Source: Thalassotalea sp. PS06
Lineage (GTDB): Bacteria; Pseudomonadota; Gammaproteobacteria; Enterobacterales; Alteromonadaceae
Assembly: GCF_007197775.1 (NCBI RefSeq)
Contig: NZ_CP041638.1
Location: 1,736,001-1,800,000 of the forward strand
DNA: 64,000 nucleotides
Direction: 5' to 3'
The translations under genes and the position numbers were made by a program. The first letter of the stretch is position 1. Every line of letters starts with the position of its first letter. Shown here one piece after another: positions 1-64,000 of the stretch. Under the pieces are notes generated by a model. The model saw only the letters and a program-made list of their open reading frames with translations, did no database searches and was not told the DNA's origin.

Positions 1-4
1 TTCT

Positions 5-592
5 ATGAGTGATTCCTGGGACGATTACGCGGCAGAATGGGACACCAACCCTGATGTAATTCACTATGCCAATTTGGCGTTTGATTCACTCTGCAAGTAT
101 ATGGATATTGCAGATTTAGCGGTTTTAGATTTTGGCTGTGGTACGGGATCATTAACCGAAAAATTGTCAGGTAAGGCTGCAACTGTTGTAGCGCTCGATT
201 CTTCCAAAAAAATGATCCAGGTCTTAGAAGCCAAAAAAATACCTAGGGTTAATGCTCTGGTTTGTGACCTTGCACAAGAATCCATTGATAGCCAGCCCTT
301 GCTACAGCGAAAATTCGACTTGATTGTCGCTTCTTCTGTCTGCGCATTCGTGCCTGATTACCTGCAAACGTTATCGGCGTTCAAAGCCCTGCTAAAGGAA
401 GGTGGTACTTTTATTCAATGGGATTGGCAACGCATAAACCCAAAGGATGATTTTGGGTTTTCAGCCCAAGATATGGAGCGCGGCTATGTGCAGGCCGGTC
501 TTGAGGTGGAGCGGGTTGGTGAAGGTTTTTCGCTAACAACGGCTAAAGGCACCATGACAGTCCTGATGGGCATTGCCAAAAAAACGCAATAA
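5..592 (+). CDS. class I SAM-dependent methyltransferase
   Basis: Predicted cytosolic methyltransferase of 195 aa with a Rossmann fold. SAM-binding motif I is visible as LDFGCGTG at residues 41-48. It is followed by the acidic end of strand beta 2 (VALDSS) and a motif IV-like segment (FDLIVASSVCAF). The substrate cannot be read from the sequence. The gene begins four bases into the window, so its ribosome site and any earlier start are only partly visible, but the protein begins close to where this family usually does. It stands alone, and the next gene is separated by a short REP-like inverted repeat. Confidence 0.85.
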   Translation: MSDSWDDYAAEWDTNPDVIHYANLAFDSLCKYMDIADLAVLDFGCGTGSLTEKLSGKAATVVALDSSKKMIQVLEAKKIPRVNALVCDLAQESIDSQPLLQRKFDLIVASSVCAFVPDYLQTLSAFKALLKEGGTFIQWDWQRINPKDDFGFSAQDMERGYVQAGLEVERVGEGFSLTTAKGTMTVLMGIAKKTQ

Positions 593-596
593 TTGA

Positions 597-677
597 TGGG
601 GACAGAGTCAATTACCAAAAGACAAAGCCTCAGAAAAACAATATATTATCTCTTATTCAGGCATCACTCTGACCCCC
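597..677. repeat. REPIN-like inverted repeat
   Basis: TGGGGACAGAGT at 597-608 is mirrored by ACTCTGACCCC at 666-676 with one mismatch, enclosing about 57 bases. Paired GGGGWCAGAGT ends of this sort are often seen beside REP-associated (Y1/RAYT) transposases. No transposase gene lies nearby, so this would be a non-autonomous remnant. Confidence 0.5.
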
Positions 678-704
678 TTAAAATGACCATTACTGGACAA
701 TAAG

Positions 705-1670
705 ATGTTAAAAAATACCGCATTTACTTTATCCATTTTCATCATTGTTGCTATTGCCCTGGCGTTTCCCGGAGCGTTTCAGCAGGTAGGAGACTACAAA
801 CTGACGGGTCTCATAGTACCCCTGTTGATGATCATCATGTTTGGCATGGGTACCTCAGTTGGTGTTGCGGATTTTGTTCGAGTTGCAAAAATGCCAAAAA
901 GCATTGGCGTTGGGTTAATTTGTCAGTATTCCATCATGCCGTTTATTGGCATGTCGCTGGCAACTCTTTCAGGTATGCCGCCGGAAATTGCTGCGGGTAT
1001 TATTTTAGTGGGTTGTGCGCCAGGTGGTCTCGCATCTAACGTAATGGCATATATCTCAGGTGCAAATTTAGCGCTTTCATTGTCTCTAACGGCGTTCTCA
1101 ACGCTGCTAGCACCGTTTGCGACACCACTTCTGATGTCCTGGTTAGCGGGCGAACACATTCCAATTGACGCGGTAGCCATGTTCTGGAGCATCACTAAGA
1201 TTGTTATTCTACCGGTTGTTGCAGGCTTGCTATTTAATCATTTTCTTCACGGTAAATTCCCGATAATCGATAAAGCCATGCCAATGGTTTCTATGGTCGG
1301 CATTATCGTGATCATTGCCATTATCACTGCCGCTGGTCGTGATAACCTGATCACTCTAGGTTTTGCCTTAATCGGCATTGTCGCCTTGCAAAACATACTC
1401 GGCTTGGCTCTTGGCTACCTGGTCGCCAAGTTAATTCGCATGGACGAAGCGTCTGCTCGAGCGATTGCCTTTGAAGTGGGCATGCAAAATTCTGGCTTAG
1501 CCTCTGGTATTGCCGTTGAAATGGGACGGGTTGCGACTATGGGAATAGCACCAGCGGTATTTGGCCCGATGATGAACATCAATGGTTCCATTCTCGCGTC
1601 ATTCTGGCGCAAATCTGCTGATAAGCATCGCCCGGTTGATATCGAAACCGAGACAATCCAGCAAAATTAG
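705..1670 (+). CDS. bile acid:sodium symporter (BASS) family transporter
   Basis: A 321-aa inner membrane protein made almost wholly of hydrophobic helices (about nine or ten). The family signature GCAPGGLASNVMAYISGANL lies near residues 103-122, and a second conserved segment, FEVGMQNSGLASGIA, near residues 256-270. Together these are the crossover regions that bind sodium in BASS transporters. Members move organic acids such as bile acids, pantoate or pyruvate with sodium. The actual substrate here is unknown. The gene is monocistronic, with REP-like repeats upstream and a lipoprotein gene downstream. Confidence 0.88.
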   Translation: MLKNTAFTLSIFIIVAIALAFPGAFQQVGDYKLTGLIVPLLMIIMFGMGTSVGVADFVRVAKMPKSIGVGLICQYSIMPFIGMSLATLSGMPPEIAAGIILVGCAPGGLASNVMAYISGANLALSLSLTAFSTLLAPFATPLLMSWLAGEHIPIDAVAMFWSITKIVILPVVAGLLFNHFLHGKFPIIDKAMPMVSMVGIIVIIAIITAAGRDNLITLGFALIGIVALQNILGLALGYLVAKLIRMDEASARAIAFEVGMQNSGLASGIAVEMGRVATMGIAPAVFGPMMNINGSILASFWRKSADKHRPVDIETETIQQN

Positions 1671-1767
1671 AGTTGACTCCAAAAATATATTGGGGTGGTA
1701 ATGTAAGTATTCGGAAATGAATGTTTTGAAGAATTTGTATCGAAGGTCTACTCATAGAATTAGTAAC

Positions 1768-2376
1768 ATGAAGCATATATATCTTTTTGCTTTTGCTTTT
1801 GCTTTTGCTTTGTTTTTATTGGGCTGCCAGGTAACCACTCAAACCACGATAGGTGCATTAGAAAACGAACCTGAGCCAGTGTCTGAAGTGACTTTAGAGG
1901 ATGTCTGTCATGAATTTTCTTGCCGGGAAAATATCGTCATTAAATTCAAAACCGAGGATGGTACTTTTGAACAACAGCTAGCGCTATATTGGCCTAGGGT
2001 ATTCAACGATACCATTTCTATTTTACCTGGTGAGTCGTTTTTGGTCGAAGCAGAACTTGTCGACGGCAAACTCGTTAACTTGAAAGAGGTAAAAGAGAAC
2101 AGTAATCCAGCCAAAACTATCGCAATAGATTTTCAGCAAATGGATGACAGCGTGCATATGATGTTGTCTGTATCCAATCCGTTTGAAAACGTCGCGCTGA
2201 AGTTTAATATGGATATGATTGATTTTACCGGTACGCCCCATGAAACCAGTAGCTGTCCGATTTTGCCCCGTGGCTCAGGATTCGAAACCTGGCCGCATCC
2301 AATACCTGAACTGGTGTTAACTAACCCAGTCACTATCGACGTAAGTGAAATGAAAACCGTAAACTGTGTTTATTAA
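1768..2376 (+). CDS. putative lipoprotein with hexanucleotide-repeat signal peptide
   Basis: A 202-aa exported protein of unknown function. I chose the ATG at 1768 because it gives a compact signal peptide: MKHIYL, four Phe-Ala pairs, then the lipobox LLGC. The longer reading from 1717 adds 17 polar residues and no better signal. The mature part is acidic, contains a Cys-rich patch (VCHEFSCREN) and has no domain I recognise. The hydrophobic core is encoded by four perfect tandem TTTTGC units. The gene has no evident operon partner. Confidence 0.6.
   Translation: MKHIYLFAFAFAFALFLLGCQVTTQTTIGALENEPEPVSEVTLEDVCHEFSCRENIVIKFKTEDGTFEQQLALYWPRVFNDTISILPGESFLVEAELVDGKLVNLKEVKENSNPAKTIAIDFQQMDDSVHMMLSVSNPFENVALKFNMDMIDFTGTPHETSSCPILPRGSGFETWPHPIPELVLTNPVTIDVSEMKTVNCVY
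1785..1808 (+). repeat. tandem TTTTGC x4 microsatellite in a signal peptide
   Basis: Four exact copies of the hexamer TTTTGC encode alternating Phe and Ala in the signal peptide core of the lipoprotein gene. A hexamer keeps the reading frame, so slippage would lengthen or shorten the hydrophobic core by two residues per unit. Confidence 0.9.
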
Positions 2377-2486
2377 TCCATGGAGGCTGAGTCACTTTTG
2401 CTCAAAGAATGGTTTGATGTTTCTTAAGTAAGTGTACATTGAATTGACCCTGATACCTTGAACAGGGTGTTAAATCACTTATGTGA

Positions 2487-2720
2487 ATGCTCGATGATGC
2501 CAGCTCTACCATAACCTATGAGGGTTCAACAACCGGATCCGATTATAAAGAGAAAGGCTCACCTATGCTGGTGTCGTGGAGTGTTCGTCCAAAAGTTAGC
2601 AAACTGGATATTTCATCCGTTGCAACTTGGTGCGAGGATAAGGTGTTTTTGGAAGACCATGCTCACGGGGTACGCAATTTGGTGGTTAATCCAGAGCTAC
2701 TTTCCCCTATCGACGATTAA
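2487..2720 (+). pseudogene. C-terminal remnant resembling delta-class carbonic anhydrase
   Basis: A 77-codon open frame whose product carries YEGSTTGSDY, then SWSVRP near residue 30, then EDHAHGVRNLVVNPELL near the end. From memory these match the C-terminal part of the putative delta-type carbonic anhydrase family (CA_like). The N-terminal half with the zinc-binding histidines is absent, and there is no convincing ribosome site. A Cys that I expect before the SP of GSPMLVSW is Gly here. It is most simply a decayed gene fragment next to a mobile repeat. The family match needs a profile search. Confidence 0.45.
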
Positions 2721-2877
2721 TGCGCCAGTGAATGCGGACGTTGGCGTAAATCACTCAAGAGCAGGTAGCTCTGACAACGAATATTTCAAAATCGACATAG
2801 CCAATCTAGATTAACTGCAAACGTTTCATCGCCGATTTGTCTCACTCGTATTATAGTTAAGATAACCTTATATAATA

Positions 2878-3136
2878 CCAATTACATTAAATTATTGCTC
2901 ACTCAGTGAGAATTTAAAGGCTTTTAGACAAGGCTTTGATTGCAGACAATGGTCGCTCCATTATCAAAATCAGTAACGCAGGATAAACGCCTTTAAAACT
3001 CACCCGTAGGGAGTTTGTGAGAGGCCCATTTACTGCCCTATATTTCATTAATATAGAATGACTATATCAATAAAATCTATGTTGCAAATGAACCTCTGCT
3101 CAAACTCTGAGTAGTGCACAAACTTAGTGTGATTGG
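2878..3136 (+). mobile_element. 259-bp MITE-like element, copy 1
   Basis: Begins CCAATTACATTAA and ends TTAGTGTGATTGG, which are inverted repeats of each other with small mismatches. It is flanked on both sides by TA (2876-2877 and 3137-3138), as expected for a TA target duplication. It contains the internal palindrome CTCACTCAGTGAG and a nested TTTAAAGGC / GCCTTTAAA inverted pair. There is no reading frame for a transposase. Near-identical copies lie at 6191 (reverse) and 10165 (same orientation), with a diverged one at 56214. It ends 23 bases before the DUF4239 gene. Confidence 0.85.
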
Positions 3137-3159
3137 TATAAATCATATTATTAACTCCA

Positions 3160-3948
3160 ATGAGTCAACAAGTACTTCTGTATGGGTACAGCAGCATTGC
3201 GATCGTGTTGGTGCTGTTCCTCGTCATTATCGCTCTGAATGAAGTGGGTTTCAGGATTGGACGATTTGTGCAATCGCGTACCGACAGCGAAGTGAAATCG
3301 TTAACCGGTTCGATACAAGCCAGTATCCTTGGTCTGTTGGCCTTACTACTCGGATTTACTTTTAGCATGTCGATGCAGCGATTTGATAGTCGTAGCATGG
3401 CGCTAATTGATGAGGCAAACGCCATCGGTACGGCGATTTTGCGGGTGCAGCTATTACCATCAACGTATCGGCAAGACGCAAAAACTTTACTCAATGATTA
3501 CGTCAAACTAAGAGTAGAAATAGGCAAGTTAGACTTAACGAAAAAAAATGAGCGTTTGTCTTACAATCGAGAAATCGGGCAATTACAAAAAAAACTTTGG
3601 CTGTTAGGCGTGAAAGCCACCGCTGAAGATCCAAGACCTGTTACTACTGGCGCATTTATTAGCTCTTTGAATGAGTTAATCGACAGTCAGGGAAAACGAA
3701 ATGCCCTGTTGCAGATGCAGGTACCTGAAGTCGTGGTCTTGTTATTGTTTGTCGTGTTTATTTCTTCCGGCGGTATTATGGGGTATTCGGCCGGATTAAG
3801 TGGCACCCGAATGCTGGTCCCTATCGTACTCGTGTCAACATTAATAGCTTTAATCGTATTTATCATTATCGATTTAGACCGACCTAAAAGGGGGTTGATT
3901 AAGGTGAATCAGAGTGTGATGGTCGACTTACTGAAAAAGGGCGAATAG
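3160..3948 (+). CDS. DUF4239 (bestrophin-like) membrane protein
   Basis: A 262-aa inner membrane protein with four predicted helices. A pair lies near the N terminus (residues 9-27 and 55-74), then a long amphipathic central region with RFDSRSMALIDEANAIGTA, then a C-terminal pair (about 188-207 and 217-238). This layout and the EANAIGTA segment match the DUF4239 family, which is distantly likened to bestrophin channels. Its function is not established. A MITE copy lies directly upstream, so its promoter may lie partly within that repeat. No operon partner is visible. Confidence 0.72.
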   Translation: MSQQVLLYGYSSIAIVLVLFLVIIALNEVGFRIGRFVQSRTDSEVKSLTGSIQASILGLLALLLGFTFSMSMQRFDSRSMALIDEANAIGTAILRVQLLPSTYRQDAKTLLNDYVKLRVEIGKLDLTKKNERLSYNREIGQLQKKLWLLGVKATAEDPRPVTTGAFISSLNELIDSQGKRNALLQMQVPEVVVLLLFVVFISSGGIMGYSAGLSGTRMLVPIVLVSTLIALIVFIIIDLDRPKRGLIKVNQSVMVDLLKKGE

Positions 3949-4266
3949 TCATTGCTGCTGATATCGCTCACGGGGCGGCACACGGCTGTTGGCACATTTC
4001 TTAAGTACCGATAAATTACTTTTTAAACGGTGGAAGGACTAAAAGTTACGATGCAAAGCTTTCTATTGTGGCTTTGTGGCCTGAGAATCAAGCCGATTAG
4101 CTTAGGCATATTAGTTCAATCATTCTCAGTTAACCTCACTATTCGATTTCGAGTCTGTGAATTTCTGTCTGATTAACTTTACTATTTTTCCAGTCGTCTA
4201 TAATGACTGTTATCCATTAGTTTCAAGTCGTTTATCAAGCGCGTTTTGAGTCCGTTGGGAGATATT
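3949..4266. other. intergenic stretch with no recognised feature
   Basis: About 318 bases between the DUF4239 gene and the acetyltransferase. I see no open frame of note, no terminator hairpin with a T-tract and no repeat shared with the rest of the window. It presumably contains the promoter of the acetyltransferase gene. Confidence 0.5.
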
Positions 4267-4746
4267 GTGTCGTCTATCACCATTCGCAACGCTGGCATTG
4301 AAGATAGTGGATTGATCTTAAGATACATTACTGAGTTGGCTCGCTACGAAAAAGCCGAGCATGAGGTAAAGGCCTGTGAAGAAACGATAAAAGCTTCTTT
4401 GTTTGGCCCCGGCTCTGTAACTCGGGCTTTGATTTGTGAGTATAACAACGAGCCAGTTGGCTTTGCGGTTTATTTTTTCAATTACTCAACCTGGTTAGCC
4501 AAACAAGGATTGTATTTAGAAGATCTATACATCACTCCGGTTTATCGGGGCCATGGAGCAGGGAAGGCGTTGTTACGGCAGTTGGCCAGAATCGCGCTAG
4601 ACAATAACTGTGGTCGCTTTGAATGGAGTGTGCTGGATTGGAATAAACCTGCTATCGATTTTTACCAAAGCATAGGGGCTGAACCACAGAGTGAGTGGGT
4701 TGGTTACCGGCTAACCGGGCAGGCGTTGCTGGATCTGGCACAATAA
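4267..4746 (+). CDS. GNAT family N-acetyltransferase (SSAT-like)
   Basis: A cytosolic acetyl-CoA-dependent N-acetyltransferase of 159 aa. I chose the GTG at 4267 because GGGAG lies seven bases upstream and the protein then starts right at beta 1 (SSITIRNA). A TTG at 4246 would add seven residues. The ELARYEKAEHEV segment and the acetyl-CoA loop (VYRGHGAGKALL) preceded by LEDLYI match the spermidine/diamine acetyltransferase-like branch of GNATs. The substrate is inferred only at branch level: a polyamine or other small amine. It is monocistronic. Confidence 0.8.
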   Translation: MSSITIRNAGIEDSGLILRYITELARYEKAEHEVKACEETIKASLFGPGSVTRALICEYNNEPVGFAVYFFNYSTWLAKQGLYLEDLYITPVYRGHGAGKALLRQLARIALDNNCGRFEWSVLDWNKPAIDFYQSIGAEPQSEWVGYRLTGQALLDLAQ

Positions 4747-4918
4747 TACCTGTGCTGGGCAGTGATCTAATAGCAACTGCAGCGGGTATCGTTTATCCGT
4801 TATGAGAATCAAGCTGTTTGTAGTCCATACAAGGAAATTACGGGCGAAAACGTGTTTGGTCTTTCTTCATTGTTTTTTCATACCGAACACCATTAGCCCA
4901 GATTAAAAGGAGGCTATC

Positions 4919-5506
4919 ATGCGGTGTTTGAGTAAAAAACTACTGCTTATCATTTTTTCAATTTGTACTTTTTCAGTCGGTGCCATGACACCGGGTCTTT
5001 CCAATAGTGCCGCTTCTACCGGTTCGCTAGCATCGGTTTTACACCAGACCACCGGGACCTGGCGTGGAGAGCTTTATTATCTCGATTACCAAAGTGGTCA
5101 ACGTTATGCGATCCCGATGAAGGTTGAAGCAAGCCTTAGTGCTGATGAGGAGACGCTTATTCGTCAATTAACCTTTACCGATCCTGAAAATCTTGTTTTT
5201 GCCACCCAATTACTGACGCTTAATGAGCAGGAAGGCAGTTTGGCCGAAGCTTATTTTCGTGATAATCAGGGCGACTGTTTTGATTATCAAATCGTCAAAG
5301 TGCAAATCACCGATGAAAACCATTGGCGTTTTGAATTTCAGAACGAAACGTTTGACGATGAGCGAAAAGCGCTTGTGTTACACAAATATGAGCGCAAGGG
5401 CAATCAGTTGTTTTCGGAGAAGAAAGTGAAGTATCTGGATGATTCCAAAGCAAAGTTTATTGTTCGTAATGGCAGTAAACTGACCTTAATGGAAGTTGCT
5501 AATTAG
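4919..5506 (+). CDS. exported protein of unknown function
   Basis: A 195-aa protein with a typical signal peptide (Arg-Cys-Leu-Ser-Lys-Lys then a hydrophobic core ending near FSVGA at residue 22). The ribosome site AAAGGAGG sits just before the ATG and is unusually strong. The mature part alternates charged and hydrophobic stretches suggestive of a beta-barrel or calycin-like fold (GTWRGELYYLDYQSGQRYAIPMKVEAS), but I recognise no named family. It probably acts in the periplasm. It has no operon partner. Confidence 0.7.
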   Translation: MRCLSKKLLLIIFSICTFSVGAMTPGLSNSAASTGSLASVLHQTTGTWRGELYYLDYQSGQRYAIPMKVEASLSADEETLIRQLTFTDPENLVFATQLLTLNEQEGSLAEAYFRDNQGDCFDYQIVKVQITDENHWRFEFQNETFDDERKALVLHKYERKGNQLFSEKKVKYLDDSKAKFIVRNGSKLTLMEVAN

Positions 5507-5685
5507 ACTTTAGCCATTTAAAGAGACGCTACTTTTTAATTTTGTAAAATTATTGCAACAAAAGCTGACGAGGCAATGACCTTAAGTTACACTTATTCGA
5601 GTTTGATGTTGGCTGCATCCATCCTAGGGAAGTTGGTCAATGGATGGATTTTCTTTTGTTGATGTAGGTGTAGAGGTAGCGTCTT

Positions 5686-6096
5686 TTGTATAAGTTTGTG
5701 TCTGTTTTAGCTCTCGCATTCTTTGCTTTCGTACTTTGGGTCATATATCTCGCCAATATCGGGAACAACAACGTCGTGTTCCAATGGGTTGCGCAAACGC
5801 CATACGGCGATAAGCTCGGACATTTATTCATTTTTGGGTTTCTCACCCTAATCACCAACGCTTCACTTAAATTCAAAACCGTGTCACTGGGCCGCGTTAA
5901 TACGTATCTGGGTACCTTGTTGGTAAGTGTTTTTGTACTCGCTGAAGAATTTAGCCAGGGCTTTCTACCTACTCGTAGTATGGATATTCAGGATGTTATT
6001 GCTGATGCAATAGGCATCATCATTTTCACTGCGATTTCTCATATCATTGCCGTACGAACTCGTCGTCAACCCGCACTGATTGCTGACGAGGCCTAA
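5686..6096 (+). CDS. VanZ family membrane protein
   Basis: A 136-aa inner membrane protein with about four helices. It carries the VanZ-type motif GDKLGHLFIFGFLT, and later EEFSQGFLPTRSMDIQDVIADAIGI, where the Glu, Gln, Arg and Asp residues are the family's conserved polar positions. VanZ gives low-level teicoplanin resistance in enterococci, but most Gram-negative relatives have no proven role. The start appears to be TTG at 5686, with GAGGT about eight to ten bases upstream. The reading frame matches the family length. A MITE copy follows. Confidence 0.82.
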   Translation: MYKFVSVLALAFFAFVLWVIYLANIGNNNVVFQWVAQTPYGDKLGHLFIFGFLTLITNASLKFKTVSLGRVNTYLGTLLVSVFVLAEEFSQGFLPTRSMDIQDVIADAIGIIIFTAISHIIAVRTRRQPALIADEA

Positions 6097-6190
6097 CCTT
6101 ACCGCTCTGCAGCAGGGCTTAAACATCTTGATTTACAAGCAGATATGAAGATAATTAAGGTTTCTTCAGCAACCTTTCTGTTTGCTAATA

Positions 6191-6449
6191 CCAATCACAC
6201 TAAGTTTGTGCACAACTCAGAGTTAGGGCAGAGGTTTATTTACAACATAGATTTTATTGATATAGTCATTCTATATTAATGAAATATAGGGCCGTAAATG
6301 GGCCTCTGGTAAACTCCCTACGGGTGAGTTTTAAAGGCGTTTATCCTGCGTTACTGATTTTGACAATGGAGTGACCATTCTCTGCAATCAAAGCCTTGTC
6401 TAAAAGCCTTTAAATTCTCACTGAGTGAGCAATAATTTAATGTGATTGG
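6191..6449 (-). mobile_element. 259-bp MITE-like element, copy 2 (reverse orientation)
   Basis: Reads CCAATCACACTAAGTTTG at one end and TTAATGTGATTGG at the other, flanked by TA at 6189-6190 and 6450-6451. Relative to copy 1 it is inverted, with only scattered substitutions and the same 259-bp length. It ends four bases before the ATG of the DUF3291 gene, so it supplies that gene's whole 5' leader. Confidence 0.88.
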
Positions 6450-6453
6450 TATC

Positions 6454-6897
6454 ATGACTATCGCGCAATTAAATATCGCTAAGGCAAAAAGGCCTTTAAC
6501 CGACCCGCGTATGAGTGGTTTTACCGATCATCTCGACCGCATTAATCAGCTTGCTGAAGACAGCGCAGGCTTTATCTGGCGCTTTATTGATGACGAAAAT
6601 AACAGTCAAACACTGTCTGTCCTCAAAGACCCCCTTGTTATTGCAAACCTTTCCCTGTGGCAATCAGCCTCAGATTTAAAAAAGTTCGCCTACGGCACTG
6701 AGCATCGAAACTTTGTGAAAAATCGTGGTCAATGGTTTGAGTCACTGGAACAGGCAAGCCTGGTGTTATGGTTTCATGAGGATGGTCAACCGCCTTCTTT
6801 GGAAGAAGCTGTTAATAAATTGCAGCTTTATCGTCAACAAGGTAACACACCCCAGGCATTCAATTTTGCCTACGCCCTCAATCACTCAGAATCTTAA
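6454..6897 (+). CDS. DUF3291 domain protein
   Basis: A 147-aa cytosolic protein of the DUF3291 family, which resembles the ferredoxin-like dimeric monooxygenase fold. The visible signature is LSLWQSASDLKKFAYGTEHRNF, then WFESLEQASLVLWFHEDGQPPSLEEA, then the C-terminal TPQAFNFA. The true start is taken as the ATG at 6454. A GTG at 6442 in the same frame lies inside the adjoining MITE. No Shine-Dalgarno sequence is visible because the MITE replaces the leader. A GST gene follows 12 bases downstream, so the two are probably co-transcribed. The enzymatic role is unknown. Confidence 0.78.
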   Translation: MTIAQLNIAKAKRPLTDPRMSGFTDHLDRINQLAEDSAGFIWRFIDDENNSQTLSVLKDPLVIANLSLWQSASDLKKFAYGTEHRNFVKNRGQWFESLEQASLVLWFHEDGQPPSLEEAVNKLQLYRQQGNTPQAFNFAYALNHSES

Positions 6898-6909
6898 ATA
6901 AGGAATATT

Positions 6910-7530
6910 ATGCTAACAGTATACGGAGATAGCGTTTCTGGAAATTGCTATAAAATTCAGTTGCTCGCGTCATTGTTGGATATCGATATCAACTGGGTGG
7001 AATTGAATATCTTAGATGGGGATACCCAAAAGCCGGATTTTCTTGCCTTAAACCCTTTAGGGAAAATTCCTTTGCTGCAAACTGATGATGGCTTTGTGCT
7101 GAGTGAATCCAATGCCATATTGCATTTTCTGGCTGATGGTCATGAGATTGCAGGTAAGGATGTAGAAACGAAAAGTCAGGTTTTACAGTGGCAGTTTTTC
7201 GAACAATATTCCCACGAACCGTATATTGCCGTTGCCCGCTTTATTAACTTCTATTTAGGACTGCCTGAAGAAAAGTTGGCTGAGTACCTGCAAAAACAAG
7301 AGGGCGGTCATAAGGCCCTTGCGCACATGGAACAACAACTACAAAAAACACCATTTCTTGTCGGTGAACAGCTGAGTCTGGCAGATATTTCTCTCTACGC
7401 TTATACCCATGTTGCTCATCAAGGAGGCTTTGAATTAGATAAGTATCCGGCGATTCAGGCGTGGATCACCCGCATTGAGGCACAGGAAAATTATCGACCT
7501 ATGGGGCCTAAGGCAAACAAGCCATCGTAA
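6910..7530 (+). CDS. glutathione S-transferase family protein
   Basis: A 206-aa cytosolic GST. The N-terminal thioredoxin-like domain (about 1-80) has VSGNCYKIQLLASLL, placing the likely catalytic Ser/Cys region near residues 9-13. It also has the cis-Pro loop NPLGKIPLL and the ESNAIL glutathione gamma-glutamyl-binding motif. The helical C-terminal domain has the DISLYAYTHVA N-capping segment. It conjugates or transfers glutathione to an unknown substrate. The ribosome site AAGGA precedes the ATG, and the gene follows DUF3291 closely, suggesting an operon. Confidence 0.88.
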   Translation: MLTVYGDSVSGNCYKIQLLASLLDIDINWVELNILDGDTQKPDFLALNPLGKIPLLQTDDGFVLSESNAILHFLADGHEIAGKDVETKSQVLQWQFFEQYSHEPYIAVARFINFYLGLPEEKLAEYLQKQEGGHKALAHMEQQLQKTPFLVGEQLSLADISLYAYTHVAHQGGFELDKYPAIQAWITRIEAQENYRPMGPKANKPS

Positions 7531-7585
7531 TTCATAATATAAAAGGTTTTTCACTCTTTGAATTCTGCAATACAGGAACTATCAA

Positions 7586-8071
7586 ATGAATCATTTTAGA
7601 ATTTCTACTTTGCTGTTTGCTGCATTGAGTCTGTTTTCGATTTCCGCTCAGGCTGAGAAATCGCCTGAAGCCAAGATGGCAGACAGTAATGGTGCAAAGG
7701 TTGAGCATATCAATCGAGATAACAGTCTGAACTTGCCTTTTTCAGAAGCCGTGCGGGTCGACAATATACTGTTTCTATCGGGACAAATTGGCAATATTCC
7801 CAGGCAGATGAAGGTAGTTGAAGGTGGCATAAGTGCTGAAACCCGGCAAACCATGACCAACATTAAAAACCTAATGGCCTCGCAAAACCTAACCATGAAT
7901 GACCTTGTTAAATGCACGGTAATGTTAGCTGACATCAAAGAATGGCCAGCATTCAACGAAGTCTATCGAGAGTTTTTCACCCCGCCTTATCCAGCACGAA
8001 GTGCTTTTGCAGCCAGTGGTTTAGCATTGAATGCGCGAGTTGAAGTAGAGTGCATTGCGGCAATTAAATAA
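7586..8071 (+). CDS. exported RidA (Rid/YjgF) family protein
   Basis: A 161-aa protein with a clear signal peptide (MNHFRISTLLFAALSLFSIS then AQA|EK), followed by a full Rid domain from about residue 40. The domain has ILFLSGQIG, the MTNIKNLM helix and the active-site Arg in PYPARSAF, then VEVECIA. RidA proteins hydrolyse reactive enamine/imine intermediates, and the Arg supports that chemistry here. Canonical RidA is cytosolic, so a periplasmic location is unusual. It is monocistronic. Confidence 0.85.
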   Translation: MNHFRISTLLFAALSLFSISAQAEKSPEAKMADSNGAKVEHINRDNSLNLPFSEAVRVDNILFLSGQIGNIPRQMKVVEGGISAETRQTMTNIKNLMASQNLTMNDLVKCTVMLADIKEWPAFNEVYREFFTPPYPARSAFAASGLALNARVEVECIAAIK

Positions 8072-8183
8072 TCTCTTGCTATCCTCCCGTTTTACAAAGG
8101 GCTGCGCGATGCAAGGTTCGATTCCATACACTATCATATGTGATCAAATTATCCGTTTATTACGTTTTGCGCTAGAGAAGTAA

Positions 8184-8726
8184 ATGATGAATATCGATAC
8201 AAATATTGAGCAGATTGAATCTATTTTAAGCGAATACCAAGAGTTGATCGGCGAAGATTACACCGGCTATCGTAATCACGTTTATCGAATGGTACATTGT
8301 TGCCTGGCGCTTCAGGATATGAGCGACGATGAAAAGCGCAAGGTCTATATCGCCGCAGCCTTTCATGATATTGGCATCTGGATTGAAGATACGGTAGATT
8401 ACATCTCCCCATCGATACCGCCAGCGATGAAATATCTAGAGGAAAATGATTTGTCTGACTGGCAAGAAGAGATTCGCCTGATGATCAGCGAGCATCACAA
8501 AGTCAGGGAATATACGGACAAATCTTTGCCATTAGTCGAAGTATTTCGAAGAGGCGATCTGGTGGATTTTTCATTCGGATTATTTCGATTTGGTATTGAT
8601 AAAGCCTATTTTGAACAATTGAGAGAAACCTTTCCCAATGAAGATTTTCACAAGGGGCTTGCCAAACGTGCAGGCAAATGGTTTGTGAAACACCCACTCA
8701 ATCCTGCACCAATGATGAAATGGTAA
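8184..8726 (+). CDS. HD domain protein (putative phosphohydrolase)
   Basis: A 180-aa cytosolic protein with the metal-binding pattern of the HD superfamily. A His lies in YRNHVYRMVHC (near residue 29), the HD pair in AAAFHDIGIWIED (near residues 58-59) and further His residues in ISEHHKVREY. HD proteins are mostly metal-dependent phosphohydrolases, often acting on nucleotides. No substrate can be deduced. Two adjacent ATG codons (8184 and 8187) are possible starts. It is monocistronic and upstream of nhaA. Confidence 0.75.
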   Translation: MMNIDTNIEQIESILSEYQELIGEDYTGYRNHVYRMVHCCLALQDMSDDEKRKVYIAAAFHDIGIWIEDTVDYISPSIPPAMKYLEENDLSDWQEEIRLMISEHHKVREYTDKSLPLVEVFRRGDLVDFSFGLFRFGIDKAYFEQLRETFPNEDFHKGLAKRAGKWFVKHPLNPAPMMKW

Positions 8727-8851
8727 AGGCAAACCGGAAGCAGAATTGCTAGTCTGATGGGCTTAACGGCGAACTTTCCAGCTCGCAAATGTCAAACTAA
8801 ATAATTTAATTTGCACTAACAGAAGTAAGTAAAGGAGTTAACAAGTCAGGT

Positions 8852-10069
8852 ATGAATACATCACCGACAGAAACCAATAATCAGGACCAGGAAAATTTTA
8901 TACTGAGCTTTTTTAAGCTCGAATCTGCAGGCGGCATTATCCTGATGTTCGCTGCCGTATTAGCAATGATTTTTGCCAATACCGAACTAAGAGTTTATTA
9001 CGATCTTCTTTTGAGCACACCAGTGGCGGTTATCGTCGGACCATTGGAAGTTGCTAAACCTCTACTGCTTTGGATCAACGATGGTCTAATGGCAGTATTC
9101 TTCTTTTTAGTTGGCTTGGAACTCAAGCGCGAACTTATCGAGGGCGAACTAAGCGATCGCCGCAACATTATTCTTCCTGGCGTTGGTGCAATCGGTGGTA
9201 TGCTGGTTCCGGCGTTAGTCTATGTCTATTTCAACTATGACGACCCTATGTTACGTCAGGGCTGGGCGATTCCTGCCGCGACAGATATTGCATTTGCACT
9301 CGGGGTACTTAGCCTGTTGGGTTCAAGGGTGCCAAGCAGTGTAAAAGTGTTTTTAACCTCACTGGCTATTTTCGACGATATCGGTGCCATTATCATCATT
9401 GCTGCCTTCTATACCGACGATATATCCTTCGTCAGCCTGGTAGTTGTTGCTTGCTGTATTCCAATTCTTTATTTGCTTAACCGTAATAAAGTCGAAGCGC
9501 GAAGCTTATATATGATGGTTGGGATCATCATGTGGGTAGCGTTATTAAAATCTGGTGTGCACGCTACGTTATCTGGCGTACTGGTGGCGTTATTTATTCC
9601 AATGAAATCTTTAACTCGCAAGAATTTTTCACCGTTGAAAAGTCTGGAGCATGACTTACATTCGGTTGTTGCATTCTTTGTGCTACCGGTGTTTGCCTTT
9701 GCTAATGCAGGTATCAACCTTACCGGGGTTGGAACAGAGCAAATATTCCATAGCGTACCGGTAGGTATCGCGCTGGGTCTTTTTATCGGCAAGCAGGTTG
9801 GTATCTTTGGCTTGTGTTATCTGGCGATCAAAGCCGGTTGGACGCGTTTACCTGCCGGGATGAATTATACCGCGTTATACGGTACCGCCGCTTTGTGTGG
9901 TATTGGTTTTACCATGAGTTTGTTTATCGGTTCGTTGACCTTCGAAATGGGCGGTATGGATAAACTGTTTGACGAGCGAATCGGTATTATCGCCGGTTCT
10001 TTGATGTCGGGTATTGTCGGCTTCGTGTTGTTACGAATGGCTTTAAAACCAGAGCCGCAATCACAATAG
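8852..10069 (+). CDS. nhaA: Na+/H+ antiporter NhaA
   Basis: A 405-aa inner membrane antiporter with about twelve helices that exports sodium in exchange for protons. Visible family features are [17 protein letters not shown], the discontinuous helix IV segment [16 protein letters not shown] and the two ion-binding aspartates in [28 protein letters not shown] lies near the C terminus. The length is close to the E. coli protein. The ribosome site is AAAGGAG upstream of the ATG. A strong terminator and a MITE copy follow. It fits a marine organism dependent on sodium homeostasis. Confidence 0.95.
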
Positions 10070-10108
10070 TGAAAGCCCGAGAGCTAAATCCTAAAAGCTA
10101 ATATCACA

Positions 10109-10137
10109 AAAAGGGGCCCATTGAAGGCCCCTTTGTT
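10109..10137 (+). terminator. rho-independent terminator after nhaA
   Basis: A GC-rich stem AAAGGGGCC ... GGCCCCTTT followed by a T-rich tract lies about 40 bases past the nhaA stop. Confidence 0.85.
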
Positions 10138-10164
10138 TTTATGATGTTTAAGAATTGTTTTATA

Positions 10165-10423
10165 CCAATCACATTAAATTATTGCTCACTCAGTGAGAAT
10201 TTAAAGGCTTTTAGACAAGGCTTTGATTGCAGAGAATGGTTATTCCATTGTCAAAATCAGTAACGCAGGATAAACGCCTTTAAAACTCACCCGTAGGGAG
10301 TTTATCAGAGGCCCATTTACTGCCCTATATTTCATTAATATAGAATCACTATATCAATAAAATCTATGTTGTAACTGAACCCCTGCCCAAACTCTGAGTT
10401 GTGCACAAACTTAGTGTGATTGG
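10165..10423 (+). mobile_element. 259-bp MITE-like element, copy 3
   Basis: Same orientation and length as copy 1: CCAATCACATTAA to TTAGTGTGATTGG, with TA at 10163-10164 and 10424-10425. It sits between the nhaA terminator and the stop codon of the convergent alkaline phosphatase gene, which begins directly after the flanking TA. Any terminator of the phosphatase gene would have to lie inside or beyond the element. Confidence 0.88.
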
Positions 10424-10425
10424 TA

Positions 10426-11772
10426 TTAGTCTTGTCGATTTAACAAGTGAAAAATTTCTTTACCAATATCGGTGTTATCCTGATAACCGATAAACTTCTT
10501 AGCACCTGGACCCGTTGCATAAACCGGAACATCAACACCAGTGTGGCCACCGGTCGTCCATCCGGTAAATGTTTTTGCATCTAGTAGTTGTTTTAATGCA
10601 ACGTAGCTTTCTTTTGCATCGGACGCTTTGCTTAACTGGGAATACTCACTGCGACTTAATTCAAAGCCCAACAGCTCTTCAATACCGTCCTGCTGCAAAT
10701 CTTCTTCATGAATGCGTGTGGCAATAGTTTGCGGGCTGTTTTTCATATTTTCCAACCAACTACCATCCCATTTATATTCGCCTTTGCTGCCGATGCTGAC
10801 ACCACCAGTATTATGATCCGCCGTTAATACCACCAATGTGTCTTTGCTTTCCCGCGAGTAAGCTTCTAAAAACGTCATGGCTGCGGCTAAATCATCCATC
10901 TCACCCATGGCATATGCGATATCGTTACTGTGACCGGCCCAGTCAACCTGACTGGCTTCTATGACCAGCAGGAAACCCTTATCATCGTTTTCAAGCTGTT
11001 TAATCGCTGACTTACTCATTTTCATCAATGGCGTTTCTATTTCAGAATCCAATAGCGGCGGCAGGGCAACGTCTGCAAGCAAGCCTATGACATTGGTCTG
11101 GCTTCCCGGCTTTAACGTTTTTAAACCGTTGAAACTATCGATGTATTGATAACCGGCTCCCTGAAACTGCTTCACTAAATCTCTGTCAGAGCGTTTAAAG
11201 TATTTAACGCCACCACCAATAATGACATCGGCAACCAGCTTACCTTCGGCGCGGTTATCGTAAAAGTCATCGGCTATTTCATCATAGTTGCGACGACTTT
11301 CATTTTTGGCAATGTAAGAGGCTGGAGTGGCATGGACGATATGTGATGTAGACACTAAACCTGTGCGCATCCCTTTAATTTTGGCGTACTCCAGAACCGT
11401 TAATAATGGCTCTTTATTGATATCAACACCTATTGCGCCATTATAGGTTTTCACGCCAGTGGCTAAAGCTGTGGCGCTGGCGGCTGAATCGGTTACATAG
11501 CCGGATGATTTGTGAGGGTAGGTAGCAGAGCTGCCGACGAGTAAGCGGTCAAATACTGTGGTTTCAACGATATTGGTTTCAGGATCATCTTTAAAGTTTC
11601 GGTACAACACCGGGTACACCGGGCCCATACCATCGGCAATAACCATGACCACGTTTTTTGGCAGTTCCCGGGCATCGTTTTCGCCGCTGTTTGTTTGAGC
11701 AGCATGCACTGACGTTGTTAGAATGCCGCTGAGTACCAGAGTTGATAGGGCGGCAAGTTTAAAAGCTTTCAT
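10426..11772 (-). CDS. alkaline phosphatase (PhoA superfamily)
   Basis: A periplasmic metal-dependent phosphomonoesterase of 448 aa with a signal peptide ending near SVHA (residue 24). Metal and catalytic motifs are VIADGMG (Asp near 47), VTDSAASATALATG with the nucleophilic Ser near 96, IEASQVDWAGHSND, LTADHNTGG and a late GHTGVDVPVYATGP. This is the two-zinc, one-magnesium PhoA layout. It lies 47 bases downstream of deoC on the same strand, at the end of the nucleoside catabolism run. It may therefore serve to release nucleosides from nucleotides, not only phosphate. The specific substrate is not known. Confidence 0.9.
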   Translation of the reverse strand: MKAFKLAALSTLVLSGILTTSVHAAQTNSGENDARELPKNVVMVIADGMGPVYPVLYRNFKDDPETNIVETTVFDRLLVGSSATYPHKSSGYVTDSAASATALATGVKTYNGAIGVDINKEPLLTVLEYAKIKGMRTGLVSTSHIVHATPASYIAKNESRRNYDEIADDFYDNRAEGKLVADVIIGGGVKYFKRSDRDLVKQFQGAGYQYIDSFNGLKTLKPGSQTNVIGLLADVALPPLLDSEIETPLMKMSKSAIKQLENDDKGFLLVIEASQVDWAGHSNDIAYAMGEMDDLAAAMTFLEAYSRESKDTLVVLTADHNTGGVSIGSKGEYKWDGSWLENMKNSPQTIATRIHEEDLQQDGIEELLGFELSRSEYSQLSKASDAKESYVALKQLLDAKTFTGWTTGGHTGVDVPVYATGPGAKKFIGYQDNTDIGKEIFHLLNRQD

Positions 11773-11819
11773 AAGATTCCCTGATGTATATTTTCTGTTA
11801 TTGGTATTAGTTACCGCTA

Positions 11820-12584
11820 TTAATAATCGGTTTCGTTGGCCTGGGCGCTGAATCCGAGTTCTGATAGGAGATTTACCAGCAGGCCGCTAGCGCCGAATCG
11901 AAACGTTTCTTTGCTAAGATAGCCACTGCCCAGCATATTCGCCGCAAGTTCCATGTAGCTGATGGCATCATCTAAGGTGCGAACCCCACCGGCGGCTTTA
12001 AACCCTATTTTAGGGTTTAACACTGAGATCACCTCCAACATGGTTGTCGCTGCTGGTAATGTCGCGTTGATGTCTACTTTACCCGTTGAGGTTTTAATAA
12101 AATCTGCGCCGCCATTAATGGCGACTTCACTGGCTTTGCGAATTAAATCGGTTTCTTTTAATACCCCGGATTCAATAATGACTTTTAGTAACACCTCGTC
12201 ACCACAGGCGGCTTTTACCTGTTCAACCATCGCCTTAGGTGTATCCATATTGCCCTGCGTCAAAGCAATGTAGGGTAATACCAAATCAATTTCATCGGCG
12301 CCGTATTCGATAGCCTGATTAGTCTGGCTGACGACCATATCAATCTGGCCATTACCTGAAGGGAAGTTAACCACGGTCGCTACAGCGATGTTATCTTTGG
12401 CAAGCAGTTGCTTTGCCAGACTAATAAACTCTGGGTAAATACAAACCGCAGCGGTGTTACCAGCAAATGTCGTTGCCTGTTGGCAAAGCATTTCGATTTC
12501 CGAGTTGTTATCATCATCATTGAGACTGGTCAAATCCATTAATGAAATGGCTAGCTTTGCCGCATATTGACGATCTTCAAACAT
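11820..12584 (-). CDS. deoC: deoxyribose-phosphate aldolase DeoC
   Basis: Cleaves 2-deoxyribose-5-phosphate to acetaldehyde and glyceraldehyde-3-phosphate in the cytosol. At about 254 aa it is the usual length. The Schiff-base Lys is in ADFIKTSTGKV and the second Lys in GFKAAGGVRT. The N terminus has SLMDLTSLNDDD, close to the E. coli protein. I chose the ATG at 12584 because AAGGA lies at the right distance upstream and homologues start here. The frame could extend to 12623, but only through the end of nupC. The nupC stop lies 10 bases upstream, so the two form an operon. Confidence 0.94.
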   Translation of the reverse strand: MFEDRQYAAKLAISLMDLTSLNDDDNNSEIEMLCQQATTFAGNTAAVCIYPEFISLAKQLLAKDNIAVATVVNFPSGNGQIDMVVSQTNQAIEYGADEIDLVLPYIALTQGNMDTPKAMVEQVKAACGDEVLLKVIIESGVLKETDLIRKASEVAINGGADFIKTSTGKVDINATLPAATTMLEVISVLNPKIGFKAAGGVRTLDDAISYMELAANMLGSGYLSKETFRFGASGLLVNLLSELGFSAQANETDY

Positions 12585-12594
12585 TGAATTGTCC

Positions 12595-13842
12595 TTAGTT
12601 AAGGGAAATAAACACACCGGCAATGGCTGCGCTCATCAGGTTTGCTAAACTCGCTGCCAGTACCGCTTTTAGACCAAGCTTGGCGATGTCCGGACGTCGA
12701 TTAGGCGCAAGAGAACCGATACCACCGAGTAAGATGGCGATGGAAGACAGGTTGGCAAATCCACACAAGGCGAAAGTAATGATGGCTTGAGTACCTTCAG
12801 ACAAGCTATCTTTGTTGGCAATAAAATCCACATAAGCGACAAATTCATTAACGATGATTTTCTGGCCAAGGAAACTACCGGCGATATTGGCTTCCGACCA
12901 AGGCACACCAAGGATATACGCGACTGGCTGGAACAAATAACCAAGGATCAGTTGTAGTGACAGTTGATCGTAACCAAAGAAACTACCAACCCAGCCAAGT
13001 AAACCATTTAACAAGGCAATCAGGGCAACGAATGCGATAAGCATAGCGCCAACATTAAGCGCTAGTTGCAAACCTTTAGCGGCACCATTGGCGGCGGCAT
13101 CAATCACATTTACACTGTCATCATGCTGATCTTTGTGGGTTAGATCGTCTAAATCATTTTTCGGCTCTTCGGTTTCTGGCAATATTAATTTAGCCATCAA
13201 CAATCCACCCGGCGCCGCCATAAAGCTTGCGGCAATCAGGTATTTCAGCTCTACACCTAATCCTGCGTAGCCCGCTAATGTTGCCCCGGCTACGGAAGCC
13301 AGGCCACCAACCATAACCGCAAATAATTCCGAGCGGGTCATGGTGGGTAGAAATGGTTTAATGACCAATGGTGCTTCGGTTTGGCCGACAAAAATATTAG
13401 CCGTGGCGGAAAGGGACTCTGGACGAGACGTTTTCAGAAACTTCTGCAGGGCGCCACCGACAAGTTTTACCACTTTATCCATGATCCCAAGGTAATAAAG
13501 AACCGATATTAACGACGAGAAGAAGACAATAATGGGTAATACTCTAACCGCGAAGACAAAGCCGACGCCGTTTTCTAACATGGCGTCAGTGCCCAGGCCA
13601 CCGAACATAAAGTTAATGCCGTCTTTACCATAGCCAATAACATGATCGACGGTATTGGAAATGGATATCAGGGCATCTTTACCCCAAGGCACATAAAGTA
13701 CCAGGGCACCTAAAGTTATCTGGATAAACAGAGCACCCAACACGGTACGCCATTTTATGTGTTTTTTGTCCTGGCAGACCAGATAGGCGATTGCCAGTAA
13801 TATCAGGATGCCTGCTAATGCTCTTAAGGTTGTAAAGTCCAT
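12595..13842 (-). CDS. nupC: NupC-type concentrative nucleoside transporter
   Basis: A 415-aa inner membrane CNT-family symporter that imports nucleosides with sodium or protons. Family motifs are [17 protein letters not shown] in the first half, which lines the nucleoside site, and [20 protein letters not shown] in the second half. Hydrophobic helices run through the protein, and an acidic loop near residue 220 ([19 protein letters not shown]) separates the halves. It lies between udk and deoC on the minus strand, with a 15-base gap to udk upstream. The context supports nucleoside uptake for the Deo pathway. Confidence 0.9.
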
Positions 13843-13857
13843 GGTTTATCTTTTCTC

Positions 13858-14532
13858 TTAGTTTTCCTTTACCAGTTCACGTATTTTCGCCTTGATTAAC
13901 TCAAGCGCCCGGCGGTTTCTACCACCTCGGGTAATGACGATATCTGCGTGGTTTCTGGATGGTTCAATGTATTGAAAATACATGGGGCGAACCGTTAAGT
14001 GATATTGATCGTGAACGGAAGAAAAATCCCGTCCCCGTTCCTGTAAATCTCGTTTGATACGTCTTAACAGACAAATGTCTAGCGGCGTATCCATATATAT
14101 ATTGATGTCGAATCGTTGCCGCAATTCAGCGCAGGTAAACAACATGATCCCTTCAACAAGTACAACTTTTGCCGGTTTGATTTGAATGGTTTCATCTTTG
14201 TTGCGGGTATGTTCTTTATAGTCGTATACCGGAACCTGAATTTCATTGCCCTGGCTTAATTGCGTTAGGTGCTCTCTTAACAGGTCATGTTCAAATGCGG
14301 CAGGGTGGTCGTAATTGGTTTTAATGCGCTCTTCGAAGGGAAGGTGATCTTGGCATCGATAATAGGAATCTTCATTGATGATGGTCATACTGTCGGCGCC
14401 CAGCTCACCAATCAACTCGTTGTAGATAGTTTTCGCAAACAGAGATTTTCCGGATGCAGAGGCTCCGACAATAGCAATGATTGTGAGATGATTAATAGAC
14501 AAAATACGACAGCAATCTGAAAATTGATGCAA
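13858..14532 (-). CDS. udk: uridine/cytidine kinase
   Basis: Phosphorylates uridine and cytidine to the monophosphates for pyrimidine salvage. The P-loop is VGASASGKS near residues 23-31. Other family segments are NEDSYY, TNYDHPAAFEHDLL, VPVYDYKEHTR and DTPLDICLLRRIKRD. The protein is 224 aa from the ATG at 14532, about ten residues longer at the N terminus than the E. coli enzyme. A TTG eleven codons in is an alternative, and neither has a clear ribosome site. It is the first gene of the minus-strand run udk-nupC-deoC-phosphatase and diverges from deoB. Confidence 0.92.
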   Translation of the reverse strand: MHQFSDCCRILSINHLTIIAIVGASASGKSLFAKTIYNELIGELGADSMTIINEDSYYRCQDHLPFEERIKTNYDHPAAFEHDLLREHLTQLSQGNEIQVPVYDYKEHTRNKDETIQIKPAKVVLVEGIMLFTCAELRQRFDINIYMDTPLDICLLRRIKRDLQERGRDFSSVHDQYHLTVRPMYFQYIEPSRNHADIVITRGGRNRRALELIKAKIRELVKEN

Positions 14533-14729
14533 ATAGTATCGCTTATTTTGCCCTAAAAACTAGCAAAATGTTAATAAATTATAGGGTTAGACAAGGATTA
14601 ATTAACATTTTTTCGCCTTTGCCTGGCTGTTTGTATATTTCCTAATCGTTTACCAGCGCCAAGGCTTACAATGATCAACCATTAACATTACTATACTCAC
14701 TATATTGTGTTGTTTATCTGGAAATTATT
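14529..14729. promoter_or_regulatory. divergent udk/deoB control region with repeated AATGTTAAT sites
   Basis: The region between udk and deoB holds AATGTTAAT at 14567-14575 and its inverse ATTAACATT at 14601-14609 and 14681-14689. The second lies in a longer ATTAATTAACATT that recurs at 18699-18711 upstream of the lipoprotein/MbnH/MbnP cassette. A GCAAATA / TATTTTGC inverted pair (14529-14551) overlaps the udk start. A TATACT (14692-14697) could be the deoB -10 box. Operators for a nucleoside regulator (CytR or DeoR type) are plausible but the motif is AT-rich and unproven. Confidence 0.45.
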
Positions 14730-15947
14730 ATGGCCCGTGCACTGATTATGGTTATTGATGGCTTTGGTATTGGCGCTGCGCCAGATGCCGAATCGTTTGG
14801 AGACATAGGTGCCAATACATTTGCCAACCTGGCAAAAGAGTTTTTGCAACAAGAAGGGCGTTCATTAGCCTTACCAAATCTTGGCGGTATGGGTTTATTT
14901 GAAGCCGCTAAGGCAGCGGGTGCTGAAGATTTGGCGGTACAATCGCAAGCGGCAACCTCAGGGGCATTTGGTTATGCAGCAGAGGTCTCATCGGGAAAGG
15001 ATACTCCCAGTGGTCATTGGGAAATGATGGGGGTTCCGGTGTTATTTGATTGGGGCTACTTCAGCGATAAAACCGATTCCTTCTCTAAGGAGTTACTAGA
15101 GCAGATTTCTATTCGTACGGGAATTGAAGGCGGTTTAGGCAATTGTCATGCCTCAGGTACCACCATTATTGCCGAGCTTGGCGAACAACATATGCAAACC
15201 GGGATCCCTATCCTTTATACCTCAGCCGATAGTGTGCTGCAGGTAGCGGCCCATGAGAAAACCTTTGGGTTAGATAATCTTTATCGTTATTGTGAGCAGG
15301 TACGGGAATTATTAAATGACTTGGATCTGAACATCGGCCGGGTAATCGCGCGTCCATTTATCGGTGATGATGCCAGTAATTTCCAGCGCACCGGTAATCG
15401 TCGTGACTATTCGATATTACCGCCAAGCCCGACGGTATTGGATCAACTGCATGATGCCGGTGGGACGGTGGTTAGTGTTGGTAAAATCGCCGATATCTTT
15501 GCCCATCAAGGCATTTCCAGAAAAATCAAAGCAACCGGTCTTGATCAGTTAGTCGACACGTCTTTGGTGGAATTTGAAAGCGCTATAGACAATACCTTGG
15601 TGTTCACCAATTTAGTTAATTTTGATCAGGACTACGGTCATCGTCGTGACCCGATAGGCTACGGTCAGGCACTCGAATATTTTGACAGTCGTTTACCTGA
15701 AATTTTTTCACGTTTAAATGATGACGATTTCCTGTTTTTGATTGCTGATCACGGCTGTGATCCCACCTGGCATGGAAGTGACCACACCCGAGAGTATGTG
15801 CCGATTCTGGCATGGGCGCCGAACATGCAACGTATTGATTTAGGTGAAAGAAAAACCTTTGCAGATTTGGGCGCCACTGTCGCTGACATTTTTGCTTTAC
15901 AGTCTCCCAAGTATGGAACTTCGTTTAAATCCCTGATAACGTCTTAA
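14730..15947 (+). CDS. deoB: phosphopentomutase DeoB
   Basis: Interconverts (deoxy)ribose-1-phosphate and -5-phosphate, linking nucleoside phosphorolysis to DeoC and the pentose pathway. At 405 aa it matches E. coli DeoB. Metal-binding motifs of the alkaline phosphatase superfamily are visible: MVIDGFGIGA at the N terminus, NCHASGTTII with the phosphorylated Thr region in the middle, and ADHGCDPTWHGSDHTREYVP near the C terminus. It is transcribed divergently from udk. A TonB receptor gene follows after 113 bases. Confidence 0.95.
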   Translation: MARALIMVIDGFGIGAAPDAESFGDIGANTFANLAKEFLQQEGRSLALPNLGGMGLFEAAKAAGAEDLAVQSQAATSGAFGYAAEVSSGKDTPSGHWEMMGVPVLFDWGYFSDKTDSFSKELLEQISIRTGIEGGLGNCHASGTTIIAELGEQHMQTGIPILYTSADSVLQVAAHEKTFGLDNLYRYCEQVRELLNDLDLNIGRVIARPFIGDDASNFQRTGNRRDYSILPPSPTVLDQLHDAGGTVVSVGKIADIFAHQGISRKIKATGLDQLVDTSLVEFESAIDNTLVFTNLVNFDQDYGHRRDPIGYGQALEYFDSRLPEIFSRLNDDDFLFLIADHGCDPTWHGSDHTREYVPILAWAPNMQRIDLGERKTFADLGATVADIFALQSPKYGTSFKSLITS

Positions 15948-16060
15948 AAAGTTAACGTTTTTACGAATATCGGTTATCATTTGTAACGGATTGTAAAGTC
16001 GTCAATCACCCGACATAAACAACAAAAAGCGGGTTACATATACGTCACAGGGAGACAAAC

Positions 16061-18343
16061 ATGAAAACCTTCAAACCAAATACTCTGGCTATGAGTATTA
16101 ATGGCGCGATTTTATCTGTTGCCGCGTTGGCAGCAAACCCAGTACTTGCAGAGGAGGAGGGTCAACAACTTGATTCTTCTAAGCTGGAAGTTATTGAAGT
16201 AACGGCTCGTAAAAGAACCGAGAACGTTCAGGAAGTACCGGTATCGGTAACCGCGGTACAAGGCGAACAGTTAGAAGCTATCTCTTCTGCTGCTATGGAT
16301 ATTCGCTTTTTAAATGCTCGTGTACCTAGCTTAAGTGTAGAGTCCTCGTTCGGACGTACATTCCCGCGTTTTTACATGCGTGGTTTAGGTAACAGCGATT
16401 TCGATCTAAATGCATCTCAACCAGTTTCCCTTGTTGTTGATGACGTTGTGCAAGAAAACCCAATTCTTAAAGGTTTCCCAGTATTTGATGTTGAGCGTGT
16501 TGAAGTTCTGGGCGGACCGCAAGGTACGTTATTCGGCCGTAACACACCAGCCGGTTTGGTGAAATTCGATTCCGTAAAACCATCTCAGGATTTCGACGGT
16601 TTCGTTTCTCTTTCCTACGGTAGCAAATCTACAAGTGATTTCAGAGCAGCCATTGGTGGCGGTTTAACGGATCGTTTGTCTGCCCGTATCTCGGTATTAC
16701 GTCAAGACCGTGATGATTACATCGACAACAAAGCACCAGGCTTTGAAGAAAACGATGTACTAGGTGGTTACACCGATCAAGCAGCTCGTATTCAGTTCTT
16801 GTATGAAGGTGATGACTGGACGGCGTTATTCAACTACCACATGCGTGATTTAGATGGTAAGCCAGTTACTTTTTACGCCAATGCTTTCGAACCAGGTTCT
16901 AGCAATTTAGGCGGTCCAGGTTGGGAAGGTCGTGATACCGTATTCCACGATTCTGCTTCTCGTGCTACGCAACAGGTTGAAACCGAAGGCGGTAGCTTAA
17001 AACTTGAGTTTGAATTAGGTGACTTCACCCTAACATCTGTATCCGGTTACGAGAGCGCAGAACTATTTTCTCGTGCTGACGTAGATGGTGGTTACGGTGC
17101 GGTTTACGCACAACCTATGGGTCCGGGTGTAATTACCCTTGACTCTGAAACTGCTGACGGCATTCCAGATCACGAGCAAATCACTCAGGAATTACGTCTA
17201 GCCAGTAACTTAGACGGCAAGTTCAACTACCAGGTTGGTTTGTTCTACTTCAACGAAGATCTAACCATCGAAAGTTTCGCATTTGATCCACTATTTAGTG
17301 GTGGCGCGCAAACCGGTTATGTAATTCAGGAACAGGAAACTACTGCCTGGGCGGTATTCGGTTCTTTTGATTACGATTTCACCGATGCAACGTCTGCAAC
17401 GTTTGGTATCCGTTATTCTGACGATGAAAAAGAATATTCAAACCAACGTACTATGTCTCCTCTTGCGTTCTTAGGTGCTCCGAATGAAGCCTCTGGTTCT
17501 GTGGATACTTCTGATGATTACGTAAGCTGGGATATCAGTGTTAGCCACAAGCTAACCGGTGATGTGAACCTATATGCACGAGTTGCTGATACGTTCCGCG
17601 CCCCAAGTATCCAGGGTCGTTCATTATTTGCTTTTGATGACGGCATTTCCGTTGCTGAAACTGAGTCAATCCTGTCTTACGAAGCTGGTGTGAAATCTAA
17701 CATCCTTGACGGTAGCGGTCGTTTAAATGCGTCTGTTTTCTACTACACCATGGATGACCAGCAATTAACGTCTGTTGGTGGCGATAGCAACACTGCGCGT
17801 CTACTTAACGCTGATGAAACGGTTGGTTACGGTTTTGAAGTTGATTCTGAATTCATGCTTACCGACAACTTTGCAATCACTGCAAGCGTAAGTTACAACA
17901 ACACGGAATTAAATGACGATTCATTGTCAGTTCCAGTGTGTGCTTTGTGTACAGTAACCGATCCGCTAAATGCTAATGGTCAGGCGATTGTTGATGGCAA
18001 CAGCCTTCCTCATGCTCCAGAGTGGATTTACACGTTCACAGCGCGTTACGCCATTGAAGTTGGTAGCGGTGAGCTATACGCCTACACCGATTGGTCATAT
18101 CGCGATGACATCAGCTTCTTCTTATATGAATCAGAAGAGTTTAATGGTAAGTCATTGCTAGAAGGCGGTGTTCGTACCGGTTATGCGTGGGAAACTGATG
18201 CTCAAGAGTATGACGTTTCTTTATTCGTAAGAAACTTAACCGACGAGCAACAAGCCATTGGTGCGGTTGACTTCACTAACAACACGGCAATTGTAAACGA
18301 AGAGCGCTTCGTTGGTGCTGAGTTCAAAGTTAGCTTTTTCTAA
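16061..18343 (+). CDS. TonB-dependent outer membrane receptor
   Basis: A 760-aa protein with a signal peptide (ending near VLAEEE, residue 31) and a TonB-box-like VIEVTARKR near residues 44-52. The plug domain follows to about residue 160 (VERVEVLGGPQGTLFGRNTPAGLV), then a 22-strand barrel ending in the terminal Phe of FKVSFF. It imports a ligand across the outer membrane using TonB energy. The ligand is not readable from sequence. Its position after deoB and among deo/add genes suggests nucleosides or nucleotides. It also lies upstream of the MbnH/MbnP cassette, so a copper- or redox-linked ligand is an alternative. The ribosome site GGGAGA precedes the ATG. Confidence 0.9.
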   Translation: MKTFKPNTLAMSINGAILSVAALAANPVLAEEEGQQLDSSKLEVIEVTARKRTENVQEVPVSVTAVQGEQLEAISSAAMDIRFLNARVPSLSVESSFGRTFPRFYMRGLGNSDFDLNASQPVSLVVDDVVQENPILKGFPVFDVERVEVLGGPQGTLFGRNTPAGLVKFDSVKPSQDFDGFVSLSYGSKSTSDFRAAIGGGLTDRLSARISVLRQDRDDYIDNKAPGFEENDVLGGYTDQAARIQFLYEGDDWTALFNYHMRDLDGKPVTFYANAFEPGSSNLGGPGWEGRDTVFHDSASRATQQVETEGGSLKLEFELGDFTLTSVSGYESAELFSRADVDGGYGAVYAQPMGPGVITLDSETADGIPDHEQITQELRLASNLDGKFNYQVGLFYFNEDLTIESFAFDPLFSGGAQTGYVIQEQETTAWAVFGSFDYDFTDATSATFGIRYSDDEKEYSNQRTMSPLAFLGAPNEASGSVDTSDDYVSWDISVSHKLTGDVNLYARVADTFRAPSIQGRSLFAFDDGISVAETESILSYEAGVKSNILDGSGRLNASVFYYTMDDQQLTSVGGDSNTARLLNADETVGYGFEVDSEFMLTDNFAITASVSYNNTELNDDSLSVPVCALCTVTDPLNANGQAIVDGNSLPHAPEWIYTFTARYAIEVGSGELYAYTDWSYRDDISFFLYESEEFNGKSLLEGGVRTGYAWETDAQEYDVSLFVRNLTDEQQAIGAVDFTNNTAIVNEERFVGAEFKVSFF

Positions 18344-18362
18344 CAACTAATTTTATTAGCAT

Positions 18363-18393
18363 TAAAAAAGCCAACCTAGCGGTTGGCTTTTTT
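18363..18393 (+). terminator. terminator after the TonB receptor gene
   Basis: Stem AAAAAGCCAACC ... GGTTGGCTTTTTT with a T-tract, about 20 bases after the stop codon. It separates the receptor from the lipoprotein/MbnH/MbnP genes. Confidence 0.88.
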
Positions 18394-18546
18394 GTATGCG
18401 TATTTTAAGAGGACTGTCTAGAGTTATCCCCTCCTCAATACAGACTTGGACAGCATGTCGCTGTTCATCGATGACTACAACCTATTGATATTTTGTGCAT
18501 TTATAACACATATTAGAATTTGCAGTTATAATAGCATCTGAGCTGG

Positions 18547-18618
18547 ATACCTGTTTAATCGCCGACTTGTGATTTTAGACGAAAATCTCATCTTGCAAGA
18601 AGATATGTAGACAGGTAT
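18547..18618 (+). other. possible structured RNA leader (nested hairpins)
   Basis: An 8-bp outer stem ATACCTGT (18547-18554) / ACAGGTAT (18611-18618) encloses two small hairpins with five-base loops, GATTTT/AAAATC (18571-18587) and ATCTT/AAGAT (18590-18604). This is a junction-like fold lying 177 bases before the lipoprotein start. It could be an RNA leader or an operator cluster, or a coincidence in AT-rich DNA. The rest of 18394-18794 shows no gene. Confidence 0.3.
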
Positions 18619-18698
18619 TCATACTCGAGGGAGAAAATTCGTTACGCGACTCTTCTGTTCTAATCGCCTTCATTTCGCTGAATCTCAGTACTTCCTTT

Positions 18699-18729
18699 AT
18701 TAATTAACATTAACTAAAAGCACTATAAT
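18699..18729 (+). promoter_or_regulatory. candidate promoter of the lipoprotein-MbnH-MbnP cassette
   Basis: A consensus -10 box TATAAT lies at 18724-18729, with the repeated element ATTAATTAACATT (18699-18711, also seen at 14597-14609) across the -35 region. No good TTGACA match is seen, which suggests dependence on an activator. Confidence 0.4.
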
Positions 18730-18794
18730 TGTAACCTCAAAGCCAGAGGTTTTTGGGTTACCTAATTACGCACGACAAAGTTAAGGAACTCGTT

Positions 18795-20168
18795 ATGATT
18801 AAATTGATGCATATTATTGCCTTGATCACTTTAGTCGCTATATCTGGATGCAGTGAAAATAACAAAGAACCACGGACGACCGGCGAAAGTGATGAAGCCT
18901 CGCAAGCAAAGCCAGCAGCTCCAGCCCCCGCAGATAGCGATCAGAATATTGAAGAAAGCCAGGCAGTGGTTTTGCTATCAGGCCTGCCAACTTTAGATAC
19001 AACAGACAGTATCGCGATTGTTGAGTTAGATCCTGAATCAGAAAACTTTGGCAATATTTTATATGAATATCCCTTGCCGAAATATGACGCACCGTTGCAC
19101 CATTTGTATTACAGTCCGAATGGCCGTCTTTATGCAACTGGACTAGGAACAGAATGCAGTTTAGCTGAAATTGGCCTGGTCAGGAATGCGCAGTCTGAAC
19201 CTCAGATAAAGGATGTCACTTGCCTGGATACTCAAGGTCAGCAAGTGGGAGAAGATATCATGTGGCATAGTGTGAACGGCAAGAACTTTATGTTCGTCAC
19301 CTTTATGGGCGGAACCGGGGTTGATCAAAAAGATGCAGGTTCTGTTGGCGTTTTTGACCCTCAGACCAACGAAGTTATCAAAGTTATTGAAGCCAGAAAG
19401 TCGCAAGTGGCAGAAGGTGAACCTTTTATCATGTATCCACATGGTATCTCAGCTTATGGCGATCGTATGGTTGTAACATCCACTTCTCATCCAAACTTGA
19501 AAGATGGTGTTGGCAACTCGGTAACCATTATTGATCTGAATACCCTGGAACCTATTGAAAACATCATAACTGAAGATTCAAAACCGGTTGGTTTTCCTTC
19601 TTCGCCAGTTGAAGTGTTGTTCGTTCGACCCAGCATCGTGGAGGGAGTAGAGCCAGCAGTTTTGGTAAATACTATGTTTGGCTTTGAAACCTGGAAGATT
19701 CCTTACAATGAATCGGATAGAAGTTTCGGAACTCCCGAAAAATTATATGATGGTGCCGAAAATGGTACCGGTGTTCCTCTGGAGTTTTATGGTAACGAGA
19801 CAGAGTTGTTTATTAGTCATGCAGTACCAGGAGTTGTAAAACGTTACGATCTACAGCAATTACCAGATCTCGTTTCCTCCGGAGCTGATATTCAGGCAGA
19901 AGCCGGTGCTCATCACATGATTTTCTTTAAATCTGCTTCAGGTCGAGATTTAGTGGCAATTCAAAATAACTTATTGAATTTAGGGAACGCTGAGGACAAC
20001 GACCCAACGGATGTAGACTTTATTGCCAAAATTAACGCTCATTCAGTTACCGTTCACGATTTAAAAACTGGTGAAAAACTGGCAACCGTTAACTTCAAAG
20101 ACAAATATCAAAAAGGTATTGATAACATTGAAAGTTTGTTCGGCTCTGGATTTGTCCACCACCATTAA
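18795..20168 (+). CDS. putative beta-propeller lipoprotein
   Basis: A 457-aa predicted lipoprotein. I chose the ATG at 18795: AAGGAA precedes it, and MIKLMHIIALITLVAISGC then gives a good lipobox (ISGC). A Pro/Ala/Ser-rich linker (about residues 30-55) precedes a domain with repeated segments such as VGVFDPQTNEVIKVI and VTIIDLNTLEPI, typical of YVTN/YncE-like propeller blades. It ends FVHHH, and other His lie in MYPHGIS and GAHHMIF, so metal binding is possible. Its stop lies five bases before the di-haem gene, so it is probably co-transcribed with it. I do not recognise a named family. Confidence 0.65.
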   Translation: MIKLMHIIALITLVAISGCSENNKEPRTTGESDEASQAKPAAPAPADSDQNIEESQAVVLLSGLPTLDTTDSIAIVELDPESENFGNILYEYPLPKYDAPLHHLYYSPNGRLYATGLGTECSLAEIGLVRNAQSEPQIKDVTCLDTQGQQVGEDIMWHSVNGKNFMFVTFMGGTGVDQKDAGSVGVFDPQTNEVIKVIEARKSQVAEGEPFIMYPHGISAYGDRMVVTSTSHPNLKDGVGNSVTIIDLNTLEPIENIITEDSKPVGFPSSPVEVLFVRPSIVEGVEPAVLVNTMFGFETWKIPYNESDRSFGTPEKLYDGAENGTGVPLEFYGNETELFISHAVPGVVKRYDLQQLPDLVSSGADIQAEAGAHHMIFFKSASGRDLVAIQNNLLNLGNAEDNDPTDVDFIAKINAHSVTVHDLKTGEKLATVNFKDKYQKGIDNIESLFGSGFVHHH

Positions 20169-20173
20169 ATCTT

Positions 20174-21298
20174 ATGATTAAAGTCATTGGTTCAGCGATA
20201 GTTATTGTTATCACTATTTCTATCGCTGTTGTGTGGGGCACTAAGCCGGTCAAGCCAAAAACAACCCTGGTGGATTTTACCGCCCCGTTTGTTTTTGGTC
20301 ATTTTAAAATTCCTCAGGATAATCCTTTCACGTATGAGTCGGTCAAACTCGGGCGAAGACTTTTCTATGATCCAATCCTATCAGGCAATAACCAGATCTC
20401 ATGTGCGACTTGTCATAAACAGGAACTGGCTTTTACTGATGGATTGAGTCGAGCTGTAGGGGCGTCTGGTAATCCATTACCATTTAATTCAATGAGTTTA
20501 GTTAATCTCATGTGGGGACCCAGGCACTTTTTCTGGAATGGACGAGTTACTTCTCTTGAGTCACAGGCGCTAATGCCGATACAGCATGTCGATGAAATGG
20601 ATCAAGATTTAGATGAATTAATCGAAGAACTTGAGCACGACGAAACCTATCAAGAGTTATTTGCTAATGCTTACGGTGATATCTCAGCTGAAAATATTGC
20701 CAAAGCTCTCGCTAGTTTTCAGCGCTCCTTGATATCAGCGAACTCCAAATATGACAAGTACTTGCGTGGTGAAATAAATCTTACTGATGAAGAAGAGTTG
20801 GGACGAAAACTATTTATGGCTCACCCCGATACGAAAGTTTCGTTACGTGGGGGCAATTGCATTGACTGTCATAGTCAATTTCTGACAGCTGGTTTTGCCA
20901 CGGGATACGATGGCTTTAGCAATAATGGTCTGGACAAAGATAGCGATCTCAAAGATGGTTTATATGAAGTTACCGGAAATGAAGCTCATCGAGGACTTTT
21001 TAAGGTTCCAACATTGCGGAATATTGCGGTAACCGGGCCATATATGCATGATGGGCGGTTTAATACTCTTGAAGAGGTTTTGGAGCATTATAATTCCGGA
21101 ATTAAATTGAGTAATACGCTGAGTCCGTTAATTATCGAAGCCGATAACCGCGAAAAAACTGATCAACAGTCAGTTAGCTTGCACTTAACGGAAAAAGAAA
21201 AGAGGGCAATTATTGCCTTCCTTCACACCCTGACTGACCAAGAATTTTTGTCGAATGATGCCTTTTCCGATCCTTTCAGACAGGAGTCAGAAAAATGA
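20174..21298 (+). CDS. di-haem cytochrome c peroxidase family protein, MbnH/MauG-like
   Basis: A 374-aa exported protein with an N-terminal membrane segment (residues 3-22) and two haem c sites: CATCH at 77-81 and CIDCH at 229-233. GPYMHDGRF near residues 288-296 is the conserved segment of the bacterial di-haem peroxidase/MauG group. In MauG and MbnH, high-valent di-haem iron modifies Trp in a partner protein. The next gene overlaps by four bases and encodes an MbnP-like protein, the known MbnH partner, so I favour MbnH over a plain hydrogen peroxide scavenger. Assignment to MbnH is inference from context. Confidence 0.85.
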   Translation: MIKVIGSAIVIVITISIAVVWGTKPVKPKTTLVDFTAPFVFGHFKIPQDNPFTYESVKLGRRLFYDPILSGNNQISCATCHKQELAFTDGLSRAVGASGNPLPFNSMSLVNLMWGPRHFFWNGRVTSLESQALMPIQHVDEMDQDLDELIEELEHDETYQELFANAYGDISAENIAKALASFQRSLISANSKYDKYLRGEINLTDEEELGRKLFMAHPDTKVSLRGGNCIDCHSQFLTAGFATGYDGFSNNGLDKDSDLKDGLYEVTGNEAHRGLFKVPTLRNIAVTGPYMHDGRFNTLEEVLEHYNSGIKLSNTLSPLIIEADNREKTDQQSVSLHLTEKEKRAIIAFLHTLTDQEFLSNDAFSDPFRQESEK

Positions 21299-22017
21299 CT
21301 AAATCTCTATCAATATCCGCTTTTATTATCGTAGCGATAGCAACAGCCTGTACCCTATGGCAGTACACATCCAATAAACCGATAACTTTGCGCTTTCATG
21401 CATACAACGGTGACGAATCTCTGGTGTTTAATGATTCTCGCTATGCAAACCCAGGAGGCTCGGGACAATATCTGGTCAGGGATTTACAGCTATTTGTGAG
21501 TAACATCAGATTGCTTGGTGAAAAAAATCAATACGAGGAAGGGGAGAGTTACCATTTGTTGCGCTTTGATAATGAGCAGGGCTATTTTGATATAGTGATT
21601 GAAGGCCTGGCTCTGAAGCAGTATGACACGATTGAAATTGGTATTGGCGTGGATCCTGAGGCAAATGGCACTATTATGTTTGCCGGCGATTTGGACCCGA
21701 ATGGACGTATGGCGTGGAATTGGCAGGTCGGTTACAAGTTTCTGTTGTTGGAGGGAAGTTTGGATACTAACGGCAGCAAGACACCTCTGGTTTATCATAT
21801 TGGTTTTGATGAGAGTTATACCCGAGTGTCATTTCCTTTAAAAGTTAATGAATTATTCTCAGACGATGTTATCGATTTTCGAGTGGATATAAATCAGCTA
21901 TTTGATCAAAAACATCCAGTTGATATGAGCCATATATCTACCGTTAAGTTTGATCCTGAAAATGTGCGAACCATTGCCCGGGCATTTCCGCAATTAATTT
22001 CAATTCAACAAAACTAA
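21295..22017 (+). CDS. MbnP-like copper-binding protein
   Basis: A 240-aa exported protein with an N-terminal hydrophobic anchor (residues 5-19, possibly a weak lipobox ATAC). The domain begins ITLRFHAYNGDESLVFNDS, continues YLVRDLQLFVSNIRLL and has the signature MAWNWQVGYKFLLLEG (Trp 141 and 143), then LVYHIGF with a His near 168. These match the MbnP-like family. In Methylosinus MbnP, MbnH oxidises a Trp to kynurenine to build a copper site. Translation is probably coupled to the di-haem gene (start overlaps its stop). No methanobactin gene is seen here, so it may act in general copper handling. Confidence 0.8.
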   Translation: MTKSLSISAFIIVAIATACTLWQYTSNKPITLRFHAYNGDESLVFNDSRYANPGGSGQYLVRDLQLFVSNIRLLGEKNQYEEGESYHLLRFDNEQGYFDIVIEGLALKQYDTIEIGIGVDPEANGTIMFAGDLDPNGRMAWNWQVGYKFLLLEGSLDTNGSKTPLVYHIGFDESYTRVSFPLKVNELFSDDVIDFRVDINQLFDQKHPVDMSHISTVKFDPENVRTIARAFPQLISIQQN

Positions 22018-22043
22018 AAAGGGGAACTCGCTGCTCCCCTATA
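22018..22043 (-). terminator. terminator for the minus-strand deoD-linked gene
   Basis: AGGGGA ... TCCCCT stem. On the minus strand it is followed by a T-run (complement of AAAAA at 22016-22020), so it best terminates the gene ending at 22083. It also lies directly after the MbnP-like gene. Confidence 0.6.
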
Positions 22044-22082
22044 GAATTTGCCAGTTAACAAACGAACCGTGCATTGTTTGGG

Positions 22083-22727
22083 TTAATCTTTATAACCCCA
22101 GGGCGCTGCAGGCGGTGTTACCGGTTTGGTTAAATCAAAATCAACCCGAAATTCCCGGCCCTGGCGAATTAACCGATAGGTAAAAGTTTCCGGGTAGATA
22201 AACATCTGCCAGGTATTACCGTTCGATTGCGGGATTCCAAGTTCAACGAACAATTCCTTTGAATACTGATCCGCGGGAAACGATTGCACCTCCGCCCAGC
22301 CCGCATCGACGGTATGACCACCATACATGGTTGATTTATCACTGCTACCATCCTGATGGCGATGGTCGTGTTTAAGCTGTAATCCAGAGCCGGTTTTGGT
22401 AATTAACCAGGTTCTCGAGGCATCATCACCAACGTGGAAGGGTACCTGCAACTGACGATCATCACATATACGAACGTGCATGATCAGCTCTTTGCCGGCA
22501 AACCCGCCACCGTCAGAATTATCAACGGTGATCTTGCCTGCATAAGCTTTACCACAATGGCTTTTGATAGCGTCGAAAAACGCATCATGGGTTTTTATCG
22601 ATACTAGTGGTGCCTCAGATACTTGATGCTCACCACTTGTATTTTTACTTGCCGCTAACGCATTGCCCGACAGCGTGAACGTTGTGGCGATTGCTGAAGC
22701 AATTAAAGCCGTTTTTAAAATCGCCAT
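22083..22727 (-). CDS. exported protein of unknown function, coupled to deoD
   Basis: A 214-aa secreted protein with signal peptide [17 protein letters not shown]... ending near NALA (residue 25). The mature part has a Cys pair (SHCGKAYAGKI and VRICDD), a His-rich segment (LKHDHRHQDGSSD) and a C-terminal TYRLIRQGREFRVDFDLTKPV. I know no named function. Similar small secreted proteins occur in Alteromonadales. Its ATG shares one base with the deoD stop, so the two are translationally coupled. This ties it to nucleoside catabolism by position only. Confidence 0.72.
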   Translation of the reverse strand: MAILKTALIASAIATTFTLSGNALAASKNTSGEHQVSEAPLVSIKTHDAFFDAIKSHCGKAYAGKITVDNSDGGGFAGKELIMHVRICDDRQLQVPFHVGDDASRTWLITKTGSGLQLKHDHRHQDGSSDKSTMYGGHTVDAGWAEVQSFPADQYSKELFVELGIPQSNGNTWQMFIYPETFTYRLIRQGREFRVDFDLTKPVTPPAAPWGYKD

Positions 22728-23431
22728 TACAGAATACTTTCCAGGGTAATTTCCATCATATCTTTAAAGGTGGTTTGTCTTTCTTCAGAGGTGGTTTGCT
22801 CTCCGGTTTTGATATGATCGCTGACGGTAAATACCGCTAACGCTTTTTTACCGTATTCTGCGGCGACACCATATAAACCAGCGGCTTCCATTTCCACCGC
22901 TAAAATACCCATAGCTTCCATTTTTGCAAACAACTCAGGTTCAGGTGTATAGAACAAATCGGCGGTAAAAACGTTACCCACGTGAACTGGCTTGCCTAAA
23001 CGGTCGGCGGCTTTCACAACGTTGTTAAGCAGCTCATAATTGGCGATGGCGGCAAAATCATGCTGGTTTAAACGAGAGCGATTCACTTTCGAGTCGGTAC
23101 ATGCGCCCATACCGATAATGACATCACGAAGTTTTACATCATCACGAACCGCACCACAGCTACCGATACGAATGATGTTTTCAACGCCATAATCTTTGTA
23201 CAGTTCGGTTGCATAGATAGAAATGGATGGAATGCCCATTCCGGAACCCATCACTGAAATTGGCTTGCCTTTATAAGTGCCGGTGTAACCCAGCATGTTA
23301 CGAACGCCAGTTACGCACTTGGCATCGTCGAGGAAATTTTCAGCGATAAATTGGGCGCGAAGTGGGTCGCCTGGCATTAATACCGTGTTGGCGAAATCAT
23401 TGGGTTTTGCTTCAATATGTGGAGTTGCCAT
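22727..23431 (-). CDS. deoD: purine nucleoside phosphorylase DeoD
   Basis: Phosphorolyses purine (deoxy)nucleosides to base and (deoxy)ribose-1-phosphate. I chose the ATG at 23431 so that the protein starts MATPHIEAK, matching E. coli DeoD, and has 234 aa. The frame extends nine codons further. Motifs are [21 protein letters not shown] (phosphate site), [12 protein letters not shown] (nucleoside site) and VSDHIKTGE with the catalytic Asp. It lies between add upstream and the exported protein downstream on the minus strand. It supplies ribose-1-phosphate for DeoB. Confidence 0.95.
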
Positions 23432-23457
23432 AGTTTGCTTCTCTTGTATGTAATTCA

Positions 23458-23498
23458 ATCGCTGATGATTAATAGTAGTCAGATTAATCTGTTAGCGA
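23458..23498. promoter_or_regulatory. inverted repeat upstream of deoD
   Basis: TCGCTGATGATTAAT and AGATTAATCTGTTAGCGA form an imperfect inverted repeat in the add-deoD gap, 27 bases before the deoD start. It could be an operator or an mRNA processing hairpin. It has no T-tract, so a terminator is unlikely. Confidence 0.4.
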
Positions 23499-23510
23499 TA
23501 CATAGGTAAA

Positions 23511-24509
23511 CTAGTTGGTTAATTTGTTCTGCTTCAGGGTTTGTTTTTCAGACTCGCTTAAAAACGCTGCGATTAGGGCATTTTCCTGGATTTTGGCTAA
23601 TTGAGTATTGTTGAATCCAAGGATATCTGCAGCTACCTGATATTCATGTTTCAATTCGATGCCTTCAACCGCTGGATCATCGGTGTTTAAGGTTACTAGC
23701 AAGCCGTGATCATAAAACTGTTTGATAGGATGGTTTGATAAATCAGCAACTGTACCTGTCTGGTAATTGGATGTCAGACAAGACTCAATGGCGATTTGTT
23801 CCTTGGCAAGGTAATCCATCAATGCTGGGTCTTCAATGCTTTTCACGCCATGACCAATACGCTGGGCACCAAGGTGCTTAATTGAGTTCCAGACACTTTC
23901 CGGACCATCGGCTTCCCCTGCATGTACCGTAACCTGTAAATGAGTGGCTCGAGCCTGATTGAAATGTTCAATAAATTTTGTCGCTGGCTGGTTTAACTCA
24001 TCACCGGCTAAATCAACTGCGACCAAATGTTGTTGATGGGCAAGCAAACCGTCTAATTCTTGTTGGCATGCCTCGGTACCGAATGTGCGACTGAGAATAC
24101 CAATCAGGTTTGCTTTAACGTTAAAATCTTTGCAACCTTGCTGTACGCCAGCTACGACGGCTTCGACAACATCGGCGATGGGTAATTTATGATTCATCGC
24201 CATGTAATAAGGAGAGAATCGCAATTCGGCGTAATCAATACCCGCAATTTTCAAATCTTCAGCATTTTCGTAACCGATGCGATAACAGTCATCCAAAGTT
24301 TTTAAAACTTTTACACCCCAGTCTAACTTCACCAAAAAATCGAGTAAGTCATTAGCTTTATCTTCGATGGTTACGTGTGGGATGAATTCTTCAAAGCGGT
24401 TAACCGGTAATTCAATACCGTACTGTTGTGCTAACGCCCAGGTAGTTTTCGGACGGATATTACCGTCAAGGTGACGATGTAAGTCAATAAGCGGTATATG
24501 GTTATGCAT
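23511..24509 (-). CDS. add: adenosine deaminase
   Basis: Converts adenosine and deoxyadenosine to inosine and deoxyinosine for DeoD. At 332 aa from the ATG at 24509 (MHNHIPLIDLHRHLDGN) it matches the family; an upstream ATG at 24542 adds eleven residues not usual in homologues. Zinc ligands are in DLHRHLDG, VHAGEADGPESVW, RIGHGVKS and LNTDDPAVEG. It heads the add-deoD-exported protein run on the minus strand and completes the purine branch of the salvage locus. Confidence 0.94.
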   Translation of the reverse strand: MHNHIPLIDLHRHLDGNIRPKTTWALAQQYGIELPVNRFEEFIPHVTIEDKANDLLDFLVKLDWGVKVLKTLDDCYRIGYENAEDLKIAGIDYAELRFSPYYMAMNHKLPIADVVEAVVAGVQQGCKDFNVKANLIGILSRTFGTEACQQELDGLLAHQQHLVAVDLAGDELNQPATKFIEHFNQARATHLQVTVHAGEADGPESVWNSIKHLGAQRIGHGVKSIEDPALMDYLAKEQIAIESCLTSNYQTGTVADLSNHPIKQFYDHGLLVTLNTDDPAVEGIELKHEYQVAADILGFNNTQLAKIQENALIAAFLSESEKQTLKQNKLTN

Positions 24510-24639
24510 CGACGTGTTATTCCTGAAAGGTTTGCCAGACATTATAACAATCCTGCAATGAATTCCTAAGCTTTTACTGTAATGGCCTGATTTTTCGTGT
24601 GTTATTTAGCCAATAAAGATTAATTAAAACACCATAAGT

Positions 24640-25392
24640 CTATTTGGATTTGTTGATATCCTTAAACAGCAGCATTTCTAGCATTCTTTTTGAAGAGCCA
24701 GGATAAAAACCATAGCTACCACTGGTTTCCCGAGGATTTTCAAAGGTGCCAAATAAAGCATCTATGACCGGGAAGTCGGAAAAGTTTTTGTAATGGATCG
24801 TGCTACTATGGTGCACGGTATGATTTTCAGGACGATGAATGATATAGCCCAGCCATCTAGGGGTTTTCAAATTTGCGTGTTGAAACACGGCTAGGAAGTT
24901 TGAAGTGATAAGGAATATGGTGATCACTTCAGGCGATACACCGACAATCAGGGTCAAACAAACGCTGCCTAATAAGGTAAAACCTATCATATCAGTGAGG
25001 TTAAAATAGTAAGCACCAGCCATATCGACACGTTCAGCACTGTGGTGGAACTGATGGAACACCCGCCATAAAAAATCGGAATCATGCATAGCCCGATGCC
25101 AAAAATACAATCCAAATTCAAAGACAACAAAACTGACGAGCAGCCCCCAGCCGACCCCAAGATGCTGTAAGGAAACTAACTGGTATTGGGCAAGGAAGGG
25201 ATCTATCACTAAAGGGATATAGCTAGCCAGGAAAAAATAGATGATAAAAGCGAAGATTCCTTTGGCGCGCCAGAAAGCGATATGTGGCATTTTTTCTCTT
25301 GGAAAAATACTTTCTATGAGCATCAACAAGAAAAACGTAAAGATAAATACGAGACTAATAGGATCGAGGATAACGTCGATAGGGGTTGGCAT
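24640..25392 (-). CDS. sterol desaturase/fatty acid hydroxylase family protein
   Basis: A 250-aa inner membrane protein with four or five helices and the di-iron histidine clusters of the fatty acid hydroxylase superfamily: HRAMHD, HQFHHS and later HRPENHTVHHS. Such enzymes use O2 and electrons to hydroxylate or desaturate lipids. The substrate in bacteria is usually unknown. It is monocistronic, lying between add (same strand, about 130 bases away) and the divergent aroG. No terminator is evident on either side. Confidence 0.88.
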   Translation of the reverse strand: MPTPIDVILDPISLVFIFTFFLLMLIESIFPREKMPHIAFWRAKGIFAFIIYFFLASYIPLVIDPFLAQYQLVSLQHLGVGWGLLVSFVVFEFGLYFWHRAMHDSDFLWRVFHQFHHSAERVDMAGAYYFNLTDMIGFTLLGSVCLTLIVGVSPEVITIFLITSNFLAVFQHANLKTPRWLGYIIHRPENHTVHHSSTIHYKNFSDFPVIDALFGTFENPRETSGSYGFYPGSSKRMLEMLLFKDINKSK

Positions 25393-25545
25393 TTACACGT
25401 CCGCTACAACAAGTTGAAGACTGTGCCAAAGTATAGTCGGTTATCGTCTAACGGTATTTGTTAATGAAGTGCCAATGTTTTAAATAAATTGCTAATTTTT
25501 TGTTGGCATAATATCTGAACATTGGTAGATTTAGCGATTCGCTCC

Positions 25546-25559
25546 AGAGTAATTACTCT
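25546..25559. promoter_or_regulatory. 14-bp perfect palindrome upstream of aroG
   Basis: AGAGTAATTACTCT is a perfect palindrome 56 bases before the aroG start. It is a candidate operator. It resembles neither a TyrR nor a TrpR box closely. Confidence 0.4.
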
Positions 25560-25615
25560 GATTATACTGCTGGTGGTTCAATAACCTCCGATCTCTGACA
25601 CATAAGGAAGTATTC

Positions 25616-26665
25616 ATGTTTCATCAAACCGACGATGTACGAATTAATGGTATCAAAGACCTGTTGCCTCCGGTTGCGCTACTTGAGCGTTATCGTGCGA
25701 CTGAAAAGGTATCGCAAACGGTGTTTGATGGTCGTGAAGCAATTCACAATATTCTCGCGGGCGAAGACGACCGTTTACTCGTGGTAATTGGCCCTTGTTC
25801 TATTCATGATCCCGAAGCGGCAATTGAATACGGTAAGCGATTGGTGAAACTTCGTGAGAAATACGCCGACAGACTTGAAATTGTGATGCGAGTTTACTTT
25901 GAAAAACCGCGCACCACTGTGGGCTGGAAAGGGTTAATCAATGACCCATATCTGGATGGTAGTTTCCGTATTAACGATGGTTTGCGTTTAGGACGTAAAT
26001 TATTGCTCGATCTTAACGCCCTTGGTTTACCTACTGCAGGCGAATACTTAGATATGATCACGCCACAATATATGGCGGATCTAATGTGTTGGGGCGCCAT
26101 TGGAGCTCGCACCACGGAATCACAAGTGCACCGTGAATTGGCTAGCGGTTTATCTTGCCCGGTTGGTTTTAAAAACGGTACCGATGGCACCATTAAGATT
26201 GCTATCGATGCAATTGGGGCTGCTAGCGCACCGCATCATTTCTTATCGGTTACTAAGCTTGGCCACAGTGCTATTGTTGAAACCAAAGGTAATGAAGACT
26301 GCCACATTATCCTCCGAGGTGGTAAAGAGCCGAACTATGAAGCTGAGTTTGTTAACGAAATTAGCAAACAGTTAGCGGCGGCAAATTTACCAGAAAAAGT
26401 TATGATTGATTTCTCTCACGCTAATTCTCGCAAGCAGTTTAAAAACCAACTTTTGGTTTGTGATGATGTCTGTCAGCAAATCGTTGATGGCAACCGCTCA
26501 ATTTTTGGTGTCATGGTTGAAAGCCATTTGGTGGAAGGCCGTCAGGATCTGGTCAATAATAAGGCTGAGACATTCGGACAAAGCATCACCGATGCCTGCA
26601 TTGGCTGGGATGATACCGAGGTGTTGATTGATAAACTGGCAAAAGCGGTAAGTACAAAGCTATAA
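25616..26665 (+). CDS. aroG: 3-deoxy-7-phosphoheptulonate synthase, AroG type
   Basis: The first enzyme of the shikimate pathway, condensing PEP and erythrose-4-phosphate to DAHP. The 349-aa protein has the class I beta signatures VVIGPCSIHDP, YFEKPRTTVGWKGL, GAIGARTTESQVHRELASG, PVGFKNGTDG and IDFSHANS. The N terminus (DDVRINGIKDLLPPVALLE) is much closer to E. coli AroG than to AroF or AroH, suggesting phenylalanine control. That control is inference. A ribosome site AAGGAAG precedes the ATG. A DUF2750 gene follows nine bases downstream. A second isozyme lies at 35833. Confidence 0.93.
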   Translation: MFHQTDDVRINGIKDLLPPVALLERYRATEKVSQTVFDGREAIHNILAGEDDRLLVVIGPCSIHDPEAAIEYGKRLVKLREKYADRLEIVMRVYFEKPRTTVGWKGLINDPYLDGSFRINDGLRLGRKLLLDLNALGLPTAGEYLDMITPQYMADLMCWGAIGARTTESQVHRELASGLSCPVGFKNGTDGTIKIAIDAIGAASAPHHFLSVTKLGHSAIVETKGNEDCHIILRGGKEPNYEAEFVNEISKQLAAANLPEKVMIDFSHANSRKQFKNQLLVCDDVCQQIVDGNRSIFGVMVESHLVEGRQDLVNNKAETFGQSITDACIGWDDTEVLIDKLAKAVSTKL

Positions 26666-26674
26666 GGTTTCTTA

Positions 26675-27064
26675 ATGAGTAAAGAACTCGAATTGCAGTC
26701 GCTGAAACTGTCCTCTGATCAGCGTTTTGACTTGTTTATGAATCGCTTGATGAGCGACAAACAGGCTTGGATCCTAACCGATGAACACGGTTGCGTGATG
26801 CTAACCGATGGTGATGAAGATTTGGTGCCATTTTGGCCAAGTGAAGAAACCGCCAGTTTCTGGGCCAGTGATGAATGGTCCGATTGCAAGCCTAAAGTAT
26901 TGTCTTTTGATGAGCTGATGGAAAAGTGGATCCCCGGTATGGAGGAAGATGATCTGGCAATGATTATCTTCCCGGCAGATGATCTCAAAGGTCGGGTCCT
27001 GCATCCCTGGGAGTTTTCCCAGGCGATAAAAAAGAAGCAAGAAAAGCTCTCGCGTAAAAATTAA
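26675..27064 (+). CDS. DUF2750 domain protein
   Basis: A 129-aa acidic cytosolic protein. The DUF2750 signature is visible as AWILTDEHGCVMLTDGDEDLVPFWPSEETASFW, then CKPKVLSFDELMEKWIPGME and the terminal LHPWEFSQAI. Its function is unknown in the family. It lies nine bases after aroG, so it is probably co-transcribed with it. Nothing in the protein suggests an aromatic pathway role. Confidence 0.82.
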   Translation: MSKELELQSLKLSSDQRFDLFMNRLMSDKQAWILTDEHGCVMLTDGDEDLVPFWPSEETASFWASDEWSDCKPKVLSFDELMEKWIPGMEEDDLAMIIFPADDLKGRVLHPWEFSQAIKKKQEKLSRKN

Positions 27065-27156
27065 CTTCCGGTTTTTGTTAACTTTTCCCATAAGTATTAG
27101 CAATTTAACGCGTAAAAATATTCGAAATTGTGGAGTGATTGTGATTAATTAAGCTT

Positions 27157-28614
27157 ATGAGAATCGATTTCACCCCGTTAACTCGAAAACTTCACCCATA
27201 TCTTACCGGATGCCTGGCATCGGTGATATTCCTCACCGGCTGCGCAGGCATGCAGTTCTCAGATATGTTCAGTGGCTATGCACAGCAGATGCAGCCAGTG
27301 CGCAATCAAATCGAACAAGGGCAGCTTCAACAAGCCCAATCTCTTATTATTACCCGTGCTAAAACCGAAAACAGTTATGCCTTAAGCCAGTTGGAAAAAG
27401 GGCGTTTGGCGTTTCTCATTAATGATTGGGCCGGCAGTCAGAAAGCGTTTGAAGAAGCCTATGATTATGTCAAAACCACCAACGAACAGGCGAAAATTCG
27501 CATCAGCCAATCTTTAAATCAAGCCAGTGCATTATTAAGCAATGACAATGCGTTGCCTTATGTTGTGCCAGCATATGAGCAGAGTATGATGCACTCTTAT
27601 CAGGCATTGAATTATCTAATGCAGGGCGACAGAGAGGGCGCTCTGGTTGAAGTGCGTCGTGCCAACATCGTTCAGGAAAATGCTTTAAAGCAAAATCAGA
27701 AAAAGTTAGATGAAGCCCGTAGCGATGCTTTGGAAAAGGCCAATGTGTCTGAATCTAGTTTGTATTCGAGTTTTCCCGATATGGAAGCAACCTTATCGGA
27801 TGTTAAAGGCGGCTTTCAAAACGCCTACACTTTTTATCTCAGCGGTTTGTTGTATGAAGCTAGCAATGAGTTAAATGATGCTTATATCGATTACAAGCGA
27901 GCACTTGAGATTTACCCCGACAACCCAGTAGTTATTAATGATGTGCAACGGTTAGCACAACGCCTGCAAATGGGTGTTGATATTGAACGTTTTAATAATC
28001 GCTATGGGGCATACCAGCCGAAAACCGAATCGATGAAGGGCAAAGGGGAAGTCGTTGTGTTGATTGAGTTAGGACAAATTATTCCAAGGCAAGATGCCAG
28101 TATTAATATTCCCACCAGTCATCGCGGCAATTTGCGTTTTTACTCGCTGTCTCTGCCTTCTTATAACAATGCCGGACGCTTTACCGTACCTGCACAGGTG
28201 CAGTTGAGCCAGAGCGAGAATAGCCTGGTCGCCGAACCAATATTGGAATTATTACCACTGGCAAAATTCCAACTCTACGATCAAATGCCAGGCATGGTCG
28301 CGCGTCAGGTATTAAGAATCTTTGCCAAAGAAGAAATACGACAGGAAGCGGCTCGGTCTGGTGGAGATGTAGGCAATGTGTTGGCGAGTTTGTACAACAT
28401 AGCGTCGGAGCGGGCCGATACCCGTTCCTGGTTAACACTACCACAACAGATTCAGGTATTGCGCCAGCCTTTACAGACAGGACCGCAATCCATTAGGGTT
28501 GACTATAATGGTCAACAGCAAGTAATTGATGTAGAAGTAAAAGAAAATCGAATTACCCTGATCAAATTAACCGTAACAGGGAATTATATTGGCTATATAA
28601 GCTCTAACCTATAA
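27157..28614 (+). CDS. COG3014-type lipoprotein with helical repeats
   Basis: A 485-aa predicted lipoprotein (lipobox LTGC, Cys near residue 29). Residues 45-260 are helical and TPR-like, with segments such as KGRLAFLINDWAGSQKAFEEAYDYV, YQALNYLMQGDREGALVEVRRA and LYEASNELNDAYIDYKRALEIYPDNP. The second half is beta-rich. I identify it with the uncharacterised COG3014 family often found upstream of ycfL and lpoB. It starts a tight plus-strand run of envelope genes (COG3014, ycfL, lpoB, glycine-zipper, blc), which points to outer membrane or peptidoglycan maintenance. Confidence 0.75.
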   Translation: MRIDFTPLTRKLHPYLTGCLASVIFLTGCAGMQFSDMFSGYAQQMQPVRNQIEQGQLQQAQSLIITRAKTENSYALSQLEKGRLAFLINDWAGSQKAFEEAYDYVKTTNEQAKIRISQSLNQASALLSNDNALPYVVPAYEQSMMHSYQALNYLMQGDREGALVEVRRANIVQENALKQNQKKLDEARSDALEKANVSESSLYSSFPDMEATLSDVKGGFQNAYTFYLSGLLYEASNELNDAYIDYKRALEIYPDNPVVINDVQRLAQRLQMGVDIERFNNRYGAYQPKTESMKGKGEVVVLIELGQIIPRQDASINIPTSHRGNLRFYSLSLPSYNNAGRFTVPAQVQLSQSENSLVAEPILELLPLAKFQLYDQMPGMVARQVLRIFAKEEIRQEAARSGGDVGNVLASLYNIASERADTRSWLTLPQQIQVLRQPLQTGPQSIRVDYNGQQQVIDVEVKENRITLIKLTVTGNYIGYISSNL

Positions 28615-28628
28615 TTAGGAGTATGTTC

Positions 28629-29063
28629 ATGCGCAAGTTCGTTTTATTCACACTGCCGCTTTTACTGCTGTTTGGCTGTGCCAGTGAACCGGATACCTCA
28701 GGTATTGGCACCGAGCCCATGGCTCAGGGAGACAACTATCAGGATTATCTCAAGGTTAATAATCCGGAACTGGACCAACGCCTGAAAATTGCCGATGTAA
28801 AATCCCGCAAGACCAATGACTTTCTAGAAGTTAATCTGGAGCTGTTAAGTACCTATGATAAAACCCAGAACCTGCAATATCAGTTTTACTGGTATGACAG
28901 TGATGGTTTTGTCATTGAACCGGGTAAAACCCCTTGGAAAGCCGTGGCCTTGCATGGCAAACAAAGCCTGACCCTAAGAGCCATGGCACCGGTTAAAAAC
29001 GTTGATAAATTCAGTCTTTATGTGCGTGAAGTACCTAAAGAAGTGTATAAATTCGAAGACTAA
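28629..29063 (+). CDS. ycfL: YcfL family lipoprotein
   Basis: A 144-aa lipoprotein of the YcfL (DUF1425) family. I chose the second ATG (28629) because TAGGAG lies eight bases before it and only two bases before the ATG at 28623. Signal peptide MRKFVLFTLPLLLLFGC has the lipobox LFGC. The domain shows LEVNLELLSTYDKTQNLQYQFYWYD and TPWKAVALHGKQSLTLRAMAP, as in E. coli YcfL. E. coli also places ycfL beside lpoB. Its function is unknown; the location is presumably the outer membrane. Confidence 0.84.
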   Translation: MRKFVLFTLPLLLLFGCASEPDTSGIGTEPMAQGDNYQDYLKVNNPELDQRLKIADVKSRKTNDFLEVNLELLSTYDKTQNLQYQFYWYDSDGFVIEPGKTPWKAVALHGKQSLTLRAMAPVKNVDKFSLYVREVPKEVYKFED

Positions 29064-29074
29064 AAGGAATAATC

Positions 29075-29677
29075 ATGAAAAAAATCGCATTGAGTTTGAT
29101 TAGTATCGGCTTATTGGTCACCTTGGGAGCTTGTTCGAATAAAGCGACTGTTAGTTATGGCGATGCGCAGGAAGTGGAAACCACGGATTTAAGCTTCGGC
29201 TCTACCGATTTACAAAAAATTGCCACCGAAATGACGGATTCTTTGATTGAGTCCCCGGCGGTGAATGAGCTGGCGAAAGACGGTCGTCCGGTACTTTACG
29301 TTGAGCGAATCAAAAACAAAACCTCAGAGCACATTGATACTGAATCTATCACCGATTCTATTTCAACTAAGCTGTTGCGCTCTGGCAAATTCCGCTTTGT
29401 CGATATGTCACGAGTACAGGATGTGACCAAGCAGCTTGAATTTCAAAATGAAGGTGGTCTGGTAGATCCGGCAAAAGCCGTGCAGTTTGGTAAGCAGACT
29501 GGTGCGGAATATATGTTGTATGGCAACTTATCCAGCATTGTTAAATCGAACAAAGACAAGTCTGACGTTTACTACAAATTCACCATGCGATTGATGGATC
29601 TCGAATCTGGTATCGTTGAATGGGCAGATGAAACCGAAATTCGCAAGACCAAAGAGAAACAAGGCTGGAGCTGGTAA
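29075..29677 (+). CDS. lpoB: penicillin-binding protein activator LpoB
   Basis: An outer membrane lipoprotein that reaches through the peptidoglycan to activate the class A synthase PBP1b. The 200-aa protein has a lipobox LGAC (Cys 20), a short linker, then the globular domain with PVLYVERIKNKTSEHIDTESITDSI, LRSGKFRFVD and GAEYMLYGNLSSI. The linker is shorter than in E. coli, which may reflect envelope spacing. It follows ycfL by 11 bases, with the ribosome site AAAGGAA. Confidence 0.87.
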   Translation: MKKIALSLISIGLLVTLGACSNKATVSYGDAQEVETTDLSFGSTDLQKIATEMTDSLIESPAVNELAKDGRPVLYVERIKNKTSEHIDTESITDSISTKLLRSGKFRFVDMSRVQDVTKQLEFQNEGGLVDPAKAVQFGKQTGAEYMLYGNLSSIVKSNKDKSDVYYKFTMRLMDLESGIVEWADETEIRKTKEKQGWSW

Positions 29678-29694
29678 GCTTTAAGGAGCTGAAC

Positions 29695-30165
29695 ATGAAA
29701 CACTTAATATCTGTTGTTGCCCTGATGGCAATGTGTTTAAGTCTGCCGGTGCTGGCGCAATACGAGCGCAATAAAGCGGTGCCGGTGGAAAAAGTGCTGT
29801 TTGGCCAGGTATTAAGTGTTCGTGATATTTCCCGGGAAGAGCTGGTTGAAGATCAAAACCATGGCTGGAAAGTGTTTGGTGGCGCGCTGATTGGTGGTGC
29901 CATCGGCAATCAGTTCGGTGGTGGTAGTGGTCGGGTAGCGGCTACCATTCTTGGTTCTATCATTGGCGGTAAAGTGTCAGCAGATCATAATCCGCAATAT
30001 CAAAGTCGTACCATACGTTTAGTTGAAATCATGGTGGAAACCGAGCAGGACGGCCAGTTTATGGTGGTTCAGGACTTCGACCCGGCAATGGTATTTCATC
30101 AGGATGATTTGGTTCGTATGGTTTATTTACAAGGCGGTATTGTCCGCTTAGACAAACAAATGTAG
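29695..30165 (+). CDS. glycine zipper 2TM (SlyB-like) envelope protein
   Basis: A 156-aa exported protein with a signal peptide cleaved near VLAQ (residue 22), with no lipobox. The glycine-zipper 2TM segment is visible near residues 61-90 as GGALIGGAIGNQFGGGSGRVAATILGSIIGG. Such proteins sit in or near the outer membrane and stabilise it, as SlyB does. The gene lies 17 bases after lpoB with the ribosome site AAGGAG. The exact role is not known. Confidence 0.8.
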   Translation: MKHLISVVALMAMCLSLPVLAQYERNKAVPVEKVLFGQVLSVRDISREELVEDQNHGWKVFGGALIGGAIGNQFGGGSGRVAATILGSIIGGKVSADHNPQYQSRTIRLVEIMVETEQDGQFMVVQDFDPAMVFHQDDLVRMVYLQGGIVRLDKQM

Positions 30166-30174
30166 AGCATCACT

Positions 30175-30744
30175 ATGCCTGGCCTTGATCGAATTCTTAC
30201 AATTATCAGGTATCTTGTTTCTGTTACCTTATTGTTTAACCTCACCGGTTGTACTTCGGTACCTGAAGGCGTTAAACCGGTTAACGATTTCGAATTATCC
30301 CGTTATCTTGGTACCTGGTATGAAGTGGCGAGATTGGATCACTCCTTTGAACGTGGCCTGGAAAACGTCACCGCCACTTACACCCTAAATGATGATGGCA
30401 GTGTTATCGTGTTGAACAAAGGCTTTGATACTGACGATGGCGAGTGGACGAGCGCTGAAGGTAAGGCTAAGTTTGTCGATAGCGACAGCAAAGGCCATTT
30501 GAAAGTCTCATTCTTTGGACCGTTTTACTCAAGTTATGTTATCTCTTATCTGCAGCAATCAGATGCGGGTAATGAGGATCAATATCAAATGGCTTATGTG
30601 ATCGGCTATAAATCCGACTTTGTCTGGTTGTTATCGAGAACCCCTACTGTAGATGACGCAGATAAACAGCTGTTTAAGGAACATGTCGCCAAAATCGGTG
30701 TGAATACCGATGAATTGATTTGGGTGAATCAACAACCCAGGTAA
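30175..30744 (+). CDS. blc: outer membrane lipoprotein, Blc-type lipocalin
   Basis: A 189-aa bacterial lipocalin, predicted to bind lipids at the outer membrane. The signal peptide ends in the lipobox LTGC (Cys near 26). Lipocalin motifs are LGTWYEVARLDHSFERGLENVTATY (the GxW motif), FFGPFYSSYVI and the late FVWLLSRTP with the conserved Arg. It is the last gene of the envelope run and converges on the endonuclease/exonuclease/phosphatase gene with only 27 bases between. Confidence 0.88.
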   Translation: MPGLDRILTIIRYLVSVTLLFNLTGCTSVPEGVKPVNDFELSRYLGTWYEVARLDHSFERGLENVTATYTLNDDGSVIVLNKGFDTDDGEWTSAEGKAKFVDSDSKGHLKVSFFGPFYSSYVISYLQQSDAGNEDQYQMAYVIGYKSDFVWLLSRTPTVDDADKQLFKEHVAKIGVNTDELIWVNQQPR

Positions 30745-30771
30745 CCTTAACTCGGATGCCTGACTGCTCTG

Positions 30772-31674
30772 TTAAAACTCTATCTCGACAATAACAGCCT
30801 GATGATCGCTTAACACTTCTTCTGCAATCTTGTAGCTTTTGTAGTTCAATTCCTTGGAAATAATTACCCAATCCAGGCGCTTTTTGCCATAGGTCGCTAA
30901 GTATTTGGATTCTGGCTCGTACAGTTTGAAGTTTCCCGAGTCAGCGAGAAAACGAATGACTTTCTCTGAACCCAACCATTCACTGTTAAAATCGCCCATT
31001 ATCACAGATTTGCGTCGCCTTTTTTCAAGCATCATTCCCAGAGTACGGATCTGTTGATCACGTTTGGCCTGACGTAGAAAATCCAAATGTACCGAGTAAA
31101 TATCAATTTCCAGGCATTCTTTATCCTGAGGCGTACAATCCCAACCGACTTTACCGATAACAAAGCCTTTTTGCGTCGATGGCGGGGTTGGTCTAAAAGA
31201 TACCGAATAGGATTCTCTGATTGGCAATCGACTCATGATCGCAGTGCCATAAGTACCAAAAAATTTATCCACGTGGGAGGCCTGAATGTAAAAATGATAG
31301 CCCGCCTTTTTAGCCAGATATTCCACATGATTAAAATCGCCACTCCACCAGGAAGGTGCGTCTGCCTCCTGTAAGGCAACAACATCGGCTTCTTCGCGCA
31401 TTAGCATAGCGGCAATATCATCGAGGTTTTTCTCAATGGCGCTCTTGCTGGTAAGGATCTGACTAAATGCATCCTTGCGCCCATGCGCCATGTTCAAGGT
31501 GATAACCTTTAAATAGTCTTTATCTATCAGCGAGAATTGCACATCGGAATTTACCTGAACATCCAATGGCTGAGGCTCGGGTAAACCTTCAGGGGTTCCT
31601 TTGGCGAACGAACCGGGAATGCTGAGCAACAAATAACTGAAAAGAATAACAAAAGAAAAGCGCTTAAATGTCAC
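30772..31674 (-). CDS. exported endonuclease/exonuclease/phosphatase family protein
   Basis: A 300-aa protein with a signal peptide (MTFKRFSFVILFSYLLLSIP) and an EEP fold. Motifs are LNMAHGR, ADVVALQEADAP with the metal-binding Glu, VIMGDFNSEW (GDFN) and LSDHQAVIVEIEF with the terminal catalytic His. This superfamily includes nucleases, phosphatases and sphingomyelinases, and the substrate is not resolved. I chose the GTG at 31674 because GAGAGG lies just upstream and the signal peptide then begins cleanly. A TTG at 31719 would lie inside a MITE-derived sequence. Confidence 0.82.
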   Translation of the reverse strand: MTFKRFSFVILFSYLLLSIPGSFAKGTPEGLPEPQPLDVQVNSDVQFSLIDKDYLKVITLNMAHGRKDAFSQILTSKSAIEKNLDDIAAMLMREEADVVALQEADAPSWWSGDFNHVEYLAKKAGYHFYIQASHVDKFFGTYGTAIMSRLPIRESYSVSFRPTPPSTQKGFVIGKVGWDCTPQDKECLEIDIYSVHLDFLRQAKRDQQIRTLGMMLEKRRRKSVIMGDFNSEWLGSEKVIRFLADSGNFKLYEPESKYLATYGKKRLDWVIISKELNYKSYKIAEEVLSDHQAVIVEIEF

Positions 31675-31716
31675 AGGTACCTCTCTCAGCACGGTTATAG
31701 GGAGTTGTTTTAATAG

Positions 31717-31761
31717 CAATCAACATTAATTACTGCTCACTCAGTAACTAAAGTTGATTGG
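31717..31761. mobile_element. 45-bp internally deleted MITE relative
   Basis: CAATCAACATTAATTACTGC ... ACTAAAGTTGATTGG joins sequences like the two ends of the 259-bp element, including the internal TGCTCACTCAGT palindrome, without the central 215 bases. It lies in the leader between two minus-strand genes. Confidence 0.6.
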
Positions 31762-31786
31762 TTTAAGTCTATTCAAATTACGGTGA

Positions 31787-33826
31787 TTAACCAGAATTGC
31801 CGTTTTTAATGTTCTTCATCACATTAACGATAGGGTCAAGTACCTTCATCCCCAGCACTGCGCAGATCAAACCAATCAGGCCTGGATTTAAGCTATGGTC
31901 ACTATTTAATGCTGGCGGGGTTAGATCGCCAAAAAACTCTTTGAGGATCACAAAGCACACATAAAATAAGATGGTTGCTAACAGAGCTTCAGTTAATGGT
32001 CGTTTTAGCTTTGAAAATTCTCGGTTAGACACGTGGTCGCGGTGATACAACAAGGTGGCGCCAAAGGCGATTAATAACGACCAGATGGGATTGGAGGGCA
32101 GGGTAACATGGAAAAACAACGGTTGGCTCTGCAAGCGAAATTTGTCGCGATAAAAGCTAATGTCAAAGCCGCCCATATGCATAGGCGTGTGCTTGAGCAC
32201 GAAGGTTCCATCTTCAGCGACGGCTAAATCGACAATTTTCGGTTCACTTTCGCCATTGTTTTGCTGACGAATTCGAACTTTATAATTCTTATTAAGCGCT
32301 GGTTTATTAACGGTTCCGGAAATTAAAATTGAACCGGAAAACAACTGCACAAACTTTCTGTCGACGGTAGCAATAATATCATCGGGTTTTACCACTACTT
32401 GTTCACGATTTTTCAGATTGTACTGAGCTTCTTTTTTAAACAAGGTGGCATCAACCAAATTCGAGACAAAATCCCCGTAGTGATTAAAACGATACTTTTC
32501 ATGGGCCAGCTGAGTGCGGAAGGTTTCACTACTTAAGCGTTGTGCAGCGTAAACGCGAAAGCAATCGATAGGATTGTCTGGGCACCAGTCTTTTGTCTGC
32601 ATTTGCTGCTGGCGCTGCTCCGATAAATTTTCCGGCACTAATAATCCATTAAGGGTTTTACCGAGTAATTCGGCCACCAGATTTTCATCGTCAGGATCAA
32701 AATCACGCATTAGTTTATAACTTAATTCGGTAGCCAATACCGTCGATAGATAATGAGCTTTGCGAGGGTTAAACTGAGCGACTTTATTACTAAATTGTCC
32801 TTCATAAAGGTTTAACGTCGGCATGGAGATCAGCAATGAGTTTGCTTTTAAAAAAGGGTAAGTTTCTGGGGTACCAAAAGCGACAAAATTAACCTCATGT
32901 TGGGTTGACAATTGCCAGTAAAAATCCCTTACCGCCGCCATTGATGCATCATCGGTAGAGGTAGCAAAGATAACCGCGTTAGGTTGAGTCTCTTCATTCT
33001 GTGGATTCCAGACATCAGTATTGCCACCGTCTGGTTGACTAGAGCATCGGATTTTATCGCCGGGTTTATGGCAGCTGAGAATGTTGTCATCGGGTATGCC
33101 TTTCCCCGATATAATTTTACGCAAATGGGCGTTTAAGCCTTTGGAATAAACATCCTCTTTGTTAAAGAAGATATGGATGCGGTAGTTTTGATTATTGACG
33201 CTGGATTTGCGGTTGCTTTGTAGCTTGTTTACCACGTTCATCACCCGTTTATCATCGGCATGAACGGTACGATAAAAATAGGGATAGATGGGCTTAGCTT
33301 CATTGCCGATATTAATATTCGCTTTGGTGGCTGTAGAGTTGAGAATGGGAATGTTTGATGACTCAATTGCCAGCAGGTTAAGCAGTTTTTCGGTGCAGGT
33401 AGAGGTAAGCGGCCCAAGGATCAAACCGATTTGCGACCAATTGCTGATTTGTTCAAAGGTGGCGTTGCAATTTACGCTTTTAAGCGGCAACCGTACAAAC
33501 TGATAACTGGCTTCAAAGCCTTTGATGGATTTACCTGTGCTGAGGGGGTTCTCTCCGGTATTGAAAAACTCTTCATCCAGTTGAATAGCCTCTAAGGTGT
33601 TATTAATACTGCGAATGAAAATATCATTTCCCTGCTGATTCAGATCGTCATCAAACACCAGAATTTGTATGGTTTTATCGTCCGAGCTGTTAAGCCCTTG
33701 TTGCAAATCTTGTGCAGCTGCAGGGAAAAGTAGAAAGCACAGAGGAAGGCATATAGCTACGCGGGTCAGGATCACTTTAGCTGACAGGCGCAAGCTTACG
33801 GCAAGTGGCAATAACAATTGAAACAT
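31787..33826 (-). CDS. membrane-anchored periplasmic-binding-like protein
   Basis: A 679-aa protein with a signal sequence (hydrophobic core about residues 18-38, then AAAQD) and a large periplasmic part. Residues 50-430 resemble a type 1 periplasmic-binding fold as in branched amino acid receptors (IGLILGPLTSTCTEKLL, IPILNSTATKANI, PNAVIFATSTDDASMAAVRD). A region near 500-575 looks like an Ig-type beta sandwich (ISGTVNKPALNKNYKVRIRQQN). Three helices at about 579-595, 610-630 and 648-668 anchor the C terminus. No kinase or cyclase domain follows. The function is unknown, and a sensory or scaffold role is only a guess. Confidence 0.6.
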   Translation of the reverse strand: MFQLLLPLAVSLRLSAKVILTRVAICLPLCFLLFPAAAQDLQQGLNSSDDKTIQILVFDDDLNQQGNDIFIRSINNTLEAIQLDEEFFNTGENPLSTGKSIKGFEASYQFVRLPLKSVNCNATFEQISNWSQIGLILGPLTSTCTEKLLNLLAIESSNIPILNSTATKANINIGNEAKPIYPYFYRTVHADDKRVMNVVNKLQSNRKSSVNNQNYRIHIFFNKEDVYSKGLNAHLRKIISGKGIPDDNILSCHKPGDKIRCSSQPDGGNTDVWNPQNEETQPNAVIFATSTDDASMAAVRDFYWQLSTQHEVNFVAFGTPETYPFLKANSLLISMPTLNLYEGQFSNKVAQFNPRKAHYLSTVLATELSYKLMRDFDPDDENLVAELLGKTLNGLLVPENLSEQRQQQMQTKDWCPDNPIDCFRVYAAQRLSSETFRTQLAHEKYRFNHYGDFVSNLVDATLFKKEAQYNLKNREQVVVKPDDIIATVDRKFVQLFSGSILISGTVNKPALNKNYKVRIRQQNNGESEPKIVDLAVAEDGTFVLKHTPMHMGGFDISFYRDKFRLQSQPLFFHVTLPSNPIWSLLIAFGATLLYHRDHVSNREFSKLKRPLTEALLATILFYVCFVILKEFFGDLTPPALNSDHSLNPGLIGLICAVLGMKVLDPIVNVMKNIKNGNSG

Positions 33827-33935
33827 TTCCCAACCACATTGATTCAGAGAAATAAATGATGAATATCAATGCATTGAGCATAGTCGGCAATGCTTAGTTT
33901 GCAAATGGTTGTAACGGATTTTGAGGGAGAGGAGT

Positions 33936-33961
33936 TTGCCCGGCAAAAGAGCCGGGCAGAG
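33936..33961. terminator. GC-rich hairpin after the small exported protein gene
   Basis: TTTGCCCGGC ... GCCGGGCA is a strong stem 15-40 bases past the stop of the minus-strand gene at 33976. It lacks a long T-run. Confidence 0.55.
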
Positions 33962-33975
33962 GCAATTGTTTTCGA

Positions 33976-34278
33976 CTATTTTGCCTGTTCGATTAACTCA
34001 AACATTTCAGTGCGATCAACGCAGGCTTTTAGTACGTCGCGTTTAAAAGCGGCTTTTGAAGGTTCAACACGGTCGGTAGTGACGGTTTCACCGTTACCCG
34101 TGGCGCTGATCCAGCATTGTGGTTGTTCAGCGTTTTTCACCGCATGTACTTTTACGTTATAAAGCGTTGCAAGACGAGCTTCTGGAGCCATATTACCCGT
34201 GATCAGATGTTCGCCAGCAGTAGTTGCATTGGCAGCGAAAGAGGCCGTAAGAGCGGCAGCAAGTAAAAACTTGGTCAT
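33976..34278 (-). CDS. small exported protein of unknown function
   Basis: A 100-aa protein with signal peptide MTKFLLAAALTASFAANA and two Cys (CWISATG near 55 and LKACVDRTEMF near 86) that could form a disulfide. It has no recognised domain. The ribosome site GAGGT precedes the ATG (complement of ACCTC at 34282-34286). It is monocistronic, with a strong hairpin downstream. The organisation and codon use are those of a real gene. Location is predicted to be periplasmic. Confidence 0.65.
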   Translation of the reverse strand: MTKFLLAAALTASFAANATTAGEHLITGNMAPEARLATLYNVKVHAVKNAEQPQCWISATGNGETVTTDRVEPSKAAFKRDVLKACVDRTEMFELIEQAK

Positions 34279-34417
34279 AAATACCTCGAATAAAATTGGG
34301 AGATATCTCCCGAAACCCGCGGCATTTTAGGCTTATTTATGATGTAGACAAGGGAATGTACGATAACGCAACCTAGGTTAATTGGCAGTTAACTAGCGGT
34401 TAATAGTTGGCTTATCG

Positions 34418-35152
34418 TTATTGCAGTTTAGAGATTTGCGTAAATAGTCCTTTGCTTAAATTGCTGCGGTGTTCCACTTTATCGAGAAACTTTTCACAAA
34501 CCCGATTAAAGATACCACCGGCATTTTCCGTAATGAGCTCGCCATGGCACAAAAAGATTTGCTGAAAATCCCAGCTATCAACAATTTCTAAAGCTTCCTG
34601 CGCTTTTTGCGCATCATTGGTGTACAGTCGAAATTCTGGTGAAGACATCGGCTTTTCCCTGACTCCAAATAGTTTGAAAAACCACAGCATTGACGATGTA
34701 GACTTGGTCATGTTTTCAATAAAATCAGCGACAATTAAGGTTTTTGAGGGCTTGTGCAGCAACAGTATTTCCGAGAAAAAACAATTACCTGCGGTGGTGA
34801 TCATATCGATATCTTTATCGAGAAAATTCGCTTGATAACCTTGTAGAACATGATCAACTTTTAAATCCGGGCAACGTTCTTTCAAACCCGGGGCGCCATA
34901 AATCAAAGCATCCGGATACTCAGCAATGTAATCCGCCACCGCCTGATTATGAATTTTGTTAGGCGCAATAATCCAGGAAACTTTACCCATATCTGCAAGG
35001 GACTGTTTAATGGCATCTGTTATAAAAATAGGAGAGTAGATCAGCAGCTGATTATCGTCAGTTTTAATCACTGCCATTCGGGTTTGTAGCGTTGTGCCGT
35101 AAAACTTCACATAGGTACTGTTGATAAACAGATTTGCACCAAACTTCTGCAC
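34418..35152 (-). CDS. DUF4336 (metallo-beta-lactamase-like) protein
   Basis: A 244-aa cytosolic protein of the DUF4336 family, a divergent metallo-beta-lactamase fold. It shows TRMAVIKTDDNQLLIYSPI, VSWIIAPNKIHNQAVADYIAEYPDA (the segment where the HxHxDH motif would lie, here degenerate), KTLIVADFIENM and FQQIFLCHGELI with a late His. Loss of the classical zinc motif is usual in this family. No activity is established. Its 5' end lies near the divergent LMW-PTP gene. Confidence 0.72.
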   Translation of the reverse strand: MQKFGANLFINSTYVKFYGTTLQTRMAVIKTDDNQLLIYSPIFITDAIKQSLADMGKVSWIIAPNKIHNQAVADYIAEYPDALIYGAPGLKERCPDLKVDHVLQGYQANFLDKDIDMITTAGNCFFSEILLLHKPSKTLIVADFIENMTKSTSSMLWFFKLFGVREKPMSSPEFRLYTNDAQKAQEALEIVDSWDFQQIFLCHGELITENAGGIFNRVCEKFLDKVEHRSNLSKGLFTQISKLQ

Positions 35153-35267
35153 GGTTGCGCTCTTTACTGCCTTTACTGATAATGTATCAAGTATATGCCA
35201 TGGTTTTAAAAGTCACTGCATGGATTTCAATTTGAATCATCAGATGGCATCTAAACAAGGAAACAAA

Positions 35268-35759
35268 ATGACTCAAGTTTCGAATAATTCAACGGTTAAA
35301 TCGGTACTGTTTGTCTGTATGGGCAACATATGCAGGAGCCCAACGGCGGATGCGGTGTTTAGGCAAAAAGCCAGAGAGCAGGGCGTCGATATTGACGTGG
35401 ATTCTGCAGGTACGATAGCCTTTCATCAGGGAGAAATGCCCGATAAACGCTCCCGCGAAGTTGGTGAAGCGAGAGGTTATGACTTTTCCGATATTCGGGC
35501 CCGTAAGGTAGTTAAAGAAGATTTTGAGAACTTCGACCTAATTGTGGCGATGGATCAGGACAATCTGCAAGAGTTGCAACACCAATGCCCAAAAGAATTT
35601 CAACATAAAATAAAACTGTTTTTGACCTATGCGAAGGATAGAGCGGAGATTTGCGTTCCAGACCCGTATTATGGTGGAAGCCATGGCTTTGAACATGTAT
35701 TGAACCTTGTTGAAGATGCAAGTGAAGGGTTGCTCAGAGAGATAAGAATTAAGGGGTAA
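35268..35759 (+). CDS. low molecular weight protein-tyrosine phosphatase
   Basis: A 163-aa cytosolic phosphatase. The catalytic loop VLFVCMGNICRSPTAD carries the CX5R motif near residues 15-22, and the general acid Asp is in VPDPYYGG near residue 131. I chose the ATG at 35268 because AAGGAAA precedes it and the catalytic loop then sits at the usual distance from the N terminus; the open frame upstream to 35121 overlaps the divergent gene. Targets may be phosphotyrosine proteins or small phosphates. No BY-kinase or polysaccharide genes are nearby. Confidence 0.9.
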   Translation: MTQVSNNSTVKSVLFVCMGNICRSPTADAVFRQKAREQGVDIDVDSAGTIAFHQGEMPDKRSREVGEARGYDFSDIRARKVVKEDFENFDLIVAMDQDNLQELQHQCPKEFQHKIKLFLTYAKDRAEICVPDPYYGGSHGFEHVLNLVEDASEGLLREIRIKG

Positions 35760-35797
35760 GGTGGGAGGTGGAAGTTAGCCTGACTTCGCACCATTCG

Positions 35798-35826
35798 AAA
35801 AAGCCCGCATCTTTGACGCGGGCTAA
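35798..35826 (-). terminator. terminator between the LMW-PTP and aroH genes
   Basis: AGCCCGC ... GCGGGCT stem. On the minus strand the stem is followed by TTTTTC, fitting aroH, whose stop is at 35833. Confidence 0.8.
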
Positions 35827-35832
35827 GTAGAT

Positions 35833-36885
35833 TTATCGGTTACTTACGGATTTGGCGAGGATATTAAGGATCTTCTCGCTTTCGGCCATATCGATACAGG
35901 CGTCGGTAATGCTTTGACCGTAGGTTAGCTGGTCTTCTTTACCAGCAATAACTTTCTGGTTGCCCGGCACCAGGAAGCTTTCAATCATCACCCCGAAAAT
36001 GGCATCGCTACCGTTTTCGATTTGTTCGGCAAGACTCTTCGCTACCTCAATCTGGCGATTATGATCTTTAGCACTATTTCCGTGCGAGCAATCCACCATG
36101 ATCTTAGTGCCAATATCAGATTCCTGAAGTTTCTGATGGGCATGGTTAACGTCTTCAGCATGATAGTTAGGCTGCTTGCCGCCACGCAGGATGATATGGG
36201 AAAACGGATTACCATGGGTTTGGTAAATACTCATTTGTCCGCTTTTATCGGGTGAATATAATACGTGAGGGACGCTGGCAGCTTTTATCGCATCAATGGC
36301 AATTTTTACATTGCCATCGGTACCGTTTTTAAAACCAACCGGGCAGGATAATGCCGATGCTAGCTCTCGGTGTACCTGAGATTCTGTGGTACGGGCGCCA
36401 ATTGCACCCCAGCTGATCAAGTCAGAAATATACTGACCGGTTACCATATCCAGGAATTCTGTTCCCGCTGGTAAGCCCAGTTCGTTAATTTCCATCAACA
36501 GGTTACGTGCCAGGTGCAGGCCTTTTTCCACATCAAATGACTTATCTAGCCAAGGATCGCTGATCAAACCTTTCCAGCCTACGGTGGTCCGAGGCTTTTC
36601 AAAATAGACCCGCATAACTATCTGTAATTGATCGCGGTATTTGTCATGCAACACTTTTAATTGTTTCGCATAATCAATTGCCGCTTCTGGATCGTGGATA
36701 GAACAGGGGCCTATGACCACCAACAATCGCTTGTCCTTACCACAGATAATGTTTTCTACGGTAGTACGTGAGTCGATAATAAAGTTGGCGGTTTCTTCAG
36801 AAAGAGGGATATCTTCGGCTAATTGCGCCGGTGATATCAGATGTTCGATCAATGAAGTGCGAAACTCGTCAGTCTTTATGGTCAT
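35833..36885 (-). CDS. aroH: 3-deoxy-7-phosphoheptulonate synthase, AroH type
   Basis: A second DAHP synthase of 350 aa. The N terminus (KTDEFRTSLIEHLISPAQL), EFLDMVTGQYISDLISWGAIGA and SPDKSGQMSIYQTHGNP are closer to E. coli AroH (tryptophan-sensitive) than to AroG or AroF. Catalytic motifs VVIGPCSIHDP, YFEKPRTTVGWKGL and PVGFKNGTDG are intact. Feedback by tryptophan is inferred from similarity. A TyrR-box-like sequence lies 126 bases upstream. It is separated from ppsR (same strand, upstream) by about 196 bases and is monocistronic, with its own terminator. Confidence 0.9.
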   Translation of the reverse strand: MTIKTDEFRTSLIEHLISPAQLAEDIPLSEETANFIIDSRTTVENIICGKDKRLLVVIGPCSIHDPEAAIDYAKQLKVLHDKYRDQLQIVMRVYFEKPRTTVGWKGLISDPWLDKSFDVEKGLHLARNLLMEINELGLPAGTEFLDMVTGQYISDLISWGAIGARTTESQVHRELASALSCPVGFKNGTDGNVKIAIDAIKAASVPHVLYSPDKSGQMSIYQTHGNPFSHIILRGGKQPNYHAEDVNHAHQKLQESDIGTKIMVDCSHGNSAKDHNRQIEVAKSLAEQIENGSDAIFGVMIESFLVPGNQKVIAGKEDQLTYGQSITDACIDMAESEKILNILAKSVSNR

Positions 36886-37010
36886 TCGTTCAGGTTACCT
36901 TTTCTAATCAAGGGTAATTAAGGCCGCTAACATAGCTAAATTAATGGGATAAGTGAAATAGTTTCTATGAATTTTATAGAATATTTCGGTTATTTCGTTA
37001 TCCACAACAA

Positions 37011-37028
37011 TGTATTTTCTGCTTTACA
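37011..37028. promoter_or_regulatory. TyrR-box-like sequence upstream of aroH
   Basis: TGTATTTTCTGCTTTACA matches the TyrR consensus TGTAAA-N6-TTTACA at ten of twelve positions. It lies 126 bases upstream of the DAHP synthase start and past the end of ppsR. Confidence 0.4.
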
Positions 37029-37081
37029 GCATATTGCCACCAAAAACTGACGCATTTACAGGCACCTGCAAACTTATTTAC

Positions 37082-37891
37082 CTAGTACTTGTAACGCTGC
37101 AATCCGGTTTTGGAAAGAATTTTTGCGGAGATTTCTTCAACCGAAAACTTGGTAGTATTCAAGTAGGGTATTTTCTCCCGTTTATATAGCTTTTCTACTT
37201 CGCGAATTTCTAATCGACATTGACGCGAAGACGAGTATTTGGAGTTGGCCATACGTTCATTACGAATATCGGTGAGACGGTCGGCATCAATAGTTAAGCC
37301 AAATAGCTTATGTTTGTGCTTTTTCAAAAAGTCGGGCAGGGCTAATTCGTCAATATCATCTTCGGTAAATGGATAGTTTGCTGCTTTAATCCCGTATTGA
37401 AGAGCGAGATAAAGGCACGACGGCGTCTTTCCGGAGCGAGATACTCCCACCAGAATTATGTCTGCGTGTTCATAATCCGTTACACGAGTGCCATCATCAT
37501 TTGCCAGTGCGAAGTTAACCGCATCGATTCTGTAGTCATAGCTGTTCTCATGAATCGAGTGAGTTCGGTGGGCTTTTGGTTTGGCGCCAATGCCCAATTG
37601 TTGCTCTACGGGGCTGATAAAATGCTCGAGAAAATTGTAAATAACGCCATCACAACTATCGATAATCTCTCTGGTTTCGGGATTTACAAAAGTATGAAAA
37701 ACAAAGGGTTTTAGACCGGTTTTGCGATATGCCTGGTTGATCTGTTGCTTTACCTGTTCGGCCTTATCTGTTGTCTCTACAAAGGGGACAGTAAAGTGCT
37801 CAAATTCGACGGGGAAAAGTGACAATAAAGCATGGCCAAATACCTCTGAGGTGATTGCCGTGCCATCGGAAATGTAAAAAGCTGCGCGCAT
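37082..37891 (-). CDS. ppsR: PEP synthase regulatory protein (DUF299 kinase/pyrophosphorylase)
   Basis: A bifunctional ADP-dependent kinase and phosphate-dependent pyrophosphorylase that inactivates and reactivates PEP synthase by modifying a Thr beside its catalytic His. The 269-aa protein has the N-terminal [20 protein letters not shown] and the P-loop [18 protein letters not shown] near residues 146-163. It is divergent from its target ppsA, with about 143 bases between. This pairing is well known in gammaproteobacteria and supports the call. Confidence 0.94.
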
Positions 37892-38034
37892 TTGTGCTTC
37901 CTTGTAAAAACTTACATTATGTGTTTCAGTTAAGTTATGGGTTGTGTAGAATACCGGCGACTAAAAAAGCTCAACAAGCTTTATTTACTATAAGTCACTT
38001 CGATCCTGTTTCATACTTCATGGAGAATAATAAC

Positions 38035-40404
38035 GTGCAAGAACATGTACTTTGGTATGAAGACCTTAATATGAATGACGTTGATCGCGTAGGCGGCAAG
38101 AATGCCTCACTGGGCGAGATGATCAGCAACCTTTCTTCTCTAGGTGTTCAAGTACCATCGGGCTTTGCCACTACCGCTTTCGCTTTCAATGAATTTCTTG
38201 ACCAATCCGGATTAACTGAAAAAATTTATGCAGAGTTAGAAACTCTGGATGTAGATAATATTCAGGCTCTTACTGAAGCTGGTGGAAAAATCCGTCAGTG
38301 GATTATCGACACCCCGTTTTTACCTGAAATGCAATCTTCTATCGAAAAGGCTTATGGGCAATTATGCGCAGGCCTGGGTGATGAAGTCTCATTTGCCGTT
38401 CGCTCATCCGCAACGGCTGAAGATATGCCAGATGCGTCATTTGCTGGCCAGCAGGAAACTTTCCTGAATGTGCGTGGCTTTGATGCGGTTATGGTCGCTA
38501 TCAAACACGTTTTTGCTTCTCTATTTAACGACCGTGCAATCTCGTACCGAGTGCACTCTGGTTACGACCACAAGGGCGTTTCCTTATCGGCTGGTATTCA
38601 GCGCATGGTTCGCTCCGATATCGCCTCTTCAGGTGTGATGTTCAGTATCGACACCGAATCTGGTTACGACCAGGTGGTATTTATCACTTCGAGCTATGGC
38701 TTGGGTGAAATGGTTGTGCAAGGTGCTGTAAACCCTGATGAATTTTATGTTTTCAAACCATCGGTAACTGCTGAAAAACCAGCAATATTACGCCGTAACA
38801 TCGGTTCAAAAGCCGTGAAGATGGTGTATACAAGCGATTTAAGCCACGGCAAACAGGTTGAAGTTGTAGACGTTGAACAGGCTCAATCGGACAGATTCTC
38901 CATTAACGATGAAGAAGTTCAGGCGTTAGCAAAACAGGCAATGATCATTGAACAGCACTACGGTCGTCCAATGGACATCGAATGGGCCAAAGATGGCCTT
39001 GATGGCAAGCTATATATCGTACAGGCACGACCGGAAACCGTGCGTAGCCGTGAAAGTGGCAATGTAATGGAACAATTTTTGTTACAAGGCCAGTCAGATG
39101 TACTCGTTGAAGGCCGCGCTATTGGTCACAAAATTGGCAAAGGTACGGTTAAAGTACTGAAAAGTATCGAAGAAATGGACAAGGTGTTACCGGGCGACGT
39201 TCTGGTTACTGACATGACTGACCCAGATTGGGAACCAATCATGAAACGTGCATCGGCTATCGTTACTAACCGTGGCGGTCGTACTTGTCATGCTGCCATT
39301 ATTGCCCGTGAGATGGGTATTCCTGCCGTTGTTGGTTGTGGTAACGCCACCGATTTACTTACCCACGAAAGCAAGGTAACCGTAAGCTGTGCTGAGGGTG
39401 ATACCGGATTTATCTACGATGGCGAATTGGATTTTGAAGTGAAACGCTCTGAAATCGACAATATGCCTGATATTCCGTTCAAGATTATGATGAACGTGGG
39501 TAACCCGGACAGAGCATTTAGCTTTGCTCGTCTACCGCACAGTGGTATTGGTCTGGCGCGTCTTGAGTTCATTATCAATAAAATGATCGGCGTGCACCCG
39601 AAAGCCTTAATGAACTTTGATTCTCTAGATTCTGGTTTGCAGGAAGAGATCACCGATATCATTGCTGGTTATGACTCTCCGTGTGAGTTCTATATTGCGA
39701 AACTAACAGAAGGTATTGCAACACTGGCTGCGTCTTTCTCTCCGGAGCGGGTTATTGTTCGTATGTCGGATTTCAAATCGAACGAATATGCGAACCTAGT
39801 TGGCGGTGAAGTATACGAGCCGGACGAAGAAAACCCAATGATTGGTTATCGTGGCGCTTCTCGCTATATCAGCGAAGAGTTCCGTGAATGTTTCGCCATG
39901 GAATGTGAAGCCATCAAACGCGTTCGCAATGAAATGGGTCTTGAGAATGTGGAAATTATGATCCCATTCGTGCGTACTCTTAAAGAAGCTGAGCAGGTTA
40001 TTGATATCCTCGCAGAGAATGGCTTGGTTCGTGGCGAAAATGGTCTGAAAGTCATTATGATGTGCGAATTGCCATCGAATGCCTTATTAGCCGACCAATT
40101 CCTGGATTACTTCGATGGATTCTCAATTGGCTCCAACGATTTAACTCAATTAACCTTAGGTCTGGACCGTGATTCTGGTTTGGTTGCGCATTTGTTTGAT
40201 GAGCGCGATCCTGCCATTAAGTCCTTGCTAGAAATGGCAATTCAGGCCTGTAAGCGTCGCGACAAATACGTCGGTATTTGTGGTCAAGGCCCTTCAGATC
40301 ACCCTGACTTCGCAGCCTGGTTGATGGACCAAGGCATTGACAGTGTGTCGCTAAACCCAGATTCAGTGTTATCAACCTGGATGTACCTTGCAGAGAATAG
40401 CTAG
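38035..40404 (+). CDS. ppsA: phosphoenolpyruvate synthase
   Basis: Converts pyruvate, ATP and water to PEP, AMP and phosphate for gluconeogenesis. I chose the GTG at 38035 because GGAG lies nine bases upstream; the ATG at 38020 has no ribosome site. This gives 789 aa, the family length. The N-terminal ATP-grasp domain shows [11 protein letters not shown] and [23 protein letters not shown]. The swivelling domain has [13 protein letters not shown] with the phosphorylated His near 419. The C-terminal PEP domain has [20 protein letters not shown] and the catalytic Cys in KYVGICGQ. Regulated by the divergent ppsR product. Confidence 0.95.
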
Positions 40405-40471
40405 AATTGGCTATATGAAAAACTAGAATTTGCTAACTCAGCGAGATCAATACGAGACTCCCCCTCGTTGG

Positions 40472-40500
40472 AAAAGCAGCTTTCGGGCTGCTTTTTCTTT
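40472..40500 (+). terminator. terminator after ppsA
   Basis: GAAAAGCAGC ... GCTGCTTTTTC stem with a T-run about 70 bases after the ppsA stop. The rest of the 307-base ppsA-ydiJ gap has no gene. Confidence 0.8.
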
Positions 40501-40616
40501 GAGCGAACTTTCTGAAATTTCAGTACACCAGCTACTCAATTAACCCCGTTTAATATTCTCGATTTTCGAAGAACTAAGTTGTAACTTTACCCTTGTGAAT
40601 ATTTGCAAGGCGAATA

Positions 40617-40628
40617 GACATTAATGTC
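40617..40628. promoter_or_regulatory. 12-bp perfect palindrome upstream of ydiJ
   Basis: GACATTAATGTC is a perfect palindrome 83 bases before the ydiJ start. It is a candidate operator, for example for a GntR- or LysR-type regulator. No regulator gene is adjacent. Confidence 0.35.
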
Positions 40629-40711
40629 GATTGGTTAAATTAAATTGATTGTTTTTTAACGTCATTTTTTGCATCATAGGCGCATATACTCGCTAAAATA
40701 TTCTGTTGTTT

Positions 40712-43700
40712 ATGCTGCCGCGCCTTGATGTTGACGATTTAGTTTCTCCTTTGTACCAAAAATACCTGCAAACCCTGAAATCCAGTGGTTATCGCGGTGA
40801 TATTTCCTGTCAATACAGTGCTCGTCTGGCGGTTGCAACCGACAATAGCGTTTATCAGCAAATTCCTCAGGCGGTTCTGCATCCGAAAACCGTTGATGAT
40901 ATTGCCATTCTGACGTCTCTGGCCGGCTTGGAAAAGTTTCATGAAATCCAATTCAGTGCGCGTGGTGGCGGAACAGGTACCAATGGTCAGTCATTAACTC
41001 CGGGCATTGTTGTTGATCTATCCCGTTACATGAATCGCATTCTTGAGTTAAACATTGAAGAGCGTTGGGTTCGTGTACAAGCCGGTGTGGTAAAAGATCA
41101 GTTAAATGAATTCCTAAAACCGCACGGATTTTTCTTTTCTCCGGACTTGTCTACGTCTAATCGCGCCACTATTGGCGGCATGGTCAATACCGATGCATCG
41201 GGCCAGGGCTCTTTAGTTTACGGTAAAACTTCCGATCATGTTTTGGGCCTTAAAAGCATACTTGCCGACGGCACTGAGCTAACAACCGGTGCAATTCCGA
41301 TTGAACAGGCGGAAGAAAAGGCAACGCTGGACAGCACTGAAGGGCGTTTGTATAAAACGGCGTTAGCTAGCTGTGGTGATAATCGCGATAAAATTCTCGA
41401 AAAATTTCCGCGCTTGAACCGCTTCTTAACGGGTTACGATCTGGAAAACGTTTTCGACCCAAGCATCACCCAGTTTGATTTAGGTCGCTTGATTACCGGT
41501 TCCGAAGGTAGCCTGGCGATCGTTGCTGAAGCCAAGTTAAATATTACCGAAATCCCTAAGGTCAGAGCCTTAGTCAATATCAAATACGATAGCTTCGAGT
41601 CTGCTCTTCGTCATTCTCCTGATCTAGTGGAAGCGAAAGCCCTGAGCGTTGAAACCATCGATTCACGGGTATTGAACCTGGCTAAGCAGGATATTGTCTG
41701 GCATAGCGTTCAGGACTTGATCACCGATGTGCCGGGCAAGGAAATGGATGGTTTGAACCTGGTGGAATATACCGGGTTTGAACTGGAAGACGTTGAGCAA
41801 AAGATTGCCGCTTTGGAAAAGAACCTTGATGGTAAGGCAGCTAAAGATAAAGGCGTTATCGGCTATCAGGTGACATACGATCTAGCCAGTATTTCTCGTT
41901 TATACGCTATGCGTAAAAAAGCCGTTGGTCTGTTGGGTAATGCCAAAGGTCAGGCTAAACCGCTGGCATTTGCCGAAGATACCGCGGTACCACCGGAAAA
42001 CCTTGCGGATTTCATTATGGAGTTCCGTGATCTACTTGATGAAAACAACTTGGATTACGGGATGTTTGGTCATGTTGATGCCGGTGTTTTGCACGTGCGT
42101 CCGGCACTTGATATGTGCGATCCTAAACAAGAAGAAATTCTCAGGGATATCTCCGATAAAGTTGTAGCTCTGACTGCAAAATACGGCGGTTTGATGTGGG
42201 GTGAGCACGGTAAAGGTTATCGCAGTGAATATGGCCCTGAGTTTTTCGGTGACGAGCTGTTTTTAGAACTTCGCAAAATCAAAACCGCGTTTGATCCGCT
42301 AAATAAAATGAACCCGGGTAAAATATGTACACCGCTTGAGCGCGAAGACAGATTAGTCAGCGTTGATGACAAAAAACGCGGTGGGTTTGATAGACAAATT
42401 CCAATTCAGGTTCGCGAAGATTTCCCTTCGGTGATGAACTGTAACGGCAACGGCTTGTGTTTTAACTTCGATAGCAAAAGCCCAATGTGTCCGTCCAGCA
42501 AAATTACTTCTGACCGACGTCATTCACCTAAGGGCCGTGCGGGTCTAATGCGTGAATGGTTACGTTTATTGTCTCAGAAGGGCGTTGATCTCGACAAACT
42601 ACAAAAAGGTAAGCAGGGCTTTTCTGTAAAGGCCATGGCGTTAAAGACCGCCAACACCCTACGTTTCAAGGCCGGTGAATATGATTACTCCCATGAAGTG
42701 ATGGAAGCAATGTCCGGCTGTCTAGCCTGTAAAGCCTGTGCCAGTCAGTGTCCGGTTAAAGTTGATGTGCCAGATTTTCGCGCTCGCTTTATCGATCATT
42801 ATTACGGTCGTTATTTGCGCCCGGTTAAAGATCACTTTGTTGCTCATATTGAAACCCTTGCCCCGAAAATGGCTAAGTTCCCGCGTACCGTGAACATGTC
42901 CATCAACAATCCGGTATTTTCCTGGGTGTCACGTAAGTTTTTGGGGTACGAAGATACGCCAATGTTATCGGTTCCCTCACTCGAGCAACAGGTAGACGAT
43001 GAAGGTTTTGAATCGTTTGATTTGTATGCGCTGCAGCAATTAAATGATGAAGATAAAGCCAGAACCGTGTTAGTGGTTCAGGACCCGTTCACCTCATTTT
43101 ATGATGCCAACGTGGTTGCTGATTTTATGCGTCTGGTGAAAAAGCTAGGTTTCAGACCTGTGTTGTTGCCATTTAAACCGAATGGTAAACCACAGCACGT
43201 GAAAGGGTTCCTGGATAAGTTTGCGAAAACTGCCGCTGATAGCGCCGAGTTTTTAAATGAATTGCATCGCCTGAATATGCCGATGATAGGTATGGATGCC
43301 TCGCTAGTGCTTTGTTATCGCGATGAATACAATCAGGTTCTTGGTGATAACCGAGGCGATTTTAACGTGCTACTAAGTCACGAATGGCTGTTTAACGTTA
43401 AAGATAAGCTTGGGGAAATTGCAGCCAGTACCAATCCGGGAACGTTCAAACTGTTCGCCCACTGCACCGAGAAAACCGCATTAGCCAAGAGTGAAGGGCA
43501 ATGGCAGGAAATCTTCGCCATCTTTGGACTTAAGCTGCAAGCCATGAGCGTTGGTTGTTGCGGTATGGCCGGTACTTATGGCCATGAAACGCAGAATCAG
43601 GAGAACTCGAAAGGATTGTTCGAGTTAAGCTGGCAAACGCCGTTAAAACAAAACCCAACAGAGCTGATGTTAGCCACCGGCTTTTCATGCCGTAGCCAGG

Positions 43701-43765
43701 TTAAACGTTATACCGATAAGAGACTTCAGCACCCGGTTCAGGCCTTGCTTAAGCATATTTCCTGA
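40712..43765 (+). CDS. ydiJ: YdiJ-type FAD/Fe-S D-2-hydroxyacid dehydrogenase
   Basis: A 1017-aa fusion of an FAD-binding D-lactate/glycolate-type dehydrogenase with an iron-sulfur and Cys-rich C-terminal domain. The FAD-binding 4 domain has FSARGGGTGTNGQSLTPGIVVD. The FAD oxidase C domain has MFGHVDAGVLHVRPALD. The Fe-S segment is CLACKACASQCP near residue 670, and a CCG-like segment GCCGMAGTYG lies near 950. E. coli YdiJ is reported as a D-2-hydroxyglutarate dehydrogenase. The same substrate is inferred here. The ATG at 40712 gives the usual N terminus; a TTG lies two codons earlier. Confidence 0.9.
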   Translation: MLPRLDVDDLVSPLYQKYLQTLKSSGYRGDISCQYSARLAVATDNSVYQQIPQAVLHPKTVDDIAILTSLAGLEKFHEIQFSARGGGTGTNGQSLTPGIVVDLSRYMNRILELNIEERWVRVQAGVVKDQLNEFLKPHGFFFSPDLSTSNRATIGGMVNTDASGQGSLVYGKTSDHVLGLKSILADGTELTTGAIPIEQAEEKATLDSTEGRLYKTALASCGDNRDKILEKFPRLNRFLTGYDLENVFDPSITQFDLGRLITGSEGSLAIVAEAKLNITEIPKVRALVNIKYDSFESALRHSPDLVEAKALSVETIDSRVLNLAKQDIVWHSVQDLITDVPGKEMDGLNLVEYTGFELEDVEQKIAALEKNLDGKAAKDKGVIGYQVTYDLASISRLYAMRKKAVGLLGNAKGQAKPLAFAEDTAVPPENLADFIMEFRDLLDENNLDYGMFGHVDAGVLHVRPALDMCDPKQEEILRDISDKVVALTAKYGGLMWGEHGKGYRSEYGPEFFGDELFLELRKIKTAFDPLNKMNPGKICTPLEREDRLVSVDDKKRGGFDRQIPIQVREDFPSVMNCNGNGLCFNFDSKSPMCPSSKITSDRRHSPKGRAGLMREWLRLLSQKGVDLDKLQKGKQGFSVKAMALKTANTLRFKAGEYDYSHEVMEAMSGCLACKACASQCPVKVDVPDFRARFIDHYYGRYLRPVKDHFVAHIETLAPKMAKFPRTVNMSINNPVFSWVSRKFLGYEDTPMLSVPSLEQQVDDEGFESFDLYALQQLNDEDKARTVLVVQDPFTSFYDANVVADFMRLVKKLGFRPVLLPFKPNGKPQHVKGFLDKFAKTAADSAEFLNELHRLNMPMIGMDASLVLCYRDEYNQVLGDNRGDFNVLLSHEWLFNVKDKLGEIAASTNPGTFKLFAHCTEKTALAKSEGQWQEIFAIFGLKLQAMSVGCCGMAGTYGHETQNQENSKGLFELSWQTPLKQNPTELMLATGFSCRSQVKRYTDKRLQHPVQALLKHIS

Positions 43766-43815
43766 GTTATCCATCGTATTATTACTTAGACGAGTGAATG
43801 GAATAGCAAAGAGTT

Positions 43816-44100
43816 ATGAATAAAATTGAAATTCAATATTGCAGCCAATGCCGATGGTTACTTCGTTCTAGCTGGATGGCTCAGGAATTACTCACGACAT
43901 TTGATGGCGAAATATCTGAACTGACGTTAAAACCCGGCACCGGCGGTATCTTTGAGGTTTTGGCTAATGATAAAGTGATCTGGTCGCGAGAAGAGCAGGG
44001 CAGATTTCCGGAAATTACTGAGCTCAAACAAGCGGTAAGAGATGTTATTGCGCCAGATAAGTCCCTCGGTCATTCTGACAAAAACAAAAAAAGTCATTGA
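43816..44100 (+). CDS. SelT/SelW/SelH family (Rdx) thioredoxin-like protein
   Basis: A 94-aa cytosolic protein with a thioredoxin-like fold and the redox motif CSQC at residues 9-12 (YCSQCRWLLRSSWMAQELL). The second family segment is LKPGTGGIFEVLANDKVIWSR. The selenocysteine of animal SelW is Cys here, as in most bacterial forms. A redox role is likely but the partner is unknown. It lies 50 bases after ydiJ and may be co-transcribed with it. Confidence 0.88.
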   Translation: MNKIEIQYCSQCRWLLRSSWMAQELLTTFDGEISELTLKPGTGGIFEVLANDKVIWSREEQGRFPEITELKQAVRDVIAPDKSLGHSDKNKKSH

Positions 44101-44273
44101 GGTAATCGTTTTAAATTTTAGCTTGGTCGCAACTATCACCGCGATTGCAGCAATTTTATTCGATATAGGTTGGTGGTTTTTCTCGCCTTTGATGATAGAC
44201 GATATCAAAGTATTGTCGGGGACATCTCTTTAAAGTCTCACCCGGTTGCCTTTGCCTACTGGAACCAGAATTA

Positions 44274-44304
44274 AAAAATCCCGTTCAAGGACGGGATTTT
44301 TTAA
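44274..44304. terminator. bidirectional terminator after leucine dehydrogenase
   Basis: AAAAAATCCCGT ... ACGGGATTTTTT stem with T-runs on both strands, 18 bases beyond the stop of the minus-strand dehydrogenase gene. It can also end transcription from the SelW-like gene. Confidence 0.9.
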
Positions 44305-44321
44305 TTGGTTTTATCGAGAAA

Positions 44322-45377
44322 TTATTTGTGGCCGTTGGCGATAATTTCACGTGCCATTTGATCGGCAACTAAACCGGTAGGTAAGCCTTCTTGTTGAGCT
44401 TTGCTGAATACATCCATAAGCGTGTTATAGATATCTTCTACTAAAGCTGTAGCCTTGTTAGCACAGTATGGCTCATCACCAATTTCTAATGCGACATTGA
44501 TGATACCACCGGCGTTGATTACATAATCTGGCGCATACAAAATGCCTTTATCTTTTACGATTTGGTCATGACGGGTTTCGGCAAGCTGGTTATTAGCGCA
44601 ACCTGCGATAATCACCGCTTTAAGCTTTTCTAGCGTAGTGTCATTGATGGTTGCACCAAGCGCACATGGTGCGAAAACATCGACATCCTGCTCATAGATT
44701 TCATCAAGGCCTACAACTTTTGCATCTAGCTCTGTTACCGCTTTATCTAACGCTTCCTGGTTGATATCGGTTACTACTAATTCAGCACCAGCTTTGACCA
44801 GCTTTTCACATAGCGAATAGCCAACACTACCCAGACCTTGCACGGCTACCTTGATACCGGTTAAATCTTCTTTGCCAAGCTTAAATTTAACCGCGGCTTT
44901 GATACCTAAGAAAGTGCCTAGCGCTGTAAATGGACCTGGGTTACCACTTTTTCCTTCAAGACCAGAAACAAATTCGGTCTCTTGGTTAACGATAGCCATA
45001 TCGCCAGTTGTAATGTTTACATCTTCGGCGGTGTAATAACGGCCACCTAAGTTGTTAACGGCGCGACCAAAGGCTTTGAAAAGGGCTTCAGATTTTAAGT
45101 TTTTCGGATTGCCGATAATAACGGCTTTACCACCGCCCAGATGCAATCCGGCCATGGCATTTTTGTAAGTCATGCCTTTTGATAAACGTAATACGTCTTT
45201 TAAGGCTTCATCTTCATTGGCATAGTCCCAGAATCGGCAACCGCCGGCTGCAGGACCTAAATTTGTATTGTGTACGGCAATAATCGCTTTTAAGCCAGTT
45301 TGTTCATCCGAGCAATAAACAACCTGTTCATGGTGATCAAAATCGACGAGATCAAAAAGAGCCACACTGTTCTCCAT
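44322..45377 (-). CDS. Glu/Leu/Phe/Val dehydrogenase, leucine dehydrogenase type
   Basis: A 351-aa cytosolic NAD-dependent amino acid dehydrogenase. Features are NTNLGPAAGGCRFW, MTYKNAMAGLHLGGGKAVI with the catalytic Lys residues, the Rossmann motif VAVQGLGSVGYSLCEKL near residues 181-197, and FAPCALGATIND. Its length and the substrate pocket segment fit leucine/valine dehydrogenase better than the longer glutamate dehydrogenases. It would deaminate branched-chain amino acids for catabolism. The upstream gap to the divergent DUF4826 gene is 213 bases. It is monocistronic. Confidence 0.88.
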   Translation of the reverse strand: MENSVALFDLVDFDHHEQVVYCSDEQTGLKAIIAVHNTNLGPAAGGCRFWDYANEDEALKDVLRLSKGMTYKNAMAGLHLGGGKAVIIGNPKNLKSEALFKAFGRAVNNLGGRYYTAEDVNITTGDMAIVNQETEFVSGLEGKSGNPGPFTALGTFLGIKAAVKFKLGKEDLTGIKVAVQGLGSVGYSLCEKLVKAGAELVVTDINQEALDKAVTELDAKVVGLDEIYEQDVDVFAPCALGATINDTTLEKLKAVIIAGCANNQLAETRHDQIVKDKGILYAPDYVINAGGIINVALEIGDEPYCANKATALVEDIYNTLMDVFSKAQQEGLPTGLVADQMAREIIANGHK

Positions 45378-45590
45378 TTTATTGTTAATTACAGAGTAAT
45401 TTTATTGACAATTTAAGCGGTAAAAATTTCGCGAACATTATCATTATCGCGAACTACAGGCCATACAAAGGAACAATTTCTTTTTTTTAAACTGTTCATT
45501 TAATACTACAGGCATTTTCGTCATTTTCTACTTGAGTTCATCGTTATTATCAGCGAGTATGGGCGAAAAATTTTCAATTAGAGGCCTCGT

Positions 45591-46001
45591 ATGAGCAATC
45601 CTGGCGAATTTACTGAAGAACAACGCAGCGAATGGGTGCGTGAACAGTATCAGAAATCTATTAAATATCTTGCCGAAAAGGGTTTTGTAACTGACTCCGT
45701 AACCTTAATGGAGAGTCGTTATCTGATCCCTGTGGTTGCGGTATGGAAATTACAGACTATAGATAAGCAGAAAGTCTGGGTGATCAGTGGTGATTTGCCG
45801 AACGATCATATTGCCGCGTCCGCTGCAGAGAATGTTCGCGAAGCAATTCGTAACTTCTCGATGAAATGGCAGTTGCAAGCGCAAAACATCTTAGATGGCG
45901 CTCGCGACGAATCGCAAGTTGATTTCGCAAAATTATTGGTTAGCCGTGCAGAAGGGCTATATCAACTATTTGAAAACAAAGACCTGTGGCCTGAGGGTTA
46001 A
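45591..46001 (+). CDS. DUF4826 family protein
   Basis: A 136-aa cytosolic protein with FTEEQRSEWVREQYQKSIKYLAEKG at the N terminus, VAVWKLQTIDKQKVWVISGDLPNDH in the middle and a C-terminal ENKDLWPEG. These match the DUF4826 family of Alteromonadales. The function is unknown. The ribosome site GAGG lies before the ATG. It is monocistronic and converges on the GNAT gene at 46039 with 37 bases between. Confidence 0.78.
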   Translation: MSNPGEFTEEQRSEWVREQYQKSIKYLAEKGFVTDSVTLMESRYLIPVVAVWKLQTIDKQKVWVISGDLPNDHIAASAAENVREAIRNFSMKWQLQAQNILDGARDESQVDFAKLLVSRAEGLYQLFENKDLWPEG

Positions 46002-46038
46002 CTCAAACCAATGGCTTTGAGAAAGGTGTTAAGCTCTG

Positions 46039-46500
46039 TTAGTGACTTAGATAAAATCGTTTAAAATCGATTTCACGAATGGGGCAGGCCATTCTTTGGC
46101 GGGGTATACCTGCTTCCATAAAGACCGCCCCCACGGGGCGGAAATTATGGCTGGCAAAGTAACTAACAGCGTCAAGGTCTGAGTTGATGTAAACCTCATT
46201 AAGCTGGTTCTTTCTGGCGATTTTCACGAGCGCCTGGATCACCTCTTTGCCTACCGGACTTTTTCTCTTCGAAATTACCACAGCTATACGAGAGATTTCA
46301 CCATCGTTGGTGATCCTTCCTGTTGCTATGGGTTCCTGGGTTTCTTCGTCCACCACCAGAACGTGATGGGCTTTGCGATCTCTGTGGTCAAATTCTACGT
46401 CGTAGGGGATTCGTCGTTCGCAACAAAATACTTTCTCGCGGACGGATTTCAATTGTCGCTCGGCCTGCTGCCAACGAACAACATTCACTTTGTAGCGCAC
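46039..46500 (-). CDS. GNAT family N-acetyltransferase
   Basis: A 153-aa cytosolic acetyltransferase. The core shows HHVLVVDEETQEPIATGRITNDGEISRIAVVISKRKSPVGKEVIQALVKIARKN, with the acetyl-CoA loop near KSPVGKEVI, then SYFASHNFRPVGAVFMEAGIPRQRM. This resembles the ElaA/YjcF-like branch, whose substrates are mostly unknown. It lies eight bases after roxA on the same strand, so the two are probably an operon. Confidence 0.82.
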   Translation of the reverse strand: MRYKVNVVRWQQAERQLKSVREKVFCCERRIPYDVEFDHRDRKAHHVLVVDEETQEPIATGRITNDGEISRIAVVISKRKSPVGKEVIQALVKIARKNQLNEVYINSDLDAVSYFASHNFRPVGAVFMEAGIPRQRMACPIREIDFKRFYLSH

Positions 46501-46508
46501 TACTCACC

Positions 46509-47654
46509 TCAAGCTAACTGCCAAAGTCCTATATTTATAACCCTAGTTAACAGCTCCAGGTTTTTCAAATTGCTAATTGCTCTTTTTAGCAATTCAGAGT
46601 TAAGGTGTTGTTTATTGGCCATGGCCAAAGCTAAATCTAACGATTCTTCATAAATCGTAAAACGTTCGCCATTAATGAAAAGTTTTCGGTTTTCAATTAC
46701 CAGAGTTTTGATACCAAGCACGGGTTCTAATGCACCGTCGTCTTCGATGATGTCTTCGATAATATCAGGCAGTTCTTCTATGCTGATTGGTTCTTCTGGC
46801 AAGCCCACGTCTAAGGCGTGATGAACCGACGTTAGCTGCTGACCAAGGAAGTCTTCTAGCATTTCGTCATTGTTCAGTACGTGTTGCATTTGATTTTTCA
46901 GATGCTGGAAATCTTTCGATGAAAGATTTTGCGGTTGATCCGTGTATTCCCGCTGACTGTCATCAAGACGCTTACTATATAGGTCTTCGTCAAGCATGTA
47001 GTCGGCAAGGCCTCCAAATAATTCTTGTGGATTAGGAGCCTGGAAACCAATCGAATAATTCATCGCATTATCAATAGCCACACCGTCGTGCGGGTGGTGT
47101 GGTGGAATGTAGAGTAGATCGCCGGCTTCGGTAGTGACATCAATACAACTCTCAAATGCAGAAACTTGTTTAAGGTCAGGGTGAGGAACTAGATTTTGTA
47201 AGCCGGTGTCAGGTTTACCTACGCGCCAATGACGTTTACCGCTACCTTGGATGATAAACACATCATATTGATCCAGATGGGGGCCTACGCCGCCTCCTGG
47301 CGTTGAAAAGCTTACCATGACATCGTCGATACGCCAGTTTGGAATAAAACGAAACGGGGTGATCAGTGAGTCAACATCTTCGAACCAGTGGTTTACCGCC
47401 TGAACGAGTAACGTCCATTGTTCTTCACCATAAGATTCAAAATCGTTAATGGGACCATGATCAACGTTCCAGTCATTGCCTTTACGCTGGACGATACGAG
47501 ATTCAATCATCTCTTCCATAGCGAGCCCGGCTAATTCATCGGGGTCGACAGGGTCTTCAAATTCTGGGAATGCGTTTTTTATCAATAGCGGCTTTTTCTG
47601 CCAGTATTGTTCGAGGAATAGCTCAGGTGAAAGATCTTTCCAATCTATGATCAT
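46509..47654 (-). CDS. roxA: ribosomal protein uL16 arginine 3-hydroxylase RoxA
   Basis: A cupin (JmjC-type) Fe(II)/2-oxoglutarate oxygenase that hydroxylates an arginine of ribosomal protein uL16. The 381-aa protein has QYWQKKPLLIKNAFPEF, WRIDDVMVSFSTPGGGVGPHLDQYDVFIIQGSGKR with the iron ligands His and Asp, and LLYIPPHHPHDGVAIDNAMNYSIGF with the distal His. A C-terminal winged-helix region follows. All match E. coli YcfD/RoxA. In E. coli it neighbours phoPQ and purB; here purB is next across a 711-base gap without phoPQ. Confidence 0.93.
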   Translation of the reverse strand: MIIDWKDLSPELFLEQYWQKKPLLIKNAFPEFEDPVDPDELAGLAMEEMIESRIVQRKGNDWNVDHGPINDFESYGEEQWTLLVQAVNHWFEDVDSLITPFRFIPNWRIDDVMVSFSTPGGGVGPHLDQYDVFIIQGSGKRHWRVGKPDTGLQNLVPHPDLKQVSAFESCIDVTTEAGDLLYIPPHHPHDGVAIDNAMNYSIGFQAPNPQELFGGLADYMLDEDLYSKRLDDSQREYTDQPQNLSSKDFQHLKNQMQHVLNNDEMLEDFLGQQLTSVHHALDVGLPEEPISIEELPDIIEDIIEDDGALEPVLGIKTLVIENRKLFINGERFTIYEESLDLALAMANKQHLNSELLKRAISNLKNLELLTRVINIGLWQLA

Positions 47655-47794
47655 GGTTTTACAGCAAAATTAACAAACTAATGGCTATAGGATACACGCC
47701 AATCCGAAAAAAATCAGGCAACTTAAAAGGATTTCAGCAATACAATTTTTAAGCGCACAATTACTGCGCATTTTCGTCGTAATTCTAGAAAGTA

Positions 47795-48108
47795 ACTTAT
47801 CAAGACATCCACTTTAATGTGTTTGACTTATCAAGACACCCACCTTAATTGGGTCTTTATTCGGTAACTGACAAAGCAAAAGAATCGGTGTTGGGGAGGA
47901 GGAGGATGTTACATGCTAATCGGTGAATTGAACGATTTATAAAGGACAATCAGTGGATTCAACAGAATTAATTGGGAATGTAATTCTCAGTTTCTCCTTC
48001 GAAGTTTTGCAATTATAGGCCGATTTTCTAGATGTGACGATTAAGTTCGTTACGGTGGGTGTCTTAATTAAATAGGTTTGAATTACCGTGGGTGTCTTAA
48101 TTAATAAG
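47795..48108. repeat. opposed GGGTGTCTT motif cluster (REP/BIME-like)
   Basis: CAAGACATCCACTTTAAT (from 47801) and CAAGACACCCACCTTAATT (from 47832) point one way. ACGGTGGGTGTCTTAATTAA (48052-48071) and CCGTGGGTGTCTTAATTAAT (from 48086) point the other way. The four share the core AAGACACCCAC. Such ends are commonly linked to RAYT/Y1 transposases, but no transposase is present. Confidence 0.65.
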
Positions 48109-48210
48109 ATTTAATTTACAGTGGTTAGCCTTACTAAGGGTTAATTTGCAAAAAGCAGAAAACAACCTTCTCTGGCTATCTCCATGTACGGGAGGAAAGA
48201 TAAAGAGATT

Positions 48211-48314
48211 TATTGAATGTTGAGATATCATGGATGGTTATATCTCGAAAAGATACGTGGACGTATTGAATGTCGAAATATCATGGATGACAATATTTCG
48301 ACCAAGCACGTCCA
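48211..48314. repeat. two 38-bp hairpin repeat units
   Basis: Unit A (48211-48248) and unit B (48264-48301) both read TATTGAATGTYGARATATCA ... with closing arms GAGATAT/ATATCTC and CGAAATAT/ATATTTCG. Unit B is nested in an outer stem TGGACGT (48258-48264) / ACGTCCA (48308-48314). These are palindromic repeats downstream of purB. Confidence 0.7.
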
Positions 48315-48315
48315 T

Positions 48316-48346
48316 AAAAAAAGCAGGTCGTCAGACCTGCTTTTTC
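48316..48346 (-). terminator. terminator after purB
   Basis: AAAAAAGCAGGTC ... GACCTGCTTTTT stem about 20 bases past the purB stop, with T-runs on both strands. Confidence 0.9.
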
Positions 48347-48365
48347 GAGAAGAACTTTTCAGTGA

Positions 48366-49742
<1,377 letters not shown>

Positions 49743-49746
49743 CTAA

Positions 49747-50364
49747 TTAATGTATAGACTTTAATAATTCTTGTGCCTGCGCCACTACCTGGCGTCGACG
49801 AAATAATATAACGCGGCGTTTTCCGCCCATTTGCCGCCATAAAACAGCAGCACGAATGCCCGAAAGTAGTAGGGCACGGATTCGATTTTGATTACCAACC
49901 TGCTTTAAAATCCCTGGCTCACCGGCAATTTGAATGCGGGTCGCTAATGGGCTGATAACATCACTGTAGACGCTGGCAAAATTGCTGATCATGTTGTCAC
50001 TGGTAAGCTCGAAATGCTCAAGTTGGCGCTGACATTGTTCAATGCGATTACCCAGCGCTGCCATATCTTTCTTTTTACCTTGCAGGCGACGCTCAAGGTT
50101 AAGTAGGCTAACGATATAACGGGTAATTTCCGGATCTTTGTCAATTGTGTTGTCACCCAATTGCGTAACAATAAGTTGTAAACCAGTTTTCAGGTGCGCG
50201 ACATCGGAGCCATAAACATCCAACGTATCTTTGGGATTGGTGTTGACGATGGAGTTCAACATCAATGCAAACAAAGATTCGTCCAGTTGATTTTTACGTG
50301 CGATGCCCTGAACCATGGCAGCGGCCTGGCAAATTGCAGCGAATGTTAAGGTTTGTTCTCTCAT
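49747..50364 (-). CDS. hflD: HflD (high frequency lysogenization protein)
   Basis: A 205-aa helical, membrane-associated protein. E. coli HflD binds phage lambda CII and affects lysogeny. Family segments are QAAAMVQGIARKNQLDESLFALMLNSI, IVSLLNLERRLQGKKKDMAAL and the C-terminal IRALLLSGIRAAVLWRQMGGKR. The normal cellular role is unclear. It lies between mnmA and purB, as in E. coli. Confidence 0.92.
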   Translation of the reverse strand: MREQTLTFAAICQAAAMVQGIARKNQLDESLFALMLNSIVNTNPKDTLDVYGSDVAHLKTGLQLIVTQLGDNTIDKDPEITRYIVSLLNLERRLQGKKKDMAALGNRIEQCQRQLEHFELTSDNMISNFASVYSDVISPLATRIQIAGEPGILKQVGNQNRIRALLLSGIRAAVLWRQMGGKRRVILFRRRQVVAQAQELLKSIH

Positions 50365-50440
50365 ATAACCTACAGCTTAATTGTTATGATTTATTTGTTT
50401 CATTTTAGAATAACAACCGTTAAAGCAGGGGGCTGATGCC

Positions 50441-51580
50441 TTAATTTAAAGAATCAAAATCGCGAATTAACGTATTGATAATTCCACCACCAAGACAAAC
50501 TTCGTCCTGATAAAAGACAACCGACTGACCTGGCGTTACTGAGCTTTGTTGCTCATCGAACATGACTTCATAGTCACTATCGTTAATACGGGTCACGGTG
50601 CATGCCACATCTTGCTGGCGATAACGGGTTTTCACGGTACAGCGAAATGCTTCGTTTAACGCCGGTTCTTCGCGATCAACCCAATGTAATTGATCGGCAA
50701 CCAAGCCTTTAGAAAACAGGCGAGGGTGGTTATGACCCTGGCCCACAATCAAGACGTTGCGTTTCATGTCTTTTTCAACCACATACCAAGGCTCATCACC
50801 AGCGTCTTTTAAACCGCCGATTCGCAAACCTTTACGCTGGCCAAGGGTGTGATACATCAAACCATCATGCTCACCGATAGCTTTACCATCACTGTCTTCG
50901 ATAACGCCTGGTTGCGCAGGCAGGTAGCGACCCAGGAAGTCTTTAAACTTGCGCTCACCGATGAAACAGATTCCTGTCGAATCTTTTTTGTCGTGAGTAA
51001 TCAAGCCTTCACGTTCGGCAATTGCACGAACTTCTGGTTTTTCCAGGTTGCCCACAGGAAAAAGAGTTTGTGCTACCTGCTGATTGCTCAACGTATATAA
51101 AAAGTAGCTTTGATCTTTGTTGTTATCCAGACCACGTAGCATTTGGAATTTACCATCCTGCTCACGACGCTGCACATAGTGCCCGGTAGCAATGTAATCG
51201 GCACCAAGATCTTCACAGGCAAATTCAAGAAACGCTTTAAATTTAATTTCTTTATTACACATGATGTCTGGGTTTGGCGTACGGCCCGCTTTGTATTCCT
51301 CAAGGAAATACTCAAAGACGTTGTCCCAGTATTCTGCAGCAAAGTTGATGGTGTGAAGTTCTATCCCTAATTTTTCACAAACCGCTTGTGCATCTTTCAG
51401 ATCTTCCGCTGCTGCACAATATTCGTCATCGTCATCTTCTTCCCAGTTTTTCATAAACAAACCTTCAACCTGATAGCCTTGTTGCTGCAGGAGGTAAGCG
51501 GAAACGGAAGAATCAACGCCGCCGGACATGCCGACGATAACTTTTAAATCACGGTTAGTAGATGTACTCAAGGACTGCAA
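50441..51580 (-). CDS. mnmA: tRNA-specific 2-thiouridylase MnmA
   Basis: Adds sulfur at position 2 of the wobble uridine U34 in tRNA-Lys, -Glu and -Gln, taking sulfur from the Tus relay. The 379-aa protein has the PP-loop [16 protein letters not shown] near the N terminus, the first catalytic Cys in [12 protein letters not shown] and the second in [10 protein letters not shown], plus [14 protein letters not shown]. It lies between nudJ (58 bases upstream) and hflD in the conserved run. Confidence 0.95.
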
Positions 51581-51638
51581 TTCCCGACCTGTTAAAAAAT
51601 GGCGCGAATTTTAACATGAATTAGACGGCAACACACTA

Positions 51639-52118
51639 TTAAAGATACGATTTTAATACACTTATTGGGTATTTGTTTCCGGCCAGATAATCTTTGATCC
51701 CTTCTAAAACCATAGGGCTGCGTAATTGTTCAGATTTACGGCATAACTCATCATAGCTCATCCAAATTGCACGGTTGATTTCTTCGTCCTGAGGAGAGGT
51801 TTCAAGCCAGTTTTCAAGCTCGACAACAAAACAAAATCGCAAATAAAACAGGTTCGAGCGAGGCAAATGAAAGTAGTAGATTCCCGATAAGCTTTGTGGG
51901 TCAACCTTGAGGCCCGTTTCTTCTTCAACTTCTCTTTTTAAGCCGTCAACGATAGATTCATCGGGCTCAAGGTGCCCAGCTGGTTGATTGTAAACCCATT
52001 GCTCATCCTGCCATTCTTCGACCATTAAGAATTTACCATTACAGTGGATTACTGCAGCGACTGTGGTGTTTGGTTTAAATTGTAAGTGGTGATCATCCAC
52101 GCTGGATATTCCTTGCAA
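51639..52118 (-). CDS. nudJ: NUDIX hydrolase NudJ-like
   Basis: A 159-aa cytosolic hydrolase of the phosphatase NudJ type, which in E. coli acts on thiamine pyrimidine pyrophosphates and nucleoside di- or triphosphates. The Nudix box reads GHLEPDESIVDGLKREVEEE followed by TGL, with all catalytic Glu residues. The C-terminal LRSPMVLEGIKDYLAGNKYP matches NudJ. It starts three bases after the rluE stop, so translation may be coupled. Substrate in this organism is inferred. Confidence 0.9.
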   Translation of the reverse strand: MQGISSVDDHHLQFKPNTTVAAVIHCNGKFLMVEEWQDEQWVYNQPAGHLEPDESIVDGLKREVEEETGLKVDPQSLSGIYYFHLPRSNLFYLRFCFVVELENWLETSPQDEEINRAIWMSYDELCRKSEQLRSPMVLEGIKDYLAGNKYPISVLKSYL

Positions 52119-52121
52119 ATG

Positions 52122-52877
52122 TTAAGGGGAAACCGAGACTTGTTTAAATTGGCCAGGTTCCAGGGAGTTTAGAGGTGCGATGTCCGTTAATTTGTATGGA
52201 CCCATGGAAATACGGATCAGTCGTAATGTCGGATTACCCACGTGCGCAGTCATCCGCCGTACTTGTCGATTTCTGCCTTCGGTAATGGTAATTTCCAGCC
52301 AGGTGGTAGGAATGTTCTTGCGTTCTCGAATAGGGACGCTGCGCTCCCAAATCTTTGGGTTATCGATGCGCTTTACTTTCGCTGGGCGAGTTAAGCCATC
52401 TTTGAGTTCAACGCCATTTTGCAACGCTTTGATAGCATTTGCCGAAACATCACCTTCTACCTGTACCCAATAGGTTTTGGCTTTTTTAAACTTTGGATTC
52501 GCGAGTTGGTGCTGTAAAGCGCCATCATTGGTTAACACCAATAAGCCTTCAGAGTCTTTATCTAATCGCCCGGCGGCATAAATATCTTTGATTGCAATGT
52601 AGTCCTTTAACGTTGAGCGTTTTTGATCATCGGTAAATTGCGTCAACACATCGTAAGGTTTATTGAACAACACTAATATGGACTTTTCTGGGATTGGCTT
52701 TTTTGGCCTTGGCCGAGATTTAGACCGTTCCCGGTCTGTTTGCTTTTTACGGTTTCTGGTTGTGTCAGCTTTCCCAGGGTTAACATTACCAGACTTTTTC
52801 CTCACAACTTTCTTCGACTTATCAGTGCCATGGGAAGGCTTGTGTTTTTTACCAGCGTTGTTTTTTCGCTTATCCAT
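52122..52877 (-). CDS. rluE: 23S rRNA pseudouridine synthase RluE-like with basic N-terminal tail
   Basis: Isomerises a uridine of 23S rRNA (U2457 in E. coli). The catalytic Asp lies in [18 protein letters not shown], and [25 protein letters not shown] matches the RsuA/RluB/E/F group. The 251-aa protein has a Lys/Arg-rich, low-complexity tail of about 64 residues ([20 protein letters not shown] and [15 protein letters not shown]) before the catalytic domain, with no S4 domain. The tail may help bind rRNA. It begins the minus-strand run and diverges from icd across 880 bases. Confidence 0.88.
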
Positions 52878-55989
<3,112 letters not shown>

Positions 55990-56009
55990 TATAACCACCA
56001 TTGTTATCG

Positions 56010-56040
56010 AAAAGCCTGCAGTGAAGCAGGCTTTTTTATT
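56010..56040 (+). terminator. terminator after icd
   Basis: AAGCCTGC ... GCAGGCTTTTTT stem with a T-run, 20 bases past the stop codon. Confidence 0.9.
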
Positions 56041-56213
56041 TCTGATTACTAGACAAAACCGCAACTAAAATCTCCAATCTGTTCTAAAACTGCGAAGCAG
56101 AGAATATTCGATTCGAACTCGATCATGTTTAATTGGTCAGAATAAACCACCGGATTTGAATCTTTTGCCGCTTAGTTATGTTAAATGCTTAATTACTGAC
56201 GGCCGTACTTATA

Positions 56214-56484
56214 TCAATCCCACTAAATTTGTGCACAACTCAGAGTTAGGGCCGAGGTTCATTTACAACATAGATTTTATTGATATAGTCATTCTATATT
56301 AATGAAATATAGGGCGGTAAATGGGCCTTAAGATAAACTCCCTACGGGTGAGTTTTAAAGGCGTTTGTGCTGCATTAACGATTTCGGCTAATTTTTAAAA
56401 TGGAATAACCCATTCTCTGCAATCAAAGCCTTGTCTAAACGCCTTTAAATTCTCACTGAGTGAGCAATAATTTAATGGGATTGG
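56214..56484 (-). mobile_element. diverged 271-bp MITE-like element, copy 4
   Basis: Same family and orientation as copy 2 but more diverged: TCAATCCCACTAAATTTGTG at one end and TTTAATGGGATTGG at the other. The extra length comes from about 12 bases near ATTTCGGCTAATTTTTAAAA in the central part. TA precedes it (56212-56213); AATA follows. Its inverted ends have co-varied (CCCACT with ATGGGA). The rest of the icd-cspD gap (55990-56825) has no gene. Confidence 0.82.
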
Positions 56485-56768
56485 AATAACCAACGAAAAG
56501 AACGTTTGGTTAGTGTTTGTTGTTAGAATTTAACGGGGTTGAGAAAAGTGGGGGCTTTTCATTTTTCGTGAGCAGCACAAATGTCTGTGCTCACTTGATG
56601 TCAAGAAGCTGAAGGGGCTTTCACTGCTAAAGCCGCAAAACAAGATAAGATGATATCCCGTTTTATGTGTTTTCACTTAAGACAAACATTTACGCAAAGT
56701 TATCGACCTTGTCATCGAACTTTGACGATAAAAACTTGTCCTAAGTAACGTTACAGCAGATAGAGTAT

Positions 56769-56816
56769 TTCAGGATTCAGCAAAGAGAGCGAACTCTCTT
56801 GCTTTGAATCTCTGAA
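56769..56816. promoter_or_regulatory. long UUCG hairpin downstream of cspD
   Basis: TTCAGGATTCAGCAAAGAGAG and CTCTCTTGCTTTGAATCTCTG then AA form a near-continuous stem of about 20 bp. On the minus (cspD) strand the loop is TTCG. No T-tract follows, so it may protect or process the cspD mRNA 3' end more than terminate it. Confidence 0.55.
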
Positions 56817-56825
56817 AAAACTGGA

Positions 56826-57050
56826 TTATTGCTGCTCGCCTTCCATATCGAGAGGGCGGATACTTGCTGCGTGGTGTCCTTTTGGACCTTCGTTTAGCTC
56901 GTAATCAACGCTTTGACCAGCTTTCAGGGTACGGTAGCCGTCCATTTGAATAGTTGAATAGTGAGCAAAGATGTCTTCGCCGCCAGATTCAGGTCGAATA
57001 AAACCAAAACCTTTGGCGTTGTTGAACCATTTCACTGTACCATTAGCCAT
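56826..57050 (-). CDS. cspD: cold shock domain protein CspD
   Basis: A 74-aa nucleic-acid-binding protein with the cold shock fold. RNP1 is KGFGFIRPESGG and RNP2 is DIFAHYSTIQ. The YRTLKAGQSVDYELNEGPKGHHAASIRPL tail matches CspD, which in E. coli inhibits replication in stationary phase. It lies divergent from clpS, the same order as E. coli (cspD, clpS, clpA). The ribosome site GGAAG precedes the ATG. A long hairpin lies downstream. Confidence 0.93.
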   Translation of the reverse strand: MANGTVKWFNNAKGFGFIRPESGGEDIFAHYSTIQMDGYRTLKAGQSVDYELNEGPKGHHAASIRPLDMEGEQQ

Positions 57051-57269
57051 ACTTCCACTTCCTTCTTAAACATTGGTATTTTTGTTTGAATCGATCTCAC
57101 ATGATCATTAAAGTATTTCTATCAGTAAATTACTGGTAGGGGGCGTGGCGAAAAAGTAGCCACATTTAAAAATTTAGATTAATCGAAAAATTAGTCAAGA
57201 TAAATTGTTGGTTTTTTTGATTTTTTAAATCTTTATTATTATAGAAGCAGTAAGGGCTAATATTTTTAT

Positions 57270-57590
57270 ATGAGCAAAGCCAAAGAATTCAACGACACGG
57301 ATAATGTTGTTGAAGAGCAAAATCGAGAAAAAATAAAGCGTCCGTCGATGTATCGGGTCATTATACTAAATGATGATTACACCCCGATGGATTTCGTAGT
57401 TGAAGTGTTAAGCAAATTTTTTAACATGGATACTGATCAAGCGACGCAAATTATGCTAACAATACATTATAAGGGTAAAGCAAGTTGTGGCATTTTCACC
57501 GCTGAAGTTGCCGAGACCAAAGTTGATCAAGTTTGTCAGTTTGCCCGTAAACATGAACATCCACTGATGTGTACCATGGAACAGGTGTGA
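57270..57590 (+). CDS. clpS: ATP-dependent Clp protease adaptor ClpS
   Basis: Recognises N-degron substrates (Leu, Phe, Tyr, Trp at the N terminus) and delivers them to ClpAP. The 106-aa protein has [23 protein letters not shown] with the substrate pocket Asn-Asp-Asp and Met, then the [19 protein letters not shown] segment. The expected His in the pocket lies in LTIHYKG. It precedes clpA by 30 bases on the same strand. Confidence 0.95.
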
Positions 57591-57620
57591 TTTTCCCCCA
57601 CAATATGGAGCAAGACGTTA

Positions 57621-59879
57621 ATGTTGAATAAAGAATTAGAAATCTCCTTAAATCTGGCTTTCCGTCAAGCTAAAGATTCTCGCCATGAATTTATGACGGT
57701 CGAACACTTGCTTCTTGCTTTGCTCGAAAATCCAGAAGCCATCGAAGCTATTAAAGCCTGTGGCGGTGATTTAGATAAGCTTAAATTAGAATTAAATACG
57801 TTCATTGCCGAAACTACTCCGGTTATTCAAGATGGTGATGAAGAGAAAGAAACGCAGCCTACTTTGGGTTTCCAGCGCGTATTACAACGTGCAGTTTTCC
57901 ATGTCCAGTCGTCAGGTAAAACAGAAGTAAACGGTGCCAATGTACTGGTCGCTATTTTTAGTGAACAGGAATCACAAGCGGCTTATTTCCTTAAAAAATC
58001 TGACATTACCCGGTTGGATATCGTTAACTTTATTTCCCACGGGATCTCGAAAAACCAATCAACGGAACCAACTATTGAGCACGACGATGCGATTAGCATT
58101 GAAGAAGACAACAAAAATGTCGACAACTATGCTGAAAACTTGAATAAGGCTGCGCAGCTTGGGCAAATAGATCCGATGATCGGCCGCTCAACAGAGCTTG
58201 AACGTGCTGTTCAGGTGCTGAGCCGTCGTCGTAAGAATAACCCATTATTTGTTGGTGAAGCCGGTGTAGGTAAGACGGCAATCGCCGAAGGCCTGGCAAA
58301 ACTCATTGTCGAAGAAAAAGCCCCAGAGGTATTGGCGGACGCCACTATCTACTCTTTAGACATGGGCGCTTTACTGGCTGGTACTAAATACCGCGGTGAT
58401 TTTGAAAAACGTTTCAAAGCGCTATTGAAAGAGCTGGAAAAAGATCCCCACGCAATCCTGTTTATTGACGAAATTCACACCATTATCGGTGCTGGTGCCG
58501 CATCTGGTGGCATGATGGATGCCTCAAACCTTATTAAACCGCTGTTATCAGCCGGCAAATTACGTTGTATGGGGTCTACTACCTATCAGGAATTTAAAAC
58601 CATTTTTGAGAAGGACAGGGCGCTTGCTCGTCGTTTCCAGAAAATTGACATCAATGAGCCAACCATTGACGAAACCACTAAGATCCTGCAGGGCCTGAAA
58701 GAGCGTTACGAGAAACATCACAATGTGAAGTACTCCAACAAAGCCTTAAAAGCTGCTGCAGAATTATCGGCGAAGTACATCAATGACCGATTCTTACCGG
58801 ATAAAGCCATTGATGTGATTGATGAGGCGGGCGCACGTCAGCAATTAGTTGCTGCCAACAAGCGCAAAAAGGTTATCAATATCGGTGATATTGAAAGCAT
58901 CGTCGCATCAATCGCCCGCATCCCAGAAAAGTCGGTATCTTCAACTGAGAAAGACAACCTGATGAACATTGACCGTAACCTGAAAATGGTGGTGTTTGGT
59001 CAGGACGAAGCGATAGATGGCTTAACCTCGGTTATTCGATTAAACCGAGCGGGATTAGGGAATGAAGAAAAACCGGTTGGGTCGTTCTTATTCTCTGGTC
59101 CAACAGGTGTCGGTAAAACAGAGGTAACCAATCAACTGGCAAAAATTTTAGGTGTTGAACTGTTACGTTTCGATATGTCCGAGTATATGGAGAAACACGC
59201 GGTGAGCCGACTAATTGGTGCACCTCCAGGTTACGTGGGATATGAGCAGGGCGGATTATTAACCGACGCTGTGATCAAGCATCCTCATTCTGTAGTGCTG
59301 TTGGATGAAATTGAAAAAGCGCACACCGATATCTACAACATTCTGCTGCAAGTAATGGACCACGGTACATTAACCGATAATAACGGGCGTAAAGCCGATT
59401 TTCGCAATGTGATTTTAGTGCTTACCACTAACGCCGGTGTTCGTGAAACCACGCGACAATCCATTGGTTTCCAACAACAGGATCATAGCTTCGATGCGAT
59501 GAGCGAGATCAATCGCGTGTTCTCTCCGGAATTCAGGAACCGCCTTGATTCAATCATTTGGTTCAACCATCTGAAAACCGATGTTATTGAGCAGGTTGTT
59601 GATAAGTTCATCGTTGAACTGCAAGCGCAGCTTGATCACAAAGGTGTTTCCCTAGAAATCAGCAAGAAGGCTCGTAGCTGGTTGGCAGAAAATGGCTATG
59701 ACAAGGCTATGGGCGCTCGTCCGATGGCGCGTTTGATCCAGGAGCAGTTGAAGAAACCTCTTGCTAATGAGCTACTTTTTGGCCAGTTAATGCAGGGCGG
59801 TGTAGCCAAAGTGGATGTTGACAAGAAAACCAAGAAGCTGGTATTTAGCTTTGAGGAAAAACCCGAGTTGGTCTCATAA
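57621..59879 (+). CDS. clpA: ATP-dependent Clp protease ATP-binding subunit ClpA
   Basis: Hexameric AAA+ unfoldase that feeds ClpP. The 752-aa protein has the N domain (1-145, binding ClpS), an AAA1 module with Walker A GEAGVGKT near 214-221 and Walker B LFIDEIHT, and an AAA2 module with Walker A GPTGVGKT near 495-502 and [10 protein letters not shown]. An IGF-type ClpP-binding loop (SIGFQQQ) lies near residue 615. It is 30 bases after clpS in an operon. Confidence 0.96.
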
Positions 59880-59901
59880 CGTATTCACAACCCATAAGAA
59901 C

Positions 59902-59932
59902 AAAAACCCCGCAAATGCGGGGTTTTTTAATT
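59902..59932 (+). terminator. terminator after clpA
   Basis: AAAAACCCCGC ... GCGGGGTTTTTT stem with a T-run, 25 bases past the clpA stop. No tRNA-Ser gene follows, unlike E. coli. Confidence 0.92.
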
Positions 59933-59983
59933 TCTATACAAGACAAACGTTGCTATTTGTCTGGAGCCCTTTGAGCCTGAGGA

Positions 59984-60202
<219 letters not shown>

Positions 60203-60287
60203 CTAAGCGTTAATCCTCTAAAAATTTTGCATAAAAAATTGCTGCGCAGATCATGCCCAAAAGCGAGCGGTTTGTAAAGTCAATGCG

Positions 60288-60998
60288 CTATTTATTTATT
60301 CGTTGCCAGCGTTCTTGCTTAAGTCGTTGGTGGGGATAGTATTTGTTTTTGTAGTTCATTTTTGAGCAGGCGTCGATTTGATAGCCCAAATACAGAAATT
60401 CTTTCTGCAAGGTTTTAGCGATGTCGATTTGCGAGAGTATCGATAGTTTTCCCAAAGAACGTTTAGGAAAATCAGGGTCATAAAAGGTGTAAAGTGCTGA
60501 CAGCGCATTGGGTAAATGGTCGGTTACGGCGACACTGATTAACCTGTCATCAAGATAAAGCTCTATGAATAACTGCGCGACATTTTCGCTGAAAATGAAA
60601 TTGTTATATTGCTCACGATTGGCCGGATACATACCCCCATCGGTATGAATGGTATTTATGTAGCGCTCGTACAATGGGTAGTAAGCTTCCTTTTCAGTTG
60701 AGCTGATATTGACGTGGATATCTTTGTTGTTATTAACAATGCGCTTTTGACTTCGAGATGGGGTGAATTCTTTAACCGGTACCCGCAGTGATTCACAGGC
60801 ATCACACAATTGGCAATGGGGTCGGTAAACTTGATTGCCACTGCGTCGAAACCCTGCCTCCAACAAACGCTGATAATTTTCATTGGTTAGCAATTCGTGA
60901 TTCATTACCACCATCAAGCGTTCTTTTTGCTCTGGCAAGTAGTTACAGGGAAAGTGCTGGGTTAATCCAAACTGAAAATATTTCTTTTGCTCGCTCAT
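60288..60998 (-). CDS. bpt: aspartate/glutamate leucyltransferase Bpt
   Basis: Transfers Leu from leucyl-tRNA to N-terminal Asp or Glu of proteins, creating ClpS-recognised N-degrons. The protein has about 236 aa. It shows the N-terminal CNYLPEQKERLMVV, the paired Cys motif CQLCDACESLRVPV near residue 70 and the C-terminal YLGYQIDACSKMNYKNKYYPHQ. It is related to eukaryotic ATE1 arginyltransferases. Two ATG codons (61001 and 60998) are adjacent. It lies with aat on the minus strand. Confidence 0.9.
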   Translation of the reverse strand: MSEQKKYFQFGLTQHFPCNYLPEQKERLMVVMNHELLTNENYQRLLEAGFRRSGNQVYRPHCQLCDACESLRVPVKEFTPSRSQKRIVNNNKDIHVNISSTEKEAYYPLYERYINTIHTDGGMYPANREQYNNFIFSENVAQLFIELYLDDRLISVAVTDHLPNALSALYTFYDPDFPKRSLGKLSILSQIDIAKTLQKEFLYLGYQIDACSKMNYKNKYYPHQRLKQERWQRINK

Positions 60999-61123
60999 CA
61001 ACTCGTTCTTAGCTAGGTTTATTGCTGCACGCGCAATTGCCTAAATACCGTGTAGCAACTTTAACTATAAATAATCTGTAGTACCAATTCCACTTAGTGT
61101 TAATCGGGGTGTCTATCTGGGTG

Positions 61124-61834
61124 TCAGTCGAGTTTTAGTTCACGAGGTTGCCAACAGTCGTCGTTTAATTGCAGTTTACGCGCATTTGCCTGTTGCTCTT
61201 TAAACTGCTGACGGCTGATCTCAATAGCCCCCATGGATTCTAAGAAAGGGTTTTGTATCTGACAGTCGATAAATTCGATTTGTTGACGCTGTAGATGCTG
61301 GGTAAGGGCAATTAATGCCACCTTCGACGCATTTTCCGCCGTATAAAACATCGATTCTCCACTAAAGAAACCGCCGATGGCAATACCGTAAAGGCCACCA
61401 ACTAATTCTTCGCCATTCCAGACTTCAACGGAATGGGCGATCCCTTGTTGATGTAACTGCTGATAGGCATACATCATTGACGGAAGTATCCAGGTTTCCT
61501 CATCACGAAATGGCGCATCTGCGCAATACTCGATGACTTCTTCAAAAGCCTGGTTGAGCGTTACCCGGTACGGAGATTTCTTTAGGAATTTTCGCAGACT
61601 GCGATTAATGCGGATGCCTTCAAGAGGAAGTATTGCTCTTGGATCTGGGCTCCACCATAAAATAGGGTCGCCTTCTGAAAACCAGGGGAAGATGCCATGG
61701 CTATAAGCATTAACGATGCGTTGTGGGGAGAGGTCGCCGCCGACTGCCAGTAAACCGTTAGGTTCGGCTAACGCTTGTTCAATCGGTGGAAAAGACAGAT
61801 CCTGGCTCGATAAACGATGCAGGATCTGTTGCAT
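61124..61834 (-). CDS. aat: leucyl/phenylalanyl-tRNA-protein transferase
   Basis: Adds Leu or Phe from tRNA to proteins with N-terminal Lys or Arg, making N-degrons for ClpS. The 236-aa protein has PNGLLAVGGDLSPQRIVNAYSHGIFPWFSEGDPILWWSPDPRAIL and later ELVGGLYGIAIGGFFSGESMF, the family signatures. It lies 14 bases after trxB on the same strand and about 120 bases before bpt. Confidence 0.95.
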   Translation of the reverse strand: MQQILHRLSSQDLSFPPIEQALAEPNGLLAVGGDLSPQRIVNAYSHGIFPWFSEGDPILWWSPDPRAILPLEGIRINRSLRKFLKKSPYRVTLNQAFEEVIEYCADAPFRDEETWILPSMMYAYQQLHQQGIAHSVEVWNGEELVGGLYGIAIGGFFSGESMFYTAENASKVALIALTQHLQRQQIEFIDCQIQNPFLESMGAIEISRQQFKEQQANARKLQLNDDCWQPRELKLD

Positions 61835-61848
61835 AGATTAAATTCGCC

Positions 61849-62838
<990 letters not shown>

Positions 62839-62929
62839 CTAATACGTGATTGTTATTACGTGAAAGCTTTAAAAAAGATTATGTTTTGTTGATTGGGGTA
62901 GCCGAATACAAAAACAAGGCTATAAGATA

Positions 62930-62962
62930 AAAAAAACGCTGTTAATTTAACAGCGTTTTTAT
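62930..62962 (-). terminator. terminator after ald
   Basis: AAAACGCTGTTAA ... TTAACAGCGTTTTT stem with T-runs on both strands, 65 bases past the ald stop and upstream of trxB. Confidence 0.88.
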
Positions 62963-63026
62963 CAATTTGTTAACACTTAACCTGTCAACTTGTAGGTACA
63001 AGCAGCAAGTGTATGTAACAGGTTAA

Positions 63027-64000
63027 TTAACCTAGAGCGACTTTTGGCTCTACGAATTCGAAACCTAAGTTTACCGCAACGCTTTCACACGTAACTTTAC
63101 CGTCGATAACGTTCAAGCCGTTTAACAGGTGCGCGTCGTCAAGTAGTGCTTGCTTGTAGCCTTTGTTTGCCAATTGAATGATGTAAGGCAAGGTTGCATT
63201 GTTAAGCGCAAATGTAGACGTACGTGGAACCGCGCCAGGCATGTTAGCAACACAGTAGTGAACAACGTCATCAACAATGTAAGTTGGTTCAGCGTGTGTA
63301 GTCGCTTTAGACGTTTCGATACAACCACCCTGGTCGATGGCAACGTCTACGATAGCAGCACCAGGCTTCATCGCTTTGATATGTTCTTTGGTTACTAGCT
63401 TAGGTGCAGCAGCACCTGGAATTAGCACACCACCGATCACTAAATCAGCTTCTAGAACGTGTTTTTCCAACGCATCAGCGGTTGAGTAAATCGCTTTGAT
63501 CTTGTTACCAAACTGAGCATCCAGACGACGAAGTACATTGATGTTACGGTCAAGAACAACAACTTCTGCGCCCATACCTACAGCCATTTGCGCAGCGTTG
63601 TTACCAACCATACCACCACCGATCACCACAACTTTTGCCGGGGCAACACCAGGAACACCACCAAGTAACATACCTCGACCGCCATTAGCTTTTTCAAGCG
63701 CTTGAGCACCGGCTTGAATAGACATACGGCCAGCAACTTCAGACATAGGAGCAAGAAGTGGCAGACCACCGTGGTTATCGGTTACTGTTTCATAGGCGAT
63801 GCAAACCGCTTTTGATTTGATTAGATCTTCAGTTTGCGGAAGATCCGGTGCCAGGTGAAGGTAAGTGAACAGGATTTGACCTTCACGTAACATTGCACGT
63901 TCAACGGCCTGTGGCTCTTTTACCTTAACAATCATTTCTGCTTCAGCAAAAACATCAGCAGCGGTGCCTAAGATACTTGCACCTGCATCAACATAATCCT
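63027..64000 (-). CDS. ald: alanine dehydrogenase (partial, 5' end outside window)
   Basis: Oxidatively deaminates L-alanine to pyruvate with NAD. The frame stays open to the window edge: upstream of the internal Met at 63935 it continues [26 protein letters not shown], as in complete family members. So the true start lies beyond base 64000. Visible motifs are FTYLHLAPD, the nucleotide-binding [54 protein letters not shown] and [21 protein letters not shown] with the catalytic His/Asp region. It is near trxB, as in Shewanella-like genomes, where lrp often follows. Confidence 0.94.

Follow-up and report, generated by a model that had tools for sequence, protein, structure and literature searches.

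A conserved three-gene cassette joins an MbnH/MbnP-type pair to a propeller lipoprotein distantly related to SBP56

The MbnP-MbnH pair of Methylosinus trichosporium comprises two families (PF20243; TIGR04052 and TIGR04039), with solved structures 7l6g for MbnP and 6e1c for the di-heme enzyme. A WxW motif, a methionine and a histidine of MbnP reportedly supply the site residues and ligands. No client for the copper held at the kynurenine site is known to us by name.

A di-haem gene also stands beside a kynurenine Cu(I) protein in the CorA/CorB and MopE systems of Methylomicrobium and Methylococcus, according to the accessible portion of PMC3912023. The CorA site consists of two histidines and the kynurenine, unlike the MbnP site. 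The part of PMC3621798 available to us describes MbnP as lacking marked sequence similarity to CorA or MopE. A further system is mtoX-SCO1-mauG, built around an SBP56 copper methanethiol oxidase (MTO) in Hyphomicrobium, Ruegeria and Methylophaga. Its operon layout is given in the accessible text of PMC5739008 and was also observed in loci examined here. We analysed a locus that shares elements with each of these, in a 64,000-nucleotide stretch of the Thalassotalea sp. PS06 chromosome, called the window.

Gene layout, linkage and surroundings

Three tightly linked genes occupy window positions 18795-22017 on the + strand, as the sequence-only reading of this DNA had proposed:

18795..20168, + strand: propeller lipoprotein (LIP), 457 aa; ATG at 18795, stop ending at 20168
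20174..21298, + strand: MbnH-type di-haem protein, 374 aa; PF03150 198 bits, TIGR04039 290 bits, PDB 6e1c
21295..22017, + strand: MbnP-type protein, 240 aa, with an N-terminal helix resembling a membrane anchor
21295..21298, + strand: ATGA, 4 bases shared by the end of MbnH (stop) and the beginning of MbnP (start), from the ORF boundaries

LIP and MbnH are 5 bases apart; across loci the median gap is 12 bases. MbnH and MbnP overlap by 4 bases in 14 of 39 loci, by 1 in 11 and by 8 in 5. A longer alternative start for LIP is the TTG at 18753. The span from 18547 includes about 250 bases of DNA upstream of LIP.

The same LIP-MbnH-MbnP order, on one strand, was found in 40 of 46 LIP loci of other genomes (L005-L050). 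The remaining six comprise four cut by contig ends, one decayed and one without partners. A scripted check of order and strand also returned 40, there among L003-L050, with L017 and L041 excluded through ORF overlap. The scan was seeded on two conserved LIP peptides and therefore found near relatives; 20 of the 46 loci are from Ruegeria or Leisingera. The order spans Gammaproteobacteria, Alphaproteobacteria and one Gemmatimonadales assembly, and the hosts include named marine strains of Thalassotalea, Colwellia, Alteromonas, Ruegeria and Leisingera. Tree distances over 43 loci are correlated (LIP-MbnH r 0.83, LIP-MbnP 0.86, MbnH-MbnP 0.80; 0 of 1000 permutations each), and in the Ruegeria locus L050 all three genes have decayed together. 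Near-obligate linkage of the three genes is well supported, with the lipoprotein recurring next to the pair. Together with the Pfam scores given below, this conservation places the observation well outside coincidence.

Ordinary pairs are arranged the other way round, MbnP-MbnH without LIP, in 26/26 scored. These come from 32 PF20243 genomes besides the window's (33 in total), with 25 labelled pairs and one trio (L083). For L106 the MbnH was found and the place of MbnP was taken from the PF20243 search. Outside the count are L101, at a contig end, and L109-L112, low-scoring loci in which the di-haem neighbour was not found.

Genes flanking the cassette differ by lineage, and no further gene recurred with it across lineages in the loci compared. 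A TonB receptor upstream of LIP (16061-18343) was considered as a cassette member and rejected. In 5 of 8 loci from the same genus it accompanies udk, deoB, deoD and add (named by NCBIfam) where the cassette is absent, and it is part of this nucleoside locus of the genus. Only the window and L005 have it beside the cassette; L043 has a weak 96-bit receptor match. Sulfonate catabolism was likewise rejected as a setting common to the loci: the gene for sulfopyruvate decarboxylase beta occurs in 12 of them, all Ruegeria. It precedes the LIP match by about 230 bases in four loci, 1.3 kb in three and 6-7 kb in four, and in one it lies beside the decayed L050. A methanobactin link was rejected too. 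The sequence-only reading had noted no methanobactin gene, and MbnB (PF05114) is absent from the strain's own complete genome; the same search was positive in 2 of 14 control genomes.

The MbnH- and MbnP-type partners

Both family assignments hold. PF03150 (CCP_MauG) scores 198 bits on MbnH against a cut-off of 25.6, and PF20243 scores 120.1 bits on MbnP against 27. With the NCBI profiles, both proteins score under the cut-offs. TIGR04039 gives the window's MbnH 290.2 bits, under its cut-off of 362.85, three other three-gene MbnHs 250-265 and two ordinary MbnHs 516-519. TIGR04052 gives the window's MbnP 35.8 bits, under its cut-off of 140; among other three-gene MbnPs L034 reaches 47.9 and L011 has no match at E 1e-10, and ordinary MbnPs pass in 3/3 cases. 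The best PDB sequence match of MbnH is 6e1c (E 5.9e-56). For MbnP neither phmmer nor a profile search found a PDB sequence match, and its structure model matches the solved MbnP fold, 7l6g. The identity of MbnP is well supported.

The motifs listed beforehand (CATCH, CIDCH and GPYMHDGRF in MbnH, WNWQVGYKF in MbnP, and the LIP ending FVHHH) are all present. The conserved positions of the pair are as follows:

20402..20416, + strand: CATCH, haem 1, MbnH residues 77-81; Cys, Cys and His in 48/48 three-gene rows
20534..20536, + strand: MbnH W121 of FFWNGR; 48/48 three-gene rows; in pair rows the Trp lies one column earlier (26/26)
20858..20872, + strand: CIDCH, haem 2, MbnH residues 229-233; 48/48 three-gene rows
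21089..21091, + strand: MbnH Y306, which we take to correspond to the axial Tyr of MauG; 48/48 three-gene, 26/26 pair and 9/9 mto-operon rows
21709..21711, + strand: MbnP M139, candidate Cu(I) ligand; 24/27 comparison rows
21715..21717, + strand: MbnP W141, the Trp that opens WxW and is predicted to become kynurenine; 27/27 comparison rows
21721..21723, + strand: MbnP W143, second Trp of WxW; 27/27 comparison rows
21796..21798, + strand: MbnP H168, candidate Cu(I) ligand; 27/27 comparison rows

All four MbnP residues are also invariant among near homologues (120/120, the best 120 out of 623 hits). The comparison rows comprise 26 of pair type plus the trio row L049, 27 in all; trio rows L003 and L004 are cut and gapped in this alignment. 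In the MbnH tree the three-gene rows form one branch with support 100/99. This tree contains duplicate rows, and its three-gene and mto clades are flagged for long branches; it was used for the three-gene grouping only. The sequence-only reading had named three ways in which it could fail, namely no MbnP match, a missing family tryptophan or a lipoprotein unlinked to the pair, and none occurred. To what it described, our analysis adds the SBP56 kinship of LIP, the gene order opposite to that of ordinary pairs and the separate MbnH clade.

The propeller lipoprotein

The closest family to LIP is that of the SBP56/methanethiol-oxidase propellers, but the kinship is distant and the scores fall under the family cut-offs. 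It scores 20.9 bits against PF05694 (cut-off 34) and 11.5 against NF052453 (cut-off 650), and SBP56 is its sole Pfam match at E 0.1 or better. In hhalign, LIP matches SBP56 with Prob 96.3 and E 1.6e-9 over 316 columns at about 17% identity; a lactonase propeller profile, the one other propeller family used as a control, gives Prob 6. SBP56 itself matches the lactonase profile (Prob 95.8) as strongly as it matches LIP, and this lowers our confidence in the main reading given below. The TIGR02276 propeller repeat is weak on LIP (17.7 versus 27.85 bits), as are all PDB sequence matches (a designed propeller at E 0.0022, 2ece at E 0.11 and 0.014). Foldseek ranked 2ece first and VIA placed it in a tie. 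Further fold matches from one or other program were lactonases, AztD, YncE, methylamine dehydrogenase and nitrous oxide reductase. Three cousins (L174-L176) score to both LIP and SBP56.

Residues were compared in a set of 163 LIP rows. It consists of the window's own LIP, 43 loci and 119 rows from the best 120 among 932 database hits (L037, L040, L044, L050, L003, L004 and L113 were left out). For the SBP56 columns, 13 SBP56 rows and the three cousins were aligned with LIP by MAFFT. Counts for LIP below refer to the 163-row set:

18849..18851, + strand: lipobox C19; Cys in 138/163, gap in 21
19098..19103, + strand: H102-H103, putative copper ligands; LIP 163/163, cousins 3/3, SBP56 13/13
19254..19256, + strand: D154, column of the SBP56 PHT histidine; LIP 163/163, cousins Asp 3/3, SBP56 His 13/13
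19263..19265, + strand: W157, one of two Trp in LIP; LIP 163/163, cousins Phe 3/3, SBP56 Tyr or His 13/13
19440..19442, + strand: H216 (PHG), next to the SBP56 ligand-Asp column; LIP 163/163, cousins 3/3
19611..19613, + strand: E273, aligned with the Glu of the SBP56 PLE motif, which we equate with human E252; LIP 163/163, SBP56 Glu 12/13
19692..19694, + strand: W300, the second Trp of LIP; LIP 163/163, cousins 3/3, SBP56 Trp 9/13
19782..19784, + strand: E330; LIP 163/163, cousins 3/3; SBP56 Asp 12/13 by MAFFT, two residues off by hhalign
19911..19916, + strand: H373-H374 (GAHH); LIP 163/163, cousins 3/3, SBP56 not His
20157..20165, + strand: C-terminal HHH, residues 455-457; LIP 163/163, cousins one aligned terminal His

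We take H102-H103 as His89/90 of MTO (PMC5739008) and H73/H74 of the human protein (PMC10362175), from the accessible text of each. Human SELENBP1 activity requires each of H73, H74, H137, H140, D189 and E252, according to the same portion of PMC10362175. Judged by alignment, the SBP56 copper-site columns seem to be kept or swapped in LIP. The HH and the Glu are kept. An Asp occupies the column of the first HxxH histidine, and a histidine lies one residue past the Asp column, where LIP has P215 and SBP56 has Asp in 13/13. H158 was rejected as a ligand, with His in 29 of 47 rows, and so were H232 and H342, neither of which the cousins keep.

Lipidation is common and not universal. In a smaller 47-row set, 22 rows are gapped at the lipobox Cys, Ruegeria L028 among them; a crude lipobox pattern matched only 17 of the 47, many starts being misplaced. 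This set holds truncated and orphan rows, and the HHH tail is found in 44-45 of its 47 rows, fewer because L037, L040 and L044 are included.

Proposed function and comparison with known systems

The computation above establishes families, folds, residue conservation and near-obligate linkage, and the functional proposal goes beyond these. Our main reading, held tentatively and with somewhat less than even confidence, is that the three proteins act as a single unit, in which two dedicated maturation factors serve a copper protein of the cell envelope. LIP probably uses copper, and its partners may prepare and load it. The LIP channel would carry a His/Asp/Glu copper site of H102, H103, D154, H216 and E273, with E330, H373/H374 and the His tail predicted nearby. 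Family membership suggests that MbnH, a MauG-like di-haem protein, would oxidise W141 of MbnP to kynurenine, and that M139 and H168 of MbnP, together with the kynurenine site, would then hold Cu(I). MbnP could pass this Cu(I) to LIP, the role proposed for SCO1 in mtoX-SCO1-mauG. LIP itself may be an oxidase that depends on copper and acts on a small reduced compound, such as a thiol.

LIP could also be a surface copper binder or metallochaperone rather than an enzyme, exchanging copper with MbnP for acquisition or storage. The lipobox Cys of most LIP rows points that way, as do the AztD match (AztD is a zinc-chaperone propeller) and CorA of Methylomicrobium album, described in the accessible part of PMC3912023 as a surface Cu(I) protein with kynurenine. 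We consider this rather doubtful. The sequence-only reading had offered copper acquisition or protein oxidation; the former is without support from the surroundings because the upstream TonB receptor belongs to the nucleoside locus, and neither MbnB nor a gene recurring across lineages accompanies the cassette. Among characterised proteins, those most closely related to LIP are copper enzymes, as far as the available text of PMC5739008 and PMC10362175 goes. LIP is also less variable than MbnP (median tree distance 0.96 versus 1.93), which suits an enzyme and proves nothing. Copper-protein maturation fits better than acquisition. A mobile cassette, merely co-inherited, with LIP functionally independent of the pair, would agree with the presence of LIP in 3 of 59 genomes, the window's included, with the other two at sites away from deoB, and with cousin LIPs that stand without an MbnH/MbnP pair. 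It is very improbable given the short gaps and overlaps, the single order across Gammaproteobacteria, Alphaproteobacteria and one Gemmatimonadales assembly, the dedicated MbnH clade and the joint decay in L050.

The tryptophans of LIP raise a different question. The window's LIP has exactly two, W157 and W300, and their invariance in the 163-row set would suit a reading in which MbnH modifies LIP itself, at one or both, to kynurenine or a tryptophan-derived cofactor, with MbnP only a copper donor. W157 is Phe in the cousins, which have no MbnH nearby, and Eyice et al. proposed that MTO contains TTQ made with the operon's MauG. That cofactor is a proposal in the available text (PMC5739008). MbnP retains the whole WxW/Met/His site, so MbnH already has a substrate of known type, and the orphan LIP L037 retains Trp 157; we regard modification of LIP as unlikely. 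Similarly little weight goes to a bolder idea, that the cassette is a second widespread MauG-type cofactor system. Here the propeller would be an SBP56-like copper protein whose site has His and Asp swapped and which also has the extra GAHH and His tail, and a dedicated MbnH would oxidise W157, W300 and/or the MbnP WxW. The resulting oxidase would combine copper with a cofactor derived from Trp and would act on something other than methanethiol.

In our main reading, that of a copper protein with two maturation factors, LIP is a candidate client for kynurenine-site copper, present beside the pair in 40/46 loci and open to residue-level predictions. A literature search, with most subscription journals outside its scope, found no pairing of MbnP with 'selenium-binding protein' or of SBP56 with kynurenine. 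The PNAS 2021 study of MbnP is said to include a neighbourhood analysis and may already mention the cassette.

The cassette shares both families with the Methylosinus pair, along with the MbnP fold, the WxW and its accompanying Met and His, the pair of CXXCH motifs, the Tyr at the axial place and the adjacency of the genes. It differs in its MbnH-MbnP order, the propeller gene in front, its separate MbnH clade, its scores under both NCBI cut-offs and an MbnP without the Cys column found in 26/26 pair-type MbnPs. Where other propellers are concerned, LIP has the beta-propeller fold in common with lactonases, AztD, YncE, methylamine dehydrogenase and nitrous oxide reductase. It stands apart in that SBP56 comes first in Foldseek and the lactonase profile, the only one compared, reaches only Prob 6. 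CorA/CorB and MopE have no propeller in the systems as described in the accessible literature, whereas the cassette has LIP.

Like the cassette, the mtoX-SCO1-mauG operon has an exported propeller with HH and Glu as in LIP, a di-haem gene of MauG type and a maturation protein that binds copper. The cassette has MbnP where that operon has SCO1. At E 1e-3, loci L003-L050 yielded no SCO1-like ORF; the profile used was positive in 9 of 20 SBP56 loci, and PF02630 was present in 5/5 MtoX loci scanned, once fused to MauG. In the SBP56-locus survey some MauG and SCO1 proteins were labelled 'SBP', some query ORFs being a neighbour or in the wrong frame, and the coordinates for set A3 were selected independently of that label. 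LIP is very distant from MtoX, its His/Asp ligand columns differ, its GAHH and His tail are extra, and the MbnH clade is not that of the mto-operon MauG. The cassette appears as an MbnP-based counterpart to mtoX-SCO1-mauG, and bears on MauG-type roles for SBP56 copper enzymes.

Cassette genes and family matches

Three adjoining genes on the + strand of the window encode a propeller lipoprotein (LIP), a di-haem protein of MbnH type and a protein of MbnP type. They were read as ORFs, and a fourth gene faces them from immediately downstream.

18795-20168, + strand: LIP lipoprotein, 457 aa
20174-21298, + strand: di-haem MbnH-type protein, 374 aa
21295-22017, + strand: MbnP-type protein with WNWQVGYKF, 240 aa
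22083-22727, - strand: 214-aa protein with an apparent signal peptide

Pfam places the di-haem protein in CCP_MauG (198 bits) and the 240-aa protein in the MbnP family (120 bits); the MbnP identity of the latter is well supported. The sole Pfam match of LIP is SBP56, at E 1.8e-4 and under the family cut-off, and its kinship to SBP56 is likely, though distant. In NCBIfam, the di-haem protein scores 290 bits against the MbnH family di-heme enzyme (cut-off 362.85) and MbnP scores 35.8 bits against MbnP_like_WxW (cut-off 140). For LIP there are just two matches, both below cut-off: one to a model of propeller repeats (17.7 vs 27.85) and one to methanethiol oxidase (11.5 vs 650). The nearest PDB sequence to the di-haem protein is 6e1c. 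The window's genome contains no second MbnP, though it has a second di-haem MauG-like gene (G000:C1:1314003-1314884), whose product shares 39% identity with MbnH across residues 50-358. MbnB is absent from this genome.

Linkage of the three genes

A collection of species genomes was scanned with a 20-sequence LIP alignment, which returned 46 loci (L005-L050) from Gammaproteobacteria, Alphaproteobacteria and one Gemmatimonadales assembly; 20 are from Ruegeria or Leisingera. LIP, MbnH and MbnP ORFs are all found on the same strand and in the same order in 40 of the 46. Contig ends cut four of the remaining six. Here, L022 retains LIP, MbnH and the beginning of MbnP, L049 retains the end of LIP, MbnH and MbnP, and L040 and L044 show only a portion of LIP. 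In Ruegeria arenilitoris (L050, 7930-10157) all three genes have decayed into pieces, with their order unchanged. The last, L037 from a Paracoccaceae assembly, has LIP without MbnH or MbnP within 8 kb on each side. This LIP (8001-9212) is the only one with open flanks seen to lack both partners, and its tail reads FVAHH vs FVHHH.

When ORFs of L003-L050 were clustered, LIP occurred in 46 loci and MbnH and MbnP in 44 each. Setting aside ORFs antisense to the trio, no other gene group recurred in more than 12 loci, and no SCO1-like ORF was found in this set. The median LIP-MbnH spacing is 12 bases. The overlap of the MbnH and MbnP genes is 4 bases long in 14/39 loci, 1 base in 11/39 and 8 bases in 5/39. 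Tree distances correlate for each pair of the three proteins (r 0.83, 0.86 and 0.80; 43 distinct loci), a level reached by 0/1000 permutations, and the trees have 23 to 28 of 40 splits in common. These correlated trees show shared travel, for which co-inheritance alone could account. The linkage is well supported, and LIP-MbnH-MbnP is a real three-gene system. No earlier description was found in the literature searched, most subscription journals lying outside its reach.

In four Ruegeria loci (L034, 6710-7770; L030; L039; L047), LIP is directly preceded by sulfopyruvate decarboxylase genes of the same orientation; in eight further loci these genes lie at a greater distance. NCBIfam names both alpha and beta in L034. 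In that Ruegeria group, such neighbours may point to a sulfur substrate.

Genomic surroundings and mobility

The TonB receptor 5' of the cassette (window 16061-18343) belongs to a udk-deoB-receptor-deoD-add locus, as named by NCBIfam. Since the receptor sits between deoB and deoD without the cassette in 5/8 same-genus loci read, its cargo may be nucleosides or related compounds. In both the window and L005, the cassette has the receptor on one side and deoD on the other. LIP is present in 3/59 genomes surveyed, the window's own counted, and lies away from deoB in the other two; the cassette therefore looks like a movable acquisition. Another same-genus genome (L172, 5241-8241) carries a different insertion at the receptor-deoD junction, which holds two ORFs, one of 767 aa (minus strand) and one of 129 aa. 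The 214-aa protein downstream of the cassette had no Pfam match at E 0.1; a similar gene lies at 11359-12012 of L005.

Relation to MbnP-MbnH pairs and the mtoX operon

Matches to PF20243, the MbnP family, occur in 33/295 genomes of the window's order, and the 32 loci besides the window's were fetched for comparison. One of these, L083, is a further trio. The order MbnP-MbnH, without LIP, is seen in 26/26 scored ordinary loci with an adjoining di-haem gene; these include L106, where the MbnP position came from the PF20243 genome search, and five loci (L101, L109-L112) stand outside the count. A tree was built of 83 di-haem proteins, for which the program gave a long-branch warning. Its 48 trio-type rows (duplicates included) form one branch (support 100/99, length 1.78). 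The 26 pair rows form a second branch and nine mtoX-operon rows a third, and the class labels need 2 changes, the minimum. Ordinary MbnHs (2/2, 516-519 bits) and MbnPs (3/3, 141-189 bits) score above the NCBI cut-offs; further trio MbnHs (3/3, 250-265 bits) and MbnPs (2/2, one at 47.9 bits, the other with no match at E 1e-10) fall below. Because gene order, tree branch and cut-offs set it apart from ordinary pairs, the trio is a distinct MbnPH class.

Three LIP relatives (L174-L176; 33-35% identity) have no MbnH nearby and adjoin a 483-506-aa membrane protein whose start is of HSFGERYDLP type. L174 also has a weak 123-aa match to a multicopper-oxidase domain (17.4 vs 21 bits). These loci represent a second cluster, perhaps copper-related.

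In the known mtoX operon, a copper enzyme of the SBP56 family is encoded together with SCO1, a copper chaperone, and a protein of MauG type (PMC5739008, PMC6548844). The MtoX loci examined show the same set, with Pfam confirming SCO1 in 5/5 and MauG in 4/4 proteins or fusions scanned. At L157 (5774-7710), an SBP56 gene (193 bits to PF05694, 35 bits to LIP) is followed by a cupin gene in place of SCO1/MauG.

Because the trio parallels this operon, MbnP can be read by analogy as the copper donor and LIP as the working enzyme. MbnH would oxidise a Trp of MbnP, which would then donate copper to LIP. We keep alive the alternative that LIP itself is the substrate of MbnH: it has two invariant Trp (W157 and W300), and W157 is Phe in the L174-L176 relatives. 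The donor-enzyme reading follows the likeness between the two systems, as the trio too joins a propeller resembling SBP56 with a MauG-type protein and a member of a copper-binding family. They differ in the last of these: the predicted copper-binding protein of the trio belongs to the MbnP family, whereas that of the mtoX operon is SCO1.
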